Assembly: GCA_943788875.1 (NCBI GenBank)
Contig: CALSSA010000004.1
Location: 1-64,000, forward strand
DNA: 64,000 nucleotides
Source: an uncultured Pseudomonadales bacterium
Lineage (GTDB): Bacteria; Pseudomonadota; Gammaproteobacteria; Pseudomonadales; Porticoccaceae
Reading direction: 5' to 3'
Part shown: positions 1 through 64,000 of the stretch, one piece after another
How the letters are laid out: the number at the start of each line of letters is the position of its first letter
Numbering within the stretch: the first letter of the stretch is position 1
Position numbers and translations under genes: made by a program
The notes under the pieces: model-generated
Told to the model about the DNA's origin: nothing
Database searches by the model: none
The model's input: only the letters and a program-made list of their open reading frames with translations

Positions 1-127
1 CCAGAGGACGGCGATTCTAACATAGTCCGGGCAAAGTAATAGCGACTTAAAATAAAACATTGCGCTTCATTATTTGGGGCGCTTCGGTGGTAGACTGAAA
101 AAAAATAATTATAAAGAGGGGCTCAAA

Positions 128-901
128 ATGAATCGTTTAAAAGGCAAGGTGGCAATTATCACTGGTGCGGCCAGGGGACTGGGTGAGGCTGATGCGCGCC
201 TGTTTGTCGCTGAGGGTGCGCTGGTAACCATCACAGATATTGATCAAGCGCTGGGCTCGGCCCTGGCCGCAGAATTGGGTTGCCATTTTATCCAGCAGGA
301 TGTGAGCGATGAAGAGCGCTGGCCTGAGGTGATTGAGCAAACCATCGAGCGCTTTGGCCGGCTGGATATTCTGGTCAATAATGCGGGGATGGTTAAGGCG
401 GGCAATCCGGAGAATCAAACCACGGATGAATATCGACTGACCATGGCGGTACATGCGGATGGCGTGTTTTTTGGCTGCAGGGCGGCGATACCGGCAATGA
501 CCGCTAGCGGCGGCGGTTCAATTATTAATATGTGTTCACTGGCGGCGATTCAGGGGGAAAGCTATGTGGCGGCCTACTGCATGGCTAAAGGTGGTATTGA
601 TGCCTACACCAGAGCGGTTGCGGTGCACTGTGCGCAAAACAAAAACGGTGTGCGCTGCAACTCTATCCACCCCTCAGGCATAGATACGCCTATGGTGGCT
701 GAGTTTGTTGATCAGATGGTGAATAAATACGGTGAAGACGTTTTGGCCACCATGGCTGCCAATGCCAGCGCATCTGGTGAGCCACTAGATATTGCCAATG
801 CGGCGCTTTATCTCGCGTCAGACGAATCCAAGTTTGTTAATGGCACGCGTATTGTGTTGGATAACAGTATGTCGGTGACGTCTGGATTTGTGCCTGGCTA
901 A
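128..901 (+). CDS. SDR family NAD(P)-dependent oxidoreductase
   Basis: N-terminal GAARGLGEADARL Rossmann motif, NNAG, YxxxK (YCMAKGG). Start moved to ATG 128 (MNRLKGKVAIITG). Confidence 0.9.
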   Translation: MNRLKGKVAIITGAARGLGEADARLFVAEGALVTITDIDQALGSALAAELGCHFIQQDVSDEERWPEVIEQTIERFGRLDILVNNAGMVKAGNPENQTTDEYRLTMAVHADGVFFGCRAAIPAMTASGGGSIINMCSLAAIQGESYVAAYCMAKGGIDAYTRAVAVHCAQNKNGVRCNSIHPSGIDTPMVAEFVDQMVNKYGEDVLATMAANASASGEPLDIANAALYLASDESKFVNGTRIVLDNSMSVTSGFVPG

Positions 902-984
902 ACGGCTGAAGATTTAGCCATCGAATTTATTGGACTAATAACCTAGAATCGGCGGCTGGTTAAAATAATAACAGGAATTCAGTA

Positions 985-2328
985 ATGCAAAGAGGTGAGT
1001 TTTCTTCACGGTTGGCATTTATTTTTGCCGCCTCTGGCTCGGCCGTTGGGCTTGGTAATATCTGGGGATTCCCCACTAATGCTGCTGAAAATGGTGGTGC
1101 TGCATTCCTGGTAATGTACTTGATTCTGGCCTTTTTGCTGGCCTACCCGGCGATGATGGCGGAGTTGATTATTGGCCGCCACACCCGGGCTAATATGGTC
1201 AATGCTCTGCAATCTATATCTCCCGGGCAAACAGCCAAAGCTATAGGCAAGTTGACCGGTATTGGCGGCATGGTCACGGCGGGGCTGATTCTGAGTTTTT
1301 ACAGCATTGTTGCGGGCTGGTTTATCGCCTTTATGCTTGAGCCTATGACCGCTGTGCTTGGTCTGGAGTCCATGGGCAATTGGCTGACAGAATTTAGTTT
1401 GGTGCGCAATATTGGTTTTGCGGCGTTCTTTATACTATTAACTGTGCTGATTATTAGTGCCGGTGTTGTGCAGGGTATTGAGAAATGGTCCAGTCGCCTG
1501 ATGCCTTCCTTATTTTTGTTGATGGGCGCGCTGATTATCTATGTGCTGACCCAAGAAGGTGCCATGGAGGGACTCAAGCACTATCTGGTGCCGGACTTTT
1601 CGCAGATCACTGACCCCAAGCTTATTGTCAGTGCCATGGGCCAGGCATTTTTTTCTATGTCTCTGGGTGTGGGTACCATGCTGGTCTATGGCTCCTATAT
1701 TCGCGCTGATGAAAACTTGCCCACTGTCGGCGCTCTGGTCACATTGACTGACACTTCTGTAGCTTTTTTGGCTGGGCTGCTGGTATTGCCAGCCATATTT
1801 GTGGCCCAGAATCTGGGTGTGACCATTTATGCCGAAAGCGGTAATTTAATTGCCGGGCCGGATCTGATTTTTCAGGTGTTGCCGGCGCTATTTGATGGCA
1901 TGGGAGCCACTGGGTTGCTGGTGGGTCTGGCTTTCTTTGTGTTGATGTCTATTGCCGCGGTCACTTCGTCTATCTCTATGCTTGAGGTGCCGGTGTCCTA
2001 TGCGGTGGAAGCCCATCAGGTCAACCGTCACAGGGCGACCTGGCTGGTGGGTTTGGCGGTCTTCGCGTTTAGCGCCATCATTTGCCTGAACTTTGAGTCG
2101 CTATTTGGCTTTGTGATCACCTTGACTACTGAGCGGGCCCAGCCACTGCTAAGTATGATGCTATGTATCTTTGCGGGCTGGGTGTTCTATCGCAATAGTA
2201 TTCTTGAGGAACTCAAGAGTGGCAGCCCGAATATGGAACAGGGATTGTTTTGGAAGGTTTGGCCGCTGTATGTGAAGTTCTTTTGTCCGGCGTTGATTCT
2301 ACTGACCTTTGCCCAGGGGTTTTCCTAA
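985..2328 (+). CDS. Sodium-dependent (NSS/SNF family) transporter
   Basis: 447 aa multi-TM protein; N-term RGEFSSRLAFIFAASGSAVGLGNIWGFP typical of bacterial NSS. Confidence 0.9.
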   Translation: MQRGEFSSRLAFIFAASGSAVGLGNIWGFPTNAAENGGAAFLVMYLILAFLLAYPAMMAELIIGRHTRANMVNALQSISPGQTAKAIGKLTGIGGMVTAGLILSFYSIVAGWFIAFMLEPMTAVLGLESMGNWLTEFSLVRNIGFAAFFILLTVLIISAGVVQGIEKWSSRLMPSLFLLMGALIIYVLTQEGAMEGLKHYLVPDFSQITDPKLIVSAMGQAFFSMSLGVGTMLVYGSYIRADENLPTVGALVTLTDTSVAFLAGLLVLPAIFVAQNLGVTIYAESGNLIAGPDLIFQVLPALFDGMGATGLLVGLAFFVLMSIAAVTSSISMLEVPVSYAVEAHQVNRHRATWLVGLAVFAFSAIICLNFESLFGFVITLTTERAQPLLSMMLCIFAGWVFYRNSILEELKSGSPNMEQGLFWKVWPLYVKFFCPALILLTFAQGFS

Positions 2329-2885
2329 AGCAACCGGCTGTTCTTGGAAAACTGGCTGCGCAAAAACGCCATCTGGTCTCCCCGAATACGGCGGCTGTTG
2401 AGCAGCGCTAAATACTCTGCATTGTTAGGCTTAAATGGCAGTGCCACCAGCTCCATACCCGCCTCTTCCGGCGTCCGGTTAGCTTTGTGCTGGTTGCAGC
2501 GGCGGCAGGCGGCCACGACATTTTCCCAGCGGTCGGCACCTGCTCTTGAGACTGGTTGAATATGATCTCTGGTCAGCTGGATACTGGCAAACTCTCTGGC
2601 GCAATACATGCAGATATGGCCATCGCGGGCAAACAATGTGGGGTTATTTAGGGGGTAATTTGAGCGCGGTCTGGCCAACTGTTCGCCACCACAGGCGATA
2701 ATGCTGGGCAGTTCTACCACTGACCTGTTGCCGGTCCGGCGGCAAATACCTCCATGTACCTTGCGCACTGTATCGCCCAATGTCCAGACCACCAGGTCAC
2801 GGGCATAGATACACACGGCCTCTTCCCAGTTAAGCCAGTCAATGGGTTGCCCTGCTAGATTAAGTCGCAATATTCTGGTGTGCAT
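2325..2885 (-). CDS. HNH endonuclease family protein
   Basis: CMYCAREF...LTRDHIQPVSRAGADRWENVVAACRRCNQHKANR is an HNH/zinc-binding core. Stop codon overlaps the convergent NSS stop. Confidence 0.9.
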   Translation of the reverse strand: MHTRILRLNLAGQPIDWLNWEEAVCIYARDLVVWTLGDTVRKVHGGICRRTGNRSVVELPSIIACGGEQLARPRSNYPLNNPTLFARDGHICMYCAREFASIQLTRDHIQPVSRAGADRWENVVAACRRCNQHKANRTPEEAGMELVALPFKPNNAEYLALLNSRRIRGDQMAFLRSQFSKNSRLL

Positions 2886-2908
2886 TGCGTTTTAGCTCCT
2901 CTGAAAAC

Positions 2909-3079
2909 AAAAAACCCCATCGCCGGAGGCAACAGGGTTATGGACGTTTATATCTGAGACTGCTATCACGCGCCGAGCCTCTGTGGCTCTGCGCAGCTTT
3001 GACAGTAGGGTAACGCTATTATGCTGAACTCTGAAGGCTAGCTACTCCTGAACTCTTTATACTAAAACTTTACATCTGA
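2909..3079 (-). ncRNA. Candidate small RNA or structured leader upstream of the HNH gene
   Basis: Minus strand: TTGACA-N17-CAAAAT promoter-like element (3114..3086), ~170 nt without a convincing ORF, then hairpin AACCCTGTTGCCTCCGGCGATGGGGTTTTTT (2939..2909) resembling an intrinsic terminator. Confidence 0.4.
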
Positions 3080-3263
3080 GCAGTTATTTTGAACAGGCTG
3101 TAGCGACCTGTCAATCCGCCTTATGCAATCTATTACTGGTAAAAATAAGACGGCTGTCAGGACCAAACACATAATTTATATGTGCTGTAGCATTTGACCA
3201 ATATACCTATGTTGGTTAGGGTGCTGTTCCAGTATTATCGTCTTTTAACAGTGAGTTTTTATT

Positions 3264-3500
3264 GTGGTAACAGAAAAGAAAGCAGTGGATTTTGAGCAGC
3301 AACTCGGCAGCCTTGAGGCGCTGGTTGAGTCCCTGGAAAGTGGCGACCTAAGCCTTGAAGACTCGCTCAAATCCTTTGAACAAGGTATTAAAGTAGCCCG
3401 TGAATGCCAGACAGCGCTCAAACAGGCTGAGCAAAAGGTTGAGCTGCTGATGCGTCAGGGCGACGAGCTGGTTAGTCAGCCATTTGAGTCGGGCGAATAA
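3264..3500 (+). CDS. xseB: Exodeoxyribonuclease VII small subunit
   Basis: 78 aa, FEQQLGSLEALVESLESGDLSLEDSLKSFEQGIKVARECQ; upstream of ispA. Confidence 0.95.
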   Translation: MVTEKKAVDFEQQLGSLEALVESLESGDLSLEDSLKSFEQGIKVARECQTALKQAEQKVELLMRQGDELVSQPFESGE

Positions 3501-3508
3501 CGCTTTTT

Positions 3509-4411
3509 ATGGCACGCCCTCTGAAGGATCTTCTTGTCGACTACAGCAATCAGGTTGATGCCCAGCTCGAGCAATTATTGCCCGAGGCCAGTGGCCCTGC
3601 GGAGGCTCTTTTTGCGGCCATGCGCTATTCGGTCTTTAACGGTGGCAAACGCCTGCGTCCGGCACTGTGCTTTGCGGCCGCCGAGGCTATTGGTGGCGGC
3701 AATACCAACCGCACTGGCAGTACCGCCAAAGTTGCGGCGGCGGTAGAGGCCATTCATGCCTATTCGCTGATCCATGATGACCTCCCGGCCATGGATGACG
3801 ACGACCTGCGTCGCGGCAAGCCCACCTGCCATATTCAATTTGGAGAGGCCACTGCTATTTTAGCGGGCGATGCCCTGCAGTCTCTGGCATTTCAGCAGTT
3901 AACCGAGCTCACTGACCTGCCTGCTGAGACCCGGCTTGAGTTGGTGTCCATGCTGTCCAGATATGCAGGCTGCGCCGGCATGGTCACCGGGCAGGCTATT
4001 GATCTGGCGGCTACGGGTCAGGCGCTGCAGCTTGAACAGTTAAAAACCATGCATAGCTATAAAACTGGTGCCTTAATAGAGGCATCAGTGCTTATGGGAG
4101 CCATTGCAACCGGTGCGGCCAGTCAACAGCAGCTGGATGCCTTAAAACAGTTTGCCGGTGCCATCGGCCTAGCCTTCCAGATTCAAGATGATATTCTCGA
4201 TGTGGAGAGTTCAACCGAACAGCTCGGCAAGCAGCAGGGTTCCGATGTTGCTAATGACAAATCCACCTATACCTCGATTCTAGGGCTTGAGCAGGCCCGA
4301 GAGCAGGCTGCTGAACGCTACCAGCAGAGCATAGCCAGCCTCGAGTTGTTTGCCGAACGGGCCGAGCCTCTGCGTCAACTGGCCAGCTTTATTGTCAATC
4401 GGGCTTATTAA
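3509..4411 (+). CDS. ispA: Polyprenyl (farnesyl) diphosphate synthase
   Basis: GGKRLRP, DDLPAMDDDDLRRGKPT and QDDILD aspartate-rich motifs. Confidence 0.95.
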   Translation: MARPLKDLLVDYSNQVDAQLEQLLPEASGPAEALFAAMRYSVFNGGKRLRPALCFAAAEAIGGGNTNRTGSTAKVAAAVEAIHAYSLIHDDLPAMDDDDLRRGKPTCHIQFGEATAILAGDALQSLAFQQLTELTDLPAETRLELVSMLSRYAGCAGMVTGQAIDLAATGQALQLEQLKTMHSYKTGALIEASVLMGAIATGAASQQQLDALKQFAGAIGLAFQIQDDILDVESSTEQLGKQQGSDVANDKSTYTSILGLEQAREQAAERYQQSIASLELFAERAEPLRQLASFIVNRAY

Positions 4412-4459
4412 CCGGCCTGTTTGGTGTAAGATCCACCTTCGTTAATAGATATCACAACC

Positions 4460-6391
4460 ATGGCAAAAACATTTACGGATATACCACTCAGCCGACCAGA
4501 TACGCCTCTGTTAGACCGTATCGGCGCGCCTGTGGACCTGCGTCAACTGACTGACGCTGAGCTGCTGCAAGTGACAGATGAGCTGCGCGCTTTTATGCTC
4601 TACTGCGTGGGTAAAACTGGCGGTCACTTTGGTGCTGGTCTGGGTGTCGCCGAGCTGACGGTGGCTCTGCACTATGTATTTGACACCCCCAATGATCGCC
4701 TGGTCTGGGATGTGGGTCATCAAACCTATCCCCACAAGATTCTTACCGGTCGTCGCGAGCAGATGTTGAGCATGCGTCAGAAAGACGGCCTGTCTGGCTT
4801 CCCCAAGCGCTCGGAAAGTGAATACGATACCTTTGGTGTTGGCCATTCCAGCACCTCTATCAGCGCAGCACTTGGCATGGCTATGGCCTCAAACCAGCTG
4901 GGTGAAGAGCGTCGGACTGTGGCTGTTATGGGTGATGGCGCCATGACTGCCGGCATGGCTTTTGAGGCTATTAACCATGCTGCCCATGTGGACAAAAAAC
5001 TGCTGGTGGTGCTCAACGACAACCAGATGTCTATCTCTCACAACTCCGGCGGTCTATCTACCTATTTTGCCAAGCTGTGGTCGAGCAAGTTTTACACTAA
5101 CCTTCGTGAGAGCGGCAAAAAAGCGCTGCGCTCCCTGCCTCAGGCCAAGAATTTTGTCCGTCGCACGGAAGAATATATGAAGAGTATGGTGTCTCCGGCG
5201 ACCATTTTTGAAGAGCTGGGCTTTTATTATATTGGCCTGATTGACGGCCATGACCTTCCCATGCTGGTGGAGATTCTGGAGAAGCTGAAAGATATTGACG
5301 GGCCTGTGCTGCTACATATTATTACCCAAAAGGGCAAAGGCTTTGAGCCGGCACAAAATGACCCGGTTGGCTATCATGCGCTGAACAAAATCGAACCCAA
5401 ACCAGCTGTGCAGACCGCTGTGGCGCAAGCTGCTAAGGTGTCATCGGCCAAACCAAAATATCAAAAGGTGTTTGGCGACTGGCTGTGCGATATGGCGGAA
5501 AAAGATCAGCGCCTGGTGGGCATCACCCCGGCTATGTGTGAGGGCTCGGGCATGAATGATTTTGCCGAGCGCTTCCCGGATCGCTACGAAGATGTCGCCA
5601 TTGCCGAGCAGCATGCGGTCACTCTGGCCGCGGGCATGGCCTGTGAAGGAGCCAAGCCTGTTGTGGCGATTTACTCGACATTTTTGCAGCGCGGCTACGA
5701 CCAGTTAATCCACGATGTAGCACTGCAAAACCTGGATGTGCTATTTGCTATGGATCGCGCCGGGTTAGTCGGTGAGGACGGGGCCACCCATGCAGGGGCC
5801 TATGATATTAGCTATCTGCGCTGTATCCCCAATATGCTGGTGATGGCACCGTCAGATGAAAATGAAACCAGACAGTTGCTGTATACCGGGTTTATTCATC
5901 AGGGCCCTGCTGCGGTGCGATACCCCCGCGGCACTGGCCCCGGCGCGCAGATTGAACAGGCCATGACGGCTGTGCCCATCGGCAAAGGTACTATGCGCCG
6001 CACTGGCGCTCAGGTGGCAATTCTTAACTTTGGCACTACTCTGGCATCTGCCATAGAGGCCGCTGAGCACCTTAATGCTTCGGTCGCTGATATGCGCTTT
6101 GTAAAACCCATTGATGAAGCTCTGATACGCCAGCTGGCTGCCGACCATCAGCTGTTGGTGACCGTGGAAGAGAATAGTGTTGCCGGTGGTGCCGGTGCGG
6201 CGGTGAGTGAATTTCTGGCTGCCCAAGGTATTGTTATGCCTGTGTTGCATATTGGCCTGCCGGATAAATTTATCGACCATGGCAAACATCATGAGCAGCT
6301 CGGCGCGGTCGGGCTGGACTGTGCTGGCATTGTGCACAGCATTGAACAGCGTCTCAGTGTTCTGCAACTGCCGAAACAGGCTATCCATTAA
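4460..6391 (+). CDS. dxs: 1-deoxy-D-xylulose-5-phosphate synthase
   Basis: 643 aa; [46 protein letters not shown]; xseB-ispA-dxs order. Confidence 0.97.
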
Positions 6392-6411
6392 AAATAATCA
6401 GAGGCAATAAG

Positions 6412-7041
6412 ATGAAATTCTACGATTGCACCACAGCCCCAAGCCCCCGACGAGTGCGAATATTCCTGGCTGAAAAAGGTATTGAAATTGAAACTGTGCA
6501 GGTGGACCTGTCCACCGGCGAGCATTTCTCCGACGCCTTTAAGGCGATTAACCCACTGATGGAAGTACCATTGCTGGAACTGGATGATGGCACTACCATC
6601 AGTCAGGTAGGCGCTATCTGTGGCTACCTTGAAGAAATTCACCCGGATAACCCTCTTCTCGGCCGCACACCAGTTGAGCGAGCGATGGTGGACTCATCCA
6701 ATCATCAGTTGCAGATGAATGGTTTTATGGCTGGAGCTGAAGCTTTCAGAAATGCGACGCCGGGATTTAAAAATCGCGCCATGCCCGGGCCCCATAACTA
6801 CAGGCAGATTCCAGAGCTAGCTGACCGCGGGCTGTTGCGACTGGATAACCTGTTTGCAGATCTAGATGCCCATTTTGCCAACAGTCAGTTTATTGTCGGC
6901 GACTATTATTCTATCGCCGACATTTCTGCCCTGTGCATTATCGATTTTGCCAAATGGGTTAAAAAGCGTATCCCTGAAGATTGCAGCAATCTTCAGCGCT
7001 GGTACGACCAGGTAAATAGCCGCCCCAGCGCCAAGGCCTAA
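6412..7041 (+). CDS. Glutathione S-transferase family protein
   Basis: Thioredoxin-fold N-term (MKFYDCTTAPSPRRVRIFLAEKG) and GST C-terminal domain. Confidence 0.9.
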   Translation: MKFYDCTTAPSPRRVRIFLAEKGIEIETVQVDLSTGEHFSDAFKAINPLMEVPLLELDDGTTISQVGAICGYLEEIHPDNPLLGRTPVERAMVDSSNHQLQMNGFMAGAEAFRNATPGFKNRAMPGPHNYRQIPELADRGLLRLDNLFADLDAHFANSQFIVGDYYSIADISALCIIDFAKWVKKRIPEDCSNLQRWYDQVNSRPSAKA

Positions 7042-10000
7042 GGTAAGGTATCACCGCTGGCTAGGGTAAATCCTGGTGCAGCGGTGATCGTATTACCATC
7101 GCTGTAACTCACTGCTATGTCCTGATCAGTAAAGTTATACACCACATAGTTGGTTACACCATCTTTCACAAACGCCAGTGCCGCTGGATAATCAGAGGTC
7201 AATTCACCGGTGCCGGTCTGTAACTGACCCAGGGCACTGAAGGTGTGAATCCAATGATAAGTATGAGCCTGTGTCTCTCCTGCTTCAGGGATATAGCTAT
7301 TGACACTGTTGTAGTCGGCAATGGCCGCATCCGCATCTACCATAGCCCAGAGGTTCCACCACAGGTCTCGCCACTGATCCTCTGGCAGCCCAGAGGGCTT
7401 GTTGCCGGCAGCTTCACTTAGACCCAGAGCCACATAATCTTGCATATAGTCGGCGTACTGACTGACATGCAAAATCAATGGACTTGAAGGCAAGCCTTGA
7501 ATGCCCAGAATATGGGCATAGGCGCCACTAAACCAGGTAGAGAACACAGCGCCATCACCCCAGATAATGGAAGTGGTGATCTTGTTATAGCCCGAAGGGA
7601 AGTTGTCGGCGTCGGCGCTGACATTATTGTAGCCATCAATATTATTCCAGTACTCCCAGTAAGCCGCTGAGGTGGAGGCATGCAGATACATACCTTTTTC
7701 AACCAGAGCCTCATTGCCTGTGGTCAGACCATACAGAATAATGGCACCATAGGCTGTGGCTGCTTCAGAAGTCGACTCGTTGTTGTTACCGCGGGTAAAG
7801 TTAACCCGTCCATCAGCCCAGGAGAAACCATTGGCCGGATCAAAGTTGCGCATTGATGGGAACATCTCATCATTGTCGTCGGCTGCATAATCACGAATCA
7901 GCAGGTCGATCATCGGACCGTATTGGTCTGCGCCACACCAAGCCACGTCAACACGACAGATCTCCGCGGCAGCACGGACAAAGTAACCGTAGTGGAAATG
8001 GTGGTCCGCCAGACGCTGGTGTGAGCCAAAGGACTCTTCAAAACCCAGCAAGGTATTCCAGTCTGCGTCGTAGGAGAAGTATTTATTGGTATCCAGCGCA
8101 CCATTACTATTAGCAGTAAACCAATCCGCCAACTCAGTCTTGAGCCATTCAATCAGCTGAGCCTGTTCTGCATCCATACCTGCAGACCCGGCAATGGCTG
8201 CCAGCTCTGCCACCTTGCCGTAGTTCTTACCCGCCCAATAGGTGTCAGTGCGGTCATTCCAGGCAGCTTCTCCCTGATCAATAAACTCAGTTACCAGAGA
8301 TTCCAGCGTACCCTGATCATAGGTGCCATCGATAGAGGGCATGGTTGGCAGCACACCAACAAAGGGCAGGTCATAGCTGAAGGCATCGGTCTGACTAAAC
8401 TTGACCATACCTCGAGCACTGCGCACCTTGTAATTGGACGTTGCTTGAGATGAGTTCTTCCAGTGCAGCGGATGCATACCAGCGATGGTTTCTATAGCAG
8501 CACCCTGATCATCCAGATAGGCATGACTAACGGTAACTGTATTGGTATTGCGATCAACGCTGTAATCAATATCCACAGACGCTACAACATTGCGCGCCTG
8601 GGCTTCAAAGAAGCTGATCATGTCACTGCTGGCATTCCCGGAACCGGTTGCAGGAAGATAGGCCAAAGTTAACTCTTTGCTGCTATTGGTCACGGTAATT
8701 TCATTGCCACTGATGTTGGAGTAGCTGGTACTACCTTCACCGGTAATCAGGAAATTATTGAGATTGCCAGCCACATTGGTCCAGATGCCCAGGCTATTAT
8801 TCTGATTATAGAAGGTACCTTTTTCACCACTATCTTCGCGGTATGTGCGCAGAACCAGATCGCCTTCATAGGCCTTAAAGTAGATATAGGGGGAACCATG
8901 TACAAAGGTGGCTTCCATTACATCTGAACTGCCAGACTTCCACATAACAGTCACAGAACCATCACTGTGATCCTTGAGGTAGGCTTCCAGATTAGCGTGT
9001 GCCGTATTGCCCACAGCAATACCATCGAACACCTCGACAAAAGGATCAGGGATCGCATACATAAAGCCATCGGTATAAAGACCCAATCCGCCAGGAATAC
9101 TTAGCACTCGCACACCTTTCTCAGTGACCCGAGCCATAATTGGATCCGGCGTGATATAGGCTGCCTGATCCGGGTTGCCTGTCTGCATCTCGCCAAGAAA
9201 TGGGATAGAGCCCCACCATTTGTGAGTTGGCGTTGGCTGCTCAGCTGCAGCACCAGTCAGATGGGGATACATCTGTATAGGTGTGCCAGTAGGAATGCCT
9301 GTAGCGGTGTTACAGCTGGCAATCGGAGGCTCGACCACACCTGCGTTGTAAATCCAGTTACCGTAGTCGTAAACACAGCGATAACTATCGGGGTTAATTC
9401 CGTCAGCAACAGAACCAGCGCCGTAGGCTGTAATCTCAAATGTGGTTGGATTCTCTGGGTCTACTGGTGGCTCAACGCCATCGGTGATTCCGGTAAAGCG
9501 CACATTATCAATTTGGTAAACCACACCAGGTGCTGTGTCGAATGCCGGGAAAAATACCAGAGGTACCGTAACACTGGATAAATTCAGATCACCACTGGCC
9601 GTCAATGTAGACATGGAGATGCTGACCGCTTCCCATTCGCCTGTAGCATTGATCCCTGAAACCGCTAGTTCGCCTGAGGTTGCAGAGGTGCTGGTCTCAA
9701 GTTTGATATAGAAACCACCAGATAAATTGGCCGCACCGGTTGCAATAACCTTGATATCAAATTCCAGCTGGCCATTAGCATAGCCACTTAAGTCAACTGC
9801 TCCACCAGGACCAACCACAATACCTGCATGACCAGCATTGCTGCTATAGCTCACTTCAAGCACGTCACCTTTGTCGCTGTCAGAGGCTACAGTCCAATCA
9901 ATACTGGGGCAGCTTTCTGTACCGGCGCTTTCATCAGTGCAGTCAGAGTAATCCACCCCGGAATCAAATGCTGAGAACTCGGCATTGCCACCCCAGATAT

Positions 10001-11714
10001 CAGCAACTACACCATCGGCCAAAACTGTCAGCGCATCGCCTCCGCCCAGCGGGGTGTCGTCATCCACATCAGCAATGCCGTCACCGTCGTCATCGGTATC
10101 TGCATTGTTACCGATATTGTCGCCATCTGTATCCAGGGTTTCATCGGCATTCAGAGGGAAAGCATCGTCACTGTCATTGACGCCATCGTTATCATCATCC
10201 GGATCGGCATTGTTGCCAATGTCATCATTGTCGTAGTCCAGTGTCTCACTGTCATCCAACGGAAAGGCGTCTGCACCATCAGCTACACCATCACCGTCGT
10301 CATCTGTATCTGCATTGTTACCTATGCTGTCGCCATCTGTATCCAGACTTTCGTCAGCATCGAGGGGGAAGGCATCGTCACTGTCAGCAATACCGTCACC
10401 ATCATCATCTGTATCATTTATATTAGGGGTTCCATCATTGTCGGTGTCGGTCTGGGAGCTGAACACTTCGTTATCGGCGAACAGAGCCCCAAGATCAGTT
10501 TCAGCAACAAAATCCTCCATTGCCATAACACCGGAGACCAGATCTTCCACTGCATCTTGCAATGCTGTCTGGGCCGTCTCAACAAAATCTGCAGCCTGCG
10601 CCGATGTCGGGTCTATGCCTTCACCAGCCAGCAACTCATTGATGCCTGCAATATTGGCAGAGACAGCGTCAACAACTGCAGCTGACACCGAGGGTAACGC
10701 TTCAGTCAAGACATCAGCCAAAACCGTATCCGACTGCAGATCAATGGCGCCATTGGCGACCGCGTCAGAGGCTATTGCCTCAGCTACAGCCTCAGCCACA
10801 GCACTGAGCTCGACCAGTGATCCATCATCCAGCAATGTCTGAGCAGTACTAATAAGGAGTCCAATTTGCTGGTTAGTACTCTGCAGGCTTTGCGCGTCTG
10901 TATCACCGGATTCAGCCAGCGCCCAAATATCCGTTGTCAGAAAGTCATCTACAGAGCCATTAATGCCCAGAGCGGTCAAAACTGCCGCTTTATCTTCGGG
11001 AGTTCCAGCGCTGGCAATTACCGAACTGATCGGTGTAACAGCAATATCTGCATCCGAATCTTCAGGCAGATCTGACATCAGAATCAGGTTCGGCATGACA
11101 ACACCGGTTTCAGTGTCTGTTCCGCCTCTGGTCATAATCTGTATTGAGCTAGAATCTGCAGGGGCCGGTATACGGAAATAACCCTGGGCATCTGAAGTGC
11201 CAGCAGACTCTCCTGCATTGGCTGCAGAGCCTCCAGAGTTAATAATATAGATTTCACTGCCAGACATAGGAGCGTCAATAACACGACCTTCGATGGCATT
11301 CAGCACTGTCACTACGACATCCTGGCTGTCACTGGCATTTTGGCTATCCGACAGCTCTACCGACAATTCATAATTATTGTCGCCATTGGCATCTGCAGGG
11401 GCCTCATAATCAGGTGCTGTCAAAAAGCTGATCACACCTGAGTTAGAAATACTGAACAGATCACTGTCCGATGAAGGAATTAAGCTGTAGGTAAGGGCTT
11501 GATTTTCTGGGTCTACGCCATTGGCCGTAGCCACCTCGACAGAGCCCTCAAGAACATCAACCTCTGCACTGATAGTTAGGCTGGGTGCCTGATTGACAGG
11601 CGAGGTATTGCCACCACCGCCGCTGTTATCGCTACCGCCACCTCCGCCGCCCCCGCAGGCTTGTAATAAAAGAACGAAACTGAAGGATAGAGCTGTATTT
11701 ACATTGCGACGCAT
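7038..11714 (-). CDS. Multidomain lipoprotein with GH81-type endo-beta-1,3-glucanase catalytic region, cadherin-like domain, thrombospondin type-3 Ca-binding repeats and a carbohydrate-binding-like domain
   Basis: Lipobox LLQACGGGGGGG; DTDGDNIGNNADTDDDGDGIAD repeats; GH81-like HKWWGSIPF...LPFVGVLPTMP...RLADHHFHYGYFVRAAAEI. Confidence 0.85.
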   Translation of the reverse strand: MRRNVNTALSFSFVLLLQACGGGGGGGSDNSGGGGNTSPVNQAPSLTISAEVDVLEGSVEVATANGVDPENQALTYSLIPSSDSDLFSISNSGVISFLTAPDYEAPADANGDNNYELSVELSDSQNASDSQDVVVTVLNAIEGRVIDAPMSGSEIYIINSGGSAANAGESAGTSDAQGYFRIPAPADSSSIQIMTRGGTDTETGVVMPNLILMSDLPEDSDADIAVTPISSVIASAGTPEDKAAVLTALGINGSVDDFLTTDIWALAESGDTDAQSLQSTNQQIGLLISTAQTLLDDGSLVELSAVAEAVAEAIASDAVANGAIDLQSDTVLADVLTEALPSVSAAVVDAVSANIAGINELLAGEGIDPTSAQAADFVETAQTALQDAVEDLVSGVMAMEDFVAETDLGALFADNEVFSSQTDTDNDGTPNINDTDDDGDGIADSDDAFPLDADESLDTDGDSIGNNADTDDDGDGVADGADAFPLDDSETLDYDNDDIGNNADPDDDNDGVNDSDDAFPLNADETLDTDGDNIGNNADTDDDGDGIADVDDDTPLGGGDALTVLADGVVADIWGGNAEFSAFDSGVDYSDCTDESAGTESCPSIDWTVASDSDKGDVLEVSYSSNAGHAGIVVGPGGAVDLSGYANGQLEFDIKVIATGAANLSGGFYIKLETSTSATSGELAVSGINATGEWEAVSISMSTLTASGDLNLSSVTVPLVFFPAFDTAPGVVYQIDNVRFTGITDGVEPPVDPENPTTFEITAYGAGSVADGINPDSYRCVYDYGNWIYNAGVVEPPIASCNTATGIPTGTPIQMYPHLTGAAAEQPTPTHKWWGSIPFLGEMQTGNPDQAAYITPDPIMARVTEKGVRVLSIPGGLGLYTDGFMYAIPDPFVEVFDGIAVGNTAHANLEAYLKDHSDGSVTVMWKSGSSDVMEATFVHGSPYIYFKAYEGDLVLRTYREDSGEKGTFYNQNNSLGIWTNVAGNLNNFLITGEGSTSYSNISGNEITVTNSSKELTLAYLPATGSGNASSDMISFFEAQARNVVASVDIDYSVDRNTNTVTVSHAYLDDQGAAIETIAGMHPLHWKNSSQATSNYKVRSARGMVKFSQTDAFSYDLPFVGVLPTMPSIDGTYDQGTLESLVTEFIDQGEAAWNDRTDTYWAGKNYGKVAELAAIAGSAGMDAEQAQLIEWLKTELADWFTANSNGALDTNKYFSYDADWNTLLGFEESFGSHQRLADHHFHYGYFVRAAAEICRVDVAWCGADQYGPMIDLLIRDYAADDNDEMFPSMRNFDPANGFSWADGRVNFTRGNNNESTSEAATAYGAIILYGLTTGNEALVEKGMYLHASTSAAYWEYWNNIDGYNNVSADADNFPSGYNKITTSIIWGDGAVFSTWFSGAYAHILGIQGLPSSPLILHVSQYADYMQDYVALGLSEAAGNKPSGLPEDQWRDLWWNLWAMVDADAAIADYNSVNSYIPEAGETQAHTYHWIHTFSALGQLQTGTGELTSDYPAALAFVKDGVTNYVVYNFTDQDIAVSYSDGNTITAAPGFTLASGDTLP

Positions 11715-11837
11715 GCGATTACCCGGTTGAGCTAATAATTGTGATATTAAATGTACACTTAACCTCTAACTACTAGGTAATCAAACGGGCTGTAATGGTG
11801 TCTTTATGCGACCAAAGTGCCGTACAATTACCTAGCA

Positions 11838-11864
11838 TAAAAAAGACCCCTGCGAAGGGGCCTT
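11838..11864 (-). terminator. Intrinsic terminator after the TonB-dependent receptor
   Basis: Minus strand GGCCCCTTCGCAGGGGTCTTTTTT, a GC stem followed by a T tract. Confidence 0.75.
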
Positions 11865-11907
11865 GTCAGGCAGAGTAGGGCTTAAATACCCTGTTAAAAC
11901 TGAACTT

Positions 11908-14595
11908 TTAAAAGCTCCACTTTATATCAAACGCAACCATGGTACCGGGGCGCTCTTCGTGAGTAACCACTGTATCCTGTGTGATTTCAATCTTCTCATC
12001 AAGCAAGTTTTTCAGCTTGAGCTTTATCGTCAACTGGTCAGTGGGGTAATAGAAGTACGTCGCATCCAGCGCGTTGAAAGGCTGCTCATAGGCGTCAGGT
12101 GAACCGTTGCGCCCGGCAAAGTAGAGGCGCTCACCAAACACATTATAAATTAGCATGGCGCCATGTTTGCCATCTGCAGAGTCATAACCGAGCTGGAAGT
12201 TAACCGCATAATCAGATGCGCCAGACATGGGTCGCGTGGCATTGGTGGGCGCATCGGCGAACTCACCAGCAGTCAACTCGGAGTCAAGCATGGTCATATT
12301 ACCAGCGACAAAGAACGATTCCATATCAGTTCCCAGAAAGCCTAACCCTTTTAGCCATTCAAGCTCTAAACCGTACACAGTGGAGCTTTCCGCGTTGATA
12401 ATCTCTGTTGCCAGCGCTTCTTCAAATGCCGCCGCTTCAAAGAATTCGATCGGGTTCTGAATATCTTTGTAAAACAATGATGCCGTGAAGTTATCACCAT
12501 TTGAGAAGAACCACTCAGCACGCAAATCATAATTCTCAACCATCGCAGGAATTACATTGGCATTACCACTGACCCGACCACCGGTGATGGGATCGAGATA
12601 GCTGCTTGGAGTAATCTCACGCAGATCCGGGCGCACCAGCGTTTCACTGTAGGCAAAGCGCAGTTGGAAATCTTCCGCCCAGAAATCTGGCTTGATATAG
12701 GTAGCAGAGACCGAGGGATAAAAATCATCTTCTTTAAACACTGAGTCTAAAAGATCGTTTTCATCGCAGCTGATCGCACAGCCCTGATACTTGAGCGGAT
12801 TCCATGGAATACCCACCTGGTTGTAATCCTCCCAGCGGGCGCCCAATGTCAATCTCCATGTCTCATCCCAGAGAATATCCAAGGTACCATAGAGCGAAGT
12901 GTTGGTCAGAGCAGCTAAATAACTCTCTCCATTGCTACCAATCACAGCGATACTAAAGCCGTTGTCTGCATTAAGAATATTTTCATCGCTGAAAATCTCA
13001 GACACGGTTCCAGTGGAGCTCTGTGCCACAGCGGTCTCATCCGTTCCCAGACCAAATTCTAGCTGCTCATAGGTACGGGTCTTATTGGAGTAGCGGTAAC
13101 CGCCGTTCAGAGTCACATCAGCGTTTGAAAACATTAATGGTAGGCTTATATCGTAGCCATAGCTCTCTACATCATCATCGAGATCCGTAAAGCGAAAATC
13201 TCCTGCAGAGGCCGAAGGCTGAAGATTCTGCCCCATGACCTCAGCGGTTGCCGAATCGACACTGGTCTTGTAAAGAACAGTGGTTTGATTGGGAATATCC
13301 GTGCGTGAAATGGAATTGGAATAAAACCACTTAAACATTAACTCATCGAGCCATTCAAACCGGTCAAAGTTCAGTAAGTCTCGAGTGATGCCGCCAAAAC
13401 GGTGTTCACCGCGGATTTGATTGACGCTGAGGTTGCGCTCTTCAAACCTGGTACCGTACTCACGGAACCCCTTGCCATCGCTGAGCGGAAAGCTGGAGGT
13501 AAAGCTATCGGTAATAGAGGCTTTGTCATCCGTATTACGCAGGAAAATACTGGTAGTTTCTATACGATGATCGTCATACCAGCGCCAACCGAAACTGGCA
13601 TTACCAGTCATATTCACATTGCGAATCGATTCTATTTTTTTGGCGAAAATATCATCCGGGTCACCAAAGGAGCGGTCCATTGACTCCTTATTAGACCATT
13701 CGCTACCGTAGGCAGCGCCCAGCATAAAGCCAAGCTCCATGCCATTTTCCAGATAGAAATTATTGCCCACATTGGCTTCAAGGCTACCATTGGTACCTGC
13801 AGACTGCTCAGTGATATCTATATCTCTGTTTAGCAGCAATGCCAGATCACGGTTTATCGCCTGCGCATCGGCCAGAGTTTGAGTACCATCGCCCAGTTGA
13901 ATATTGTTGAGAATATCAATCGACCCCAGCGAACCGCGGTACTGGTCGACTCCCGCCATAAGTGCCGACGACAGAGCCCTTGAGCCATCATCAGTACCAA
14001 AGCTGTCGTCACTGCCACCTGTGTATGACAGCACATCACCATGGGTATCAATATTCTGCTTGGTACCTATCTCTACAGAAAACAGCAGCTGATCAGGAAT
14101 ACTGCGAGTACGAATATCGATCAAACCGCCACTAAAGGCCGCTGGCATTTCCGCAGAATAGCTCTTTTTAACCGCAATAGATTTCAAGATAGAGGTAGGA
14201 AAAATATCCAGAGGAATAACATTCCTGGTGAGATCAGGCGAAGGAATAACCGCACCATTTAATAATGAGTTGGAGTAGCGCTCACCCAACCCGCGGATAA
14301 AGACATATTTATCATCAACCAAAGTCACACCGGGCACACGGCGCAGGGCAGACGCAACATTAGAGTCACCAATGCGACCTATGGTTTCTGCATCAATAAT
14401 ATCTGCAACTACATCTGTTTCGAGTCGCTCTACGATAACATCGTCAGCGGCACTCTTAAGCTTGGCAAAGACAACCACTTCTTCGAGAACGGGTTCATCT
14501 GCAATACTTTTCATTTGCGCCAGTACAGAATCGCTCATACCCAGCAAGCTGGCAGCGATTATGGGCGTTCTTAATAATTTCATTTTACCTGTCAT
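11908..14595 (-). CDS. TonB-dependent receptor
   Basis: 895 aa; plug domain (SALRRVPGVTLVDDKYVFIRGLGERYSNSLLNGAVIPSPD) and C-terminal beta-barrel ending in F. Confidence 0.93.
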   Translation of the reverse strand: MTGKMKLLRTPIIAASLLGMSDSVLAQMKSIADEPVLEEVVVFAKLKSAADDVIVERLETDVVADIIDAETIGRIGDSNVASALRRVPGVTLVDDKYVFIRGLGERYSNSLLNGAVIPSPDLTRNVIPLDIFPTSILKSIAVKKSYSAEMPAAFSGGLIDIRTRSIPDQLLFSVEIGTKQNIDTHGDVLSYTGGSDDSFGTDDGSRALSSALMAGVDQYRGSLGSIDILNNIQLGDGTQTLADAQAINRDLALLLNRDIDITEQSAGTNGSLEANVGNNFYLENGMELGFMLGAAYGSEWSNKESMDRSFGDPDDIFAKKIESIRNVNMTGNASFGWRWYDDHRIETTSIFLRNTDDKASITDSFTSSFPLSDGKGFREYGTRFEERNLSVNQIRGEHRFGGITRDLLNFDRFEWLDELMFKWFYSNSISRTDIPNQTTVLYKTSVDSATAEVMGQNLQPSASAGDFRFTDLDDDVESYGYDISLPLMFSNADVTLNGGYRYSNKTRTYEQLEFGLGTDETAVAQSSTGTVSEIFSDENILNADNGFSIAVIGSNGESYLAALTNTSLYGTLDILWDETWRLTLGARWEDYNQVGIPWNPLKYQGCAISCDENDLLDSVFKEDDFYPSVSATYIKPDFWAEDFQLRFAYSETLVRPDLREITPSSYLDPITGGRVSGNANVIPAMVENYDLRAEWFFSNGDNFTASLFYKDIQNPIEFFEAAAFEEALATEIINAESSTVYGLELEWLKGLGFLGTDMESFFVAGNMTMLDSELTAGEFADAPTNATRPMSGASDYAVNFQLGYDSADGKHGAMLIYNVFGERLYFAGRNGSPDAYEQPFNALDATYFYYPTDQLTIKLKLKNLLDEKIEITQDTVVTHEERPGTMVAFDIKWSF

Positions 14596-14634
14596 CTGTA
14601 GACCTATAATGTTGGCAAGCGGTGAGAGTTGAAA

Positions 14635-14656
14635 AGGGTGCCGCTGTGGGACACCC
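14635..14656 (-). terminator. Hairpin between lipoprotein and TonB receptor genes, possible partial terminator
   Basis: GGGTGTCCCACAGCGGCACCC followed by TTTT on the minus strand; T tract on the other strand too. Confidence 0.5.
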
Positions 14657-14688
14657 TTTTTTTACCAGAAGCGTAATTCTCAAAAACC

Positions 14689-16332
14689 TCATTCAAACCA
14701 AAGCGGTTGAGCGCGGTTTCCTTCGTGCAGACCATAGGTCCAGCCAGCAGTCCAATCATTGTCAGCAGATACCGCACCGATAATGGCAGAACCTACAGGA
14801 GTTGGGATTGTGTCAGTACCTACAACCATATCTGCAGCTGGTACCGAGTAGAAACCATCAAGAATTACCAGGTCAGCGTTGGATGCAGCTGTAGGGTCGT
14901 CGCCAGCTTCGGCAGTTTGAAGCAGCAAGTTGCCACCAGCAGTTAACCAATCAGCAGTGGAAGTACCATTTGGCAAGCTATTACCTTTGGTCAGGTCCTG
15001 ACAGGCAATAATCGAAGCATCTACAACCAGGTCGCCATCTTGAGCTGCCTGCTGGCCTTCGTTATCCAGTCGGAAACACCAATTGTGGTCCGCATCGCTC
15101 AACAGTTCGTCACCGCTGTACGAGGAAGTTACGATAGCGTTTTGAATCGTTGGGAAATGAGCTTCTCGAATGCGCAGGCCCTGGCCTTCTTCGTGAGTAC
15201 CGCTTTCGTTGGCAGAGATAATGCAAGTCAGGTTTTTGATGGTTGCCTGGGAGTTCAGTCCACGGGCGATAAAGTCATCAATAGTTGCCTGGTCTTTGCT
15301 TGAGTAGCTGCCAATACCGTCAGACTCAACGCAGCGGTTGCCATCGTTCTCTGACTGAATAACCAGAGCATTAGTGATAGTGCCACGGTAGCCTTCATCA
15401 ATATCGATGGAGTCATCACGCACATAAACGGCAACATAGTTAGTAATGTCTACAGCGCCACCAAAGAACTCAATGCCGTCATCGTAAACACTATAGACTT
15501 CGAGATTCTCTACCATCGTGCCACTGCCTACGGCGTTAAATGCAATACCATTGAGCTCGTTACCAGGAGCAACTTCGGCACCAGTATGTTTAACGATCAT
15601 GTAGTTGATTACACCGGAATTATCTTCGTTGTTTGCACCACCATAATGGCTCTCACCAACGTCGGCTTTACCCTCTGATGCAACATGACAATCTGTTGTA
15701 GTCACGTTTGGGTATGTGCCAGTGTAAGAACATTTGTTAGTGACACCAAAGCCGTTAATAACCAAGCCGCCCCATTCGCCAACATCTTCAGCACCTACGG
15801 TGCCAAAAACTGCATCAGTTTGAGAGGTCAGAACGATCGGTGCTTCTGCAGTACCATTGGCACGCATCTGTGAACCGCGGTTGACTACCATAAAGTCGTC
15901 TGCACTGCGGAATGCCAGAGTAGCACCAGCCGCAATAGTCAGAACCGCCCCATCGCCACCTTCTGAAATGCCCGCAGTAGCCAGATCCGTATCAGAGCTA
16001 AAGTTTTCACCAACAACCAGGCTGCCTTCAAAAATATGGACGCCTTCACCAATGTTGGGAATTGCCAGATCGAAGGTGAGAGGATTATCGATATCGACAA
16101 AGCCCTTGGAATAAACACAGTTAGTACCGTCGAATGAACCCTGGGATACAGTGCCGGCCAATGTGTATGAGGCACAGCTCATTTCTGTATTGCCAGTACC
16201 TTCGTTAGTAATATTAGTAACAGTGTCACCAATATCAGTTTGATTGCTCGGCGCGATATTTATATCGCCACCACCACAGCCTGTCAGGGCTACTGCTACT
16301 GCGCTTGATGCGAGTAATTTCTTTAATGACAT
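14689..16332 (-). CDS. Putative surface lipoprotein, right-handed beta-helix-like, paired with TonB receptor
   Basis: Lipobox VALTGCGGGDIN; repeated hydrophobic/Gly/Asn motifs (GEWGGLVINGFG, GVINYMIVKHTGAEVAPGNELNGIAFNAVGSGT). Confidence 0.7.
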   Translation of the reverse strand: MSLKKLLASSAVAVALTGCGGGDINIAPSNQTDIGDTVTNITNEGTGNTEMSCASYTLAGTVSQGSFDGTNCVYSKGFVDIDNPLTFDLAIPNIGEGVHIFEGSLVVGENFSSDTDLATAGISEGGDGAVLTIAAGATLAFRSADDFMVVNRGSQMRANGTAEAPIVLTSQTDAVFGTVGAEDVGEWGGLVINGFGVTNKCSYTGTYPNVTTTDCHVASEGKADVGESHYGGANNEDNSGVINYMIVKHTGAEVAPGNELNGIAFNAVGSGTMVENLEVYSVYDDGIEFFGGAVDITNYVAVYVRDDSIDIDEGYRGTITNALVIQSENDGNRCVESDGIGSYSSKDQATIDDFIARGLNSQATIKNLTCIISANESGTHEEGQGLRIREAHFPTIQNAIVTSSYSGDELLSDADHNWCFRLDNEGQQAAQDGDLVVDASIIACQDLTKGNSLPNGTSTADWLTAGGNLLLQTAEAGDDPTAASNADLVILDGFYSVPAADMVVGTDTIPTPVGSAIIGAVSADNDWTAGWTYGLHEGNRAQPLWFE

Positions 16333-16392
16333 GGTTAACTCCCGTTAATTATTGGATCGAATATCTATCGGCAATAAAATTAACAGTGATTA

Positions 16393-16432
16393 ATGACGGT
16401 AAAATGAAAGTTCTATGACAAATCCATGACAG
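16393..16432 (-). promoter_or_regulatory. Tandem PhoB-binding array (four half-sites)
   Basis: Minus strand CTGTCAT-GGAT-TTGTCAT-AGAA-CTTTCAT-TTTA-CCGTCAT: four CTGTCAT-like heptamers at exact 11-bp periodicity, ~60 bp upstream of the lipoprotein start. Confidence 0.85.
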
Positions 16433-16486
16433 TGGGTTTAAGGATATAAAATAACGATATAAAGTGGTGGGATAGATCGGCAGGCG

Positions 16487-16513
16487 AAAAAAAAGGGCGC
16501 TGAATGCACCCTT
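16487..16513 (-). terminator. Terminator of the pst-phoU operon
   Basis: Minus strand AAGGGTGCATTCAGCGCCCTTTTTTTT. Confidence 0.75.
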
Positions 16514-16533
16514 CTTTTAATTGTGAAACCTTA

Positions 16534-17214
16534 TTACTGATGGCGGATATCTTTGCCCTTAACCACAAAAACAATCTGCTCACAGAGGTTTTTGGCATGG
16601 TCACCAATACGCTCCAGAGAGCGGATAATCCATAGAACATTGATCACGCGGCTAATGCTGCGCGGGTCTTCCATCATATAGGTGACCAGTTCACGCAGTG
16701 CTGTTTTGTAATCCAGATCAATCTGCTTGTCTTCTTCCAGTGTGCGCATGGCTGCATCAACATCAAAGCGCGCAAAGGCATCCAGAGCGTTTGCCAGCAT
16801 ACGAGATACCGACTGGCCCATATGACGAATCTCTGTATAGCCCTCTGAAGAGCCGCCCTGCTCGGCCAAAATAACCGCATGATTGGCGATTTTCTTAGCT
16901 TCGTCACCAATACGCTCCAGATCATTGACCGCTTTGGTAACCATCATAACCAAGCGCAAATCACTGGCAGCGGGCTGGCGTCTGGCGATAATTAAAATAC
17001 AGGCTTCATCTATATCCACTTCCATTTCATCAACGTGCTGCTCTTCTGCAATCACGTCTTCTGCCAGTTTACTGTCAGCATCACTGATTGCCCGAATAGC
17101 ATTTTGTAGCTGTTGCTCTACCTTGCCACCCATTTCCATCAGGCGAGTACGAATCTCTTCCAGCTCTTCGTCGAACTGCTTCATGATATGGTTTTCAAAT
17201 GACATCTTGGCCAT
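16534..17214 (-). CDS. phoU: Phosphate signalling complex protein PhoU
   Basis: PhoU repeats; adjacent to pstB. Likely start MAKMSFENHI at 17214. Confidence 0.95.
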   Translation of the reverse strand: MAKMSFENHIMKQFDEELEEIRTRLMEMGGKVEQQLQNAIRAISDADSKLAEDVIAEEQHVDEMEVDIDEACILIIARRQPAASDLRLVMMVTKAVNDLERIGDEAKKIANHAVILAEQGGSSEGYTEIRHMGQSVSRMLANALDAFARFDVDAAMRTLEEDKQIDLDYKTALRELVTYMMEDPRSISRVINVLWIIRSLERIGDHAKNLCEQIVFVVKGKDIRHQ

Positions 17215-17227
17215 AATAATTCTCCGT

Positions 17228-18106
17228 TTAACCAAATCGACCGGTAATATAAGCTTCAGTCAGCTTATGTTCCGGCATGGTAAATACTTTCTCCGTGGGA
17301 TTAACCTCTACCAGCTTGCCCAGGTGGAAATAGGCTGTGCGATCAGAGACTCGTGCCGCCTGTTGCATACTGTGGGTCACAATCGCAATAGTAAAATTCT
17401 GGCTTAGCTCTTCAATCAACTCTTCAATCTTGGCTGTGGCAATGGGGTCCAGTGCCGAGCAGGGCTCATCCATCAAAATAACTTCCGGGCTAACCGCAAT
17501 TGCTCTTGCTATACAAAGTCTCTGCTGCTGACCACCGGACAGTCCTGTACCAGGCTGATGCAGTCGCTCTTTGACTTCTTCCCAGAGACTGGCTCTCTTT
17601 AAACTGTTTTCAACAATCTCGTCCAAATCAACTCTGGTATCTGCCAGACCATGAATTTTTGGCCCATAGGCCACATTTTCATAAATAGACTTGGGGAACG
17701 GGTTGGGCTTTTGAAATACCATTCCCACTCTGGCGCGCAATTCCACAACATCCAGTTTCGGCGAATAGAGATTTTCACCATCCATACATATCTCGCCTTC
17801 GACGCGACAGCCTTCCACAGTATCGTTCATACGATTGAGAGTACGCAAAAACGTCGACTTGCCACAGCCGGATGGACCAATCATGGCAATCACTTCATTT
17901 TGTGCGATATCGATACTCACATCATGGATGGCCTGCTTATCGCTGTAGAAAACATTGATATTGCGCATGGTCATCTTAGGCTTGTCAGTAAAGCTCTGGC
18001 CAACAGTAACCTCTTCTGCTGAAATCTGCAGATCCTGGTCCGCGGCCTTCTTTTTGGCCCCAGCGGTTTTCTTTGGCTTTTTAGCAACTGTAGCTGCTTT
18101 ACTCAT
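17228..18106 (-). CDS. pstB: Phosphate ABC transporter ATP-binding protein
   Basis: Walker [10 protein letters not shown], signature [16 protein letters not shown], Walker B VILMDEP. Confidence 0.97.
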
Positions 18107-18127
18107 AATCTAATCCTTTTTACCTTT

Positions 18128-19408
18128 CTACCAACGGCGCTCTAAACGCTTTCGCAGCCAAACGGCTGATGTGTTCATAATAATCAAAAAGCTTAACAGC
18201 ACCATAATGGCTGCAGAGGTCTTTTCAATAAATGCTCGTTCTGGACTGTCTGCCCAAAGAAAAATCTGTACAGGCAACACAGTAGCCGGATCGGTAAAGC
18301 CTGCCGGAATATCCACAATAAAAGCGACCATACCAATCATCAACAGCGGCGCTGTTTCACCCAGAGCCTGAGCCATCCCAATAATGGCGCCGGTCAACAT
18401 CCCCGGCAGTGCCAGTGGCAGTACATGGTGCAGTACTGTCTGGTATTTGGACGCTCCCATGCCCAGAGCTGCCTCCCGTATAGATGGCGGGACTGACTTA
18501 ATCGCCGCACGGCTGGTGATAATAATCGTCGGCAATGTCATCAGGGTTAAAACCAACCCACCCACCACTGGTACCGAGCGCGGCACATGAAAGAAATTAA
18601 TAAAGATCGCCAGACCCAGCAAACCAAAAATAATCGAGGGTACCGCCGCCAGATTATTAATATTGACCTCAATAAAGTCAGTCCAGCGGTTTTTCGGGGC
18701 AAACTCTTCCAGATAGATTGCCGCAGAAACACCAATGGGGAATGACAGCATCAATGTCAGGACCAGGGTGAAAAATGAACCCATAATGGCGCCGCGAATA
18801 CCGGCCTGCTCGGGCTCCCGGGAATCACCGCGGGTAAACAGGTTGCTGTTGAATTGCAGACGAATATTGCCTTCATTGTGAAGCTGCTCAATCCAGGCCA
18901 TCTGATTGTCCGCCATACGGGCGGCATAAGGTTCGCCGTCCAGCCACGTTTTGTAATAGGTGTCTATATCATCGTCGGCGAGAATCCAGATTGACTCAGT
19001 CTGACCCAGCAACAGAGGGTTGGCGACCAGGCGATCTTTGAGGTCAAAACCAGCGCCATTACTCAGTAAAGCGTAGAGCTTGCGCTTATCCCGACGTCCG
19101 GAGACATCGGTAAACTTGCTGCGCAGAGCGCTCTTGGGTACAGCATCCCAGTTGCCATCGGCAAGCTGAGCTGGGTCGGTCATATTGGCGACACCAATAA
19201 TATCCTGATCATAATGCACATCAAGCTGGATATAGGTCACCCGGAAAGCGCCGTGGCCCTTGCTGATAATATCGGTAAACAACACGATCACTGCAGCCAG
19301 ACCAATCAGAATAGCGATGCGCCCATACCAGCGAAATCTGGTTTCAGCGCGATTGCGTCTGGTTAAAGACTGCTTAATTTTGTCTAAATTATCCACGGGC
19401 TTACTCAT
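18128..19408 (-). CDS. pstA: Phosphate ABC transporter permease (long N-terminal domain)
   Basis: Permease core GVSAAIYLEEFAPKNRW...EAALGMGASKYQTVLHHVLPLALPG. Start likely 19408, overlapping the pstC stop. Confidence 0.95.
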   Translation of the reverse strand: MSKPVDNLDKIKQSLTRRNRAETRFRWYGRIAILIGLAAVIVLFTDIISKGHGAFRVTYIQLDVHYDQDIIGVANMTDPAQLADGNWDAVPKSALRSKFTDVSGRRDKRKLYALLSNGAGFDLKDRLVANPLLLGQTESIWILADDDIDTYYKTWLDGEPYAARMADNQMAWIEQLHNEGNIRLQFNSNLFTRGDSREPEQAGIRGAIMGSFFTLVLTLMLSFPIGVSAAIYLEEFAPKNRWTDFIEVNINNLAAVPSIIFGLLGLAIFINFFHVPRSVPVVGGLVLTLMTLPTIIITSRAAIKSVPPSIREAALGMGASKYQTVLHHVLPLALPGMLTGAIIGMAQALGETAPLLMIGMVAFIVDIPAGFTDPATVLPVQIFLWADSPERAFIEKTSAAIMVLLSFLIIMNTSAVWLRKRLERRW

Positions 19409-20789
19409 ACTGCTCCCTATACTTCTTAACAATATGCAGGGCAAAAATATTCAATAACAGGGTGACGGTAAACAGCATCAACCCAAGGGCAAAGGCCGCC
19501 AGGGTTTTGGGGCTGTCAAACTCCTGGTCACCGGTTAGCAAGGTCACAATTTGCACTGTCACTGTGGTCACAGATTCAAGTGGATTGGCAGTTAATTTTG
19601 CCGCCATACCAGCAGCCATAACCACAATCATGGTTTCACCAATCGCCCGCGACACAGCCAACATAATACCGCCGACAATACCGGGCAGAGCCGCAGGAAT
19701 AATCACCCGGCGCACAGTCTCCGACTGGGTAGCTCCCATTGCCAGAGAGCCATCGCGCATGGACTGAGGTACCGCTGTGATCACATCGTCAGCCAGTGAG
19801 GAGATAAACGGAATAATCATCACCCCCATCACGCCACCAGCGGCCAGCGCACTCTCGGAGGATACTGAAAGGCCAAAACTAGTGCCCAGCTCTCGCAAAA
19901 ATGGCGCCACGGTCAATGCGGCGAAAAAGCCGTAAACCACTGTTGGAATACCAGCCAGCACTTCCAGTGCCGGCTTGGCAAAGGCGCGTACTGTCTTACT
20001 GGCATATTCGGCCAGATAAATCGCTGACATAAGACCGACAGGCACGGCAACGACCATGGCTACAGCTGAGACTAATAGGGTGCCTACAAAAAGAGGTACT
20101 GCACCAAAACTACCGGATGAGCCAACCTGGTCTTCACGGATCGCAGTTTGCGGACTCCATTCCAGACCAAAGACAAACTCATGGACAGGCACAGACCTAA
20201 AAAACTGTATCGATTCAAACAGAACCGAAAGCACAATCCCCAACGTGGTGAAAATCGCCAGACAGGCACAGGCCAGCAGCAGGTTCTGCATAACCTTTTC
20301 AACCAGGGGGCGGGCTCTAAACTGGGGGTTGATTCTCGACCAACCAAAGAGCAGGCCAATAACGGTCAGGCACAGCATCAATGCTGTTAATGACCAGCGA
20401 GAAACCACTTTTAGCTGAGTCATATAGTCAGCGGCGGCAAGTAATGCATCACTCTGCCCCTGACGGCCAAGAATGCCCTCGGCAATATTGCTGATCTTGT
20501 TTAGTTGCAGGTTGTAAGTGGCGAGGCTGGTATTGCCTAATTGATCCGCCATTGAGCTCATTACCAGACTGTTGATCAACGGCTCGTCAAAGATCATCCA
20601 CAGGGAGAGCAAGATTAGCGAGGGCAGCGCACACCAGAGTGCAGTGTGGAACCCGTAGTAAGAGGGAAGAGAATGCAGATTGCGAATTCCGCCCAGTGGT
20701 TTGGCAAGGGCCAGAGAACGGCCACGGCCAATGTAGAAGGCAAAAATGCCCAAAGCAAGTATCAGAATGAGAATATTAGTCGCTTGCAT
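19401..20789 (-). CDS. pstC: Phosphate ABC transporter permease (long N-terminal domain)
   Basis: Permease core GLMSAIYLAEYASKTVRAFAKPALEVLAGIPTVVYGFFA...SRAIGETMIV. Confidence 0.95.
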   Translation of the reverse strand: MQATNILILILALGIFAFYIGRGRSLALAKPLGGIRNLHSLPSYYGFHTALWCALPSLILLSLWMIFDEPLINSLVMSSMADQLGNTSLATYNLQLNKISNIAEGILGRQGQSDALLAAADYMTQLKVVSRWSLTALMLCLTVIGLLFGWSRINPQFRARPLVEKVMQNLLLACACLAIFTTLGIVLSVLFESIQFFRSVPVHEFVFGLEWSPQTAIREDQVGSSGSFGAVPLFVGTLLVSAVAMVVAVPVGLMSAIYLAEYASKTVRAFAKPALEVLAGIPTVVYGFFAALTVAPFLRELGTSFGLSVSSESALAAGGVMGVMIIPFISSLADDVITAVPQSMRDGSLAMGATQSETVRRVIIPAALPGIVGGIMLAVSRAIGETMIVVMAAGMAAKLTANPLESVTTVTVQIVTLLTGDQEFDSPKTLAAFALGLMLFTVTLLLNIFALHIVKKYREQYE

Positions 20790-20899
20790 AAGGCTAAAAA
20801 AATCCCTGAAACAATTTTAATAAAGCGTTAAATCAATCGTTAAAAAACGAAACCAACCCAGCTCAATGAACCGGGCTGCATGGTGACAATATCAGAGCA

Positions 20900-21958
20900 T
20901 TATTTCAATGCTTCATTGCCTGTCATTGGGGTCAATGACCTTGTGCTTTGGGCCATGGCACGACGCTCCTTAACTGGCAGAGGAATCATGCCCTTCTCGG
21001 CCAGATAACCATCTTCACCCCAGGCGCGCTCACTGGTGAACTCATTGAGGTAGCCTTTGATACCGGGCACTACGCCAACATGTGCTTTCTTGACATAGAA
21101 GAACAATGGACGCGAGATCGGGTAAGACTTGTCAGCGATGGAGTCAAAGTTTGGCTCAACAGATTCGATCATTGCACCCTGAACCCTGTCAGCATTCTGG
21201 TCCAGAAAGCTAAAGCCAAACACACCCAGTGCAGCAGGGTTAGCCTGAAGCTTTTGTACGATCAGATTATCGTTTTCGCCAGCTTCAATATATTTGCCAT
21301 CTTCACGGATCGTGTGACACAGAGCCTTGTAAGCGCTTTTGTTAGTTTTCTTCAGAGCCGCAATCCAGCCGATTTTCTTACAGCCACCTTCGAGGCCCAG
21401 TTCAGCAAACGCATCCCGCGTACCGGAAGTCGGCGGGGGACCCATAACTTCGATAGCGGTGTCTGGCAATGCTGGATTGACATCTTTCCAGGTTTGATAA
21501 GGGTTATCCATCAACTCACCTTCAACAGCAGCAGGAACCTCAGCGGCCAGCGCGAGGAAGATATCCTTGCGGCTCAGCTGCATTGGCGCTGCCTCAACAG
21601 AGTTAGCAATAACAATACCGTCGTAGCCAATGTGAACTTCGATCACGTCGGTCACGCCATTGGTCTGGCACTTCTTGAATTCTGACATCTTTATGCGACG
21701 TGATGAGTTAGTGATATCCGGGTAGTTGGTACCCACACCAGAGCAAAACAGCTTCATACCGCCACCAGAACCAGTTGATTCAATCTTTGGTGTTGGCTTG
21801 CCGCTTGAACGGCCATAGCGCTCGGCAACTACAGTTGAAAATGGGTATACAGTTGAAGAACCTACTACTTCAATGCTATCCCGGGCCATTGCCGCAGATG
21901 TTGCTGTAATAGCAGCCACGGTCAGTAACAGGGCTGGTAAAATAGTACGTTGGGTCAT
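20900..21958 (-). CDS. pstS: Phosphate-binding periplasmic protein
   Basis: VVGSSTVYPFSTVVAERYGR...ESTGSGGGMKLFCSGVG...TSGTRDAF; signal peptide. Confidence 0.93.
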   Translation of the reverse strand: MTQRTILPALLLTVAAITATSAAMARDSIEVVGSSTVYPFSTVVAERYGRSSGKPTPKIESTGSGGGMKLFCSGVGTNYPDITNSSRRIKMSEFKKCQTNGVTDVIEVHIGYDGIVIANSVEAAPMQLSRKDIFLALAAEVPAAVEGELMDNPYQTWKDVNPALPDTAIEVMGPPPTSGTRDAFAELGLEGGCKKIGWIAALKKTNKSAYKALCHTIREDGKYIEAGENDNLIVQKLQANPAALGVFGFSFLDQNADRVQGAMIESVEPNFDSIADKSYPISRPLFFYVKKAHVGVVPGIKGYLNEFTSERAWGEDGYLAEKGMIPLPVKERRAMAQSTRSLTPMTGNEALK

Positions 21959-22017
21959 AAAAACCTCCAGATTGGGTTGAAACTGTTTTTGTTACCCGGT
22001 CACTGTATAAAATTTAT

Positions 22018-22035
22018 ATGACAGAAATATGACAT
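22018..22035 (-). promoter_or_regulatory. PhoB box for pstS
   Basis: Minus strand ATGTCAT-ATTT-CTGTCAT, followed at ~8-10 bp by TATACA. Confidence 0.9.
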
Positions 22036-22072
22036 TTGACGGGCTGACATTAATTCGCTGGCACAGCCCCAT

Positions 22073-22090
22073 ATGTCACAATACTGTCAT
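22073..22090 (+). promoter_or_regulatory. PhoB box for the porin gene
   Basis: ATGTCAC-AATA-CTGTCAT, then 10 bp to TATTAT (-10). Confidence 0.9.
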
Positions 22091-22185
22091 ATTTAATGCA
22101 TATTATTTTCGGATGATTGCTAGGTAGGGACTATGGCATTCGTTGTGGCTACGGCCTTATGATTTAAATTATTTGGGGATTACCT

Positions 22186-23232
22186 ATGAACAAGTTACTA
22201 CTCTCTTCGGCCATCGCATCCACAGTGTGCTTTACGGGTCACAGCTTTGCGGCTGGCCCTATTGACGGCAAGGTTTACGGTAAGGTTAATGCTTCTATTG
22301 TCAATAATGACAGTGGCTCAAGCGATGAATGGAAACTAAACAGCAATGCATCTCGTGTTGGCGTTAAAGGAAAGACTGAAATTTCAGATGGGCTTTACGC
22401 TATCTATAAAGCAGAATTTGAAATGTTTGTTGATGACGGCAGCAAAGACAGCAGCAAAACCAGGTGCGCTGCAGTATTAGATCAAGACGGTGAAGAAACA
22501 GGCAATGAAGTATGTCTGACGGATTCGGATAAAAGCACCTTTTCTCAACGAAATATTATGGCTGGAATAAAAGGTGACTTCGGCACCATTTGGGCAGGCA
22601 AGCATGACTCCCCCACCAAACTGGCACAGAACAAGATTGACCTGTTTAACGATCTTGAAGGTGATATTAAAAATACCTTTGAAGGTGAAAACCGCGTATC
22701 TAATATTGTGGCCTACACCTCACCGAAGGTTAATGGTTTCTCTGCCACCGTCGCCATGATTCCTGGTGAAGGTTCTGATTTTGATGAAGACGGAAATGAC
22801 GACACCGGCCTGGCCGACGGCATCTCCTATTCCATTAGCTATGATATGGACAACCTGTATATAGCAGTAGCTGGTGATCAGGACGTAGACAAGCAGGACC
22901 TACTGCGCGTTGTTGCCCAGTACAAAATGGACGCATTAAAGCTTGGCTTTATGTATCAGCAGAATGAAGATAACCTTAATAGCAAAGATGAATCTGGTTA
23001 CTTTATCAGCGCGGCCTACAAGATGGACAAGACCACATTGAAGGCTCAGTACGGCACAATTGAAGATGATGTCGACGGCGACGAAGAGGAAACTCTGTCT
23101 CTGGGTGCGGATTACAAGATGGCTAAAAACACCAAGGTCTATGTATTCTATACTGACAACACAGATTCTGAAGTGGGCTCAGCCGACGACGAAGATTCTT
23201 CGTTTGGTGTAGGTATGGAACATAAGTTCTAA
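22186..23232 (+). CDS. Trimeric general-type porin, predicted Pho-regulated
   Basis: Signal peptide, GKVYGKVNASIVN start, SRVGVKGKTEISDGLYAIYKAEFE, C-terminal FGVGMEHKF. Confidence 0.9.
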   Translation: MNKLLLSSAIASTVCFTGHSFAAGPIDGKVYGKVNASIVNNDSGSSDEWKLNSNASRVGVKGKTEISDGLYAIYKAEFEMFVDDGSKDSSKTRCAAVLDQDGEETGNEVCLTDSDKSTFSQRNIMAGIKGDFGTIWAGKHDSPTKLAQNKIDLFNDLEGDIKNTFEGENRVSNIVAYTSPKVNGFSATVAMIPGEGSDFDEDGNDDTGLADGISYSISYDMDNLYIAVAGDQDVDKQDLLRVVAQYKMDALKLGFMYQQNEDNLNSKDESGYFISAAYKMDKTTLKAQYGTIEDDVDGDEEETLSLGADYKMAKNTKVYVFYTDNTDSEVGSADDEDSSFGVGMEHKF

Positions 23233-23255
23233 GCCAGTATCAGCAAGGATCTAAT

Positions 23256-23283
23256 AAAAAGGGTACTTCGGTGCCCTTTTTTA
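23256..23283 (+). terminator. Intrinsic terminator after porin
   Basis: AAAAAGGGTACTTCGGTGCCCTTTTTT. Confidence 0.85.
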
Positions 23284-23363
23284 TAGCTGCTCGTATAGTC
23301 GCTTTATTTACCCTGTGTTTTTTTGTTTAATTCATCAAATACAATATAGTCGGAATTGACGCC

Positions 23364-23849
23364 ATGAAGATAAAATACCCCAACGCCTATTATGCTTATC
23401 TATGTCTGTTTCTAAGCAGTGTCAGTTTTGCTAGCTGTGACTTTGATACCGATGATGCTGACGCACCGGACTTTATGGATAAAATAATCGCCTGTGAAGA
23501 GCAGCAAACAGCCAGCAAACCGAAGGTAGCCAAGTCGGGTAACGCGATCAAGCTTTATGGCGATGGCACCGTTAACCCGGAATCTGGGATAAGCGAACGG
23601 CCTATAGTTGCGGCGGGATCCATGAATCACAGCGCCAGTAAACTATTTGCCGCACGGCAGGCCTATTCACTGCGTCCCGATGCTAAATTCGAAGAGTCTG
23701 TGACCATTGCTACCCAGAAACTCTATCTTGAAATGGCTCATCACTGCGCCAAAGGCTGGGCCATTGAGTCCCAGTGGAGTGAACCTAACCCAGAGCGGGA
23801 AGGCGATTATTTTCTGCACTATGGTTTCCGCTGCGCTGCCCTGTTCTAA
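23364..23849 (+). CDS. Hypothetical secreted protein
   Basis: 161 aa with signal peptide (YLCLFLSSVSFASC) and several Cys; no recognised domain. Confidence 0.65.
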   Translation: MKIKYPNAYYAYLCLFLSSVSFASCDFDTDDADAPDFMDKIIACEEQQTASKPKVAKSGNAIKLYGDGTVNPESGISERPIVAAGSMNHSASKLFAARQAYSLRPDAKFEESVTIATQKLYLEMAHHCAKGWAIESQWSEPNPEREGDYFLHYGFRCAALF

Positions 23850-24040
23850 CATAGCTCTAACATCGACCAGACCCAATTCAAAAGCGGCTGAGTCAGCAAC
23901 TTTCACCGTCTGCCTGTGACAGTGTCGCCGCTTTTGGATAGTCCCTCTGACAACCAATTAATCGCCAATTAATATTATCCCTGCATGGACGTTGCGATCG
24001 GCCCCGCCTGAATGGGCTGCTACTTAATAGGGATAAAATT

Positions 24041-24202
24041 ATGGCTAAGCAAGCAACCAAACAATCATCTGACGAACTCGCAAGTCTCGCATCCAGAGCA
24101 TTGCGGGGCGAAAAACTGACCCAGGCGGAAATACAATCTCTGGCGGGCTCTGTACTGTCTCAGGATGAAACCAAAGGCAAAAGAAAAGCCAACGCTGGCT
24201 AA
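24041..24202 (+). CDS. Small 53-aa protein, not in the supplied ORF track
   Basis: ATG 24041 to TAA 24202: MAKQATKQSSDELASLASRALRGEKLTQAEIQSLAGSVLSQDETKGKRKANAG; RBS-like AGGGAT upstream. Confidence 0.65.
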   Translation: MAKQATKQSSDELASLASRALRGEKLTQAEIQSLAGSVLSQDETKGKRKANAG

Positions 24203-24214
24203 GGGGCACAGTCC

Positions 24215-25492
24215 CTAGGCGGATACCAGAGGCAATCGACAGACAAACCTGGATCCATGACCCAGGCGACTGCTAATGGTCAGGTCTCCACCACAGCGAT
24301 TGAGACTGTGCTTTACAATAGCCAGTCCCAGACCCGTGCCACCGGTGGCGGAGTTGCGGCTGCTGTCGCCGCGGTAAAAGCGCTCGGTCAGCCGCGGCAC
24401 TTCTGCAGGGTCTATGCCGACGCCATCATCCTGAATACTAATACTGATATGGTCTGAGTACTGCTCAACGACCACATTAATGGCAGCGCCTTTGGGGTTG
24501 TGGCGCACGGCATTGAAGACAATATTACCCAGGGCACTGCGCATGCTGTTGCCCTCTGAGTTAACCGCTAGGATCGCTGCACAATCTAGGCTCAGGCTGT
24601 GAAGACCACCACTTAATATCTCCGCTTCGGCAATAATATTGGTCAGTAGATCGTGCAGATTGACGGGCTCAAGCTCGGCCTCCTTGCCGTCCGCCTCCAA
24701 TCTGGACAGCAAGATCAAATCGTCGGCCAGCGCCTGCATTCTATTGACCTGATCGGCCATCTGGCCGAATGCACGATTGACCACAGCGTTGTTATCGGGA
24801 CTGTCCTGCAGGGTTTCTATATAGCCGCGCATCACTGTCAATGGCGTGCGCAATTCATGGGAGACATTGCCCACAAACTCTTTGCGCATCTCTTCCAGAC
24901 TGTTGAGGCGGGTAATATCGGTGATCACCAGGACAATTTCATCGTCGCCAAAATACGAGGCTGCAAATTTTAATAGCCGCCCTGCCTGAATCGATGATGG
25001 TAACTTGACCGCCCCCTGAAAGTCAGCCTGGTTGATATATTCAACAAATTCGGGGTCACGTATCAGATTCATAATAGCGCTGCCTCGATCCGAAGACCGC
25101 AGTCCCAAAAGGCTGGCAGCGGAGCTATTCCACCAGTCCAGAGACAGGTCGCTGCGCAGGACTAAAATCCCTTCGTCCAAGGCTTCAGTGAGCCGGGAAA
25201 CTCGATTGATAGTGCGGCGCATCTTTTCTTGAGTACGGCGATGACGTCGCCTCTGACGATTTAATGTGTCGCTTATCTCACCCCAGACACCATCGGCATC
25301 CGGCGGAATGCCGCGCATACCTTTGTCGATCCAGCTGAACAGCAATGAGATGATGCGGAAGGTCCAGATAACATAAAGGCCCACACCACAGAGGATAATT
25401 TCAAGGGGATAACCCAGACTCCAACCAAAAAACAGCGAAAACAGCCCAACCAGAACTATACGCCATATCTCTGTATGCATTCCCGGTCGCAA
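24215..25492 (-). CDS. phoR: Phosphate regulon sensor histidine kinase
   Basis: HAMP/PAS region, FVGNVSHELRTPLTVMRGYIETL H-box, GTGLGLAIVKH; next to phoB. Confidence 0.93.
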   Translation of the reverse strand: MRPGMHTEIWRIVLVGLFSLFFGWSLGYPLEIILCGVGLYVIWTFRIISLLFSWIDKGMRGIPPDADGVWGEISDTLNRQRRRHRRTQEKMRRTINRVSRLTEALDEGILVLRSDLSLDWWNSSAASLLGLRSSDRGSAIMNLIRDPEFVEYINQADFQGAVKLPSSIQAGRLLKFAASYFGDDEIVLVITDITRLNSLEEMRKEFVGNVSHELRTPLTVMRGYIETLQDSPDNNAVVNRAFGQMADQVNRMQALADDLILLSRLEADGKEAELEPVNLHDLLTNIIAEAEILSGGLHSLSLDCAAILAVNSEGNSMRSALGNIVFNAVRHNPKGAAINVVVEQYSDHISISIQDDGVGIDPAEVPRLTERFYRGDSSRNSATGGTGLGLAIVKHSLNRCGGDLTISSRLGHGSRFVCRLPLVSA

Positions 25493-25507
25493 TGGATGAG
25501 TGCCTTT

Positions 25508-26230
25508 TTAGCCATTTTGCAGATGAGTTGAGAAACGGTACCCCGAACCCCGCACAGTCTGCACATAGTTCTCATGGCCTGCAACTGAAATTGCTTTGCG
25601 CAATCGTCTGATATGAACATCCACCGTCCGCTCGTCTAAATAAACGTTGCCACCCCAGACATAGTCGAGAATCTGGTCTCTGGAATAGACGCGCTCTTGG
25701 TGGGTCAAAAAAAACTGAAGAAGACGGTACTCAGTAGGACCCAAATTAATATACTCGCCACTGATACTGACGCGGTGACTCTGGGGGTCAAAGTGCATCT
25801 CTCCAACATTGATTACATCTTTTAGCTCTTCACGACCAATGCGGCGCATCACGGCTTTAACCCGAGAAATCAGCTCCCGCGGAGAAAATGGTTTGGGGAT
25901 ATAGTCATCCGCACCGGCGTCGAGCCCGGAAATCTTGCTATCTTCCTCTGCTTTGGCAGTAAGCATTATTACGGGGATTTTTTCTGTGAGTTCATCACGC
26001 TTTAGACGGCGCAGCAGCTCCAAACCAGTAGTGCCGGGCATCATCCAGTCCAGCAGTACCAGATCCGGTTGCCTGTCAATTATAGAGGCGTGAGCCTGCT
26101 GGGCATTTTCTGCCTGCAATACATTGAAGTCCGCAGCCTCTAAGGCAATGGACAGCATATCTCGAATTGCCGCTTCGTCATCGACCAATAAAATCGTATG
26201 CTTGGGCATAACATTGACCCTGTCATCCAC
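25508..26230 (-). CDS. phoB: Phosphate regulon response regulator
   Basis: Receiver (LVLLDWMMPGTTGLELLRRLKRD) + OmpR-type C-terminal (DERTVDVHIRRLRKAI). True start may be 26209 (MPKHTILLVDD). Confidence 0.95.
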   Translation of the reverse strand: MDDRVNVMPKHTILLVDDEAAIRDMLSIALEAADFNVLQAENAQQAHASIIDRQPDLVLLDWMMPGTTGLELLRRLKRDELTEKIPVIMLTAKAEEDSKISGLDAGADDYIPKPFSPRELISRVKAVMRRIGREELKDVINVGEMHFDPQSHRVSISGEYINLGPTEYRLLQFFLTHQERVYSRDQILDYVWGGNVYLDERTVDVHIRRLRKAISVAGHENYVQTVRGSGYRFSTHLQNG

Positions 26231-26270
26231 GTTTTGAGCCCTTATTTAATGACGGTAACATTGCACAAAT

Positions 26271-26288
26271 ATGACAGAACTGTGAGTT
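26271..26288 (-). promoter_or_regulatory. Probable PhoB box (autoregulation of phoBR)
   Basis: Minus strand AACTCAC-AGTT-CTGTCAT: one perfect and one degenerate half-site. Confidence 0.6.
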
Positions 26289-26371
26289 CTATGCATCTTT
26301 TCTTAACTGGTTCGATATTTTGACGCGGTTATCGCATAATGGCGCCTTAATTTTATCCACTGGGAAACACC

Positions 26372-26857
26372 ATGACTATCATAGAAAACAGTGCTGTAAG
26401 CTTTCATTACACATTGACTGACGACGAAGGGCAGCAGCTTGATAGCTCAGCCGGGAAAGAACCTCTGGCCTACTTGCACGGAGCCGGCAATATTATTCCC
26501 GGCCTTGAGAATGCACTGGCAGGCAAGTCTGTCGGCGACAACATGACTGTTGCGGTTAGTGCTGCGGAAGGCTATGGAGAAGTACAGAACGAACTGATTC
26601 AAGAAGTGCCCCGCGAAGCATTTCAAGGCGTTGACAGCATTGAAATTGGTATGCAGTTTGAAGCTCAGACAGGGCAAGGCGGTAGCGTTCCTGTGACAGT
26701 AACAGCAGTGACTGACGAAGTGGTGACTGTCGATGGCAATCATCCACTGGCAGGTAAAAACCTGACCTTTGATGTAACTATCGAAGATATTCGGGATGCC
26801 ACAGAAGAAGAGCTGGAACATGGCCATGTCCATGGGGCTGGCGGGCACGAACACTAA
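26372..26857 (+). CDS. slyD: FKBP-type peptidyl-prolyl isomerase, SlyD-like
   Basis: SFHYTLTDDEGQQLDSSAGKEPLAYLHGAGNIIPGLENALAGKSVGD; His-rich tail HGHVHGAGGHEH. Confidence 0.92.
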   Translation: MTIIENSAVSFHYTLTDDEGQQLDSSAGKEPLAYLHGAGNIIPGLENALAGKSVGDNMTVAVSAAEGYGEVQNELIQEVPREAFQGVDSIEIGMQFEAQTGQGGSVPVTVTAVTDEVVTVDGNHPLAGKNLTFDVTIEDIRDATEEELEHGHVHGAGGHEH

Positions 26858-26872
26858 GCATTTTTAGCGCTA

Positions 26873-26897
26873 AAAAAAGGCCACCTTGCGGTGGCCT
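26873..26897 (-). terminator. Intrinsic terminator for the small minus-strand membrane-protein gene
   Basis: Minus strand AGGCCACCGCAAGGTGGCCTTTTTTT. Confidence 0.75.
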
Positions 26898-26932
26898 AAT
26901 AGGGGGAGAATTTTGTGCGGATGGGGTTGGGT

Positions 26933-27100
26933 TCAGTCAAATACCGAAAACACCTCACTGAGAGCGACGCAGATGCCAAGACCACACCCAATACCTGTGC
27001 TGGTCCAGGCATCTGCCCCGTAGGCGTAAAAGCCGATTGATGCACCAAATAAAGTGCCGATAGCAATGGTGAACGCACAAGCAAAACTGAATAAATTCAT
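26933..27100 (-). CDS. Small hydrophobic (membrane) protein, 55 aa
   Basis: MNLFSFACAFTIAIGTLFGASIGFYAYGADAWTSTGIGCGLGICVALSEVFSVFD; AGGAAAGGA RBS just upstream of ATG; terminator downstream. Confidence 0.6.
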   Translation of the reverse strand: MNLFSFACAFTIAIGTLFGASIGFYAYGADAWTSTGIGCGLGICVALSEVFSVFD

Positions 27101-27345
27101 GAGTCCTTTCCTCAATATTCCGTTAAAAACTGTTCTCTGTCTGATCCTCGTAGCAATGACTCTATTTATAGGCGTTTAGGTTGAGCAGTTCTTGGGTAGC
27201 CGTCACAGTCAGAGTATTACCCAGTTCTCAAAACCACTAGCATCATGCAATACTGTGGGCCAGTTACGGTTTTCTGCCCTTCATAATTCTGTAAAAGTGC
27301 TGCCCTAAGATTGCAGCCTGTTAGATTTTATTACGAGACATAAAC

Positions 27346-28371
27346 ATGACAGTTAAAGTAGGTATTAATGGTTTTGGCCGCATTGGCCGCCTAGCGCTTC
27401 GCGAATCCTGGGGTGCCGCCGGTTTTGAAATCGTGCATATCAATGAAATTGCTGGAGATGCAAAAAGCGCCGCCCATTTATTGCGCTTTGACTCGGTGCA
27501 TGGCACCTGGGATAAAGATATCAGCGCGAGCCACAGCAACGACCAGATTATTGTTGACGGGCAGTCGATCGGCTATTCCCAATGTGCCTCTATTGCAGAG
27601 ACACCATGGCAAGCGGCCAATGTTGATCTGGTCGTCGAATGCACAGGTTCATTAAAAACCGAGCAGGCACTGGCTCCCTATTTTGCTCAGGGTATTGCCA
27701 AAATAGTGGTATCGGCGCCGATCAAGGGCCAGCCCGAGGAGACGGTCCTAAATGTGGTGATGGGGGTCAATGAACAAAAATATAAGGCGCAAAATATTGT
27801 CACTGCCGCATCCTGCACAACCAATTGTCTGGCGCCTGTTATTGATGTACTGCACAGCACCTTTGGTATCCAGCATGGTTCAATCACCACCATCCACGAT
27901 ATAACCAATACCCAGAGTATTCTCGATGAATACCACAGCGATTTGCGCCGCGCCCGCGCTAGCAGTATGTCATTGATACCCACCAGTACTGGCTCTGCAA
28001 CCGCGATTACCGAGATTTTCCCTGAGCTTAAGGGTCGCCTTAATGGCCTGGCTGTGCGCGTACCCCTGGCCAATGCGTCGCTCACAGATTGTGTATTTGA
28101 AATGGCGGAGCCTGTATCTGTAGAACAGATTAATCGGGCTCTTAAGACAGCCGCCGATGGTCGACTGCAAGGCATACTGGGGTTTGAAAACCTGCCCCTG
28201 GTGTCGGTGGACTATACCAACGACCGACGCTCAGGTATTGTCGATGGTCTGTCCACCATGGTGGTTAACGATACTCAGGTAAAAGTACTTATTTGGTACG
28301 ACAATGAGATTGGCTATGTTAACCGCATGATGGAATTAACCGCCCTTGTTGCAGGCTCCATTCAAGCCTAA
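27346..28371 (+). CDS. ArsJ-associated glyceraldehyde-3-phosphate dehydrogenase
   Basis: GAPDH motifs (VGINGFGRIGRLALRE, ASCTTNCLAPV, WYDNEIGYVNRMMEL); VHINEIAGDAKSAAHLLRFDSVHGTW; directly followed by arsJ. Confidence 0.9.
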   Translation: MTVKVGINGFGRIGRLALRESWGAAGFEIVHINEIAGDAKSAAHLLRFDSVHGTWDKDISASHSNDQIIVDGQSIGYSQCASIAETPWQAANVDLVVECTGSLKTEQALAPYFAQGIAKIVVSAPIKGQPEETVLNVVMGVNEQKYKAQNIVTAASCTTNCLAPVIDVLHSTFGIQHGSITTIHDITNTQSILDEYHSDLRRARASSMSLIPTSTGSATAITEIFPELKGRLNGLAVRVPLANASLTDCVFEMAEPVSVEQINRALKTAADGRLQGILGFENLPLVSVDYTNDRRSGIVDGLSTMVVNDTQVKVLIWYDNEIGYVNRMMELTALVAGSIQA

Positions 28372-28373
28372 CA

Positions 28374-29567
28374 ATGCTGATGCGCTCTGCTGTGGCCCAA
28401 TATATGACGGTAACTGCAAGTTACTGGGCCTTCACCCTTACCGACGGCGCCCTGCGTATGCTGGTGCTGCTATTCTTCCATGGCCTTGGTTATACCCCAC
28501 TGGAGATAGCCAGCCTGTTTTTGCTCTACGAATTTTTCGGTATATTGACCAATCTTTATGGCGGTTGGCTGGCGTCCCGTATCGGTACCATATACTGCAT
28601 GCAGCTAGGTCTGGGGCTGCAGATACTGTCGCTGGGAATGCTGCTGGTAGATCAATCGCAACTTACGGTCATTTACGTGATGGCAGCTCAGGCGCTGTCT
28701 GGCGTGGCCAAAGACCTCAACAAAATGAGCGCCAAAAGTAGCATCAAGGGACTGATGCCCGATAGCGAGCAGGGTCGACTGTACCGCTGGGTTGCAATGC
28801 TTACGGGCTCAAAAAATGCCCTCAAGGGGCTAGGCTTTTTTCTCGGCGGCGCTCTGCTTGCCAGCCTTGGTTTTCGTGGCAGTCTGTTAGTCATGATGTT
28901 ATTGCTGCTGCCAACAATGCTTATTGGCAGCCTGATACTGCACAATCAACCTGATACTCGCAAACAGAAATTCAGCGAAACTCTATCCAAAAGCCCAGCC
29001 GTAAATTGGCTGTCACTGGCGCGGCTATTTTTATTTTGTTCCAGAGATGTCTGGTTTGTGGTGGCACTGCCAGTATTTCTGCACAGCCAGCTGCAGTGGA
29101 GCCATATCGAAGTCGGGACCTTGATGGCCAGCTGGGTTATTGCTTATGGTGCGGTGCAGGCAATGGCACCTAAGATTACCGGACAGCAGTATCAGCGATT
29201 ACCCAACCCGCAGAGATTGCAAAACTGGGCAATGCTGCTGACATTGATTCCTGCTGCTATTGCACTGGGATTATATATTGGCTTCGACCCCAGCTATGCA
29301 CTAATAGCTGGCCTGCTGCTGTTCGGTGCAGTGTTCGCCATTAACTCAAGTATGCACTCTTACCTTATCCTGGCCTACGCCCAGCGCGACGCAGTGTCAC
29401 TGGATGTGGGCTTCTACTATATGGCCAATGCCGGTGGTCGTCTGCTTGGTACATTGATGTCCGGACTGTTGTATCAGCAGTTTGGTCTGATTAGCTGCCT
29501 GCTTGCTTCTTCAATAATGATTGCTCTCAGTGCGCTTTCATGCAGCGGACTGGCTAGGTCGACCTAG
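28374..29567 (+). CDS. arsJ: Organoarsenical (1-arseno-3-phosphoglycerate) efflux MFS transporter ArsJ
   Basis: VTASYWAFTLTDGALRMLVLLFFHGLGYTPLEIASLFLLYEFFGILTNLYGGWLASRIG is ArsJ-like; 2-bp spacing from GAPDH. Confidence 0.9.
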   Translation: MLMRSAVAQYMTVTASYWAFTLTDGALRMLVLLFFHGLGYTPLEIASLFLLYEFFGILTNLYGGWLASRIGTIYCMQLGLGLQILSLGMLLVDQSQLTVIYVMAAQALSGVAKDLNKMSAKSSIKGLMPDSEQGRLYRWVAMLTGSKNALKGLGFFLGGALLASLGFRGSLLVMMLLLLPTMLIGSLILHNQPDTRKQKFSETLSKSPAVNWLSLARLFLFCSRDVWFVVALPVFLHSQLQWSHIEVGTLMASWVIAYGAVQAMAPKITGQQYQRLPNPQRLQNWAMLLTLIPAAIALGLYIGFDPSYALIAGLLLFGAVFAINSSMHSYLILAYAQRDAVSLDVGFYYMANAGGRLLGTLMSGLLYQQFGLISCLLASSIMIALSALSCSGLARST

Positions 29568-29629
29568 AGCTTTTTGGCCATGTCTGCTAGGGTATCGGGT
29601 TTTAACTAACCGGCAAGAACCAAATAGCT

Positions 29630-30016
29630 ATGAGCAATCAAACTGAGAATGAAACCGACAATGCGATGGATCCCAACGGGCTCTTTCGCGAAGAAAATTA
29701 CACTGACCAAAAGCTGGGAGCTATTCGCAAGTTGATTCCAGTAAAGGCCGACGGCTCAAATGACCCAGATCGCGAGGTAAGCTTTTTTGGTTCAGCTCAG
29801 GTCATGACACCAATGGGCGCCATTCCGCTCAACTTTGCCCTTGATGGCGCTACTATCGGTGAGGCTGCAGAAGACTTCGCTGCCAAGTCGGCAGTGGCCG
29901 TAGAAGAAGCTGCCAAAGAGCTGGAACGCATGCGCCGGGAACAGGCTTCACAAATTGTGGTGCCTGGTCAGGGCGGAGGCGGAATGGGTGGTCAGGGCGG
30001 CGGTATCATCACCTGA
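29630..30016 (+). CDS. Conserved hypothetical protein with Gly-rich C-terminus
   Basis: 128 aa; LFREENYTDQKLGAIRKLIPVKADGSNDPDREVSFFGSAQVMTPMGAIPLNF...GGGGMGGQGGGIIT. Confidence 0.7.
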   Translation: MSNQTENETDNAMDPNGLFREENYTDQKLGAIRKLIPVKADGSNDPDREVSFFGSAQVMTPMGAIPLNFALDGATIGEAAEDFAAKSAVAVEEAAKELERMRREQASQIVVPGQGGGGMGGQGGGIIT

Positions 30017-30022
30017 TCAACG

Positions 30023-30511
30023 TTATTTCAGTAACAGCGATCCATCAATAGAACGAAACTCTGTGGCGGCATCCACTAGAGATGCCGCCGTCAGTGCAGG
30101 TACTCCATAGACCACAGTATCAACCCCGTGCTCGCGATTAATATGCTGCAATAGCAAATCAAAATCACCATCGCCGGACAACAGCACAGCACAGTCAATG
30201 GGTTCAGCCGTGCTGGCCGTCGCAGCCATCATATCGATGGTAATACCGACGTCCCAGTCACCTTTTGCCGAACCATCTGCGCGCTGAATATAGGGCTTTA
30301 GCTTTATATCAAAACCAATATTGCGCAGAATCTGTTGAAAGCCCTGCTGCTGGCTGTTATTGCGCTCAATGGCATAGGCATGGGCAATAGCAATGTCTCC
30401 CTCCGCAGTAAGCTGTCGCCACAGCTCTCGATAGTTGAAGTGGCAGCCATAGGTATCTTTTACGGTGTAGTAGATATTTTGTACATCCACAAATAGTGCC
30501 AGTCTTTTCAT
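30023..30511 (-). CDS. NYN domain (LabA/DUF88-like) protein
   Basis: RLALFVDVQNIYYTV and VLLSGDGDFDLLLQHI: PIN-like acidic motifs of NYN ribonucleases. Confidence 0.88.
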   Translation of the reverse strand: MKRLALFVDVQNIYYTVKDTYGCHFNYRELWRQLTAEGDIAIAHAYAIERNNSQQQGFQQILRNIGFDIKLKPYIQRADGSAKGDWDVGITIDMMAATASTAEPIDCAVLLSGDGDFDLLLQHINREHGVDTVVYGVPALTAASLVDAATEFRSIDGSLLLK

Positions 30512-31242
30512 AATTTTTCGCCCGGATGTAAAAGGTTTGCCCCTAGGAGGTAATGGCTGGCGGGATACAGTGACAGAGAGAAACTGCGCACATTCTGCTT
30601 ATGCCAGCAGCGCCTGGCCAGTTGCAGGCAGGCTGCAGCCTCATCAATAGTCAGCTCCAACTCCAGTCGCTGACTGGCGCTGGCGGATAAGGCGGTCAAC
30701 TGATGCTGAGTTGAGGTACTTGGTGCCAGCCATTGCAAATAATCATCCGGGCTAATTTTATTAAATTTCTGCTTTAATAATGCTGGTGCCAATAGGGGAT
30801 TGATATATAAATGCTGCCACTGTAGTGGCCTTCCTCTGTCCAGATGCACCACAATTAGCTGATAGACGACATCACCGGAAGCCATATGTAATAACTCAGC
30901 GACTTTGGCGCTGGCAGGTATGGATTCAAGGCTAATAATTCGATTGCTGTAGGTGCCAGCGGTCTGAGCGCTGTGCAGCTGGTTATAAATTTCTACTTGC
31001 GCGACTGGCACCTCCGGCTCGGCGACAAAACTACCTCGGCCCGGAACCCGGGATAGCAGCCCTTGGTCAGCCAGTTCCTGAAGAGCTCGGCGAGCCGTCA
31101 TGCGGCTAACATTAAAGGTTGTTGCCAGCTCAGTCTCAGAGGGGATGCATGTGCCAACGGGCCAGTCGGCAGACTCTATCTGGCCTTGGACATATTGTTT
31201 GATCAGGGCAAATTTAGGCAGTTTAAGATCTCTGTTTGCCAT
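30508..31242 (-). CDS. GntR/HutC family transcriptional regulator with UTRA domain
   Basis: GntR wHTH (IPSETELATTFNVSRMTARRALQELADQGLLSRVPGRGSFV); UTRA-like C-term. Likely start MANRDLKL at 31242. Confidence 0.9.
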   Translation of the reverse strand: MANRDLKLPKFALIKQYVQGQIESADWPVGTCIPSETELATTFNVSRMTARRALQELADQGLLSRVPGRGSFVAEPEVPVAQVEIYNQLHSAQTAGTYSNRIISLESIPASAKVAELLHMASGDVVYQLIVVHLDRGRPLQWQHLYINPLLAPALLKQKFNKISPDDYLQWLAPSTSTQHQLTALSASASQRLELELTIDEAAACLQLARRCWHKQNVRSFSLSLYPASHYLLGANLLHPGEKL

Positions 31243-31252
31243 AGTACTATCC

Positions 31253-31280
31253 TGTATATACAACCATATCTGTATATACA
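31253..31280. promoter_or_regulatory. Putative GntR/HutC-type operators: two TGTATATACA palindromes
   Basis: TGTATATACA at 31253-31262 and 31271-31280 immediately upstream of the regulator; third copy at 31395-31404. Confidence 0.65.
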
Positions 31281-31394
31281 AATATGGGATATCAATGAAA
31301 GAGCAGTTTGAGGCTAAATTACACTAAATAGTTTTGAATGTCCTCAAAAATAGAATTTAAATGCAAAGATTGTTTTGAAGAGTTAGAGTACATA

Positions 31395-31404
31395 TGTATA
31401 TACA
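31395..31404. promoter_or_regulatory. Third TGTATATACA palindrome (distal operator?)
   Basis: Exact copy of the 10-bp palindrome ~130 bp from the proximal pair. Confidence 0.5.
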
Positions 31405-31411
31405 ATTGAGC

Positions 31412-31678
31412 CTAAGAATCAATTAAGGCCAATTTCTCAATGCGACTAAGCTTTTTTATTTGCGCCTCGCGAATGCTCGCGCCACTGCGGTTTTCGGCAG
31501 GCTCTACGTACACCATAGCGACAGCTTTGCGGCCACGGAAATACTTGGCACCAGCTTTGCCGGACTGATGCTCGGCAAGACGTCGCTCGGGATCTGTGGT
31601 AATACCTGTATAAATACTCTGATCACTGGCACGCACCATATAGACATACCACAACTGTGGTTTAGCAGGATCAGTCAT
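31412..31678 (-). CDS. GIY-YIG nuclease family protein (YhbQ-like)
   Basis: WYVYMVRASDQSIYTGITTDPERRLAEHQSGKAGAKYFRGRKAV. Confidence 0.93.
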   Translation of the reverse strand: MTDPAKPQLWYVYMVRASDQSIYTGITTDPERRLAEHQSGKAGAKYFRGRKAVAMVYVEPAENRSGASIREAQIKKLSRIEKLALIDS

Positions 31679-32214
31679 TTTTCAGGCAATACTTCGGTCA
31701 GGGGGCCATGACAGTATTGGCACAGATATTTGGCCCGGCCTTTAAGGATTTTGCGGTGACGCAATACAGTCAACTGATGGATACGACAGCCACAACTATA
31801 GGCAAAGCGCTGGTACTGCCGGATTGGAATGCCAGTTAAATCGTAATTTCCTGTGGCTTTGGGTTCAACACCAAGATCCCGCATCACCGCTTGCCATTCT
31901 GAGCCATGGGGTTTGACTCTGCGCAGACCATAGATGCAGTCGACAATATAATGAGCTACTTCATGGGTTACCGTATCACCGAGACTGTCGGCATAATATT
32001 TGGCAAATATCCAGGGATTAAAACGGATACGACGCAGGGACCGCTTCACCTGATACATACCTGCACATTTTCCGCTGAGATCAAAGTCCACCTGCAGCTC
32101 TTTAAACTCGCGCTGATAAAGTAACCCAGCCTGCTTGATGCACTGGTAGGTGGCACGCCTGACTTCTGCTTGCTGCTGCTGCGAAATCGGCTGTATATTG
32201 GCAGTAAGATCCAT
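31675..32214 (-). CDS. SprT family zinc metalloprotease-like protein
   Basis: HEVAHYIV (HExxH) and C-terminal zinc-binding Cys residues. Confidence 0.9.
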   Translation of the reverse strand: MDLTANIQPISQQQQAEVRRATYQCIKQAGLLYQREFKELQVDFDLSGKCAGMYQVKRSLRRIRFNPWIFAKYYADSLGDTVTHEVAHYIVDCIYGLRRVKPHGSEWQAVMRDLGVEPKATGNYDLTGIPIRQYQRFAYSCGCRIHQLTVLRHRKILKGRAKYLCQYCHGPLTEVLPEK

Positions 32215-32276
32215 TGTTCGATTATAAAGACTCGCCAGACTGGTACAATGCGGCTTCTCAACTTATTTCGAACTCT

Positions 32277-33098
32277 ATGAATATTGATCTGCACTGCCAT
32301 ACCAATATCTCCGATGGCACATTGTCTCCCGCTGAATTGATAGCACTGGCTGTTGAGCGCGAGATCGATATTCTTTCAATTACCGACCATGACAGTATCG
32401 CGGCCTACGACAGCGTCAGGTCTCCCAACAACAAGCTAAGAATTATTCCCGGCATCGAGTTTTCCAGCCAGTGGCGCAAGTCCGGAATCCATATCGTCGG
32501 CCTTAATCTGGATCTCAGCTGCGAGGAAATACTGCAGGGCGTCGCCCTGCAGTCTCGAGCAAGACGCGAACGGGGCGAAAAAATTGCCGAAAAATTGGCT
32601 CATCTCGGTTTTGCGGATACTCTTGAGGGAGCCAAAAGCTTCACCTCGGGCGGTGAAGTGGGGCGCCCCCACTTTGCGCAGCATCTTGTGGCCATTGGCG
32701 CCGTGAGCAATATTCAACAGGCCTTCAAACGATACCTGGGCGCGGGCAAGGTCGGCGATATCAAAGAGCAGTGGTCGGATATGGCAACAATTATTGGCTG
32801 GATTCGGGATGCCGGCGGCATTGCGGTGCTGGCTCACCCGACCAAATATAAGATGACCAGAACTAAATTGAGCTCTCTGCTAAATGACTTTGCCGCAGCC
32901 GGCGGTGAGGCCATGGAGGTGATCTCCGGGCTACAGGTGCCCTCTGTCACCAGAGATATGGCTACTCTGTGCAATAGGCATCAATTGCTCGCCTCTGTGG
33001 GCTCTGACTTCCATGCTCCCAATCAACATTGGGCCGCCCTTGGTATGGTGGCGAAATTACCAGAACAATCGATCCCAATCTGGAATCGCTGGAGTTAA
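32277..33098 (+). CDS. PHP domain phosphoesterase (RNase AM/TrpH-like)
   Basis: MNIDLHCHTNISDGTLSPAELIALAVEREIDILSITDHDSI; GSDFHAP. Confidence 0.92.
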   Translation: MNIDLHCHTNISDGTLSPAELIALAVEREIDILSITDHDSIAAYDSVRSPNNKLRIIPGIEFSSQWRKSGIHIVGLNLDLSCEEILQGVALQSRARRERGEKIAEKLAHLGFADTLEGAKSFTSGGEVGRPHFAQHLVAIGAVSNIQQAFKRYLGAGKVGDIKEQWSDMATIIGWIRDAGGIAVLAHPTKYKMTRTKLSSLLNDFAAAGGEAMEVISGLQVPSVTRDMATLCNRHQLLASVGSDFHAPNQHWAALGMVAKLPEQSIPIWNRWS

Positions 33099-33198
33099 AA
33101 CCGACTGAGGCAATTCCTAAGCCATTGATTCCTGTGTATACTTGCGCGCCTCTGCCATCGCGGCGGGTCTATTAGAATTAAACAACGAGATTATATAA

Positions 33199-33618
33199 GT
33201 GGAATTTTTTGTCTTTGTGAGCGAGCAGTTTGTGCTGATCAGCCTGCTGGTTGGCCTGATCTTTATCTTTGCCTGGACTGAGCGCAGTAAGGGCGGAAAA
33301 TCCATGTCCAGCAGCCAGCTGGTGCAGATGATGAATGCAGATGAAGCTGTGCTTGTGGATGTGCGACCCGCCAACGAGTACCAGGCCGGTCATATTCACG
33401 GTGCAATCAATATTCCACATACAAAAATAGCAAGCCGCATGAGCGAGCTAGAAAAGTGCCGCAGTAAGACCATAGTGCTAGCCGATAATATGGGCCAGCA
33501 TGCCGGAGGAGCAGGAAGAGCACTAAGCAAAGAGGGGTACAACGTCCGCCGCCTAAGCGGTGGGATGACTGAATGGCAAGGCCAAAGCTTGCCGGTGGTA
33601 CAGGGTGACAAAGGCTAA
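33199..33618 (+). CDS. Membrane-anchored rhodanese-like protein (YibN-like)
   Basis: N-terminal TM + rhodanese fold (AVLVDVRPANEYQAGHIHGAINIP); upstream of grxC-secB. The Cys of the usual active-site loop appears replaced (VLADNMGQHAGGAG). Confidence 0.88.
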   Translation: MEFFVFVSEQFVLISLLVGLIFIFAWTERSKGGKSMSSSQLVQMMNADEAVLVDVRPANEYQAGHIHGAINIPHTKIASRMSELEKCRSKTIVLADNMGQHAGGAGRALSKEGYNVRRLSGGMTEWQGQSLPVVQGDKG

Positions 33619-33659
33619 AAAGCAACACTTGGCTCCAACCCTTAACTTAAGGAAATACC

Positions 33660-33944
33660 ATGTCTCAGGTTGTACTATACGGAACGCGGTTCTGCCCGTT
33701 CTGCACAGCGGCTCGTCGCTTATTGACAGCTAAAGGTATCAATTATCAAGATATAGCACTGGATAACGATCCGGCGTTACGCGCCTCGGTAATGGATAAA
33801 AGCTCAAGAAATACTGTCCCGCAGATTTGGGTCGGTGATGTACATGTGGGCGGCTATACAGACCTGCGACAGCTTGAGGTCGATGGGCATCTCGACAAGC
33901 TGATAAGTACAGGGGTTGAATTGCCAAATGGCGGCTCCATATAG
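33660..33944 (+). CDS. grxC: Glutaredoxin 3
   Basis: VVLYGTRFCPFCTAARRLL; CPFC active site; yibN-grxC-secB order. Confidence 0.93.
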   Translation: MSQVVLYGTRFCPFCTAARRLLTAKGINYQDIALDNDPALRASVMDKSSRNTVPQIWVGDVHVGGYTDLRQLEVDGHLDKLISTGVELPNGGSI

Positions 33945-33981
33945 ATTATTAGCAAACAACAACATTAAATAGGCTTCAATC

Positions 33982-34494
33982 ATGACAGAAGAAACAGCAG
34001 CTGCCGCAGAGGCGCCAGCACAGACTGAACAAAAATTTGCAGTACAGAGGGTATATCTTAAGGACCTGTCCTTTGAGACTCCTCAGGGTGCCGCAGCGTT
34101 TAACAAACAATGGCAGCCCAAGGTCAATCAGGACCTAAGCACTAAATCAGCCAAGATCGACGAGAACCTTTATGAGGTCTCTCTGAGAATGACCATTACC
34201 GTCACCGACGGGGAAGACACCATCTATCTGATCGAAGTTGATCAGGCCGGCTTATTCAATATCGCCGGACTGGAAGACCAACATGTTACTCAGGTATTAA
34301 ATACCACCTGCGCCAGCATGCTGTTCCCCTATGCTCGGGAAGTAATCGACAATGTGCTGACCAAAGGCTCATTCCCTCCACTGATGATTCCACCGATTAA
34401 CTTTGACGCACTGTTTGCCAATGCGGTGCAGCAAGCTTCTGCCAAAGATCAGCAAGAGGATTCCTCGGACTCGGACGCGGATACCAAACACTAA
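33982..34494 (+). CDS. secB: Protein-export chaperone SecB
   Basis: FAVQRVYLKDLSFETPQG...FPYAREVIDNVLTKGSFPPLMIPPINFDALF. Confidence 0.97.
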   Translation: MTEETAAAAEAPAQTEQKFAVQRVYLKDLSFETPQGAAAFNKQWQPKVNQDLSTKSAKIDENLYEVSLRMTITVTDGEDTIYLIEVDQAGLFNIAGLEDQHVTQVLNTTCASMLFPYAREVIDNVLTKGSFPPLMIPPINFDALFANAVQQASAKDQQEDSSDSDADTKH

Positions 34495-34514
34495 GATTGG
34501 TTGTCTCGGCAGTA

Positions 34515-34547
34515 CAAAAAACCCGCTTTAGTAGCGGGTTTTTTTAT
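34515..34547. terminator. Bidirectional intrinsic terminator between secB and ntrC
   Basis: AAAAAACCCGCTTTAGTAGCGGGTTTTTTTA. Confidence 0.9.
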
Positions 34548-34591
34548 AGCCTGATTTTATAGGCTAGGGGCCGACTGCATGCCATTAAGGC

Positions 34592-36013
34592 TTACTGGGC
34601 CTGGCTCTCCATACTGTATTCCTGCAATTTTCTGGTCAAGGTGTTGCGCCCCCAGCCAAGCAGTTGAGCCGCATCTTTTTTGCGCCCACCAGTATGTGCC
34701 AGAGCAGTCTCGATCATGGTGCGCTCAAATTCAGGTACCACCTGAGCAAGTACCTCCTGACGCCCCGCTTTCAATTCACGTTCAGTCCAGCGTCGCAACA
34801 TATGCTGCCAGTCACCCTGAGAGCGAACCTCTTTATTGGCCTCTTCAGCACGCAGCTCTGGAGGCAGATCCGAGAGCAGCACTTCCCGTCCAGCCGCCAT
34901 CACCGTCAGCCAGCGACAGATATTCTCTAACTGCCTAACATTGCCGGGCCAGGGCAGATTAAACAAAAAGTCCTCTGCTTCCTGAGACAGCAGCTTGGGC
35001 TCCATATCCAGCTCTTTGGCGGCGCGATGGAAGAAGTGCTGCATCAGCTGCGGAATATCTTCCCGGCGATCAGACAGCCGCGGCAGATGCACTCTGATCA
35101 CATTGAGACGGTGGAACAAATCTTCGCGAAAACGATTCTCGCTTACCAGAGATTCAAGATCTTGGTGAGTGGCGGCAATAATTCTCACATCGACTTTGAC
35201 AGCGGTATGTCCGCCCACTCGATAAAACTCGCCATCGGCCAGTACTCGCAGCAGCCTAGTCTGAGCTTCGGGGGGCATATCGCCGATCTCATCGAGAAAT
35301 AATGTACCGCCATCAGATTGTTCAAAACGTCCTGCGCGGCGTTCGCCGGCACCGGTAAAGGCACCTTTCTCATGACCAAATAGTTCGGACTCAATTAAAT
35401 CGTTTGGTATTGCCGCCATATTCAGGGCAATAAATTTATTGCGTCGCCGCGGGCTATGCTTGTGCAGTGCCTGGGCGACTAGCTCTTTACCTGTACCGGA
35501 TTCGCCATTGATCAATACGGTGATATTGGAATTGGACAACCGGCCTATGGCCCTAAACACTTCCTGCATGGCCGGCGCTTCACCAATAATCTCTTTGACC
35601 TGCTCGAGCTGCGCTGGGGGTGCTGGCTCAGATCTGTTTTCCTTAGCAAATGAGAGGCCACGTCGGGCGACATCCACCAGCTCTTCTAAATCAAAGGGCT
35701 TGGGCAGATATTCAAAGGCACCACCCTGATAGGCGGCAACGGCGCTATCGAGATCAGAATGGGCTGTGGTAATAATCACAGGTATATGGCTATGGCTGCC
35801 GTGAATTTCTTTAAGCAGTTCAAGACCGTCAATACCGGGCATGCGAATATCTGAAATAATGATCTCTGGCTGAGCTATTTTCAGCGCCTGCAATAGCTCG
35901 TCTCCAGTCTCAAAACTGCGCACTGCAATGCCGTCTCGCACCAGCGCCTTTTCCATTACCCAGCGCAGCGAACGGTCATCTTCGGCAATCCATATTTGTG
36001 ATGGGTTATTCAT
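34592..36013 (-). CDS. ntrC: Nitrogen regulation response regulator NtrC
   Basis: Receiver, sigma54 AAA+ (GESGTGKELVAQALHKHSPR, ELFGHEKGAFTGA) and Fis-type HTH. Confidence 0.96.
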   Translation of the reverse strand: MNNPSQIWIAEDDRSLRWVMEKALVRDGIAVRSFETGDELLQALKIAQPEIIISDIRMPGIDGLELLKEIHGSHSHIPVIITTAHSDLDSAVAAYQGGAFEYLPKPFDLEELVDVARRGLSFAKENRSEPAPPAQLEQVKEIIGEAPAMQEVFRAIGRLSNSNITVLINGESGTGKELVAQALHKHSPRRRNKFIALNMAAIPNDLIESELFGHEKGAFTGAGERRAGRFEQSDGGTLFLDEIGDMPPEAQTRLLRVLADGEFYRVGGHTAVKVDVRIIAATHQDLESLVSENRFREDLFHRLNVIRVHLPRLSDRREDIPQLMQHFFHRAAKELDMEPKLLSQEAEDFLFNLPWPGNVRQLENICRWLTVMAAGREVLLSDLPPELRAEEANKEVRSQGDWQHMLRRWTERELKAGRQEVLAQVVPEFERTMIETALAHTGGRKKDAAQLLGWGRNTLTRKLQEYSMESQAQ

Positions 36014-36014
36014 A

Positions 36015-37091
36015 CTATGCCTTTATTGGTAGGTAGGTAGAGAAGCAGGTACGACCTGGTTCCGATTCACATTCGATAATGCCCTGATGGCCATTTATTG
36101 CCGTTTGAGCAATAGTCAGACCAAGCCCGGAGCCCTCACTGCGACCACTGATCATAGGGAAAAAGATACGCTCTTTAATGTCTTCCGAGACCCCTGGGCC
36201 ATTGTCAATAATATCTAGACGACAGGTCACCCGATGATATTGACCAGCGATGGTGAAACTACGCTTTACTCGGGTACGTAAAATAATGCTCCGATCCGTC
36301 TGATCGGTTTCCATCAACGCCTGCATAGCATTTCTGGCAACATTGAGCACGGCTTGTATCAACTGCTCCCGGTCGCCCTCTATATCCGGAATACTGGGAT
36401 CATAGTCGCGCACCAAGCGCAGTTTGCCTTGCACCTCAGCCTCTATAAGAGCCGCAACATGTTCAGTCACCTCATGAATACTCAGCGCTGCAACCTGAGG
36501 TAAATGATTGGGGCCCAACAGACGATCAACCAAATTGCGCAAGCGATCTGTTTCGGTGGTGATAATCTGGCACAATTCTTTTGTTTCGCCGCCAATATCC
36601 TGCTCAGCAATCTCCTGACCCAACAACTGGGCTGCACCGCGAATACCACCCAGAGGATTTTTAATTTCGTGGGCAAGACCACGGATTAGGCTCTTCGAGG
36701 TATCGTGAACTGACAATAGCGCTTCTTCTCGGTTAATTTTTAAAAACCGATCAATGGGCTGCATTTCCATAAGCAGCATCTGTCTCGCGCCCAGCTCAAC
36801 CGGGGTAATACTGTAATCAACCTGAGAGGCCTCCAAGCCCTGCATACGCAAATACTCGTGGCGGCGGGTATGGGGGCGACCGCTGTCCAGCCCCTCACGA
36901 AGAGCTTGCAGAATCACTTCCCGGTCAGAAAAAACGTCGGCAACCGAGGTGCCGCAGAGCCGCGCACTGCTGACCTGAAGCAGGGCCTCGGCCGCTGGAT
37001 TAATATAATCAATACTCAGCTTATCGTTGAGCAAAAGCACAGCGGTATTCAGATTATCCAATAATAAGCGATGTAACTGGTCAGACGTCAT
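36015..37091 (-). CDS. ntrB: Nitrogen regulation sensor histidine kinase NtrB
   Basis: PAS domain, RGLAHEIKNPLGGIRGAAQLL, GSGLGLTIAQ; adjacent to ntrC. Confidence 0.95.
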   Translation of the reverse strand: MTSDQLHRLLLDNLNTAVLLLNDKLSIDYINPAAEALLQVSSARLCGTSVADVFSDREVILQALREGLDSGRPHTRRHEYLRMQGLEASQVDYSITPVELGARQMLLMEMQPIDRFLKINREEALLSVHDTSKSLIRGLAHEIKNPLGGIRGAAQLLGQEIAEQDIGGETKELCQIITTETDRLRNLVDRLLGPNHLPQVAALSIHEVTEHVAALIEAEVQGKLRLVRDYDPSIPDIEGDREQLIQAVLNVARNAMQALMETDQTDRSIILRTRVKRSFTIAGQYHRVTCRLDIIDNGPGVSEDIKERIFFPMISGRSEGSGLGLTIAQTAINGHQGIIECESEPGRTCFSTYLPIKA

Positions 37092-37251
37092 AGGCTCTGT
37101 AATCAGCAGTTTTATTATTCAGGGTTTCTCTCTTAACTTAGAGCTAGCAATAAGCGAGCCAAGTAATCCACCCACAGACGAGCAATTCAAGCCTAAAAAT
37201 GGGGCCTGCAGTGCAGGTCGAAAGGTTTGACTCTATTGGCACTCAGCATAA

Positions 37252-37268
37252 TGCACCAGATTGGTGCA
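37252..37268. promoter_or_regulatory. NtrC-binding site upstream of ntrBC
   Basis: TGCACCAGATTGGTGCA matches the TGCACC-N5-GGTGCA dyad exactly. Confidence 0.85.
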
Positions 37269-37281
37269 CGCAAGGTTGTGG

Positions 37282-37833
37282 TTATTTTTTGGGCCGTAGC
37301 TGAAAACCTGATTGGTTGCGCTTGAAGTGGCGCTTAACGTGGACGATTACCGGCTTGGCGACCATTAGCGCGCGGCTCTTTCTATCGACTATGGTGGCGC
37401 CAATGCGATGACTGCCACGCTCAATATTATCCAACTGATAGGCTGTTGCGCCTATGGGCTGGCCCACAGCCACCCCATTAACTGAAAACTGCACCAGATG
37501 GCCAGGCTGGAGCTGAGGCTCAAGGGCTAGCTGGACAATAATGTTAACCTGACTGTGCAGGATAACCGCCTGATCCTGTGGTGACGTGATGCGCGCCCTA
37601 GAATAGCCGGAAAAAACAGCTTCGGCTTTTGCCGCTGGGTCATCCTCGGCCCTTGGTATTGGTGCTGCAGCTTGGTTAATTTGAGGAAGGTTTAAGGGCT
37701 TAGCAGCACTGCTATCAGGCTGGTCTGTATAGGTGACATTGCCATCAGTATCTATGACTTTATAGACCTCTGCAGCCTGGGTCACGACCGCTATGGTTAA
37801 TAGTATTACAACCGCTGTTAGCTGCCCTGACAT
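37282..37833 (-). CDS. DUF4124 domain-containing exported protein
   Basis: Signal peptide MSGQLTAVVILLTIAVVTQA + AEVYKVIDTDGNVTYTDQPDSS; between ntrB and glnA. Internal start preferred to 37926 because the upstream part overlaps the glnA terminator. Confidence 0.85.
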   Translation of the reverse strand: MSGQLTAVVILLTIAVVTQAAEVYKVIDTDGNVTYTDQPDSSAAKPLNLPQINQAAAPIPRAEDDPAAKAEAVFSGYSRARITSPQDQAVILHSQVNIIVQLALEPQLQPGHLVQFSVNGVAVGQPIGATAYQLDNIERGSHRIGATIVDRKSRALMVAKPVIVHVKRHFKRNQSGFQLRPKK

Positions 37834-37916
37834 TGCATCCTCCGATCCAGATTTACCTGCTAGTTCTGTATATATAAAGATTAGACCTATTTTAGATTTA
37901 TCACCGGCAAAGAAAA

Positions 37917-37943
37917 AGCCCATCATTCTAAGAATGACGGGCT
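37917..37943 (-). terminator. Intrinsic terminator of glnA
   Basis: Minus strand AGCCCGTCATTCTTAGAATGATGGGCT followed by TTTTC. Confidence 0.8.
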
Positions 37944-37980
37944 CGTCCGATTTTGCTGCAAAACAGCCTGCGCTAAAAAC

Positions 37981-39387
37981 TTAGCAGCTGTAGTACATAT
38001 CAAACTCAACCGGGTGAGTGGTGTGCTCAACGCGGTAGACTTCTTCCATCTTCAGCTCGATAAACGCATCGATCATGTCGTCGGTGAATACGCCACCGGC
38101 CGTCAGGAACTCACGATCACCGTCCAGTGCATCCAGCGCTTCACGCAGGCTGCCAGCAACCTGTGGAATTGCCGCTGCTTCTTCAGGGGGCAGATCATAG
38201 AGATCTTTGTCCGCTGAATCACCAGGGTGAATCTTGTTTTTAATACCGTCCAGACCTGCCATCAGCATAGAGGCAAACATCAGGTAAGGGTTAGCAGTAG
38301 GATCACCGAAACGAACCTCAACACGCTTGCCGCGGGGGCTTGAAACGTAAGGAATACGAATCGCCGCTGAACGGTTACGAGCTGAGTAAGCCAGCATCAC
38401 TGGGGCTTCAAAGCCTGGAATCAGACGCTTGTAAGAGTTGGTAGAAGCATTGGCAAAGGCGTTAAGCGCTTTGGCGTGCTTGATAATACCACCGATGTAG
38501 TACAGAGCCATCTCGCTCAGACCAGCATAGGCATCGCCCGCAAACTGGTTTTCACCATCTTTCGAGAAAGACATGTGGCAGTGCATACCAGATCCGTTAT
38601 CACCAACGATAGGCTTAGGCATAAAGGTCGCTGTCTTGCCATAGGCGTGAGCAACGTTGTGTACACAGTACTTTAGAATCTGCACCTGGTCGGCTTTCTT
38701 AACCAGAGTGTCAAAACGGATACCGATCTCACACTGACCAGCAGTGCCTACTTCGTGGTGATGTACCTCTACTTCCAGGCCCATCTGCTCCATAGCGCCA
38801 CACATGGCAGCACGCAGATCGTGCAGGCTATCAACCGGTGGTACTGGGAAGTAACCGCCTTTAACGCCTGGACGGTGACCCATGTTGCCGTCAGCCAGCT
38901 CCATAGATGAAGACCAAGCTGCTTCGTCAGAATTAATTTTATAGAAGTTGCCGCTCATGTCGGCACCCCATTTGATATCGTCAAACACGAAGAACTCTGG
39001 CTCTGGGCCAAAGAATGCTGTGTCGCCGAGACCAGTAGACTGCAGGTATTGCTCTGCTCGCTCAGCAATGGAGCGAGGATCGCGCTCGTAGCCTTGCATA
39101 GTGGAAGGCTCAACGATTCCGCAACGGATGATAACTGTTGGCTCATCAGTGAAAGGATCCAGGATTGCAGTGCTGTCATCAGGCATAAGGATCATGTCTG
39201 ATTCGTTAATGCCCTTCCAACCAGCAATAGACGAACCGTCAAACATTTTACCTTCAACAAAAAAGTCATCGCCCACTTCACCGATTGGAATCGATACGTG
39301 CTGCTCTTTACCTTTGGTGTCAGTGAATCGAAGGTCAACCCAACGAGCTTCGCTATCTTTAATCAGATTTAGAGTCTTCTCAGACAT
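37981..39387 (-). CDS. glnA: Type I glutamine synthetase
   Basis: [42 protein letters not shown]; start MSEKTLN with GGAGG RBS. Confidence 0.98.
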
Positions 39388-39491
39388 TGTTTCCTCCACT
39401 ATGGAATCAGTAATGCTTTGTTTAAAAAATCAGCCGGCGCATTGAAACCGATCTGATCTGGTTACCATTTGGTTTTCTCAGCTTAAATAAG

Positions 39492-39508
39492 TGCAATAGT
39501 CGTGCCAA
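39492..39508 (-). promoter_or_regulatory. Sigma-54 promoter of glnA
   Basis: Minus strand TTGGCACGACTATTGCA fits TTGGCAC-N5-TTGCW. Confidence 0.88.
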
Positions 39509-39613
39509 TGAAGATCAAAACCCAGTGGCATAATTAACAGCGCTGAAACCTACAGCAGCCCGACGTTACTGACAATTAACGACTTAACGAAGTCCAGCAG
39601 AATCATTATTGGC

Positions 39614-39658
39614 GCACCAAAACGGTGCCTACCCTGATAGCGCGCACCGTTTTGGTGC
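39614..39658. promoter_or_regulatory. Two NtrC-binding sites (enhancer) upstream of glnA
   Basis: GCACCAAAACGGTGC (39614-39628) and its exact reverse complement GCACCGTTTTGGTGC (39644-39658), 30 bp apart. Confidence 0.88.
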
Positions 39659-39768
39659 TAAATTTATTTAAATTAGATTTATTTTTCGCTGGCTCGCTAT
39701 AATGCCCACCTCCGCGACTTCTGTCACCTTTTAACGGGGTTTTTAGCAAGCCTCACAACCATAGGGCT

Positions 39769-40059
39769 GTGACTATCGATTCTCCAACAACCCATATCCG
39801 GCATACATCCGAGATCAGCATCGCAGACATACTGATTGATGTGCGACATCCAGCCGACGTCGAGCAGCAGCCAATCAGCCTGCCTGATATGCGAATAATC
39901 AGCATTCCATTCTTTAATCTTGAGCAGCAGCTGGATAATCTGGACAAATCTAGCAGTTACCTACTGTACTGCGACAAAGGCATCATGAGCCGCCTGCAGG
40001 CCCAGCTTATGCGCGATAGAGGCTTTGAACAGGTCGCTGTTTTCATCCAGGTTATCTAG
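39769..40059 (+). CDS. Stand-alone rhodanese domain homologous to the C-terminus of ThiI
   Basis: ILIDVRHPADVEQQPISLPDMRIISIPFFNLEQQLDNLDKSSSYLLYCDKGIMSRLQAQLMRDRGFEQVAVF resembles the ThiI C-terminal rhodanese, with Cys in LLYCDKG. GTG start; TATAAT at 39698. Confidence 0.8.
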   Translation: MTIDSPTTHIRHTSEISIADILIDVRHPADVEQQPISLPDMRIISIPFFNLEQQLDNLDKSSSYLLYCDKGIMSRLQAQLMRDRGFEQVAVFIQVI

Positions 40060-40189
40060 ACCAGCGCACAGTTCCAAAACCAAAATAAGAGCTAAGTCAC
40101 AGTATTATATTGAATCATGCCCACTTTTTAAGATTAGCGGCTATATTTAAGTATCGAGAAACAGGTTAAGTCACAGAATCAGCCGCAGG

Positions 40190-42550
40190 ATGCAGCCGAT
40201 GACAAGCAGAGATTCAGATCCCAGTGGTAGCAAGGATGCTAGAGAAATCAGCCCTTCACCTCCAGATCCCTCCGTACAGGTTGAGTTAGACCAGCAGATT
40301 ACAGCCGACCTGAAGTCTGGTTTGGTGGTTTTTGTCATTGCTGGCATTCTGCTGTTTTTGATTTGCCAATATCAGTCCAGTAACCCTTTAGCTTTCCTGT
40401 GGCTTGCCGGACTGGCAATCAGCAGCCTGTATCTCTGGGTCTGGCAATACACAAAGCCGCAGCAGCAAGTCGTTGCCAAGATCACAATGATTATCTGCGC
40501 CCTGTTCTGCAGCTTGGCGGGGCCTGTCTTTATCAACTCAGATCAGCTTGCCAATAGTCTGACTGCCTGCGCCATTATTATTGGCTTTGCCTCTCTGTGG
40601 CCCATGCTATACCTGCATTTGCCTATCTATCGACACCTGTTCCTGCTAAGCATATTTTCATCCACCTCTTTTAGCCTGGTACTGCGATTGCCAGAAAAAA
40701 GCCTTATTCCTGTGGCTATGATTGCCATTGTTTATCTGGCAGTGAACCGCTCCTGCACAGTCTATCGCCGCGCCTTTATTGCCAATATCGACAGAGTTCA
40801 GCGGGCCGACGAACTGACCCGCCAGGCGGTCAATACCAGCAAAAAGATTACCAGCCTGATCGAACAGACGCCGCTGGGCTTTATTGAGTGGAATCAGGAT
40901 CGGGAAATTATTAGCTGGAATCCGGCAGCCACCACGATTTTTGGCTTCTCCAAAGCTGAGGCACTGAGTCGAACCACGGATTTTTTATTCGAAGACAAAA
41001 AAACCTTCCTGATGCAGCAGGCAGAGCATGATCTGTTTTTGTTCGGCAAAGACTTTTCCGGCACAGCGGAAAATATCACCAGCGATGGCGCCACTATTAT
41101 CTGCGAATGGAATGAAACCCCATTATTTGACGATGATATGAATGTTATCGGTGCGGCCTCATTTGTCGAAGATGTTACCGACCGTGTACGCATGCAAACT
41201 CGCATCAAACAACAGGCATATTTTGACCCATTGACCGGCCTGCCCAATCGCCACCGTTTGATGGAAGAGCTAAACCGGGTCATTTCACTGGCTCAGCGCA
41301 CACAAAACTTCTGCGCTCTGCTATTTATTGATCTCGACCATTTTAAAGAGATTAATGATAGTCGCGGCCATCATTACGGCGACCTGGCCCTAACCATGTT
41401 TGCCCAGAGACTGCGCAAGGTCATCCGTACTCAAGAGACTGTCGCCCGACTCGGCGGTGATGAGTTTGTGGTGCTGCTGGAAAGGCTGGGCACCGAGGGC
41501 GAGACGGCAAGACTGCAAATTGCCCAGGTAGCAGAGAAAATAATCGATGCCGCCAATGAGCAATTTATTATCAAAGGAGAGAAGTTTCAAATTAGCTGCA
41601 GCATTGGCATTGTCTTTTTTAACGACGGCAGCAGCGATGGCAATAGTATTCTCGAACAGGCGGATCAGGCGCTTTACACCATTAAACGCCAGGGCAAGTC
41701 GAACTATTATTTCCATAATCGCGAGCTGTCTATTGAGATGCAAAAACAGATGGAACTGCTCGAGCGACTGCGAGATGAGTCTCAGGCCGAGTCTTTTCTG
41801 CCTTTTTATCAACCGGTGCTCAATACCGAAAGTAACCTGATCAGCGGCCTACAAATCTTTTTGCGCTGGCAAAACCCCAAAGGCGATATTGTCGAGGCCC
41901 ATGAATTTATTCAGGTGCTGGAATCTGGGTCAATGATTGTCGATATCACATTGTCCCTGATCGACCAGGTGTGCAAACAGGTCAATCTGTGGCGCAGCCA
42001 GGGCATCTGGGAGGATCAGCAGCGCATATTTTTTACCCTCAGCCTGCGTGAACTCGGGCATCCAGCATTTATTCAGCAGTTAAAAGATATTACTCAGAGG
42101 CATGGCATAAAACCCGGTGCCTTTATGTTTGGCCTGCACACCGAGATTCTGCCGAAACTGAATGCTTCTCTAGAATTGCAACTCAGCCGCCTGGTCGAAC
42201 TTGGCTGCGGCCTGTTGGTCGATAATGTTGGTTATCAGAGCCTGCCCCTACAAAAACTCCGCGAACTACAGATAGAAACCATTCGCATATCCCATCGGCT
42301 TATGGCCGAATCCGGCGATATTGAAAGCTCGTGGAATCTGGTAAAAGGACTAGTAGAACTTAGTAAATCCGTGGGCTTGAACTGCATTGCTCCCTGCGTT
42401 GAAGATGCTAATATCCATCACCAGTTACTAGATTTAGACTGCATTTTTCTGCAGGGGAATCTAATTGCACCACCCTCGCCATCCACCTCAATCACGCGAA
42501 TGCTGATTGAGCGAAATTCAAGTCCCAGAGAAGAAGTCACCCCCGGCTAA
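40190..42550 (+). CDS. PAS-GGDEF-EAL protein with membrane-spanning N-terminus; EAL degenerate
   Basis: TM segments, PAS (FIEWNQDREIISWNPAATTIFGFSK), RLGGDEFVVLLER, EAL-like C-terminal domain. Confidence 0.9.
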   Translation: MQPMTSRDSDPSGSKDAREISPSPPDPSVQVELDQQITADLKSGLVVFVIAGILLFLICQYQSSNPLAFLWLAGLAISSLYLWVWQYTKPQQQVVAKITMIICALFCSLAGPVFINSDQLANSLTACAIIIGFASLWPMLYLHLPIYRHLFLLSIFSSTSFSLVLRLPEKSLIPVAMIAIVYLAVNRSCTVYRRAFIANIDRVQRADELTRQAVNTSKKITSLIEQTPLGFIEWNQDREIISWNPAATTIFGFSKAEALSRTTDFLFEDKKTFLMQQAEHDLFLFGKDFSGTAENITSDGATIICEWNETPLFDDDMNVIGAASFVEDVTDRVRMQTRIKQQAYFDPLTGLPNRHRLMEELNRVISLAQRTQNFCALLFIDLDHFKEINDSRGHHYGDLALTMFAQRLRKVIRTQETVARLGGDEFVVLLERLGTEGETARLQIAQVAEKIIDAANEQFIIKGEKFQISCSIGIVFFNDGSSDGNSILEQADQALYTIKRQGKSNYYFHNRELSIEMQKQMELLERLRDESQAESFLPFYQPVLNTESNLISGLQIFLRWQNPKGDIVEAHEFIQVLESGSMIVDITLSLIDQVCKQVNLWRSQGIWEDQQRIFFTLSLRELGHPAFIQQLKDITQRHGIKPGAFMFGLHTEILPKLNASLELQLSRLVELGCGLLVDNVGYQSLPLQKLRELQIETIRISHRLMAESGDIESSWNLVKGLVELSKSVGLNCIAPCVEDANIHHQLLDLDCIFLQGNLIAPPSPSTSITRMLIERNSSPREEVTPG

Positions 42551-42627
42551 AAAGATCGGTAGCAGTTCCTGTGGATTCTCGTATAATCGCGGCTTTTTCG
42601 CCCTGTGCGGTAATCTTAGGTATCCCC

Positions 42628-44439
42628 ATGTCCATTGAAAACTTGCGTAATATTGCAATCATCGCCCACGTTGACCACGGTAAGACGACTTTGGTTGATA
42701 AACTCCTGAGTCAGTCCGGGACTCTCGACCGCAAAGATGTCGGCTCTGAGCGCCTGATGGACTCCAACGATCAGGAAAAAGAGCGCGGCATCACCATTCT
42801 GGCTAAAAATACCGCAATCAACTGGAATGACTACCGTATCAATATCGTAGACACCCCAGGTCACGCCGATTTTGGTGGTGAGGTTGAGCGTGTTCTATCC
42901 ATGGTCGACTCTGTTTTGCTGCTAGTTGATGCAGTTGATGGGCCAATGCCCCAGACTCGCTTTGTAACCTCCAAAGCCTTTGAGCAGGGCCTGCGGCCGA
43001 TTGTTGTTATCAACAAGGTTGATCGTCCCGGCGCTCGCCCAGACTGGGTTATGGATCAGGTATTTGATCTATTCGACAGCCTCGGCGCCACAGATGAGCA
43101 GCTCGACTTCCCGGTAATCTATGCCTCCGCATTAAACGGTATTGCCGGTCACGATGTGGATTCTATGGCAGAAGATATGACGCCACTCTACGAAATGATT
43201 GTTGCCGACGTCCCTTCTCCCAAGGTTGATGTCGATGGTCCATTCCAGATGCAGGTATCAGCACTGGCCTATGACAGCTATGTTGGTGTTATCGGTGTAG
43301 GCCGAATTACCAGAGGCCAGCTCAAACCCGGCCAGCAAGTGATCGTAAAGACTTCCGAGGGCAGCGAGCGCAAAGGCAAGGTGCTTAATGTTAAGGGCTA
43401 TCTGGGTCTTGAGCAGATCGAGACTCAGCTAGCAACCGCTGGTGATATTGTTTGTATCAATGGTATTGATGGACTGGGTATCTCGGACACCCTATGCGAC
43501 CCAGAAAATATTGAAGCACTGCCAGCACTGAGCGTAGATGAGCCTACGGTAAGTATGACCTTTATCGTTAACAACTCTCCGTTTGCTGGCTTGGAAGGCA
43601 AGTTTGTTACTACCAGAAATATTAAAGACCGTCTCGACCAAGAACTAATTCACAATGTTGCTCTGCGCGTTAGGCAGGGTGATTCACCGGATAAGTTTAT
43701 TGTGTCCGGTCGCGGTGAATTGCATCTTTCCGTACTCATCGAAACCATGCGTCGCGAAGGCTTCGAAATGGGCGTATCGCGTCCGGAAGTTGTGACCAAA
43801 GAAGTGGACGGCGAAATTCAGGAGCCTTACGAGCAGGTCGTGATTGACGTCGAAGATCAGCATCAGGGTTCAGTGATGGAAGAGCTGGGCATGCGCAAAG
43901 GCGAGATGACCAATATGGAGCCAGATGGCAAAGGTCGCGTGCGACTGGAATTTATGATTCCTTCACGCGGGCTGATTGGTTTTCGCGGTGCCTTCCTCAC
44001 ATTGACCAGTGGCTCTGGCATTATGACCAGCGTTTTCGATCATTATGGCCCATTGAAAGTCGGCGAAGCCCACAGTCGCCAAAATGGTGCACTGATCAGC
44101 ATGGTGAAGGGTAAAACTGCTGCCTTTGCCCTGTTTAATATCCAGGCTCGCGGGCGTCTGTTCCTCGGCCATGCAATCGATGTATATGAAGGCCAGATTG
44201 TCGGCATTCACTCTCGCGGCAATGATCTGGTGGTCAACCCGATCAAAGGCAAGCAGCTGACCAACGTCCGTGCCTCAGGTACAGACGAGGCACTGACATT
44301 GGTTCCACCCATTAAACATACCCTCGAGCAGGCGCTGGAATTTATCGAAGATGATGAGCTGGTAGAAGTAACACCTCAGAGCATTCGTCTGCGCAAAAAG
44401 CTGCTAACTGAGAATCTGCGCAAACGCGCACCAAAATAA
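42628..44439 (+). CDS. typA: Ribosome-associated GTPase TypA/BipA
   Basis: [27 protein letters not shown]...[13 protein letters not shown]. Start set at 42628. Confidence 0.97.
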
Positions 44440-44519
44440 GCGGCTGACCTATGGTCTAAACTTCGATTTCTGTGCAATTGTGAACTATTATTAAGTGAAT
44501 AATGCATGGAAGTCGAAGT

Positions 44520-45551
44520 ATGTCCAAGAAGGATAATAAGGATTTAGCCACTGGCGGTTTTCTGTCATTTTCTCTGATGGCGCAGGAAATCATTGCCATC
44601 ATGTTCGCCTTTTACTCTTACCGCCAAGGTGAAATGGGCCTAGCGACATTCTACCTAGCTATCGCTGGGGTGCTTATTGTTGCAATGGGTATCTTCTATA
44701 TTTTCGAACATCACAGTCTGGCTAGACTACTACTGGCCACTACATTGTTTGTCGGCTTTTTCTTTCTGCTGGTGGGCGCCTCCGATCCAACATCATTAAT
44801 GTGGTGCCTGACTATTGTGCCGGTATTGGTAGGCGCATTTGGCCACCGCCAAAGCCTTTTCATGCTAATTGCTCTGTTTGCCACATCCACCTGGATTCTC
44901 TGTGGCGGTGCAATGCCATTTGCAATGCCCGAGTACAGCGACATTCTGGTGGTTCGATTTCTGTCTTCCTATGCCATTATCGCCGCCTTTGCGATTGCCA
45001 TGGACAATTCACGCTTTGACAGCCTGAGTAAATATCAGGACCTGTCGTCGCGGGTGGATGAAATCACCCATCAGGATGTGCTGACCCAGCTGCCTAATCG
45101 CCACAGTATGGAGGGCCGCCTCGAGCTCAAGTACCAGCAGTACCGATTGGTAAATGAGCCATTTTCGATACTGCTGGCCGATCTGGATAACTTTAAGTTC
45201 ATCAATGATCGCTATGGCCATGATGTCGGAGATGAAATTCTCTATGCCATTGCCCAGATGCTGCGGGAGCCACTGCGCGATGAAGATATTGTCGCGCGCT
45301 GGGGCGGTAATGAATTTATGGTACTGCTGCCTACCGCCAACAGCGAGGCTGCCGTCAATATTGCCGAACGCCTGCGCACCAAAGCCACAGAGATTGAAAT
45401 GCAGGCACAGGGCGATAGGTTGCGAATTTCTCTCAGTGTGGGTGTTGCCTCAATCGACAAGTGCACCGGCGTGGATGATTTGATGTCGACAGCGGAGAAT
45501 GGCCTGTATCAGGCCAAGCATATGGGCCGAGATATGGTGGTAGTAGGCTAG
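44520..45551 (+). CDS. Membrane GGDEF-domain protein with GGNEF motif
   Basis: Hydrophobic N-term followed by DVLTQLPNRHSMEGRL...LADLDNFKFINDRYGHDVGDEIL...RWGGNEFMVLLP. Confidence 0.9.
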   Translation: MSKKDNKDLATGGFLSFSLMAQEIIAIMFAFYSYRQGEMGLATFYLAIAGVLIVAMGIFYIFEHHSLARLLLATTLFVGFFFLLVGASDPTSLMWCLTIVPVLVGAFGHRQSLFMLIALFATSTWILCGGAMPFAMPEYSDILVVRFLSSYAIIAAFAIAMDNSRFDSLSKYQDLSSRVDEITHQDVLTQLPNRHSMEGRLELKYQQYRLVNEPFSILLADLDNFKFINDRYGHDVGDEILYAIAQMLREPLRDEDIVARWGGNEFMVLLPTANSEAAVNIAERLRTKATEIEMQAQGDRLRISLSVGVASIDKCTGVDDLMSTAENGLYQAKHMGRDMVVVG

Positions 45552-45554
45552 CGT

Positions 45555-46133
45555 TTAACGGCACTCGGCATGGCGATAGCAGTCTGTCGTATGATCATTG
45601 ATCAGGCCCATGGCCTGCATATGGGCATAACAGATAGTAGTACCAAAGAACTTGAACCCGCGCTTTTTCATATCTTTGCTAATGCTATCTGACAGGGCTG
45701 TTGAAGCCGGAATTTCAGCATGGCTGCCCCAGTGATTAACTATCGGTGTACCATCGACATAGCCCCAGAAATAATTACTAAAACTGCCGAATTCTGCCTG
45801 CACGTCCATAAAACAGCGCGCATTAGAGACGGCGCTATTAATCTTTAATCGATTGCGCACAATGCCAGCATCGGCAACACAGCGCTCTATATCCTGCTCA
45901 TTAAATGCAGCAACCCTCTCCACCTCAAAATCGGCAAAAGCTTTGCGGTAATTTTCCCGCTTACGCAAAATGGTGATCCAGGACAGCCCAGCCTGGGCCC
46001 CCTCTAGCAGTACAAACTCAAATAGCTTCTTGTCGTTCTTGCAGGGCAGACCCCATTCCTGGTCATGATACTGTTGATACAGCGGATCATCTCCGCACCA
46101 AGTACAACGCCTACAGCGATTAATCTCATTCAT
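45555..46133 (-). CDS. tag: DNA-3-methyladenine glycosylase I
   Basis: RCTWCGDDPLYQQYHDQEWGLP...FEFVLLEGAQAGLSWITILRKRENYR. Start trimmed to 46133. Confidence 0.95.
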   Translation of the reverse strand: MNEINRCRRCTWCGDDPLYQQYHDQEWGLPCKNDKKLFEFVLLEGAQAGLSWITILRKRENYRKAFADFEVERVAAFNEQDIERCVADAGIVRNRLKINSAVSNARCFMDVQAEFGSFSNYFWGYVDGTPIVNHWGSHAEIPASTALSDSISKDMKKRGFKFFGTTICYAHMQAMGLINDHTTDCYRHAECR

Positions 46134-46259
46134 AACAAAGCCTTGCCCTTGGGTATAAAGGGTAAAAAAATAGTCTAGCCAGTCAGGATTGTCTATATTA
46201 ATCTGCACATAGATTGGCAAACCGCCCCCAAGGAATACAGCACAAGGAATTAAAGCCCC

Positions 46260-47222
46260 ATGCGAAAAGCATTTCCCTCCATCCGCCCCTATCAGAGTCA
46301 CAGCATTGCCGTAACCCCACCCCATAAATTGTATGTGGAGGAGTCAGGTAATCCAGACGGAATTCCCGTTCTGTTTGTACATGGCGGGCCAGGGGGTGGC
46401 ACCAGAACAGCAGACCGCTGTTTTTTTGATCCAGATAAATATCGCATTATTTTATTTGATCAGCGCGGTGCCGGGCAGTCCAAGCCCCATGCCGAACTTG
46501 AAGGTAATAATACCAGCGCGCTGGTCGACGATATTGAAACTATTCGCAAAACGCTTAAGGTTGAGCGCTGGGTGGTTTTTGGTGGCTCTTGGGGTTCAAC
46601 TCTGGGGCTGGTCTATGCACAAACCTATCCTGAGCTAGTCATGGGTTTGATTCTGCGCGGAATATTTTTGTGCCGCGATGAAGATATCCATTGGTTTTAT
46701 CAACAGGGCGCCAACCATGTGTTTCCCGAGTACTGGCAGCAGTACATCCACGTAATTCCGCCCGAAGAGCGCGACGATATGCTCGGTGCATTTTATCGAC
46801 GCCTCACCGGAGATAATGAGATTGAGCGCATGGCGGCAGCCAAAGCCTGGTCCATCTGGGAAGGCCGCTGTTCGACATTGCATGCCAATGAAAATCTAGT
46901 CGACCATTTTTCCAACCCCCACCTGGCCATGGCAATGGCGCGTATTGAGGCCCATTACTTTGTTCACCAAGCTTTTCTTGAGCCCAATCAGATCCTCAAC
47001 AATGCCGGGCGGCTAAAAGATATTCCTGGCACCATAGTGCACGGCCGCTATGACATGGTGTGCCCGGTTAATCAGGCGATAGCACTGAGTGACGCCTGGC
47101 CTGAGGCCGAACTAAAAATAATTGGCGATGCAGGCCATTCCTCTAGCGAACCGAGCACCACTGATGCTTTAATTGCAGCCACGGAAAAACTGGCATACCA
47201 GATTAATACACAGAGCGAGTAA
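46260..47222 (+). CDS. pip: Proline iminopeptidase
   Basis: VLFVHGGPGGGT, FDQRGAGQSKPH, FGGSWGSTLGLVYAQTYP. Confidence 0.94.
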   Translation: MRKAFPSIRPYQSHSIAVTPPHKLYVEESGNPDGIPVLFVHGGPGGGTRTADRCFFDPDKYRIILFDQRGAGQSKPHAELEGNNTSALVDDIETIRKTLKVERWVVFGGSWGSTLGLVYAQTYPELVMGLILRGIFLCRDEDIHWFYQQGANHVFPEYWQQYIHVIPPEERDDMLGAFYRRLTGDNEIERMAAAKAWSIWEGRCSTLHANENLVDHFSNPHLAMAMARIEAHYFVHQAFLEPNQILNNAGRLKDIPGTIVHGRYDMVCPVNQAIALSDAWPEAELKIIGDAGHSSSEPSTTDALIAATEKLAYQINTQSE

Positions 47223-47225
47223 CAT

Positions 47226-47663
47226 TTGTACGGACTTATTCAGCGCGTATCCTCAGCGTCAGTAGCCATAGAGCAGCAAATTAATGGTCAGATTGATCAG
47301 GGCATATTGCTGCTTCTGGGCATTGAAAAAACCGACTCCCAGAGTACAGCCGACAAGCTGCTGCAACGGGTGCTGAACTACAGGGTATTTTCAGATGCAG
47401 AGGATAAGATGAATCTCTCGCTGCTCGATATTAACGGCGGTCTGCTGGTTATTTCCCAGTTCACCCTGGCTGCAGATACCAACAAAGGGTTGCGCCCCAG
47501 CTTCTCTTCAGCGGCACCCCCAGAGCAGGCAGAGAGCCTGTACCATTACTTTTTGGCCCAGGCCCGGGCACAGCACAGTAAGATTGAAAGCGGTATTTTT
47601 GCTGCTGATATGCAGGTATCGCTGTGCAACGACGGGCCAGTGACCTTTAATTTAAGAGTCTAG
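47226..47663 (+). CDS. dtd: D-aminoacyl-tRNA deacylase
   Basis: MYGLIQRVSSASVAIEQQINGQIDQGILLLLGIEKTDS...ISQFTLAADTNKGLRPSF; TTG start. Confidence 0.94.
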   Translation: MYGLIQRVSSASVAIEQQINGQIDQGILLLLGIEKTDSQSTADKLLQRVLNYRVFSDAEDKMNLSLLDINGGLLVISQFTLAADTNKGLRPSFSSAAPPEQAESLYHYFLAQARAQHSKIESGIFAADMQVSLCNDGPVTFNLRV

Positions 47664-49015
47664 GAACCTGCCTCAAGGCATTCAGTCAGACGACGGTGAA
47701 AACCCTCAAAGCCACCATTGCTCATAATCACAATATGAGTATCTGCAGATACAGCAGCAGTAGTAAGCGCTAACAAATTATCAATGCTTTCAGTAGCCTG
47801 TGCAGGCACAGGACAGGCCTCGGCAACAGCATTAATATCCCAGTTAATGCGCGGATTCTGATACCACAGCACCTGATTGGCCTCAGCCACAGAAGCACTT
47901 AAATTGTCCTTGTGAATCCCCAGTCTCATGGTTGCTGAACGGGGCTCAATCACAGCAATAATTCTGTCTGCCCCGACCTTGGCACGCAACCCTGCAATAG
48001 TGGTTTTGATCGCCGTGGGATGATGGGCAAAGTCGTCGTAAACACTGACCCGAGAATCCTGATAGATCAGTTCCATGCGCCGCTTAACACCGACAAAATT
48101 GCTAAGCCCGGCACAGGCCTGCTCGAGACTGACACCCACCTGATAGGCCGCAATCACAGCAGCAAGACCATTTGAGACATTGTGCAGGCCCGTTTGCTGC
48201 CAATTCACCAGGGCTCTTTCAGCACCCTGGACAATTTCAAACTGCGAACCATCGGCCGCTAACAGCTTATAATGCCAGTCCCTGTGCTCGCCAAATGGCT
48301 GTTGTTGGCTCCAGCAACCCTGATCAATCACTGCACTAATATTCTTATTCCCACCAGGGTATATAACAGTGCCAGTACTGGGCACTGTGCGCACACAGTG
48401 GTGGAACTGCTTCTGTATCGCCGCCAGATCATCAAAAATATCTGCATGATCAAATTCAAGATTATTAATCACCAGAGTATCGCTGTGGTAATGGACAAAT
48501 TTAGAGCGCTTGTCGAAGAAGGCGCTATCGTATTCATCAGCCTCCACAACAAAGTAATCACTGTTACTCAGGCGCGCCGACTGCCCCGTATCCTGAGGCA
48601 CACCACCGATCAAAAATCCAGGCTCCAGCCCGGCACTATCGAGAATTTTGACCAGCATGCTGCTGGTGCTTGTTTTGCCGTGAGTACCGGCAACGGAGAG
48701 CACGTGCTTATGCTGTAAGATAGTTTCTCCCAACCACTGAGGACCAGAGATATAGGGCAGCCGCTGGTCGAGCATGGCTTCAACACAGGGATTTCCTCGA
48801 GACAATGCATTACCGACTACAATTAGGTCTGGAGCTGGCTGCAATTGCTCGGGGTCAAAGCCCTCAACAAGAACAATACCTGCCTTCTCCAACTGTGTAC
48901 TCATGGGCGGATAGACATTGGCATCACAGCCAGAAACCGAATGTCCGGCAGCCTTGGCTAACTGTGCCAGACTACCCATAAAAGTACCGCAGATACCAAG
49001 GATATGAATATGCAT
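47660..49015 (-). CDS. mpl: UDP-N-acetylmuramate:L-alanyl-gamma-D-glutamyl-meso-diaminopimelate ligase
   Basis: MHIHILGICGTFMGSLAQLAKAAGHSVSGCD...SVAGTHGKTSTSSMLVKIL. Confidence 0.95.
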   Translation of the reverse strand: MHIHILGICGTFMGSLAQLAKAAGHSVSGCDANVYPPMSTQLEKAGIVLVEGFDPEQLQPAPDLIVVGNALSRGNPCVEAMLDQRLPYISGPQWLGETILQHKHVLSVAGTHGKTSTSSMLVKILDSAGLEPGFLIGGVPQDTGQSARLSNSDYFVVEADEYDSAFFDKRSKFVHYHSDTLVINNLEFDHADIFDDLAAIQKQFHHCVRTVPSTGTVIYPGGNKNISAVIDQGCWSQQQPFGEHRDWHYKLLAADGSQFEIVQGAERALVNWQQTGLHNVSNGLAAVIAAYQVGVSLEQACAGLSNFVGVKRRMELIYQDSRVSVYDDFAHHPTAIKTTIAGLRAKVGADRIIAVIEPRSATMRLGIHKDNLSASVAEANQVLWYQNPRINWDINAVAEACPVPAQATESIDNLLALTTAAVSADTHIVIMSNGGFEGFHRRLTECLEAGS

Positions 49016-49111
49016 ACCTGTGTTTTTCCTGTCTGTTCTTATCCAGCTGATAATGCTGCTAATATAGCCTAAATAGGGATTGATTAGTCATTAAAACTGA
49101 GGCCCAAAAAA

Positions 49112-51652
49112 ATGGATGCTGTAGATTTTCCTCGCCGTTCAATCAGCATAGCCATGCTGACCGTCCTCGCATTAAGCGCATCAGCCTGTGGCGGTGGTGG
49201 TGGCGGCACAGTGCAGTCGACCGGTACAGCCACAGTGCCAGCTCCAGCGGCCAACAATGCGTCCCTTAGTGGCCCTCCCTACAGCAGCTTTAGCGCCCAG
49301 GATGAAGATGCAGATAACTTTGCTGCCACCGCAGCTGGCTTTGAAACCGCCGAGTACGAAGGCATGGGTGGACTGGCAGCAATCAATGCCTCTAGTGCCT
49401 ACGCGCGAGGAGCCACCGGAGCTGGAGTTACGGTCGGGGTTATAGACTCGGGCGTCTACGAACAGCACATTGAATTCAGCACTGCCAGCGGCGATAAAGT
49501 CAGCTACGCAGGCTCTGATTATGGCGGCTCCAACCCCAGAACCGATGAAGCAATTAACCATGGCACTCTGGTTGCCGGCGTGATCGCTGCCAGCAGAGAC
49601 AATAATATTAACACCAGCCTCAATATGCACGGCGTGGCCTACAAGGCTAATATCCGTGCCTATGAAATCCCCCTCGGCTCTGGGGGTGGCCCCTACGAGC
49701 CTCTCGATGAAACCAGCCTCACGTTTGGCGATGACAACTACTTTGCCGAGCGCTTTACCACCATGGCTAATCAGGTGGATATTGTGAATATGAGTTTTGG
49801 CTTCTCCGGCGTGGTGACTTCCTACAGCGCCGACTCCATAGCAAACTCTCTGGGCAACACTGTAAATGCTCTCAGGCAGCAGAATAAGGCACAGGGCGAT
49901 CGCGCTATATTTGTGATTTCCGCGGGCAATGCATTTGGCGATCTGGACGAGTTTAATAATGTAGTCGACGCCAGCTCACCTGAACTGCTGCCGGGACTGC
50001 CTTATTTATTTCCCGAACTGCAGAACCATATGCTCGCCGTTGCAGCAGTGGATAGATCCGGCGTTATTTCTTCCTATTCCAATCACTGCGGTGTGGCTGC
50101 CAGCTTCTGTCTCGCGGCACCTGGTGGTGGCGATGCCAATGGCGATGGAGACTTTGCCGACAATGAGTTAATTCTATCTGCGGCCTCACCTCCAGAAGAT
50201 GGTGAGGCTGGAGAGAATTATTATGGCCGCACCATAGGCACCTCCTTTGCAGCACCATTGGTGAGCGGCTCTCTGGCGCTGTTAAAGCAGCTTTTCCCTA
50301 CGGTGGGAAATAATGAATTGGTCAACCGCCTTCTGGAAACCGCCAATAAAAATGGCATCTATGCCGACAGTAGCATCTATGGTCAGGGGCTGCTGGATCT
50401 GGATGCAGCCACCAGACCCGTCGGGGCAATGGCCAGCGCAACTGGTGCCAATCTGGATAGTGGCATGGTCAACCCAGCTCAAACCGGCATCGCTGTGTTC
50501 GGCGGCGCAATGGGGCAAGGGCTATCTCACAACCTCAGTCAGTTTTCGGTGACAATGTTCGACCAGCTCGGCTTTCCCTTTCAACACAGTGCTAGCTCGA
50601 TGGTTCAGTCCGTCTCCACTGCAGTTATCCCAGCGCCACTCAGCCATAGCAGTCAGAATATTGCCGGCAGCGGCAGGCTCCAGCTTGGAGTAGCCTCCGA
50701 CCCATGGCAACGGAGCTTCCGCACAACCGGCAACCCCAATGATCAGGTACAGGCGGATTACTTCGCCCTACACTTTCAAGACCAGCAGGGGGGCGAACAA
50801 TTTGCCGGGCTAAATGCCAATCCGGGTTGGTTTTTTGGGGTTTACGCTGACGGCGTAATGGCCCCGAGTTCCACCGAAGATGACAGTAGCTTTGCCGCAC
50901 CCTGGCTGCGCTATGCACGACAGGGCTGGAGCAGTGGTGGTGCCATGGCATTGGGTTCAGGCAACAGCAAGCTGAGAATTGGGTTATTTAATGGCACCGC
51001 AAGCTGGAATCAGTGGCAACCCAGTAGCAACCAGCAGAGCAGCGGTGCACTGTTGGAATATGCATTGCTGTCAGGGGCTAACGGCCTAAGCATTCAGGCC
51101 GGATTTGTTCAGGAGCAAGATAGTTTTCTCGGTACTAGCATAGGATCGGCGCTAGGCTCAGTGGACAGCGGCGATACCTTTTTTACTGGCATTAACGGCT
51201 ATATTCAGCTCGGCAGTCAGTGGCAGGCGATTGTTGCCCTTTATTCTGGCACCACAGATACTGAGCTCAATAGTCAATTCCTCCGCATCGACGAGCAAAT
51301 CAGCAGTAACTCCTGGGCTCTTGGCCTCAAGGGTAATTCATTGCTGCACAGCAATGACCAGCTAAGCCTTTACCTGAGTCAGCCAATGCGCATTGAAGAT
51401 GGCGCGGGCCAACTTCGTGTCGCCAGCGGTCGCACCATTGATCGACAGGTTATCTATCAGGATCTGCACTTCGACCTCCAGCCTCAGGGCCGTGAGCAAC
51501 AGCTGGAACTGAACTATCAGAGGCCTTGGCAGGTAGCAAAAAAAGCGGCTTGGTTATCAGCCAGTGCTGGCTATATTTACCAGCCTGAGCACAGTGACCT
51601 GCGGCCCAGTCAATTCGAAATGAGGTTGGCCCTGAGCATAGCCATCGATTAA
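49112..51652 (+). CDS. S8 (subtilisin-like) serine protease autotransporter, possible lipoprotein
   Basis: VGVIDSGVYEQH (Asp), NHGTLVAGVIA (His), GTSFAAPLVSG (Ser); C-terminal autotransporter-like barrel; SASACGGGGGG N-terminus. Confidence 0.88.
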   Translation: MDAVDFPRRSISIAMLTVLALSASACGGGGGGTVQSTGTATVPAPAANNASLSGPPYSSFSAQDEDADNFAATAAGFETAEYEGMGGLAAINASSAYARGATGAGVTVGVIDSGVYEQHIEFSTASGDKVSYAGSDYGGSNPRTDEAINHGTLVAGVIAASRDNNINTSLNMHGVAYKANIRAYEIPLGSGGGPYEPLDETSLTFGDDNYFAERFTTMANQVDIVNMSFGFSGVVTSYSADSIANSLGNTVNALRQQNKAQGDRAIFVISAGNAFGDLDEFNNVVDASSPELLPGLPYLFPELQNHMLAVAAVDRSGVISSYSNHCGVAASFCLAAPGGGDANGDGDFADNELILSAASPPEDGEAGENYYGRTIGTSFAAPLVSGSLALLKQLFPTVGNNELVNRLLETANKNGIYADSSIYGQGLLDLDAATRPVGAMASATGANLDSGMVNPAQTGIAVFGGAMGQGLSHNLSQFSVTMFDQLGFPFQHSASSMVQSVSTAVIPAPLSHSSQNIAGSGRLQLGVASDPWQRSFRTTGNPNDQVQADYFALHFQDQQGGEQFAGLNANPGWFFGVYADGVMAPSSTEDDSSFAAPWLRYARQGWSSGGAMALGSGNSKLRIGLFNGTASWNQWQPSSNQQSSGALLEYALLSGANGLSIQAGFVQEQDSFLGTSIGSALGSVDSGDTFFTGINGYIQLGSQWQAIVALYSGTTDTELNSQFLRIDEQISSNSWALGLKGNSLLHSNDQLSLYLSQPMRIEDGAGQLRVASGRTIDRQVIYQDLHFDLQPQGREQQLELNYQRPWQVAKKAAWLSASAGYIYQPEHSDLRPSQFEMRLALSIAID

Positions 51653-51731
51653 TCGATTGCACTGTTACCCGGGTCGCCAGTGCAGTAAGATGGCGTCCAC
51701 TCTAAATGGACTACTGGGAAAACTGGATTTT

Positions 51732-52994
51732 ATGACCAAAAAAAATGCGTTTTATGCTCAATCAGGAGGAGTGACCGCCGTCATCAATGCCTCAGCATCC
51801 GGTGTTATTGAAGCCTGCAGGGAACACAGGGACAAGATTGGCACAGTCTATGCTGGCCAAAATGGCATCTTGGGCGCGCTCCACGAAAATCTGATCGATA
51901 CCAGCAAAGAAACCCCCAGTGCCATTGCTGCACTCAAACATACACCGGGAGGTGCCTTTGGTTCCTGCCGCTATAAAATGAAAGACCTAAAGGACAGCAG
52001 CGCCGAATATGAGCGTCTGGTCGAGGTGTTTAAAGCTCATAATATTGGCTACTTCTTTTACAATGGTGGTGGCGACTCTGCAGATACCTGCCTCAAGGTG
52101 TCACAGATTTCAGCCAAGATGGGATACCCTATTCAGGCTATCCATATTCCCAAAACCATCGACAATGATCTGCCCTTTACTGACTGCTCTCCTGGCTTTG
52201 GTTCAGTGGCTAAATATGTCGCTGTATCCACCAAAGAAGCGAGTCTAGATATTGCCTCTATGGCCGCGTCTTCTACCAAAATTTTTATTCTTGAGGTTAT
52301 GGGTCGTCACGCGGGCTGGATTGCCGCCGCTGGCGGTTTGGCCGCTGAAGAAGCTGGTGATCCGCCACATATTATTGTGTTCCCTGAAATTCCGTTTGTG
52401 CGTGAGGAATTTATCGCCCGTGTCGAAAAGACCGTCAACGAAAAAGGCTACTGTGTTGTTGTCGCCTCTGAAGGAGCCAGCTATGCCGACGGTGCGCTGA
52501 TCTCTGGTTCATTGAACAAAGACGCCTTTGGGCACCAACAGCTCGGTGGCGTGGCCCCGACATTAGCCAGCATGGTCAAACATTCTCTGGGCTATAAATA
52601 CCATTATGCCCTTGCCGACTATCTTCAGCGCTCTGCTCGCCATGTGGCCTCTAAAACTGATGTTGAGCAAGCCTATGCTGTGGGCCGCGCCGCAGTAGAA
52701 AAAGCCCTGGAAGGGAGAAATGCGATTATGGTAACCATAGAGCGTAAAGACAGTAAAAAGTATTCCTGGGGCTTGGGTGAATCCTCATTGCTCAAAGTGG
52801 CCAATGTAGAAAAGAAAATGCCCAGATCATTTATCAGTAAAGATGGCTTTGGTATTACCCAAAAAGCACGCGACTATCTGCAGCCATTAATTGTCGGCGA
52901 AGATTATCCGCCCTATAAAAATGGGGTACCCCATTATCCGAAACTAAAGAAAGTGCTGGCCCCCAAAAAACTGGCAACTGAATTTGGCGGCTAA
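51732..52994 (+). CDS. 6-phosphofructokinase, probably pyrophosphate-dependent
   Basis: NAFYAQSGGVTAVINASASGVIEAC...YNGGGDSADTCLKVS...IPKTIDNDLPFTDCSPGFGS. Start trimmed to 51732. Confidence 0.9.
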   Translation: MTKKNAFYAQSGGVTAVINASASGVIEACREHRDKIGTVYAGQNGILGALHENLIDTSKETPSAIAALKHTPGGAFGSCRYKMKDLKDSSAEYERLVEVFKAHNIGYFFYNGGGDSADTCLKVSQISAKMGYPIQAIHIPKTIDNDLPFTDCSPGFGSVAKYVAVSTKEASLDIASMAASSTKIFILEVMGRHAGWIAAAGGLAAEEAGDPPHIIVFPEIPFVREEFIARVEKTVNEKGYCVVVASEGASYADGALISGSLNKDAFGHQQLGGVAPTLASMVKHSLGYKYHYALADYLQRSARHVASKTDVEQAYAVGRAAVEKALEGRNAIMVTIERKDSKKYSWGLGESSLLKVANVEKKMPRSFISKDGFGITQKARDYLQPLIVGEDYPPYKNGVPHYPKLKKVLAPKKLATEFGG

Positions 52995-53950
52995 TTGACC
53001 TGACGCAGCGTCTCGCCATCGAGGAAGGCGCTGATATTGTCGACCATCTGCCCCACCAGTCTCTGTCTGGCCTCCGCAGCAGCCCAGGCGGTATGGGGAG
53101 TAATAATAAGATTTGGCACAGCTGGATCAATCAGCACATTGCCATTCACCGGCGGTTCCGCCGACAGCACATCTAGTCCAGCCCCTGCTATTTGGCCCTC
53201 AATTAAAGCCTGTCTAACCGCAGGCTCATCAATAATTCCGCCCCGCGCAGTATTAATCAATACGGCAGTATTTTTCATCCGCGAAAGCTCTGGGCCAGCA
53301 ATAAGACCCTGTGTTTGCTCGGTCAATGGACAGTGCAGACTGAGAACATCCGCCATGGGCAGCAGTTCCTGCAGCGGTAATCGAGGCAAGTCATCGTTGT
53401 AATGTCGATTTGGCAGAGCGGCAAAAATAACCTTCATGCCAAAGGCCTGAGCAATTTTAGTTACCCCCTTACCCAGGTCGCCGACACCGACAATACCCAG
53501 GGTTTTACCCTCCAGTTCGCGCACTGGGTGATCCAGCAAGCAGAACAGTTTACTCTCAGCCCAGGTGCCATCCACAGCAGTGCGGCTGTAGGGCAGCAGC
53601 TGAGTGGTCAGGGCCAGAATTAAGCTCCAAACATGCTGCACCACAGAGGCGGTGCCATAGTTAACTGCATTGCACACAGCGACTGAATGAGCCGTTGCCG
53701 CCGGCAGATCCACCATATTGGTTCCCGTAGCACAGAGGCTGATCAGTTTTAACTGGGGCGCCTGAGCCAGGATCGAGGCATCAATTGGAGTCTTGTTGGT
53801 CAGCACAATATCGGCATCGGCTATACGCTCTGCCACTAGATGGGGCTCAGAGTCCCCGTAAATCGTCCATTCCACCGGCAAATCATAGAGGGTACTGAGG
53901 TCGAGGTCATCTGGACCCAGACTGTCGCAATCGAGAATAATACCGCGCAT
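52991..53950 (-). CDS. D-2-hydroxyacid dehydrogenase
   Basis: GKTLGIVGVGDLGKGVTKIAQAFGMKVIFA...VLINTARGGIIDEPAV...NLIITPHTAWAA. Confidence 0.93.
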   Translation of the reverse strand: MRGIILDCDSLGPDDLDLSTLYDLPVEWTIYGDSEPHLVAERIADADIVLTNKTPIDASILAQAPQLKLISLCATGTNMVDLPAATAHSVAVCNAVNYGTASVVQHVWSLILALTTQLLPYSRTAVDGTWAESKLFCLLDHPVRELEGKTLGIVGVGDLGKGVTKIAQAFGMKVIFAALPNRHYNDDLPRLPLQELLPMADVLSLHCPLTEQTQGLIAGPELSRMKNTAVLINTARGGIIDEPAVRQALIEGQIAGAGLDVLSAEPPVNGNVLIDPAVPNLIITPHTAWAAAEARQRLVGQMVDNISAFLDGETLRQVN

Positions 53951-54102
53951 AAGTAGCTACTGATTAATGAATTAGAGCCGGGAAGTGTAATTGAAACCAG
54001 CCTTTGAGCAAACTACAGATGCTGATCGCAGGTCTATGATATTGGCCCGTAAAACCCCATAATGGCGAATTGTTTAAATTCGCCTGAAGGAAGCTCATTT
54101 TA

Positions 54103-56685
54103 ATGTCATCGCCATTCAATCTTTATCAAAAAGCCATCCTCGACAATCCGGTCAAAGCGCTACTCGTTATGCTTGCATTGACCTTTGCTATGGCTATGGG
54201 CCTGCCCAACTTTAAACTCGATGCTTCCGCCGACTCCCTGACATTGGAGCATGATGAAGACCTTAATTTTTTCCGTGAGGTGATACAGCGCTACGGCAGT
54301 GATAACTTTCTGATTGTGACATTCTCGCCACTAGAAGGAGACCTGTTTGAGCAGAAAAATCTCGACACTTTGGCCTCGCTGCGCACCGACCTAAGTAAAA
54401 TTGACGGGGTTGAAAGCATGCTCTCTATGCTCGATGTTCCACTGCTGTACAGCCCCAAAATTGGTATCGCCGATTTAAAAGAGGAGCTCAATACATTGCT
54501 CTCGGATGGTGTCGACAAACAGGCGGCAAAGCAGGAGTTTCTGAACAGCCCAATTTACAAAGATGTTTTACTCAGCGCCGATGGCGAAACCACAGGTATT
54601 CTGGCAACCATGGCACTGGATACAACCTATCTGCGGCTGGTCACCGAGCGCGATGAACTGCGCCTGATTAGAAGCACCGAGGGCCTGAGTCCAGAGCAAG
54701 AAGCAGAGCTGGCCAATGTCAGCCAAGAGTTTCTCGATTACCGCACCGCAAAAGCCGTGATAGATCACCGGCGGGTTGCCGAGGTGCGGGCGCTGATGGA
54801 TGGCTACCGCGATCGCGCCAGAATTTTCCTTGGTGGTGCCGATATGATCACTGCCGACATGGTGGACTTTATCAAGAGTGACTTGCTGATCTTCGGCACT
54901 GGCATATTACTATTTATCATCGCTACTCTGGCGCTGATATTCCGTCAGCTGCGCTGGGTGGTGATACCTCTAGCAACCTGCACAGTCTGCCTGATAATGA
55001 TTCTTGGATTTTTAAGCTGGATCGACTGGCGACTGACCGTTATTTCATCAAACTTTGTTTCATTGCTGCTGATTATTACATTGGCACTCTGCATTCATCT
55101 GATCGTGCGCTATCGGGAACTGCAAGCCTTGCAGCCAGATGCAGATCAGCGTCAGCTGGTCAGTGATACGGTTAGCTCAATGGCAAAACCCTGCCTCTAT
55201 ACAGTGCTGACCACCATTGTTGCCTTTACCTCTTTGGTGGTCAGCAATATTCGTCCAGTAATTGATTTTGGCTGGATGATGACCATGGGTATCAGTCTGG
55301 CACTGGTTGTCGCCTTTGTGGTTATTCCCGCAGGCATGATGCTGTTTGGCAAAGGCCCCAATGCTGCCGACAAAGATAATAGTGCTGCCATCACCAGTAA
55401 ATTCTCTTGGTTTACTGAACATTACGGCTCTGTAGTTCTAATTGTCGCTCTGTTGCTGGGCGTGCTATCAGCCTATGGCATCTCTAGACTTGAAGTGGAA
55501 AACCGCTTTATTGATTACTTCCGCGCCGATACCGAGATATATCAGGGCATGGAGGTCATTGACACCTCATTGGGTGGCACCACGCCACTGGATATCATTC
55601 TTCAGGCACCCACCTATGCCGCCCCAGTCAGCGAGGAGAACTGGGTGGAAGATGACGAGTATGGCTATGAAGAGGACGAGTATGCGGACGATGAATATGC
55701 TGAAGACGAGTACGGCGATGAAGAGTACGGCGATGAATATGCCGAGCAAGATGACGCCAGCAGCCTAAAAGACAGCTATTGGTTCTCCTCTGCCGGTCTG
55801 GCCGATCTGGCCCGATTACAGGAATTCCTCGAAGCCCAGCCAGAGATTGGCAAAGTCAGTAGTCTGGTACAGATCTATCAGGTAGCCACTGATCTTAGTG
55901 GCCACAAACTCAATGATTTTGAACTCGCCTTTATGCGCCGGAGTCTGGGGCCAGAAATATATCAGCAAATGGTAGCACCCTATCTGATCGAAGATATTGA
56001 TGAGGCTCGCATACAGCTGCGCGCGATGGAAACCGCCGGTTTGCGCCGCGCCGACCTGCTTGAAAAAATCAATAATTTCGCTGTCAATGAAGTGGGCATT
56101 GCCCAGGCGGATATTCGCTACACAGGCCTACTGGTGCTGTACAACAACATGCTGCAGAGTCTCTACAAGTCCCAGATAGTCACATTGGGTGCTGTGTTTG
56201 TCGGCATTATGCTAATGTTTTTGGTGCTGTTTCGCTCAGTCAAAATCTCAATTATCGCGATACTGCCTAACTTCCTGGCAGCTGGAGTGGTACTTGGGGG
56301 CATGGGCCTTGCCGGTATTCCACTGGACATGATGACTATCACCATTGCCGCAATTACCGTTGGCATAGGCGTGGACCATGCGATTCATTACATCAGCAGG
56401 TTTAAGCGGGAATTTGCTCTCGACGGCAATTACCTGGCCTCTATGCACCGCGCCCATGCCAGCATTGGCAAGGCACTGTTTTACACCGCCATGACCATTA
56501 TTGTGGGCTTCTCCATTTTGGCGCTATCCAATTTTATCCCCTCAATCTATTTTGGCTTGCTGACTGGCCTTGCGATGATCGCGGCGCTACTGGGCTCCAT
56601 GACATTGCTGCCTAAATTAATTTTGATGACGCAGCCCTTGGGGAAAGAAACTATTCCTGAGCAAACCTCAAACTCAGGAAACTAG
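54103..56685 (+). CDS. MMPL/RND family transporter with acidic Tyr-rich insertion
   Basis: 860 aa, two TM repeats with large periplasmic loops (TIAAITVGIGVDHAIHYISRFKRE); insertion DDEYGYEEDEYADDEYAEDEYGDEEYGDEYAEQDD. Confidence 0.9.
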   Translation: MSSPFNLYQKAILDNPVKALLVMLALTFAMAMGLPNFKLDASADSLTLEHDEDLNFFREVIQRYGSDNFLIVTFSPLEGDLFEQKNLDTLASLRTDLSKIDGVESMLSMLDVPLLYSPKIGIADLKEELNTLLSDGVDKQAAKQEFLNSPIYKDVLLSADGETTGILATMALDTTYLRLVTERDELRLIRSTEGLSPEQEAELANVSQEFLDYRTAKAVIDHRRVAEVRALMDGYRDRARIFLGGADMITADMVDFIKSDLLIFGTGILLFIIATLALIFRQLRWVVIPLATCTVCLIMILGFLSWIDWRLTVISSNFVSLLLIITLALCIHLIVRYRELQALQPDADQRQLVSDTVSSMAKPCLYTVLTTIVAFTSLVVSNIRPVIDFGWMMTMGISLALVVAFVVIPAGMMLFGKGPNAADKDNSAAITSKFSWFTEHYGSVVLIVALLLGVLSAYGISRLEVENRFIDYFRADTEIYQGMEVIDTSLGGTTPLDIILQAPTYAAPVSEENWVEDDEYGYEEDEYADDEYAEDEYGDEEYGDEYAEQDDASSLKDSYWFSSAGLADLARLQEFLEAQPEIGKVSSLVQIYQVATDLSGHKLNDFELAFMRRSLGPEIYQQMVAPYLIEDIDEARIQLRAMETAGLRRADLLEKINNFAVNEVGIAQADIRYTGLLVLYNNMLQSLYKSQIVTLGAVFVGIMLMFLVLFRSVKISIIAILPNFLAAGVVLGGMGLAGIPLDMMTITIAAITVGIGVDHAIHYISRFKREFALDGNYLASMHRAHASIGKALFYTAMTIIVGFSILALSNFIPSIYFGLLTGLAMIAALLGSMTLLPKLILMTQPLGKETIPEQTSNSGN

Positions 56686-56689
56686 TTTT

Positions 56690-58573
56690 ATGCCTCTGGT
56701 GACATTGCAGGATATTTACCTGAGTTATGGCCAGCCACCGCTGATTGATCACATTAATCTGGTTATTGAGCGCGGCGAACGGGTCTGTTTGATCGGACGT
56801 AACGGTGCTGGCAAATCGACATTATTAAAAATACTCAACGGCCAGATTATTGCCGATGACGGCATATTAAAACGCGCCTCAGGGGTGAAAATTGCCCAGC
56901 TTGAGCAGTCGGTACCCCAGGATACCAAGGGTTCTGTTTTTGATGTTATTACCCAGGGGCTGGGATCTGAAGGTGAGTTGGCAAAACGCTATCACCATCT
57001 AATTGTAGAACTGGGCAATGACCCCAGCGATCAAACCATGCGTGACTTGGAAACCTGTCAGGCGGAACTGGATCGGGTCAATGGCTGGGATATTAATCAG
57101 CGTGTAGAATCTATCATTACCAAGATGGATCTCGATGCCGATGTGGATATCTCCAGCCTCTCCGGTGGTTACAAGCGCCGCGTATTGCTGGCACGGGCTC
57201 TGGTTTGCGACCCGGACCTGTTGTTGCTGGATGAACCTACCAACCACCTGGATATCGATGCTATTCAATGGGTTGAACAGTTCCTGCTGAAATGGGAAGG
57301 CTCATTGTTATTTATCAGCCACGACCGTCGCTTTATGGATAATCTAGCTAACCGCTTTATTGAAATTGATCGCGGCCAGCTGGCAGAGTTTCACTGTGAC
57401 TACGCCACCTATCTTCAGCGCAAAGAAGAAATTCTCGACGTTGAAGACCGCCAGAATGCCCTATTCGACAAGCGTCTGTCTCAGGAAGAAGTTTGGATTC
57501 GCCAGGGTATCAAGGCCCGCCGCACCCGCAATGAAGGTCGTGTTAGGGCATTGGAATCCATGCGCAGAGAATACGCCGATCGCCGCAAGCAGCTAGGCAC
57601 TGCGCGCATGGATATTCAGCAGGCAGAAAAATCAGGTAAAATCGTGGCCGAAGCCAGCAACATCAGCTTTGCCTTTGACGGCGTTGACTCCAGCGATCAG
57701 GTGGTACGCAATTTTTCTACCCTGATTCAGCGCGGCGACAAGGTTGGCCTGATTGGCCGCAATGGCGTCGGCAAAACTACATTGATCAAACTATTGCTCG
57801 GTGAACTCAGCCCCCAGCAGGGTAGCATTAAAACCGGCACCAATTTGAGCGTGGCCTATTTTGACCAGTACCGATCTGCCCTGGACGAAGAAAAAACCGT
57901 GCAGGACAATGTCTCCGGCGGCCGCGATATGCTCGATATTGGTGGCAAACCTCGCCATGTGATCAGCTATCTGCAGGACTTTTTGTTTGCTCCAGACCGC
58001 TGCCGCCAGCCAGTTAAAGCTCTCTCCGGTGGTGAGCGCAACCGTCTTCTATTAGCCAAACTATTTACCCAGCCATCGAATATACTGGTTCTCGATGAAC
58101 CAACCAATGATCTGGATATCGACACTCTCGACCTGCTTGAGGAACTGCTTATTAATTATACTGGCACCATTATTTTGGTTAGCCACGACCGCGCCTTCCT
58201 CAATAATGTAGTCACCAGCACCTTGGTGTTTGAAGGAAACGGCACCATCAATCAATATATTGGCGGCTATGATGATTGGCTGCGTCAGCGCAAAATCGAA
58301 CAGCCTGCCACGGCAACGGCGACTGCAGTACCTGACAAACCTAAATCTACCGCGAAAAAACTGTCCTACAAGGACCAGCGGGAACTGGATAGCTTGCCCG
58401 GACAGATCGAAGGTCTGGAAGGCAAAATTAATGAAATCTCAGAACATATGAGCCAGGCGGACTTTTATAAGTCTGAGCGGGCCGAAATAGAGAAAACCGA
58501 AAAACAGCTGGCTGATATGCAACAGCAGCTCAGTCAAAGCTACCAGCGCTGGGAACAGCTGGATGCCCAGTAG
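56690..58573 (+). CDS. uup: ABC-F family ATP-binding protein (Uup-like)
   Basis: Two ABC cassettes (GRNGAGKSTLLK, GRNGVGKTTLIK), LSGGYKRRVLLARAL, C-terminal coiled coil. Confidence 0.9.
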   Translation: MPLVTLQDIYLSYGQPPLIDHINLVIERGERVCLIGRNGAGKSTLLKILNGQIIADDGILKRASGVKIAQLEQSVPQDTKGSVFDVITQGLGSEGELAKRYHHLIVELGNDPSDQTMRDLETCQAELDRVNGWDINQRVESIITKMDLDADVDISSLSGGYKRRVLLARALVCDPDLLLLDEPTNHLDIDAIQWVEQFLLKWEGSLLFISHDRRFMDNLANRFIEIDRGQLAEFHCDYATYLQRKEEILDVEDRQNALFDKRLSQEEVWIRQGIKARRTRNEGRVRALESMRREYADRRKQLGTARMDIQQAEKSGKIVAEASNISFAFDGVDSSDQVVRNFSTLIQRGDKVGLIGRNGVGKTTLIKLLLGELSPQQGSIKTGTNLSVAYFDQYRSALDEEKTVQDNVSGGRDMLDIGGKPRHVISYLQDFLFAPDRCRQPVKALSGGERNRLLLAKLFTQPSNILVLDEPTNDLDIDTLDLLEELLINYTGTIILVSHDRAFLNNVVTSTLVFEGNGTINQYIGGYDDWLRQRKIEQPATATATAVPDKPKSTAKKLSYKDQRELDSLPGQIEGLEGKINEISEHMSQADFYKSERAEIEKTEKQLADMQQQLSQSYQRWEQLDAQ

Positions 58574-58660
58574 GCTATTTTATTGCCGCTCCAGCGTAGC
58601 GAAAACCCTGACTTAGCTTTAGAATTATCAACCTAATTAACAGAGTATACACAGAGCCCT

Positions 58661-60202
58661 ATGAGCACAGAGAAATCTCCACTAGTACTGCTAATTCTTG
58701 ATGGTTTTGGCTATAGCAATGACGCAAAATACAATGCTGTTGCCAGTGCCAATGCGCCAATCTGGGAGCAACTCTGGACTCACAACCCCAAAACTTTGAT
58801 TCATACATCAGGCCTTGCAGTGGGATTGCCTGAGGGACAGATGGGCAACTCTGAAGTAGGACATATGACATTGGGCGCTGGGCGCGTGGTGTATCAGAAC
58901 TTTACTCGTATTAATAAAGCTATTGTAGATGGTGACTTTTTCACCAACCCAATGTATTGCGATGCCATAGACAAAGCCGTGGCCTCGCATAAAGCAGTGC
59001 ACATTATGGGGCTGCTGTCCCCAGGTGGCGTGCATAGCCACGAAGACCATATCAATGCCATGCTCGAAATGGCTGTACAGCGCGGCGCCAACAAAGTTTA
59101 TATTCATGCCTCACTGGATGGTCGCGACTGTCCTCCGCGCAGCGCTATGCCTTCACTGCAAAAGACTCAGGCACTGTGCAACAAGCTGGGCGTGGGACGC
59201 ATCGCCTCAGTGATTGGCCGCTTTTACTCTATGGACCGCGATAATCGTTGGGATCGCGTAGAGCAGGCCTACAGATTGATGACCGATGGCGCAGCTGCCT
59301 TTACTGCCAGCGATGCGGAAAGCGCTCTTCAGGCTGCCTACGAGCGCAACGAAAATGACGAATTTGTGCAGGCCACCAGCATTGTTGGCAATGGCCAGCA
59401 GGTGGTAACGATTGAAGATGGCGATGTGATTATCTCCATGAACTTTCGCCCAGACCGGGCTCGAGAGATCAGCCATGCTCTAGTGGACCAAGAGTTTTCT
59501 GGATTTCAACGGGCTTCAGTACCCAAGCTAGCATGCTTTGTGATGACCACAGAATACGAAGCCAACCTCGATGTGCCCTGTGCCTACCCACCGGAAACAC
59601 TGGTTAACTCTCTGGGCGAATATCTAGCCAAACACAACAAACAACAGCTGCGTATTGCGGAAACCGAGAAGTACGCCCATGTCACCTTCTTTTTTAGTGG
59701 TGGGCGCGAATCACTTTACCCTGGTGAAGAGCGAGTGCTAATACCCTCTCCCGATATAAGCACCTATGATCAGCAGCCCGAAATGAGTGCGCCAGAGGTC
59801 ACTGATAAACTGGTCGCCGCCATCAGCAGTGGCCAGTTCGATACGATTATCTGCAACTATGCCAACTGCGATCAGGTCGGTCATACCGGGGATTTTGAAG
59901 CCTCGATAAAAGCAGTGGAGGCAGTGGATGTCTGTCTGGCGCAGATACTGGAAGCGGTTACTGCAGCTAAAGGTGAACTGTTAATTACCGCAGATCACGG
60001 CAATGTCGAGGAGATGTTCGACGAGGCAAGCAACCAACCCCACACCCAACACACTACATTGCCAGTCCCTCTGGTCTATGCCGGGCATCGCCAGATAAGC
60101 CTAGATAGTAATGGCTCACTAGCAGATATTGCCCCGACAATGCTGGCGCTGATGGATCTGCCACAACCAGCCGAGATGACCGGCCGATCGTTAATAATCT
60201 AA
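58661..60202 (+). CDS. gpmI: 2,3-bisphosphoglycerate-independent phosphoglycerate mutase
   Basis: [29 protein letters not shown]...[18 protein letters not shown]...[11 protein letters not shown]. Confidence 0.97.
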
Positions 60203-61377
60203 TGATTGACCCAGCGTTGAGACAGGCATTTATCCGCAGACAGACTGCGCTGATAGGTCTTGTTTTAAGCTGCGCGCTGCTGCTGTTTAGCCATGTCAGT
60301 AATGCGGATGACGGCCAACAGAAGGAGCTGGATAGTCTTAAGCGTTCAATTTCCAATCTGGAAAAGCAGCTTGAGGACCGCGGTAAAGAGCGCAACAGTC
60401 TGCAGTCAGCGCTTAAAAAGGTCGAGCTAGAGAGCAGCGCCATCAATAAAAATGTGCGTAGCCTACGCAGTAAGATCAACAAGCTGGAAAATACACTGGG
60501 ACAGCTTGGTCAGCGGGAAAAAGAGTTGCAGCAAAATATTCGCCAGCAAAGCGACGCGATTACCGAGCAGATTTCTGCTGCCCACCAGCTAGGTGATCAG
60601 GAGCCTATAAAGCTGCTTCTCAACCAGGAAGACCCCCAGCAAATAGCCCGAGTTTTTAAATACTATGACTATTTTTTAAAGGCCCGGGCAGAAAAGATTC
60701 AGCGTTATAAACAGGATATTAATGAGCTAAATCAGACGATTGCCGAGATCAGTAACCAAAAACTGGCCCTCAACCAGTCTAAAGCTGCACTGGAAGCTGA
60801 CAATAAGAAATTATCCGGCCGCGTGAAAATGCGCAAACAGACGCTGGATAAACTGCAGGTATCTCTGCGCAGCGACACCAAAAAACTCAACAAACTGCAA
60901 AAAGAGCGCACCGCGCTAGAAGAAATCATCAAGGCTGTCGAAGAAGCCGCGGCTGAACTGGTACTGCCCTCAAATTATGAGTCCTTTATCTCACGCAAAG
61001 GTCGACTGGCCTGGCCTCTAAAGGGCCGAGTTGCCCATAGCTTTGGCAGCACCCGCAGCGGCTCATTGCGCTGGGAGGGCTGGCTGATCAGTGCCAGTGC
61101 CGGCGACAATGTCAAAACCGTGCATCATGGACGGGTGGTGTTTTCCAATTATCTTCGCGGCTTTGGGCTGCTGGTTATTGTCGATCATGGTGAGGGCTAT
61201 ATGACATTGTATGCCCACAATCAGGAGTTACTGAAAGAGACTGGCGACTGGGTGCAGAGTAATGAGGTGATTTCTCGCGCTGGAGATACCGGCGGACTCA
61301 GCAAGCCTGCTCTATACTTTGAGATTCGCAAACAGGGCAAGCCAGCCGACCCTAAAGCCTGGTTGGGTAAAAGATAA
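60202..61377 (+). CDS. envC: Murein hydrolase activator EnvC-like (degenerate LytM)
   Basis: Signal peptide, long coiled coil, C-terminal LytM domain without a catalytic HxH (YFEIR); TAATG overlap with gpmI. Confidence 0.92.
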   Translation: MIDPALRQAFIRRQTALIGLVLSCALLLFSHVSNADDGQQKELDSLKRSISNLEKQLEDRGKERNSLQSALKKVELESSAINKNVRSLRSKINKLENTLGQLGQREKELQQNIRQQSDAITEQISAAHQLGDQEPIKLLLNQEDPQQIARVFKYYDYFLKARAEKIQRYKQDINELNQTIAEISNQKLALNQSKAALEADNKKLSGRVKMRKQTLDKLQVSLRSDTKKLNKLQKERTALEEIIKAVEEAAAELVLPSNYESFISRKGRLAWPLKGRVAHSFGSTRSGSLRWEGWLISASAGDNVKTVHHGRVVFSNYLRGFGLLVIVDHGEGYMTLYAHNQELLKETGDWVQSNEVISRAGDTGGLSKPALYFEIRKQGKPADPKAWLGKR

Positions 61378-61461
61378 TCTCTTCCCAATAGCAGTGCAAC
61401 CAAGCTGGGTTTTAACAATCCAAGCTAGAGTTAAATAAGGGTTAAATAAAGGAACAAACCT

Positions 61462-62751
61462 ATGTTGAAAATCATATTGAGCCTATGGCTTTTATCTCTC
61501 AGCCTGTTCTCCCTATCCCAAGAGACAGTGTCACAAGCGAGTACAGGGCAGCAAGAACGCTTGCCGCTAAGGGAATTACGGCTGTTTACTCAGGTCTTTG
61601 AACAGATACGCCTCGGCTATGTAGAGGAAGTCACCGATACAGAGCTATTAGATAATGCGATTGCCGGGCTACTCACCGAACTGGATCCACATTCTGTGTA
61701 CCTCAACAAAGAGGACTATGGTGAACTGCAGGAGCATGCCAATGGCGAATATGGTGGTCTGGGTCTCGAGGTAGGCACTGACAATGGCGCTATTCGAGTA
61801 GTCTCTCCCATCGATGACACCCCTGCAGCCAAGGCCGGAATTCAGGCCGGCGACCTTATTGTAAAGATGAATGACAATCCAGTGCGCGGCATGAGCCTGC
61901 AAAAAGCTGTCGACAAATTGCGCGGCGAAAAAGGCACCAGCATCAAACTTACGGTGTACAGGGAAGGTGAAAAGGAGCCATTAGATATTGAAGTGGTGCG
62001 GGATATTATCCAGATCAGTGCTGTGCGCAGCCGCCTGTTGGAACCCGGCATTGGCTATATTAGAGTGTCCCAGTTTCAAACCAAGTCCGGCGCTGACTTT
62101 GTGGCCGCAATTGAAGAACTGGTTCAACCGAGCACTGAAAAGCAGCCCATCAAAGGACTGGTAATTGATCTGCGCAACAACCCTGGCGGCCTGGTACCTG
62201 CCTCAGTCGAAATATCCGACGCGCTGTTGGACGGTGGCACAGTGGTCTATACCGAGGGTCGTCTGCCAAGTGCCAACCGCAGCTTCGAGGCCAGCTCCGG
62301 AGATCTGCTCAATGGCCTGCCGGTAGTGGTATTAATAAATGGTGGCAGCGCCTCGGCCTCAGAAATTGTTGCTGGCGCCCTTCAGGACCACGGCAGAGCC
62401 GCTATTCTAGGCACTCAAAGCTTTGGCAAAGGCTCGGTACAAACAGTGATTCCATTGGGAGATGGCCGAGCAGTCAAATTGACCACCGCCCGCTACTTCA
62501 CGCCAAATGGTCGCTCTATTCAAGCTGAGGGAATCGTGCCGGATATTATTGTAGAACGGGCAGAAATTCGTCCCTATAAAAGTCGTACAAGAGTCCGTGA
62601 AGCTGATCTTGAAGGTCATCTTGAAACCGCAGAGAGCGAAGCAGAGTCGGGTGATGGTGAATCTGAGAGCGAAGATTACAGTACCGATAATCAGCTCTAC
62701 GAGGCAGTGAATCTACTTAAAGGCTTTCATCTGTTGAGCAATCGCCAGTAA
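61462..62751 (+). CDS. ctpA: S41 family C-terminal processing peptidase
   Basis: PDZ (GGLGLEVGTDNGAIRVVSPIDDTPAAKAGIQAGD) and S41 core (DLRNNPGGLV, GGSASASEIVAGALQDHGRA, SFGKGSVQ). Confidence 0.94.
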   Translation: MLKIILSLWLLSLSLFSLSQETVSQASTGQQERLPLRELRLFTQVFEQIRLGYVEEVTDTELLDNAIAGLLTELDPHSVYLNKEDYGELQEHANGEYGGLGLEVGTDNGAIRVVSPIDDTPAAKAGIQAGDLIVKMNDNPVRGMSLQKAVDKLRGEKGTSIKLTVYREGEKEPLDIEVVRDIIQISAVRSRLLEPGIGYIRVSQFQTKSGADFVAAIEELVQPSTEKQPIKGLVIDLRNNPGGLVPASVEISDALLDGGTVVYTEGRLPSANRSFEASSGDLLNGLPVVVLINGGSASASEIVAGALQDHGRAAILGTQSFGKGSVQTVIPLGDGRAVKLTTARYFTPNGRSIQAEGIVPDIIVERAEIRPYKSRTRVREADLEGHLETAESEAESGDGESESEDYSTDNQLYEAVNLLKGFHLLSNRQ

Positions 62752-62754
62752 GCA

Positions 62755-62782
62755 AAAAAACGCCGCACATGCGGCGTTTTTT
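62755..62782. terminator. Bidirectional intrinsic terminator
   Basis: AAAAAACGCCGCACATGCGGCGTTTTTTG. Confidence 0.88.
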
Positions 62783-62795
62783 GCTTTACCAGTGA

Positions 62796-63044
62796 TTATT
62801 TTTTGAAAGTGCGATAGACAAATAGCAGCACCAATGCGCCAACCACTGCGGTTAGCAAACTACCAAGGCTGAACTCGCCAACGGCGCCAAGGCCAACCAA
62901 TGAGCCAATCCAACCACCGATAAAGGCGCCGGCTATACCTAGCAATGTGGTCACCACAAAGCCACCGCCATCCTTACCTGGCATAATAAATTTAGCCAAT
63001 ATGCCTGCCAGCAGGCCTAACAAAATCCATGAAAAAATACCCAT
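62796..63044 (-). CDS. GlsB/YeaQ/YmgE family membrane protein
   Basis: 82 aa; MGIFSWILLGLLAGILAKFIMPGKDGGGFVVTTLLGIAGAFIGGWIG. Confidence 0.93.
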   Translation of the reverse strand: MGIFSWILLGLLAGILAKFIMPGKDGGGFVVTTLLGIAGAFIGGWIGSLVGLGAVGEFSLGSLLTAVVGALVLLFVYRTFKK

Positions 63045-63082
63045 CTTATCTCTCCTCGTTAGTTAGTCGTTATGTGGTTTCT

Positions 63083-63931
63083 TTAGGCTGTTGATGCTTC
63101 AGCCTGAGGTTGCTGAACCAGTGCTCCGGCATTGTGTAAATGCAGATCGCGCTGGGGAAATGGAATTGAGATACCTCTGGCATCCAGGGCTTTTTTGACC
63201 GACTCGGTGACATTAAAATAGACATCCCAATAGTCTGCAGTATTCACCCATGGGCGACAGATCAAATTGACACTACTGTCAGCCAATTCGACCACAGCAA
63301 CAGTCGGCGCTGGATCAGCAAGAATTTTTGCCTCCGCAGCGACTACAGACTCAAGCACTGCCTTGGCTGCATCTATATCATCGCTATAGCCAATACCAAA
63401 CACCAGATCCACACGCCTGGTGTCATTGGCTGAATAGTTGGTGATATTGCCGCTGATAACGCCGCCATTGGGCACGATAATTTTTTTATTGTCTGGAGAA
63501 TGTAGCTCTGTGGTAAATATCTGGATCTTTTGTACCACACCAGAGACCCCGGCTACCTCAACAAAATCGCCTACCTTGAAGGGGCGGAAAATAAGGATCA
63601 ATACGCCGGCGGCAAAATTAGCCAGTGACCCTTGCAGCGCCAGACCTATTGCAAGGCCAGCGGCACCTACAATCGCGACAAAGGAAGCCGTTTGAATCCC
63701 CAGCTGCCCAAGCGCGGCAATCACCACGAAAATCAGCAGTACCCACGACACCAAACTGCCTACAAAATGCTGAATTGCTGGATCAACCGCATTTTTAGCC
63801 AGCATATTCTGTACTACAACGGAGAGTTTTTTCGCCACCCATCTACCAATAATAAAAATAGCCAGCGCGGTAATAATCTTGATGCCATAGACCAGCACCA
63901 TAGCTTGAATTGCTGCAATCGTCTCACCCAT
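63083..63931 (-). CDS. mscS: Small-conductance mechanosensitive channel (MscS family)
   Basis: LGIQTASFVAIVGAAGLAIGLALQGSLANFAAGVLILIFRPFKVGDFVEV. Confidence 0.94.
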   Translation of the reverse strand: MGETIAAIQAMVLVYGIKIITALAIFIIGRWVAKKLSVVVQNMLAKNAVDPAIQHFVGSLVSWVLLIFVVIAALGQLGIQTASFVAIVGAAGLAIGLALQGSLANFAAGVLILIFRPFKVGDFVEVAGVSGVVQKIQIFTTELHSPDNKKIIVPNGGVISGNITNYSANDTRRVDLVFGIGYSDDIDAAKAVLESVVAAEAKILADPAPTVAVVELADSSVNLICRPWVNTADYWDVYFNVTESVKKALDARGISIPFPQRDLHLHNAGALVQQPQAEASTA

Positions 63932-63958
63932 ATCTAATTCCTTTTAATCGTTATAAAG

Positions 63959-63983
63959 GTGCCTGATCTGGACGATCAGGCAC
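63959..63983. terminator. Perfect 10-bp inverted repeat, probable terminator at the window edge
   Basis: GTGCCTGATC-TGGAC-GATCAGGCAC; T-rich but imperfect tail; neighbouring gene lies outside the window. Confidence 0.45.
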
Positions 63984-64000
63984 TCTTATTAAGCGTAGTT

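Follow-up and report, generated by a model that had tools for sequence, protein, structure and literature searches.

The window, a 64,000-nucleotide stretch of DNA from a marine SAR92-type bacterium, carries the genes of the PhoB-PhoR regulatory pair, a porin, the Pst transporter and PhoU, and directly behind phoU a lipoprotein gene followed by the gene of a TonB-dependent receptor in the same orientation (Table 1). The original prediction had described this lipoprotein and receptor as a Pho-regulated pair for phosphorus acquisition at the outer membrane, and both genes are found as it had described them. Beyond the receptor lies a gene of the GH81 family (endo-beta-1,3-glucanases), whose product is itself a lipoprotein and carries added domains.

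Table 1. Features of the lipoprotein-receptor locus and its neighbours in the 64,000-nucleotide window
Feature	Position	Strand	Basis or remark
GH81 (endo-beta-1,3-glucanase family) lipoprotein	7038..11714	-	Pfam PF17652; regarded as its own transcription unit
Terminator at the end of the lipoprotein-receptor unit, ahead of GH81	11843..11864	-	Hairpin
TonB-dependent receptor, 895 aa	11908..14595	-	Plug and beta-barrel; nearest NCBIfam TIGR01782, under its cut-off
Hairpin then TTTT between lipoprotein and receptor genes	14632..14660 (approx.)	-	RNA fold; candidate partial terminator
ElpS-like lipoprotein, 547 aa	14689..16332	-	Lipobox LTGC(19); one right-handed parallel beta-helix domain (model); mature pI ~4.05
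TGTTAAT, -10-like element, candidate promoter	16379..16385	-	~8 nt past last half-site; TGTTAA invariant in seven aligned promoters
PhoB-type half-site array, n=4, 11-bp spacing	16393..16432	-	Sequence match, shuffles, phase kept in six orthologues
Half-site CTGTCAT	16432-16426	-
Half-site TTGTCAT	16421-16415	-
Half-site CTTTCAT	16410-16404	-
Half-site CCGTCAT	16399-16393	-
Terminator after phoU	16487..16518	-	Strong hairpin and T-run; separates pair from pst operon
phoU	16534..17235	-	TIGR02135, 245 bits
pstB, pstA, pstC	17228..20789	-	pstC by Pfam; pstA, pstB by position and gene order
pstS	20900..21958	-	Two to three half-sites upstream
Porin	22186..23232	+	Two PhoB-type half-sites at 22073-22090
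phoR and phoB	24215..26230	-	Pfam; half-sites upstream of phoB

Central to the locus is the array of four CTGTCAT-like half-sites, which are separated by the spacers GGAT, AGAA and TTTA in an exact 11-bp register and lie, as originally claimed, between the phoU terminator and the start codon of the lipoprotein gene at position 16332. Against four CTGTCAT half-sites the summed match is 25/28. When the 201-bp intergenic region was shuffled 20,000 times under a first-order Markov model, no shuffle reached this score and the best four-site sum was 20; fifteen shuffles of the whole window likewise gave a best sum of 20. No other four-site array occurs within the window, and the half-sites elsewhere in it are all weaker (two good and one weak at pstS, two at the porin, and three, one of them weak, at phoB), in keeping with the claim that the array surpasses the sites of pstS. 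Genome-wide, the two-site consensus CTGTCATNNNNCTGTCAT is matched with one mismatch at three places, the pair at 16415-16432 among them. Of the other two-half-site matches in the genome, six were inspected; these fall within or at the edges of open reading frames and were therefore not counted as members of the regulon. Among them are near-identical half-site-like sequences at a duplicated 498-aa/385-aa gene pair (G000 C14:26084-26112 and C2:7385-7402; loci L003 and L007).

Six orthologous promoters, including that of the SAR92 strain HTCC2207 (L081), keep the GTCA cores in the same 11-bp phase at about 100 nt 5' of the start codon, while their spacers and the DNA further upstream have diverged. 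The retention of this phase and of TGTTAA amid changed surroundings is the pattern expected of a functional operator, in which TGTTAAT would serve as the promoter element and the array as the predicted binding site of PhoB. Direct repeats of the PhoB box with an 11-bp period stand upstream of the putative promoter, as is usual for the Pho regulon, and, judged from sequence, the arrangement appears unusually clear.

The boundaries of the unit are marked as well. Terminators after phoU and before GH81 delimit the lipoprotein and receptor genes as a predicted PhoB unit of their own, and in three related loci (L035, L036 and L044) a similar GC hairpin with a T-run precedes GH81 at the corresponding position. 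The hairpin between the two genes could possibly act as a partial terminator, in which case the receptor may be expressed at a lower level than the lipoprotein. Taken with the linkage of homologous pairs to pst or phoBR genes in other genera and the published Pi-induction of relatives, both described below, the array, its conserved footprint and these boundaries make Pho control of the unit well supported.

The lipoprotein carries a signal sequence with a lipobox, MSLKKLLASSAVAVALTGC, whose C19 is nearly invariant among relatives. Searches of Pfam and NCBIfam returned no match for this protein, and a sequence search of the PDB returned no significant one. The AlphaFold2 model is confident (pLDDT 88.4) and consists of many short beta-strands, from which the fold is read as a right-handed parallel beta-helix. 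Foldseek gave no significant match of the model to the PDB (best E 0.017); the weak matches were all beta-helix proteins, namely enzymes that act on polysaccharides, and this result supports the predicted beta-helix class only. The strong acidity of the protein and its invariant residues, which include the acidic set D284, D306, D310, E336 and D338, do not favour direct binding of an anion unless a metal bridges the two. For the receptor, the nearest solved structures are transporters of siderophores, haem or metals at 10-14% identity, generic TonB-dependent receptors that yield no usable clue to its substrate.

Relatives and published statements place the pair in a known kind, the ElpS-type pairing of a lipoprotein with a TonB-dependent receptor. 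The lipoprotein can be aligned with alphaproteobacterial relatives whose genes share the ElpS layout and its synteny with T2SS genes, and with those at 80 genome loci, and it is on these relatives that its homology to the ElpS family rests; against the T2SS-linked relatives in Sphingomonas, the identity is 39% over 259 aa for the lipoprotein (E 4e-39) and 25% for the receptor (E 3e-53). ElpS of Caulobacter crescentus (Cc0170) is a surface-exposed outer-membrane lipoprotein induced by Pi starvation, its gene adjoins the TonB-dependent receptor Cc0171 and T2SS genes, and its homologues are widespread, with examples in Shewanella and Bacteroides and syntenic ones in Sphingomonas and Hyphomonas (PMC2996285). 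The authors suggested a role for Cc0171 in phosphate uptake, and reported that it is constitutive and that intracellular phosphate was unchanged on a shift to poor medium (PMC2996285). Apart from an antibiotic study in which Cc0171 was among several receptors expressed, literature searches turned up no functional result for it. More generally, the PhoB regulon of Caulobacter includes various TonB receptors, to which the uptake of alternative phosphate donors is ascribed (PMC11208175). Like ElpS and Cc0171, the pair described here joins a lipoprotein to an adjacent TonB receptor and has a predicted link to Pi starvation; unlike them, it has pstSCAB-phoU and no T2SS genes for neighbours, and both of its genes lie behind one PhoB array whereas Cc0171 is reported to be constitutive.

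Several other systems share parts of this design. In Flavobacterium johnsoniae, the lipoproteins FI-FIII and the neighbouring TonB-dependent transporters are strongly induced by Pi depletion, FII and its transporter lie in a phoBR cluster, and the three proteins, 31-36% identical to the Caulobacter protein, were related by the authors to ElpS and predicted to target organic phosphorus (PMC8115612). FI, FII and FIII, together with PUSIII and PUSIV, resemble the present pair in placing a Pi-linked lipoprotein next to such a transporter, a likeness drawn from their descriptions; they differ in that the host of FI-FIII belongs to the Bacteroidota and that PUSIII carries a putative phosphodiesterase, a gene that is absent beside the pair in the window. 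SusCD and the Pi-induced PusCD are similar in outline, as a receptor with its cognate lipoprotein, unlike which the lipoprotein described here is a beta-helix in its model and lacks the Pfam match that would place it in the SusD family. TbpA-TbpB follows the same two-part logic of a receptor and a surface lipoprotein, with a receptor similarity that amounts to the general fold of TonB-dependent receptors. The fold of the TbpB lipoprotein differs from that of the lipoprotein in the window. The proposal that this is a Pho-regulated uptake pair is partly supported: the Pho control has stood, and the candidate is not a new one, as the kind was already described with ElpS/Cc0171 (PMC2996285) and with FI/FII and their transporters (PMC8115612), for which the respective authors proposed a part in mobilising phosphate.

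What is new is the placement of such a pair directly behind phoU with a four-site array of its own, and its exchange as a cassette, with two versions only ~27% identical sharing one slot within a single genus. The content of the slot after phoU varies among the genomes of the genus. Five other genomes carry the same pair, with lipoproteins 87-90% identical, and seven others carry the second version, in which the order is reversed, with a receptor (~26% identical) followed by a two-domain lipoprotein (~27% identical), and in which arrays of three to five sites stand before the first gene. Two genomes show a receptor after phoU and then the end of the contig, and in the remaining ones the slot holds GH81, an M20 peptidase or nothing; given this variable content, the pair behaves like a cassette that is exchanged at the pst locus. 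At L082 and at L039 (G007, one of the five genomes with the same pair), an intact lipoprotein gene stands beside a receptor gene broken into two frames, by decay or by sequencing error. An M20-family peptidase of 481-498 aa follows either phoU or the pair at L054, L057 and L039, with no convincing array of Pho half-sites before it at these three loci. In two small-genome relatives (L062 and L063), a third type of receptor follows phoU, and the contigs end before any lipoprotein.

Beyond the genus, a scan of GTDB genomes returned at least 501 relatives of the lipoprotein, from which the best 80 were kept; these loci are the closest relatives and hence a biased sample. In 76 of these best 80, the lipoprotein gene has a TonB-dependent receptor gene next to it in the same orientation. 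In 33 there are pho or pst genes no more than 10 kb away, and these loci come from Rheinheimera, Arsukibacterium, Alishewanella, Alteromonas, Glaciecola, Salinimonas, Aliidiomarina and other genera. A half-site score of at least 2 was found upstream of 52% of the pairs at the best 80 loci as against 5% of the 827 other open reading frames present there (Mann-Whitney p 7e-27, an optimistic value because the sequences are related). For 79 pairs, the distances among the lipoproteins co-vary with those among the receptors (Mantel r 0.855, with none of 2,000 permutations reaching it), a correlation to which shared ancestry contributes. In an even class-wide sample, the family occurs in 9 of 140 genomes, the pairing with a receptor persists and some members have half-sites upstream; in only one of the nine, the genome of the window, does it lie less than 20 kb from phoU, and in one other the distance is ~22 kb; linkage to pst is therefore not a rule of the family. 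Co-occurrence of the pair with pho or pst genes across genomes, a point raised originally for pst, holds for a part of the closest loci and fades in the class-wide sample.

The likeliest function, in which we place moderate confidence, is that an ElpS-type pair, induced by PhoB and energised by TonB, captures a ligand that contains phosphorus. In cells starved of Pi, binding of phospho-PhoB to the four half-sites would switch on both genes separately from pstSCAB-phoU. From its anchor in the outer membrane, the acidic beta-helix lipoprotein would face outward and present or process the ligand, and the cognate receptor, presumably in a physical complex with it, would import the ligand with the energy of TonB to feed the periplasmic phosphatases and the Pst transporter. 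Regulation and partnership in this scheme are supported by the conserved operator-like array, the unit boundaries, the family membership, the pairing of the genes, the co-variation of the proteins and the published Pi-induction of relatives; the binding of PhoB, the surface location, the complex, the phosphorus in the ligand and its import by the pair in the window are inferred. Capture of phosphate or of a phosphorus ester by active transport, as first proposed, is a plausible hypothesis.

Part of this evidence could be read in another way, in that the lipoprotein might mainly activate or display surface or secreted phosphatases, perhaps after a type II-secreted protease has released it, while the receptor acts as a partner in sensing or recycling and not in phosphorus import. 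Overproduction of ElpS in Caulobacter raises extracellular alkaline phosphatase activity although ElpS itself is no phosphatase, and ElpS requires the T2SS for its release (PMC2996285). In Sphingomonas, Indioceanicola, Henriciella and UBA5109, T2SS genes are found next to homologous pairs, with the order phoB-phoR-lipoprotein-receptor-gspE-gspF at one locus (L084), and the present genome holds two gspE genes (encoding the T2SS ATPase) over the family cut-off. However, T2SS genes are absent near the locus in the window, and the near-universal pairing and co-variation with a receptor suggest transport beyond the activation of phosphatases, so that we regard this role as rather unlikely to be the main one. 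A metal complex for phosphatases such as PhoX, imported by the pair under Pi starvation via an acidic, possibly Ca2+-binding face of the helix, is far less probable. It would suit the invariant acidic residues and the siderophore, haem and metal transporters nearest to the receptor, but those matches reflect the general fold, and no metal-related neighbour genes were seen.

The neighbouring GH81 gene invites a further explanation, in which the receptor takes up beta-1,3-glucan fragments released by this enzyme, with Pho control as a consequence of how regulation is wired or of the nutrient status during laminarin-rich blooms. Most genomes of the genus that carry the pair have GH81 after it; in the genus, 9 genomes have both, 2 the pair only, 1-2 GH81 only and 7-8 neither (Fisher p 0.005-0.02, a value that ignores relatedness), and the weak fold matches of the lipoprotein are to polysaccharide-acting proteins. 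On the other side, the terminator noted above, here and at the three related loci, would keep the receptor out of any common transcription unit with a glucan enzyme, no PhoB half-sites were found upstream of GH81, the pair occurs without GH81 (L038, L039) and GH81 without the pair (L059), and homologous pairs outside the genus have pho/pst, ExbBD-TonB or T2SS genes as their neighbours. A laminarin receptor was therefore rejected as the main explanation, and glucan uptake in any form appears unlikely; the genomic case for it, which had been named as able to overturn the original prediction, is weakened by the separate GH81 unit without a Pho box, yet the co-occurrence remains above expectation.

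Should capture of a phosphorus-containing ligand prove correct, a conserved PhoB-controlled pair in abundant ocean bacteria would constitute a route to phosphorus in phosphorus-poor water. Attention usually goes to porins and Pst, at the expense of energised uptake across the outer membrane. A broader possibility, to which we give somewhat less than an even chance, is that beta-helix lipoproteins and their cognate TonB receptors form a widespread Pho-regulated two-part importer for a specific phosphorus macromolecule or ester in Proteobacteria and Bacteroidota, with ligands that are specific to clades, which would be the reason for the exchange of pairs as cassettes at the pst locus. The layout of the locus is clean, with one array, two genes and flanking terminators, and some genomes naturally have the cassette while others lack it, so that the role of ElpS-type pairs becomes directly testable.

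Finally, the homologous loci vary in their composition. The lipoproteins of relatives have one, two or three helix domains, and some loci (L099-L103, L109, L118, L124 and others) carry their own DUF3450-ExbB-ExbB-ExbD-TonB-TPR cluster, which is perhaps a dedicated energising unit for the pair. A gene for a 2OG-Fe(II) oxygenase stands between pstS and a three-domain lipoprotein at L072 (5760-6551) and at several Alteromonas-type loci. A marine-type ElpS-like pair also occurs in a metagenome-assembled genome titled Klebsiella pneumoniae (L093, CAMAVY010000138.1), a bin that is probably mislabelled or contaminated.
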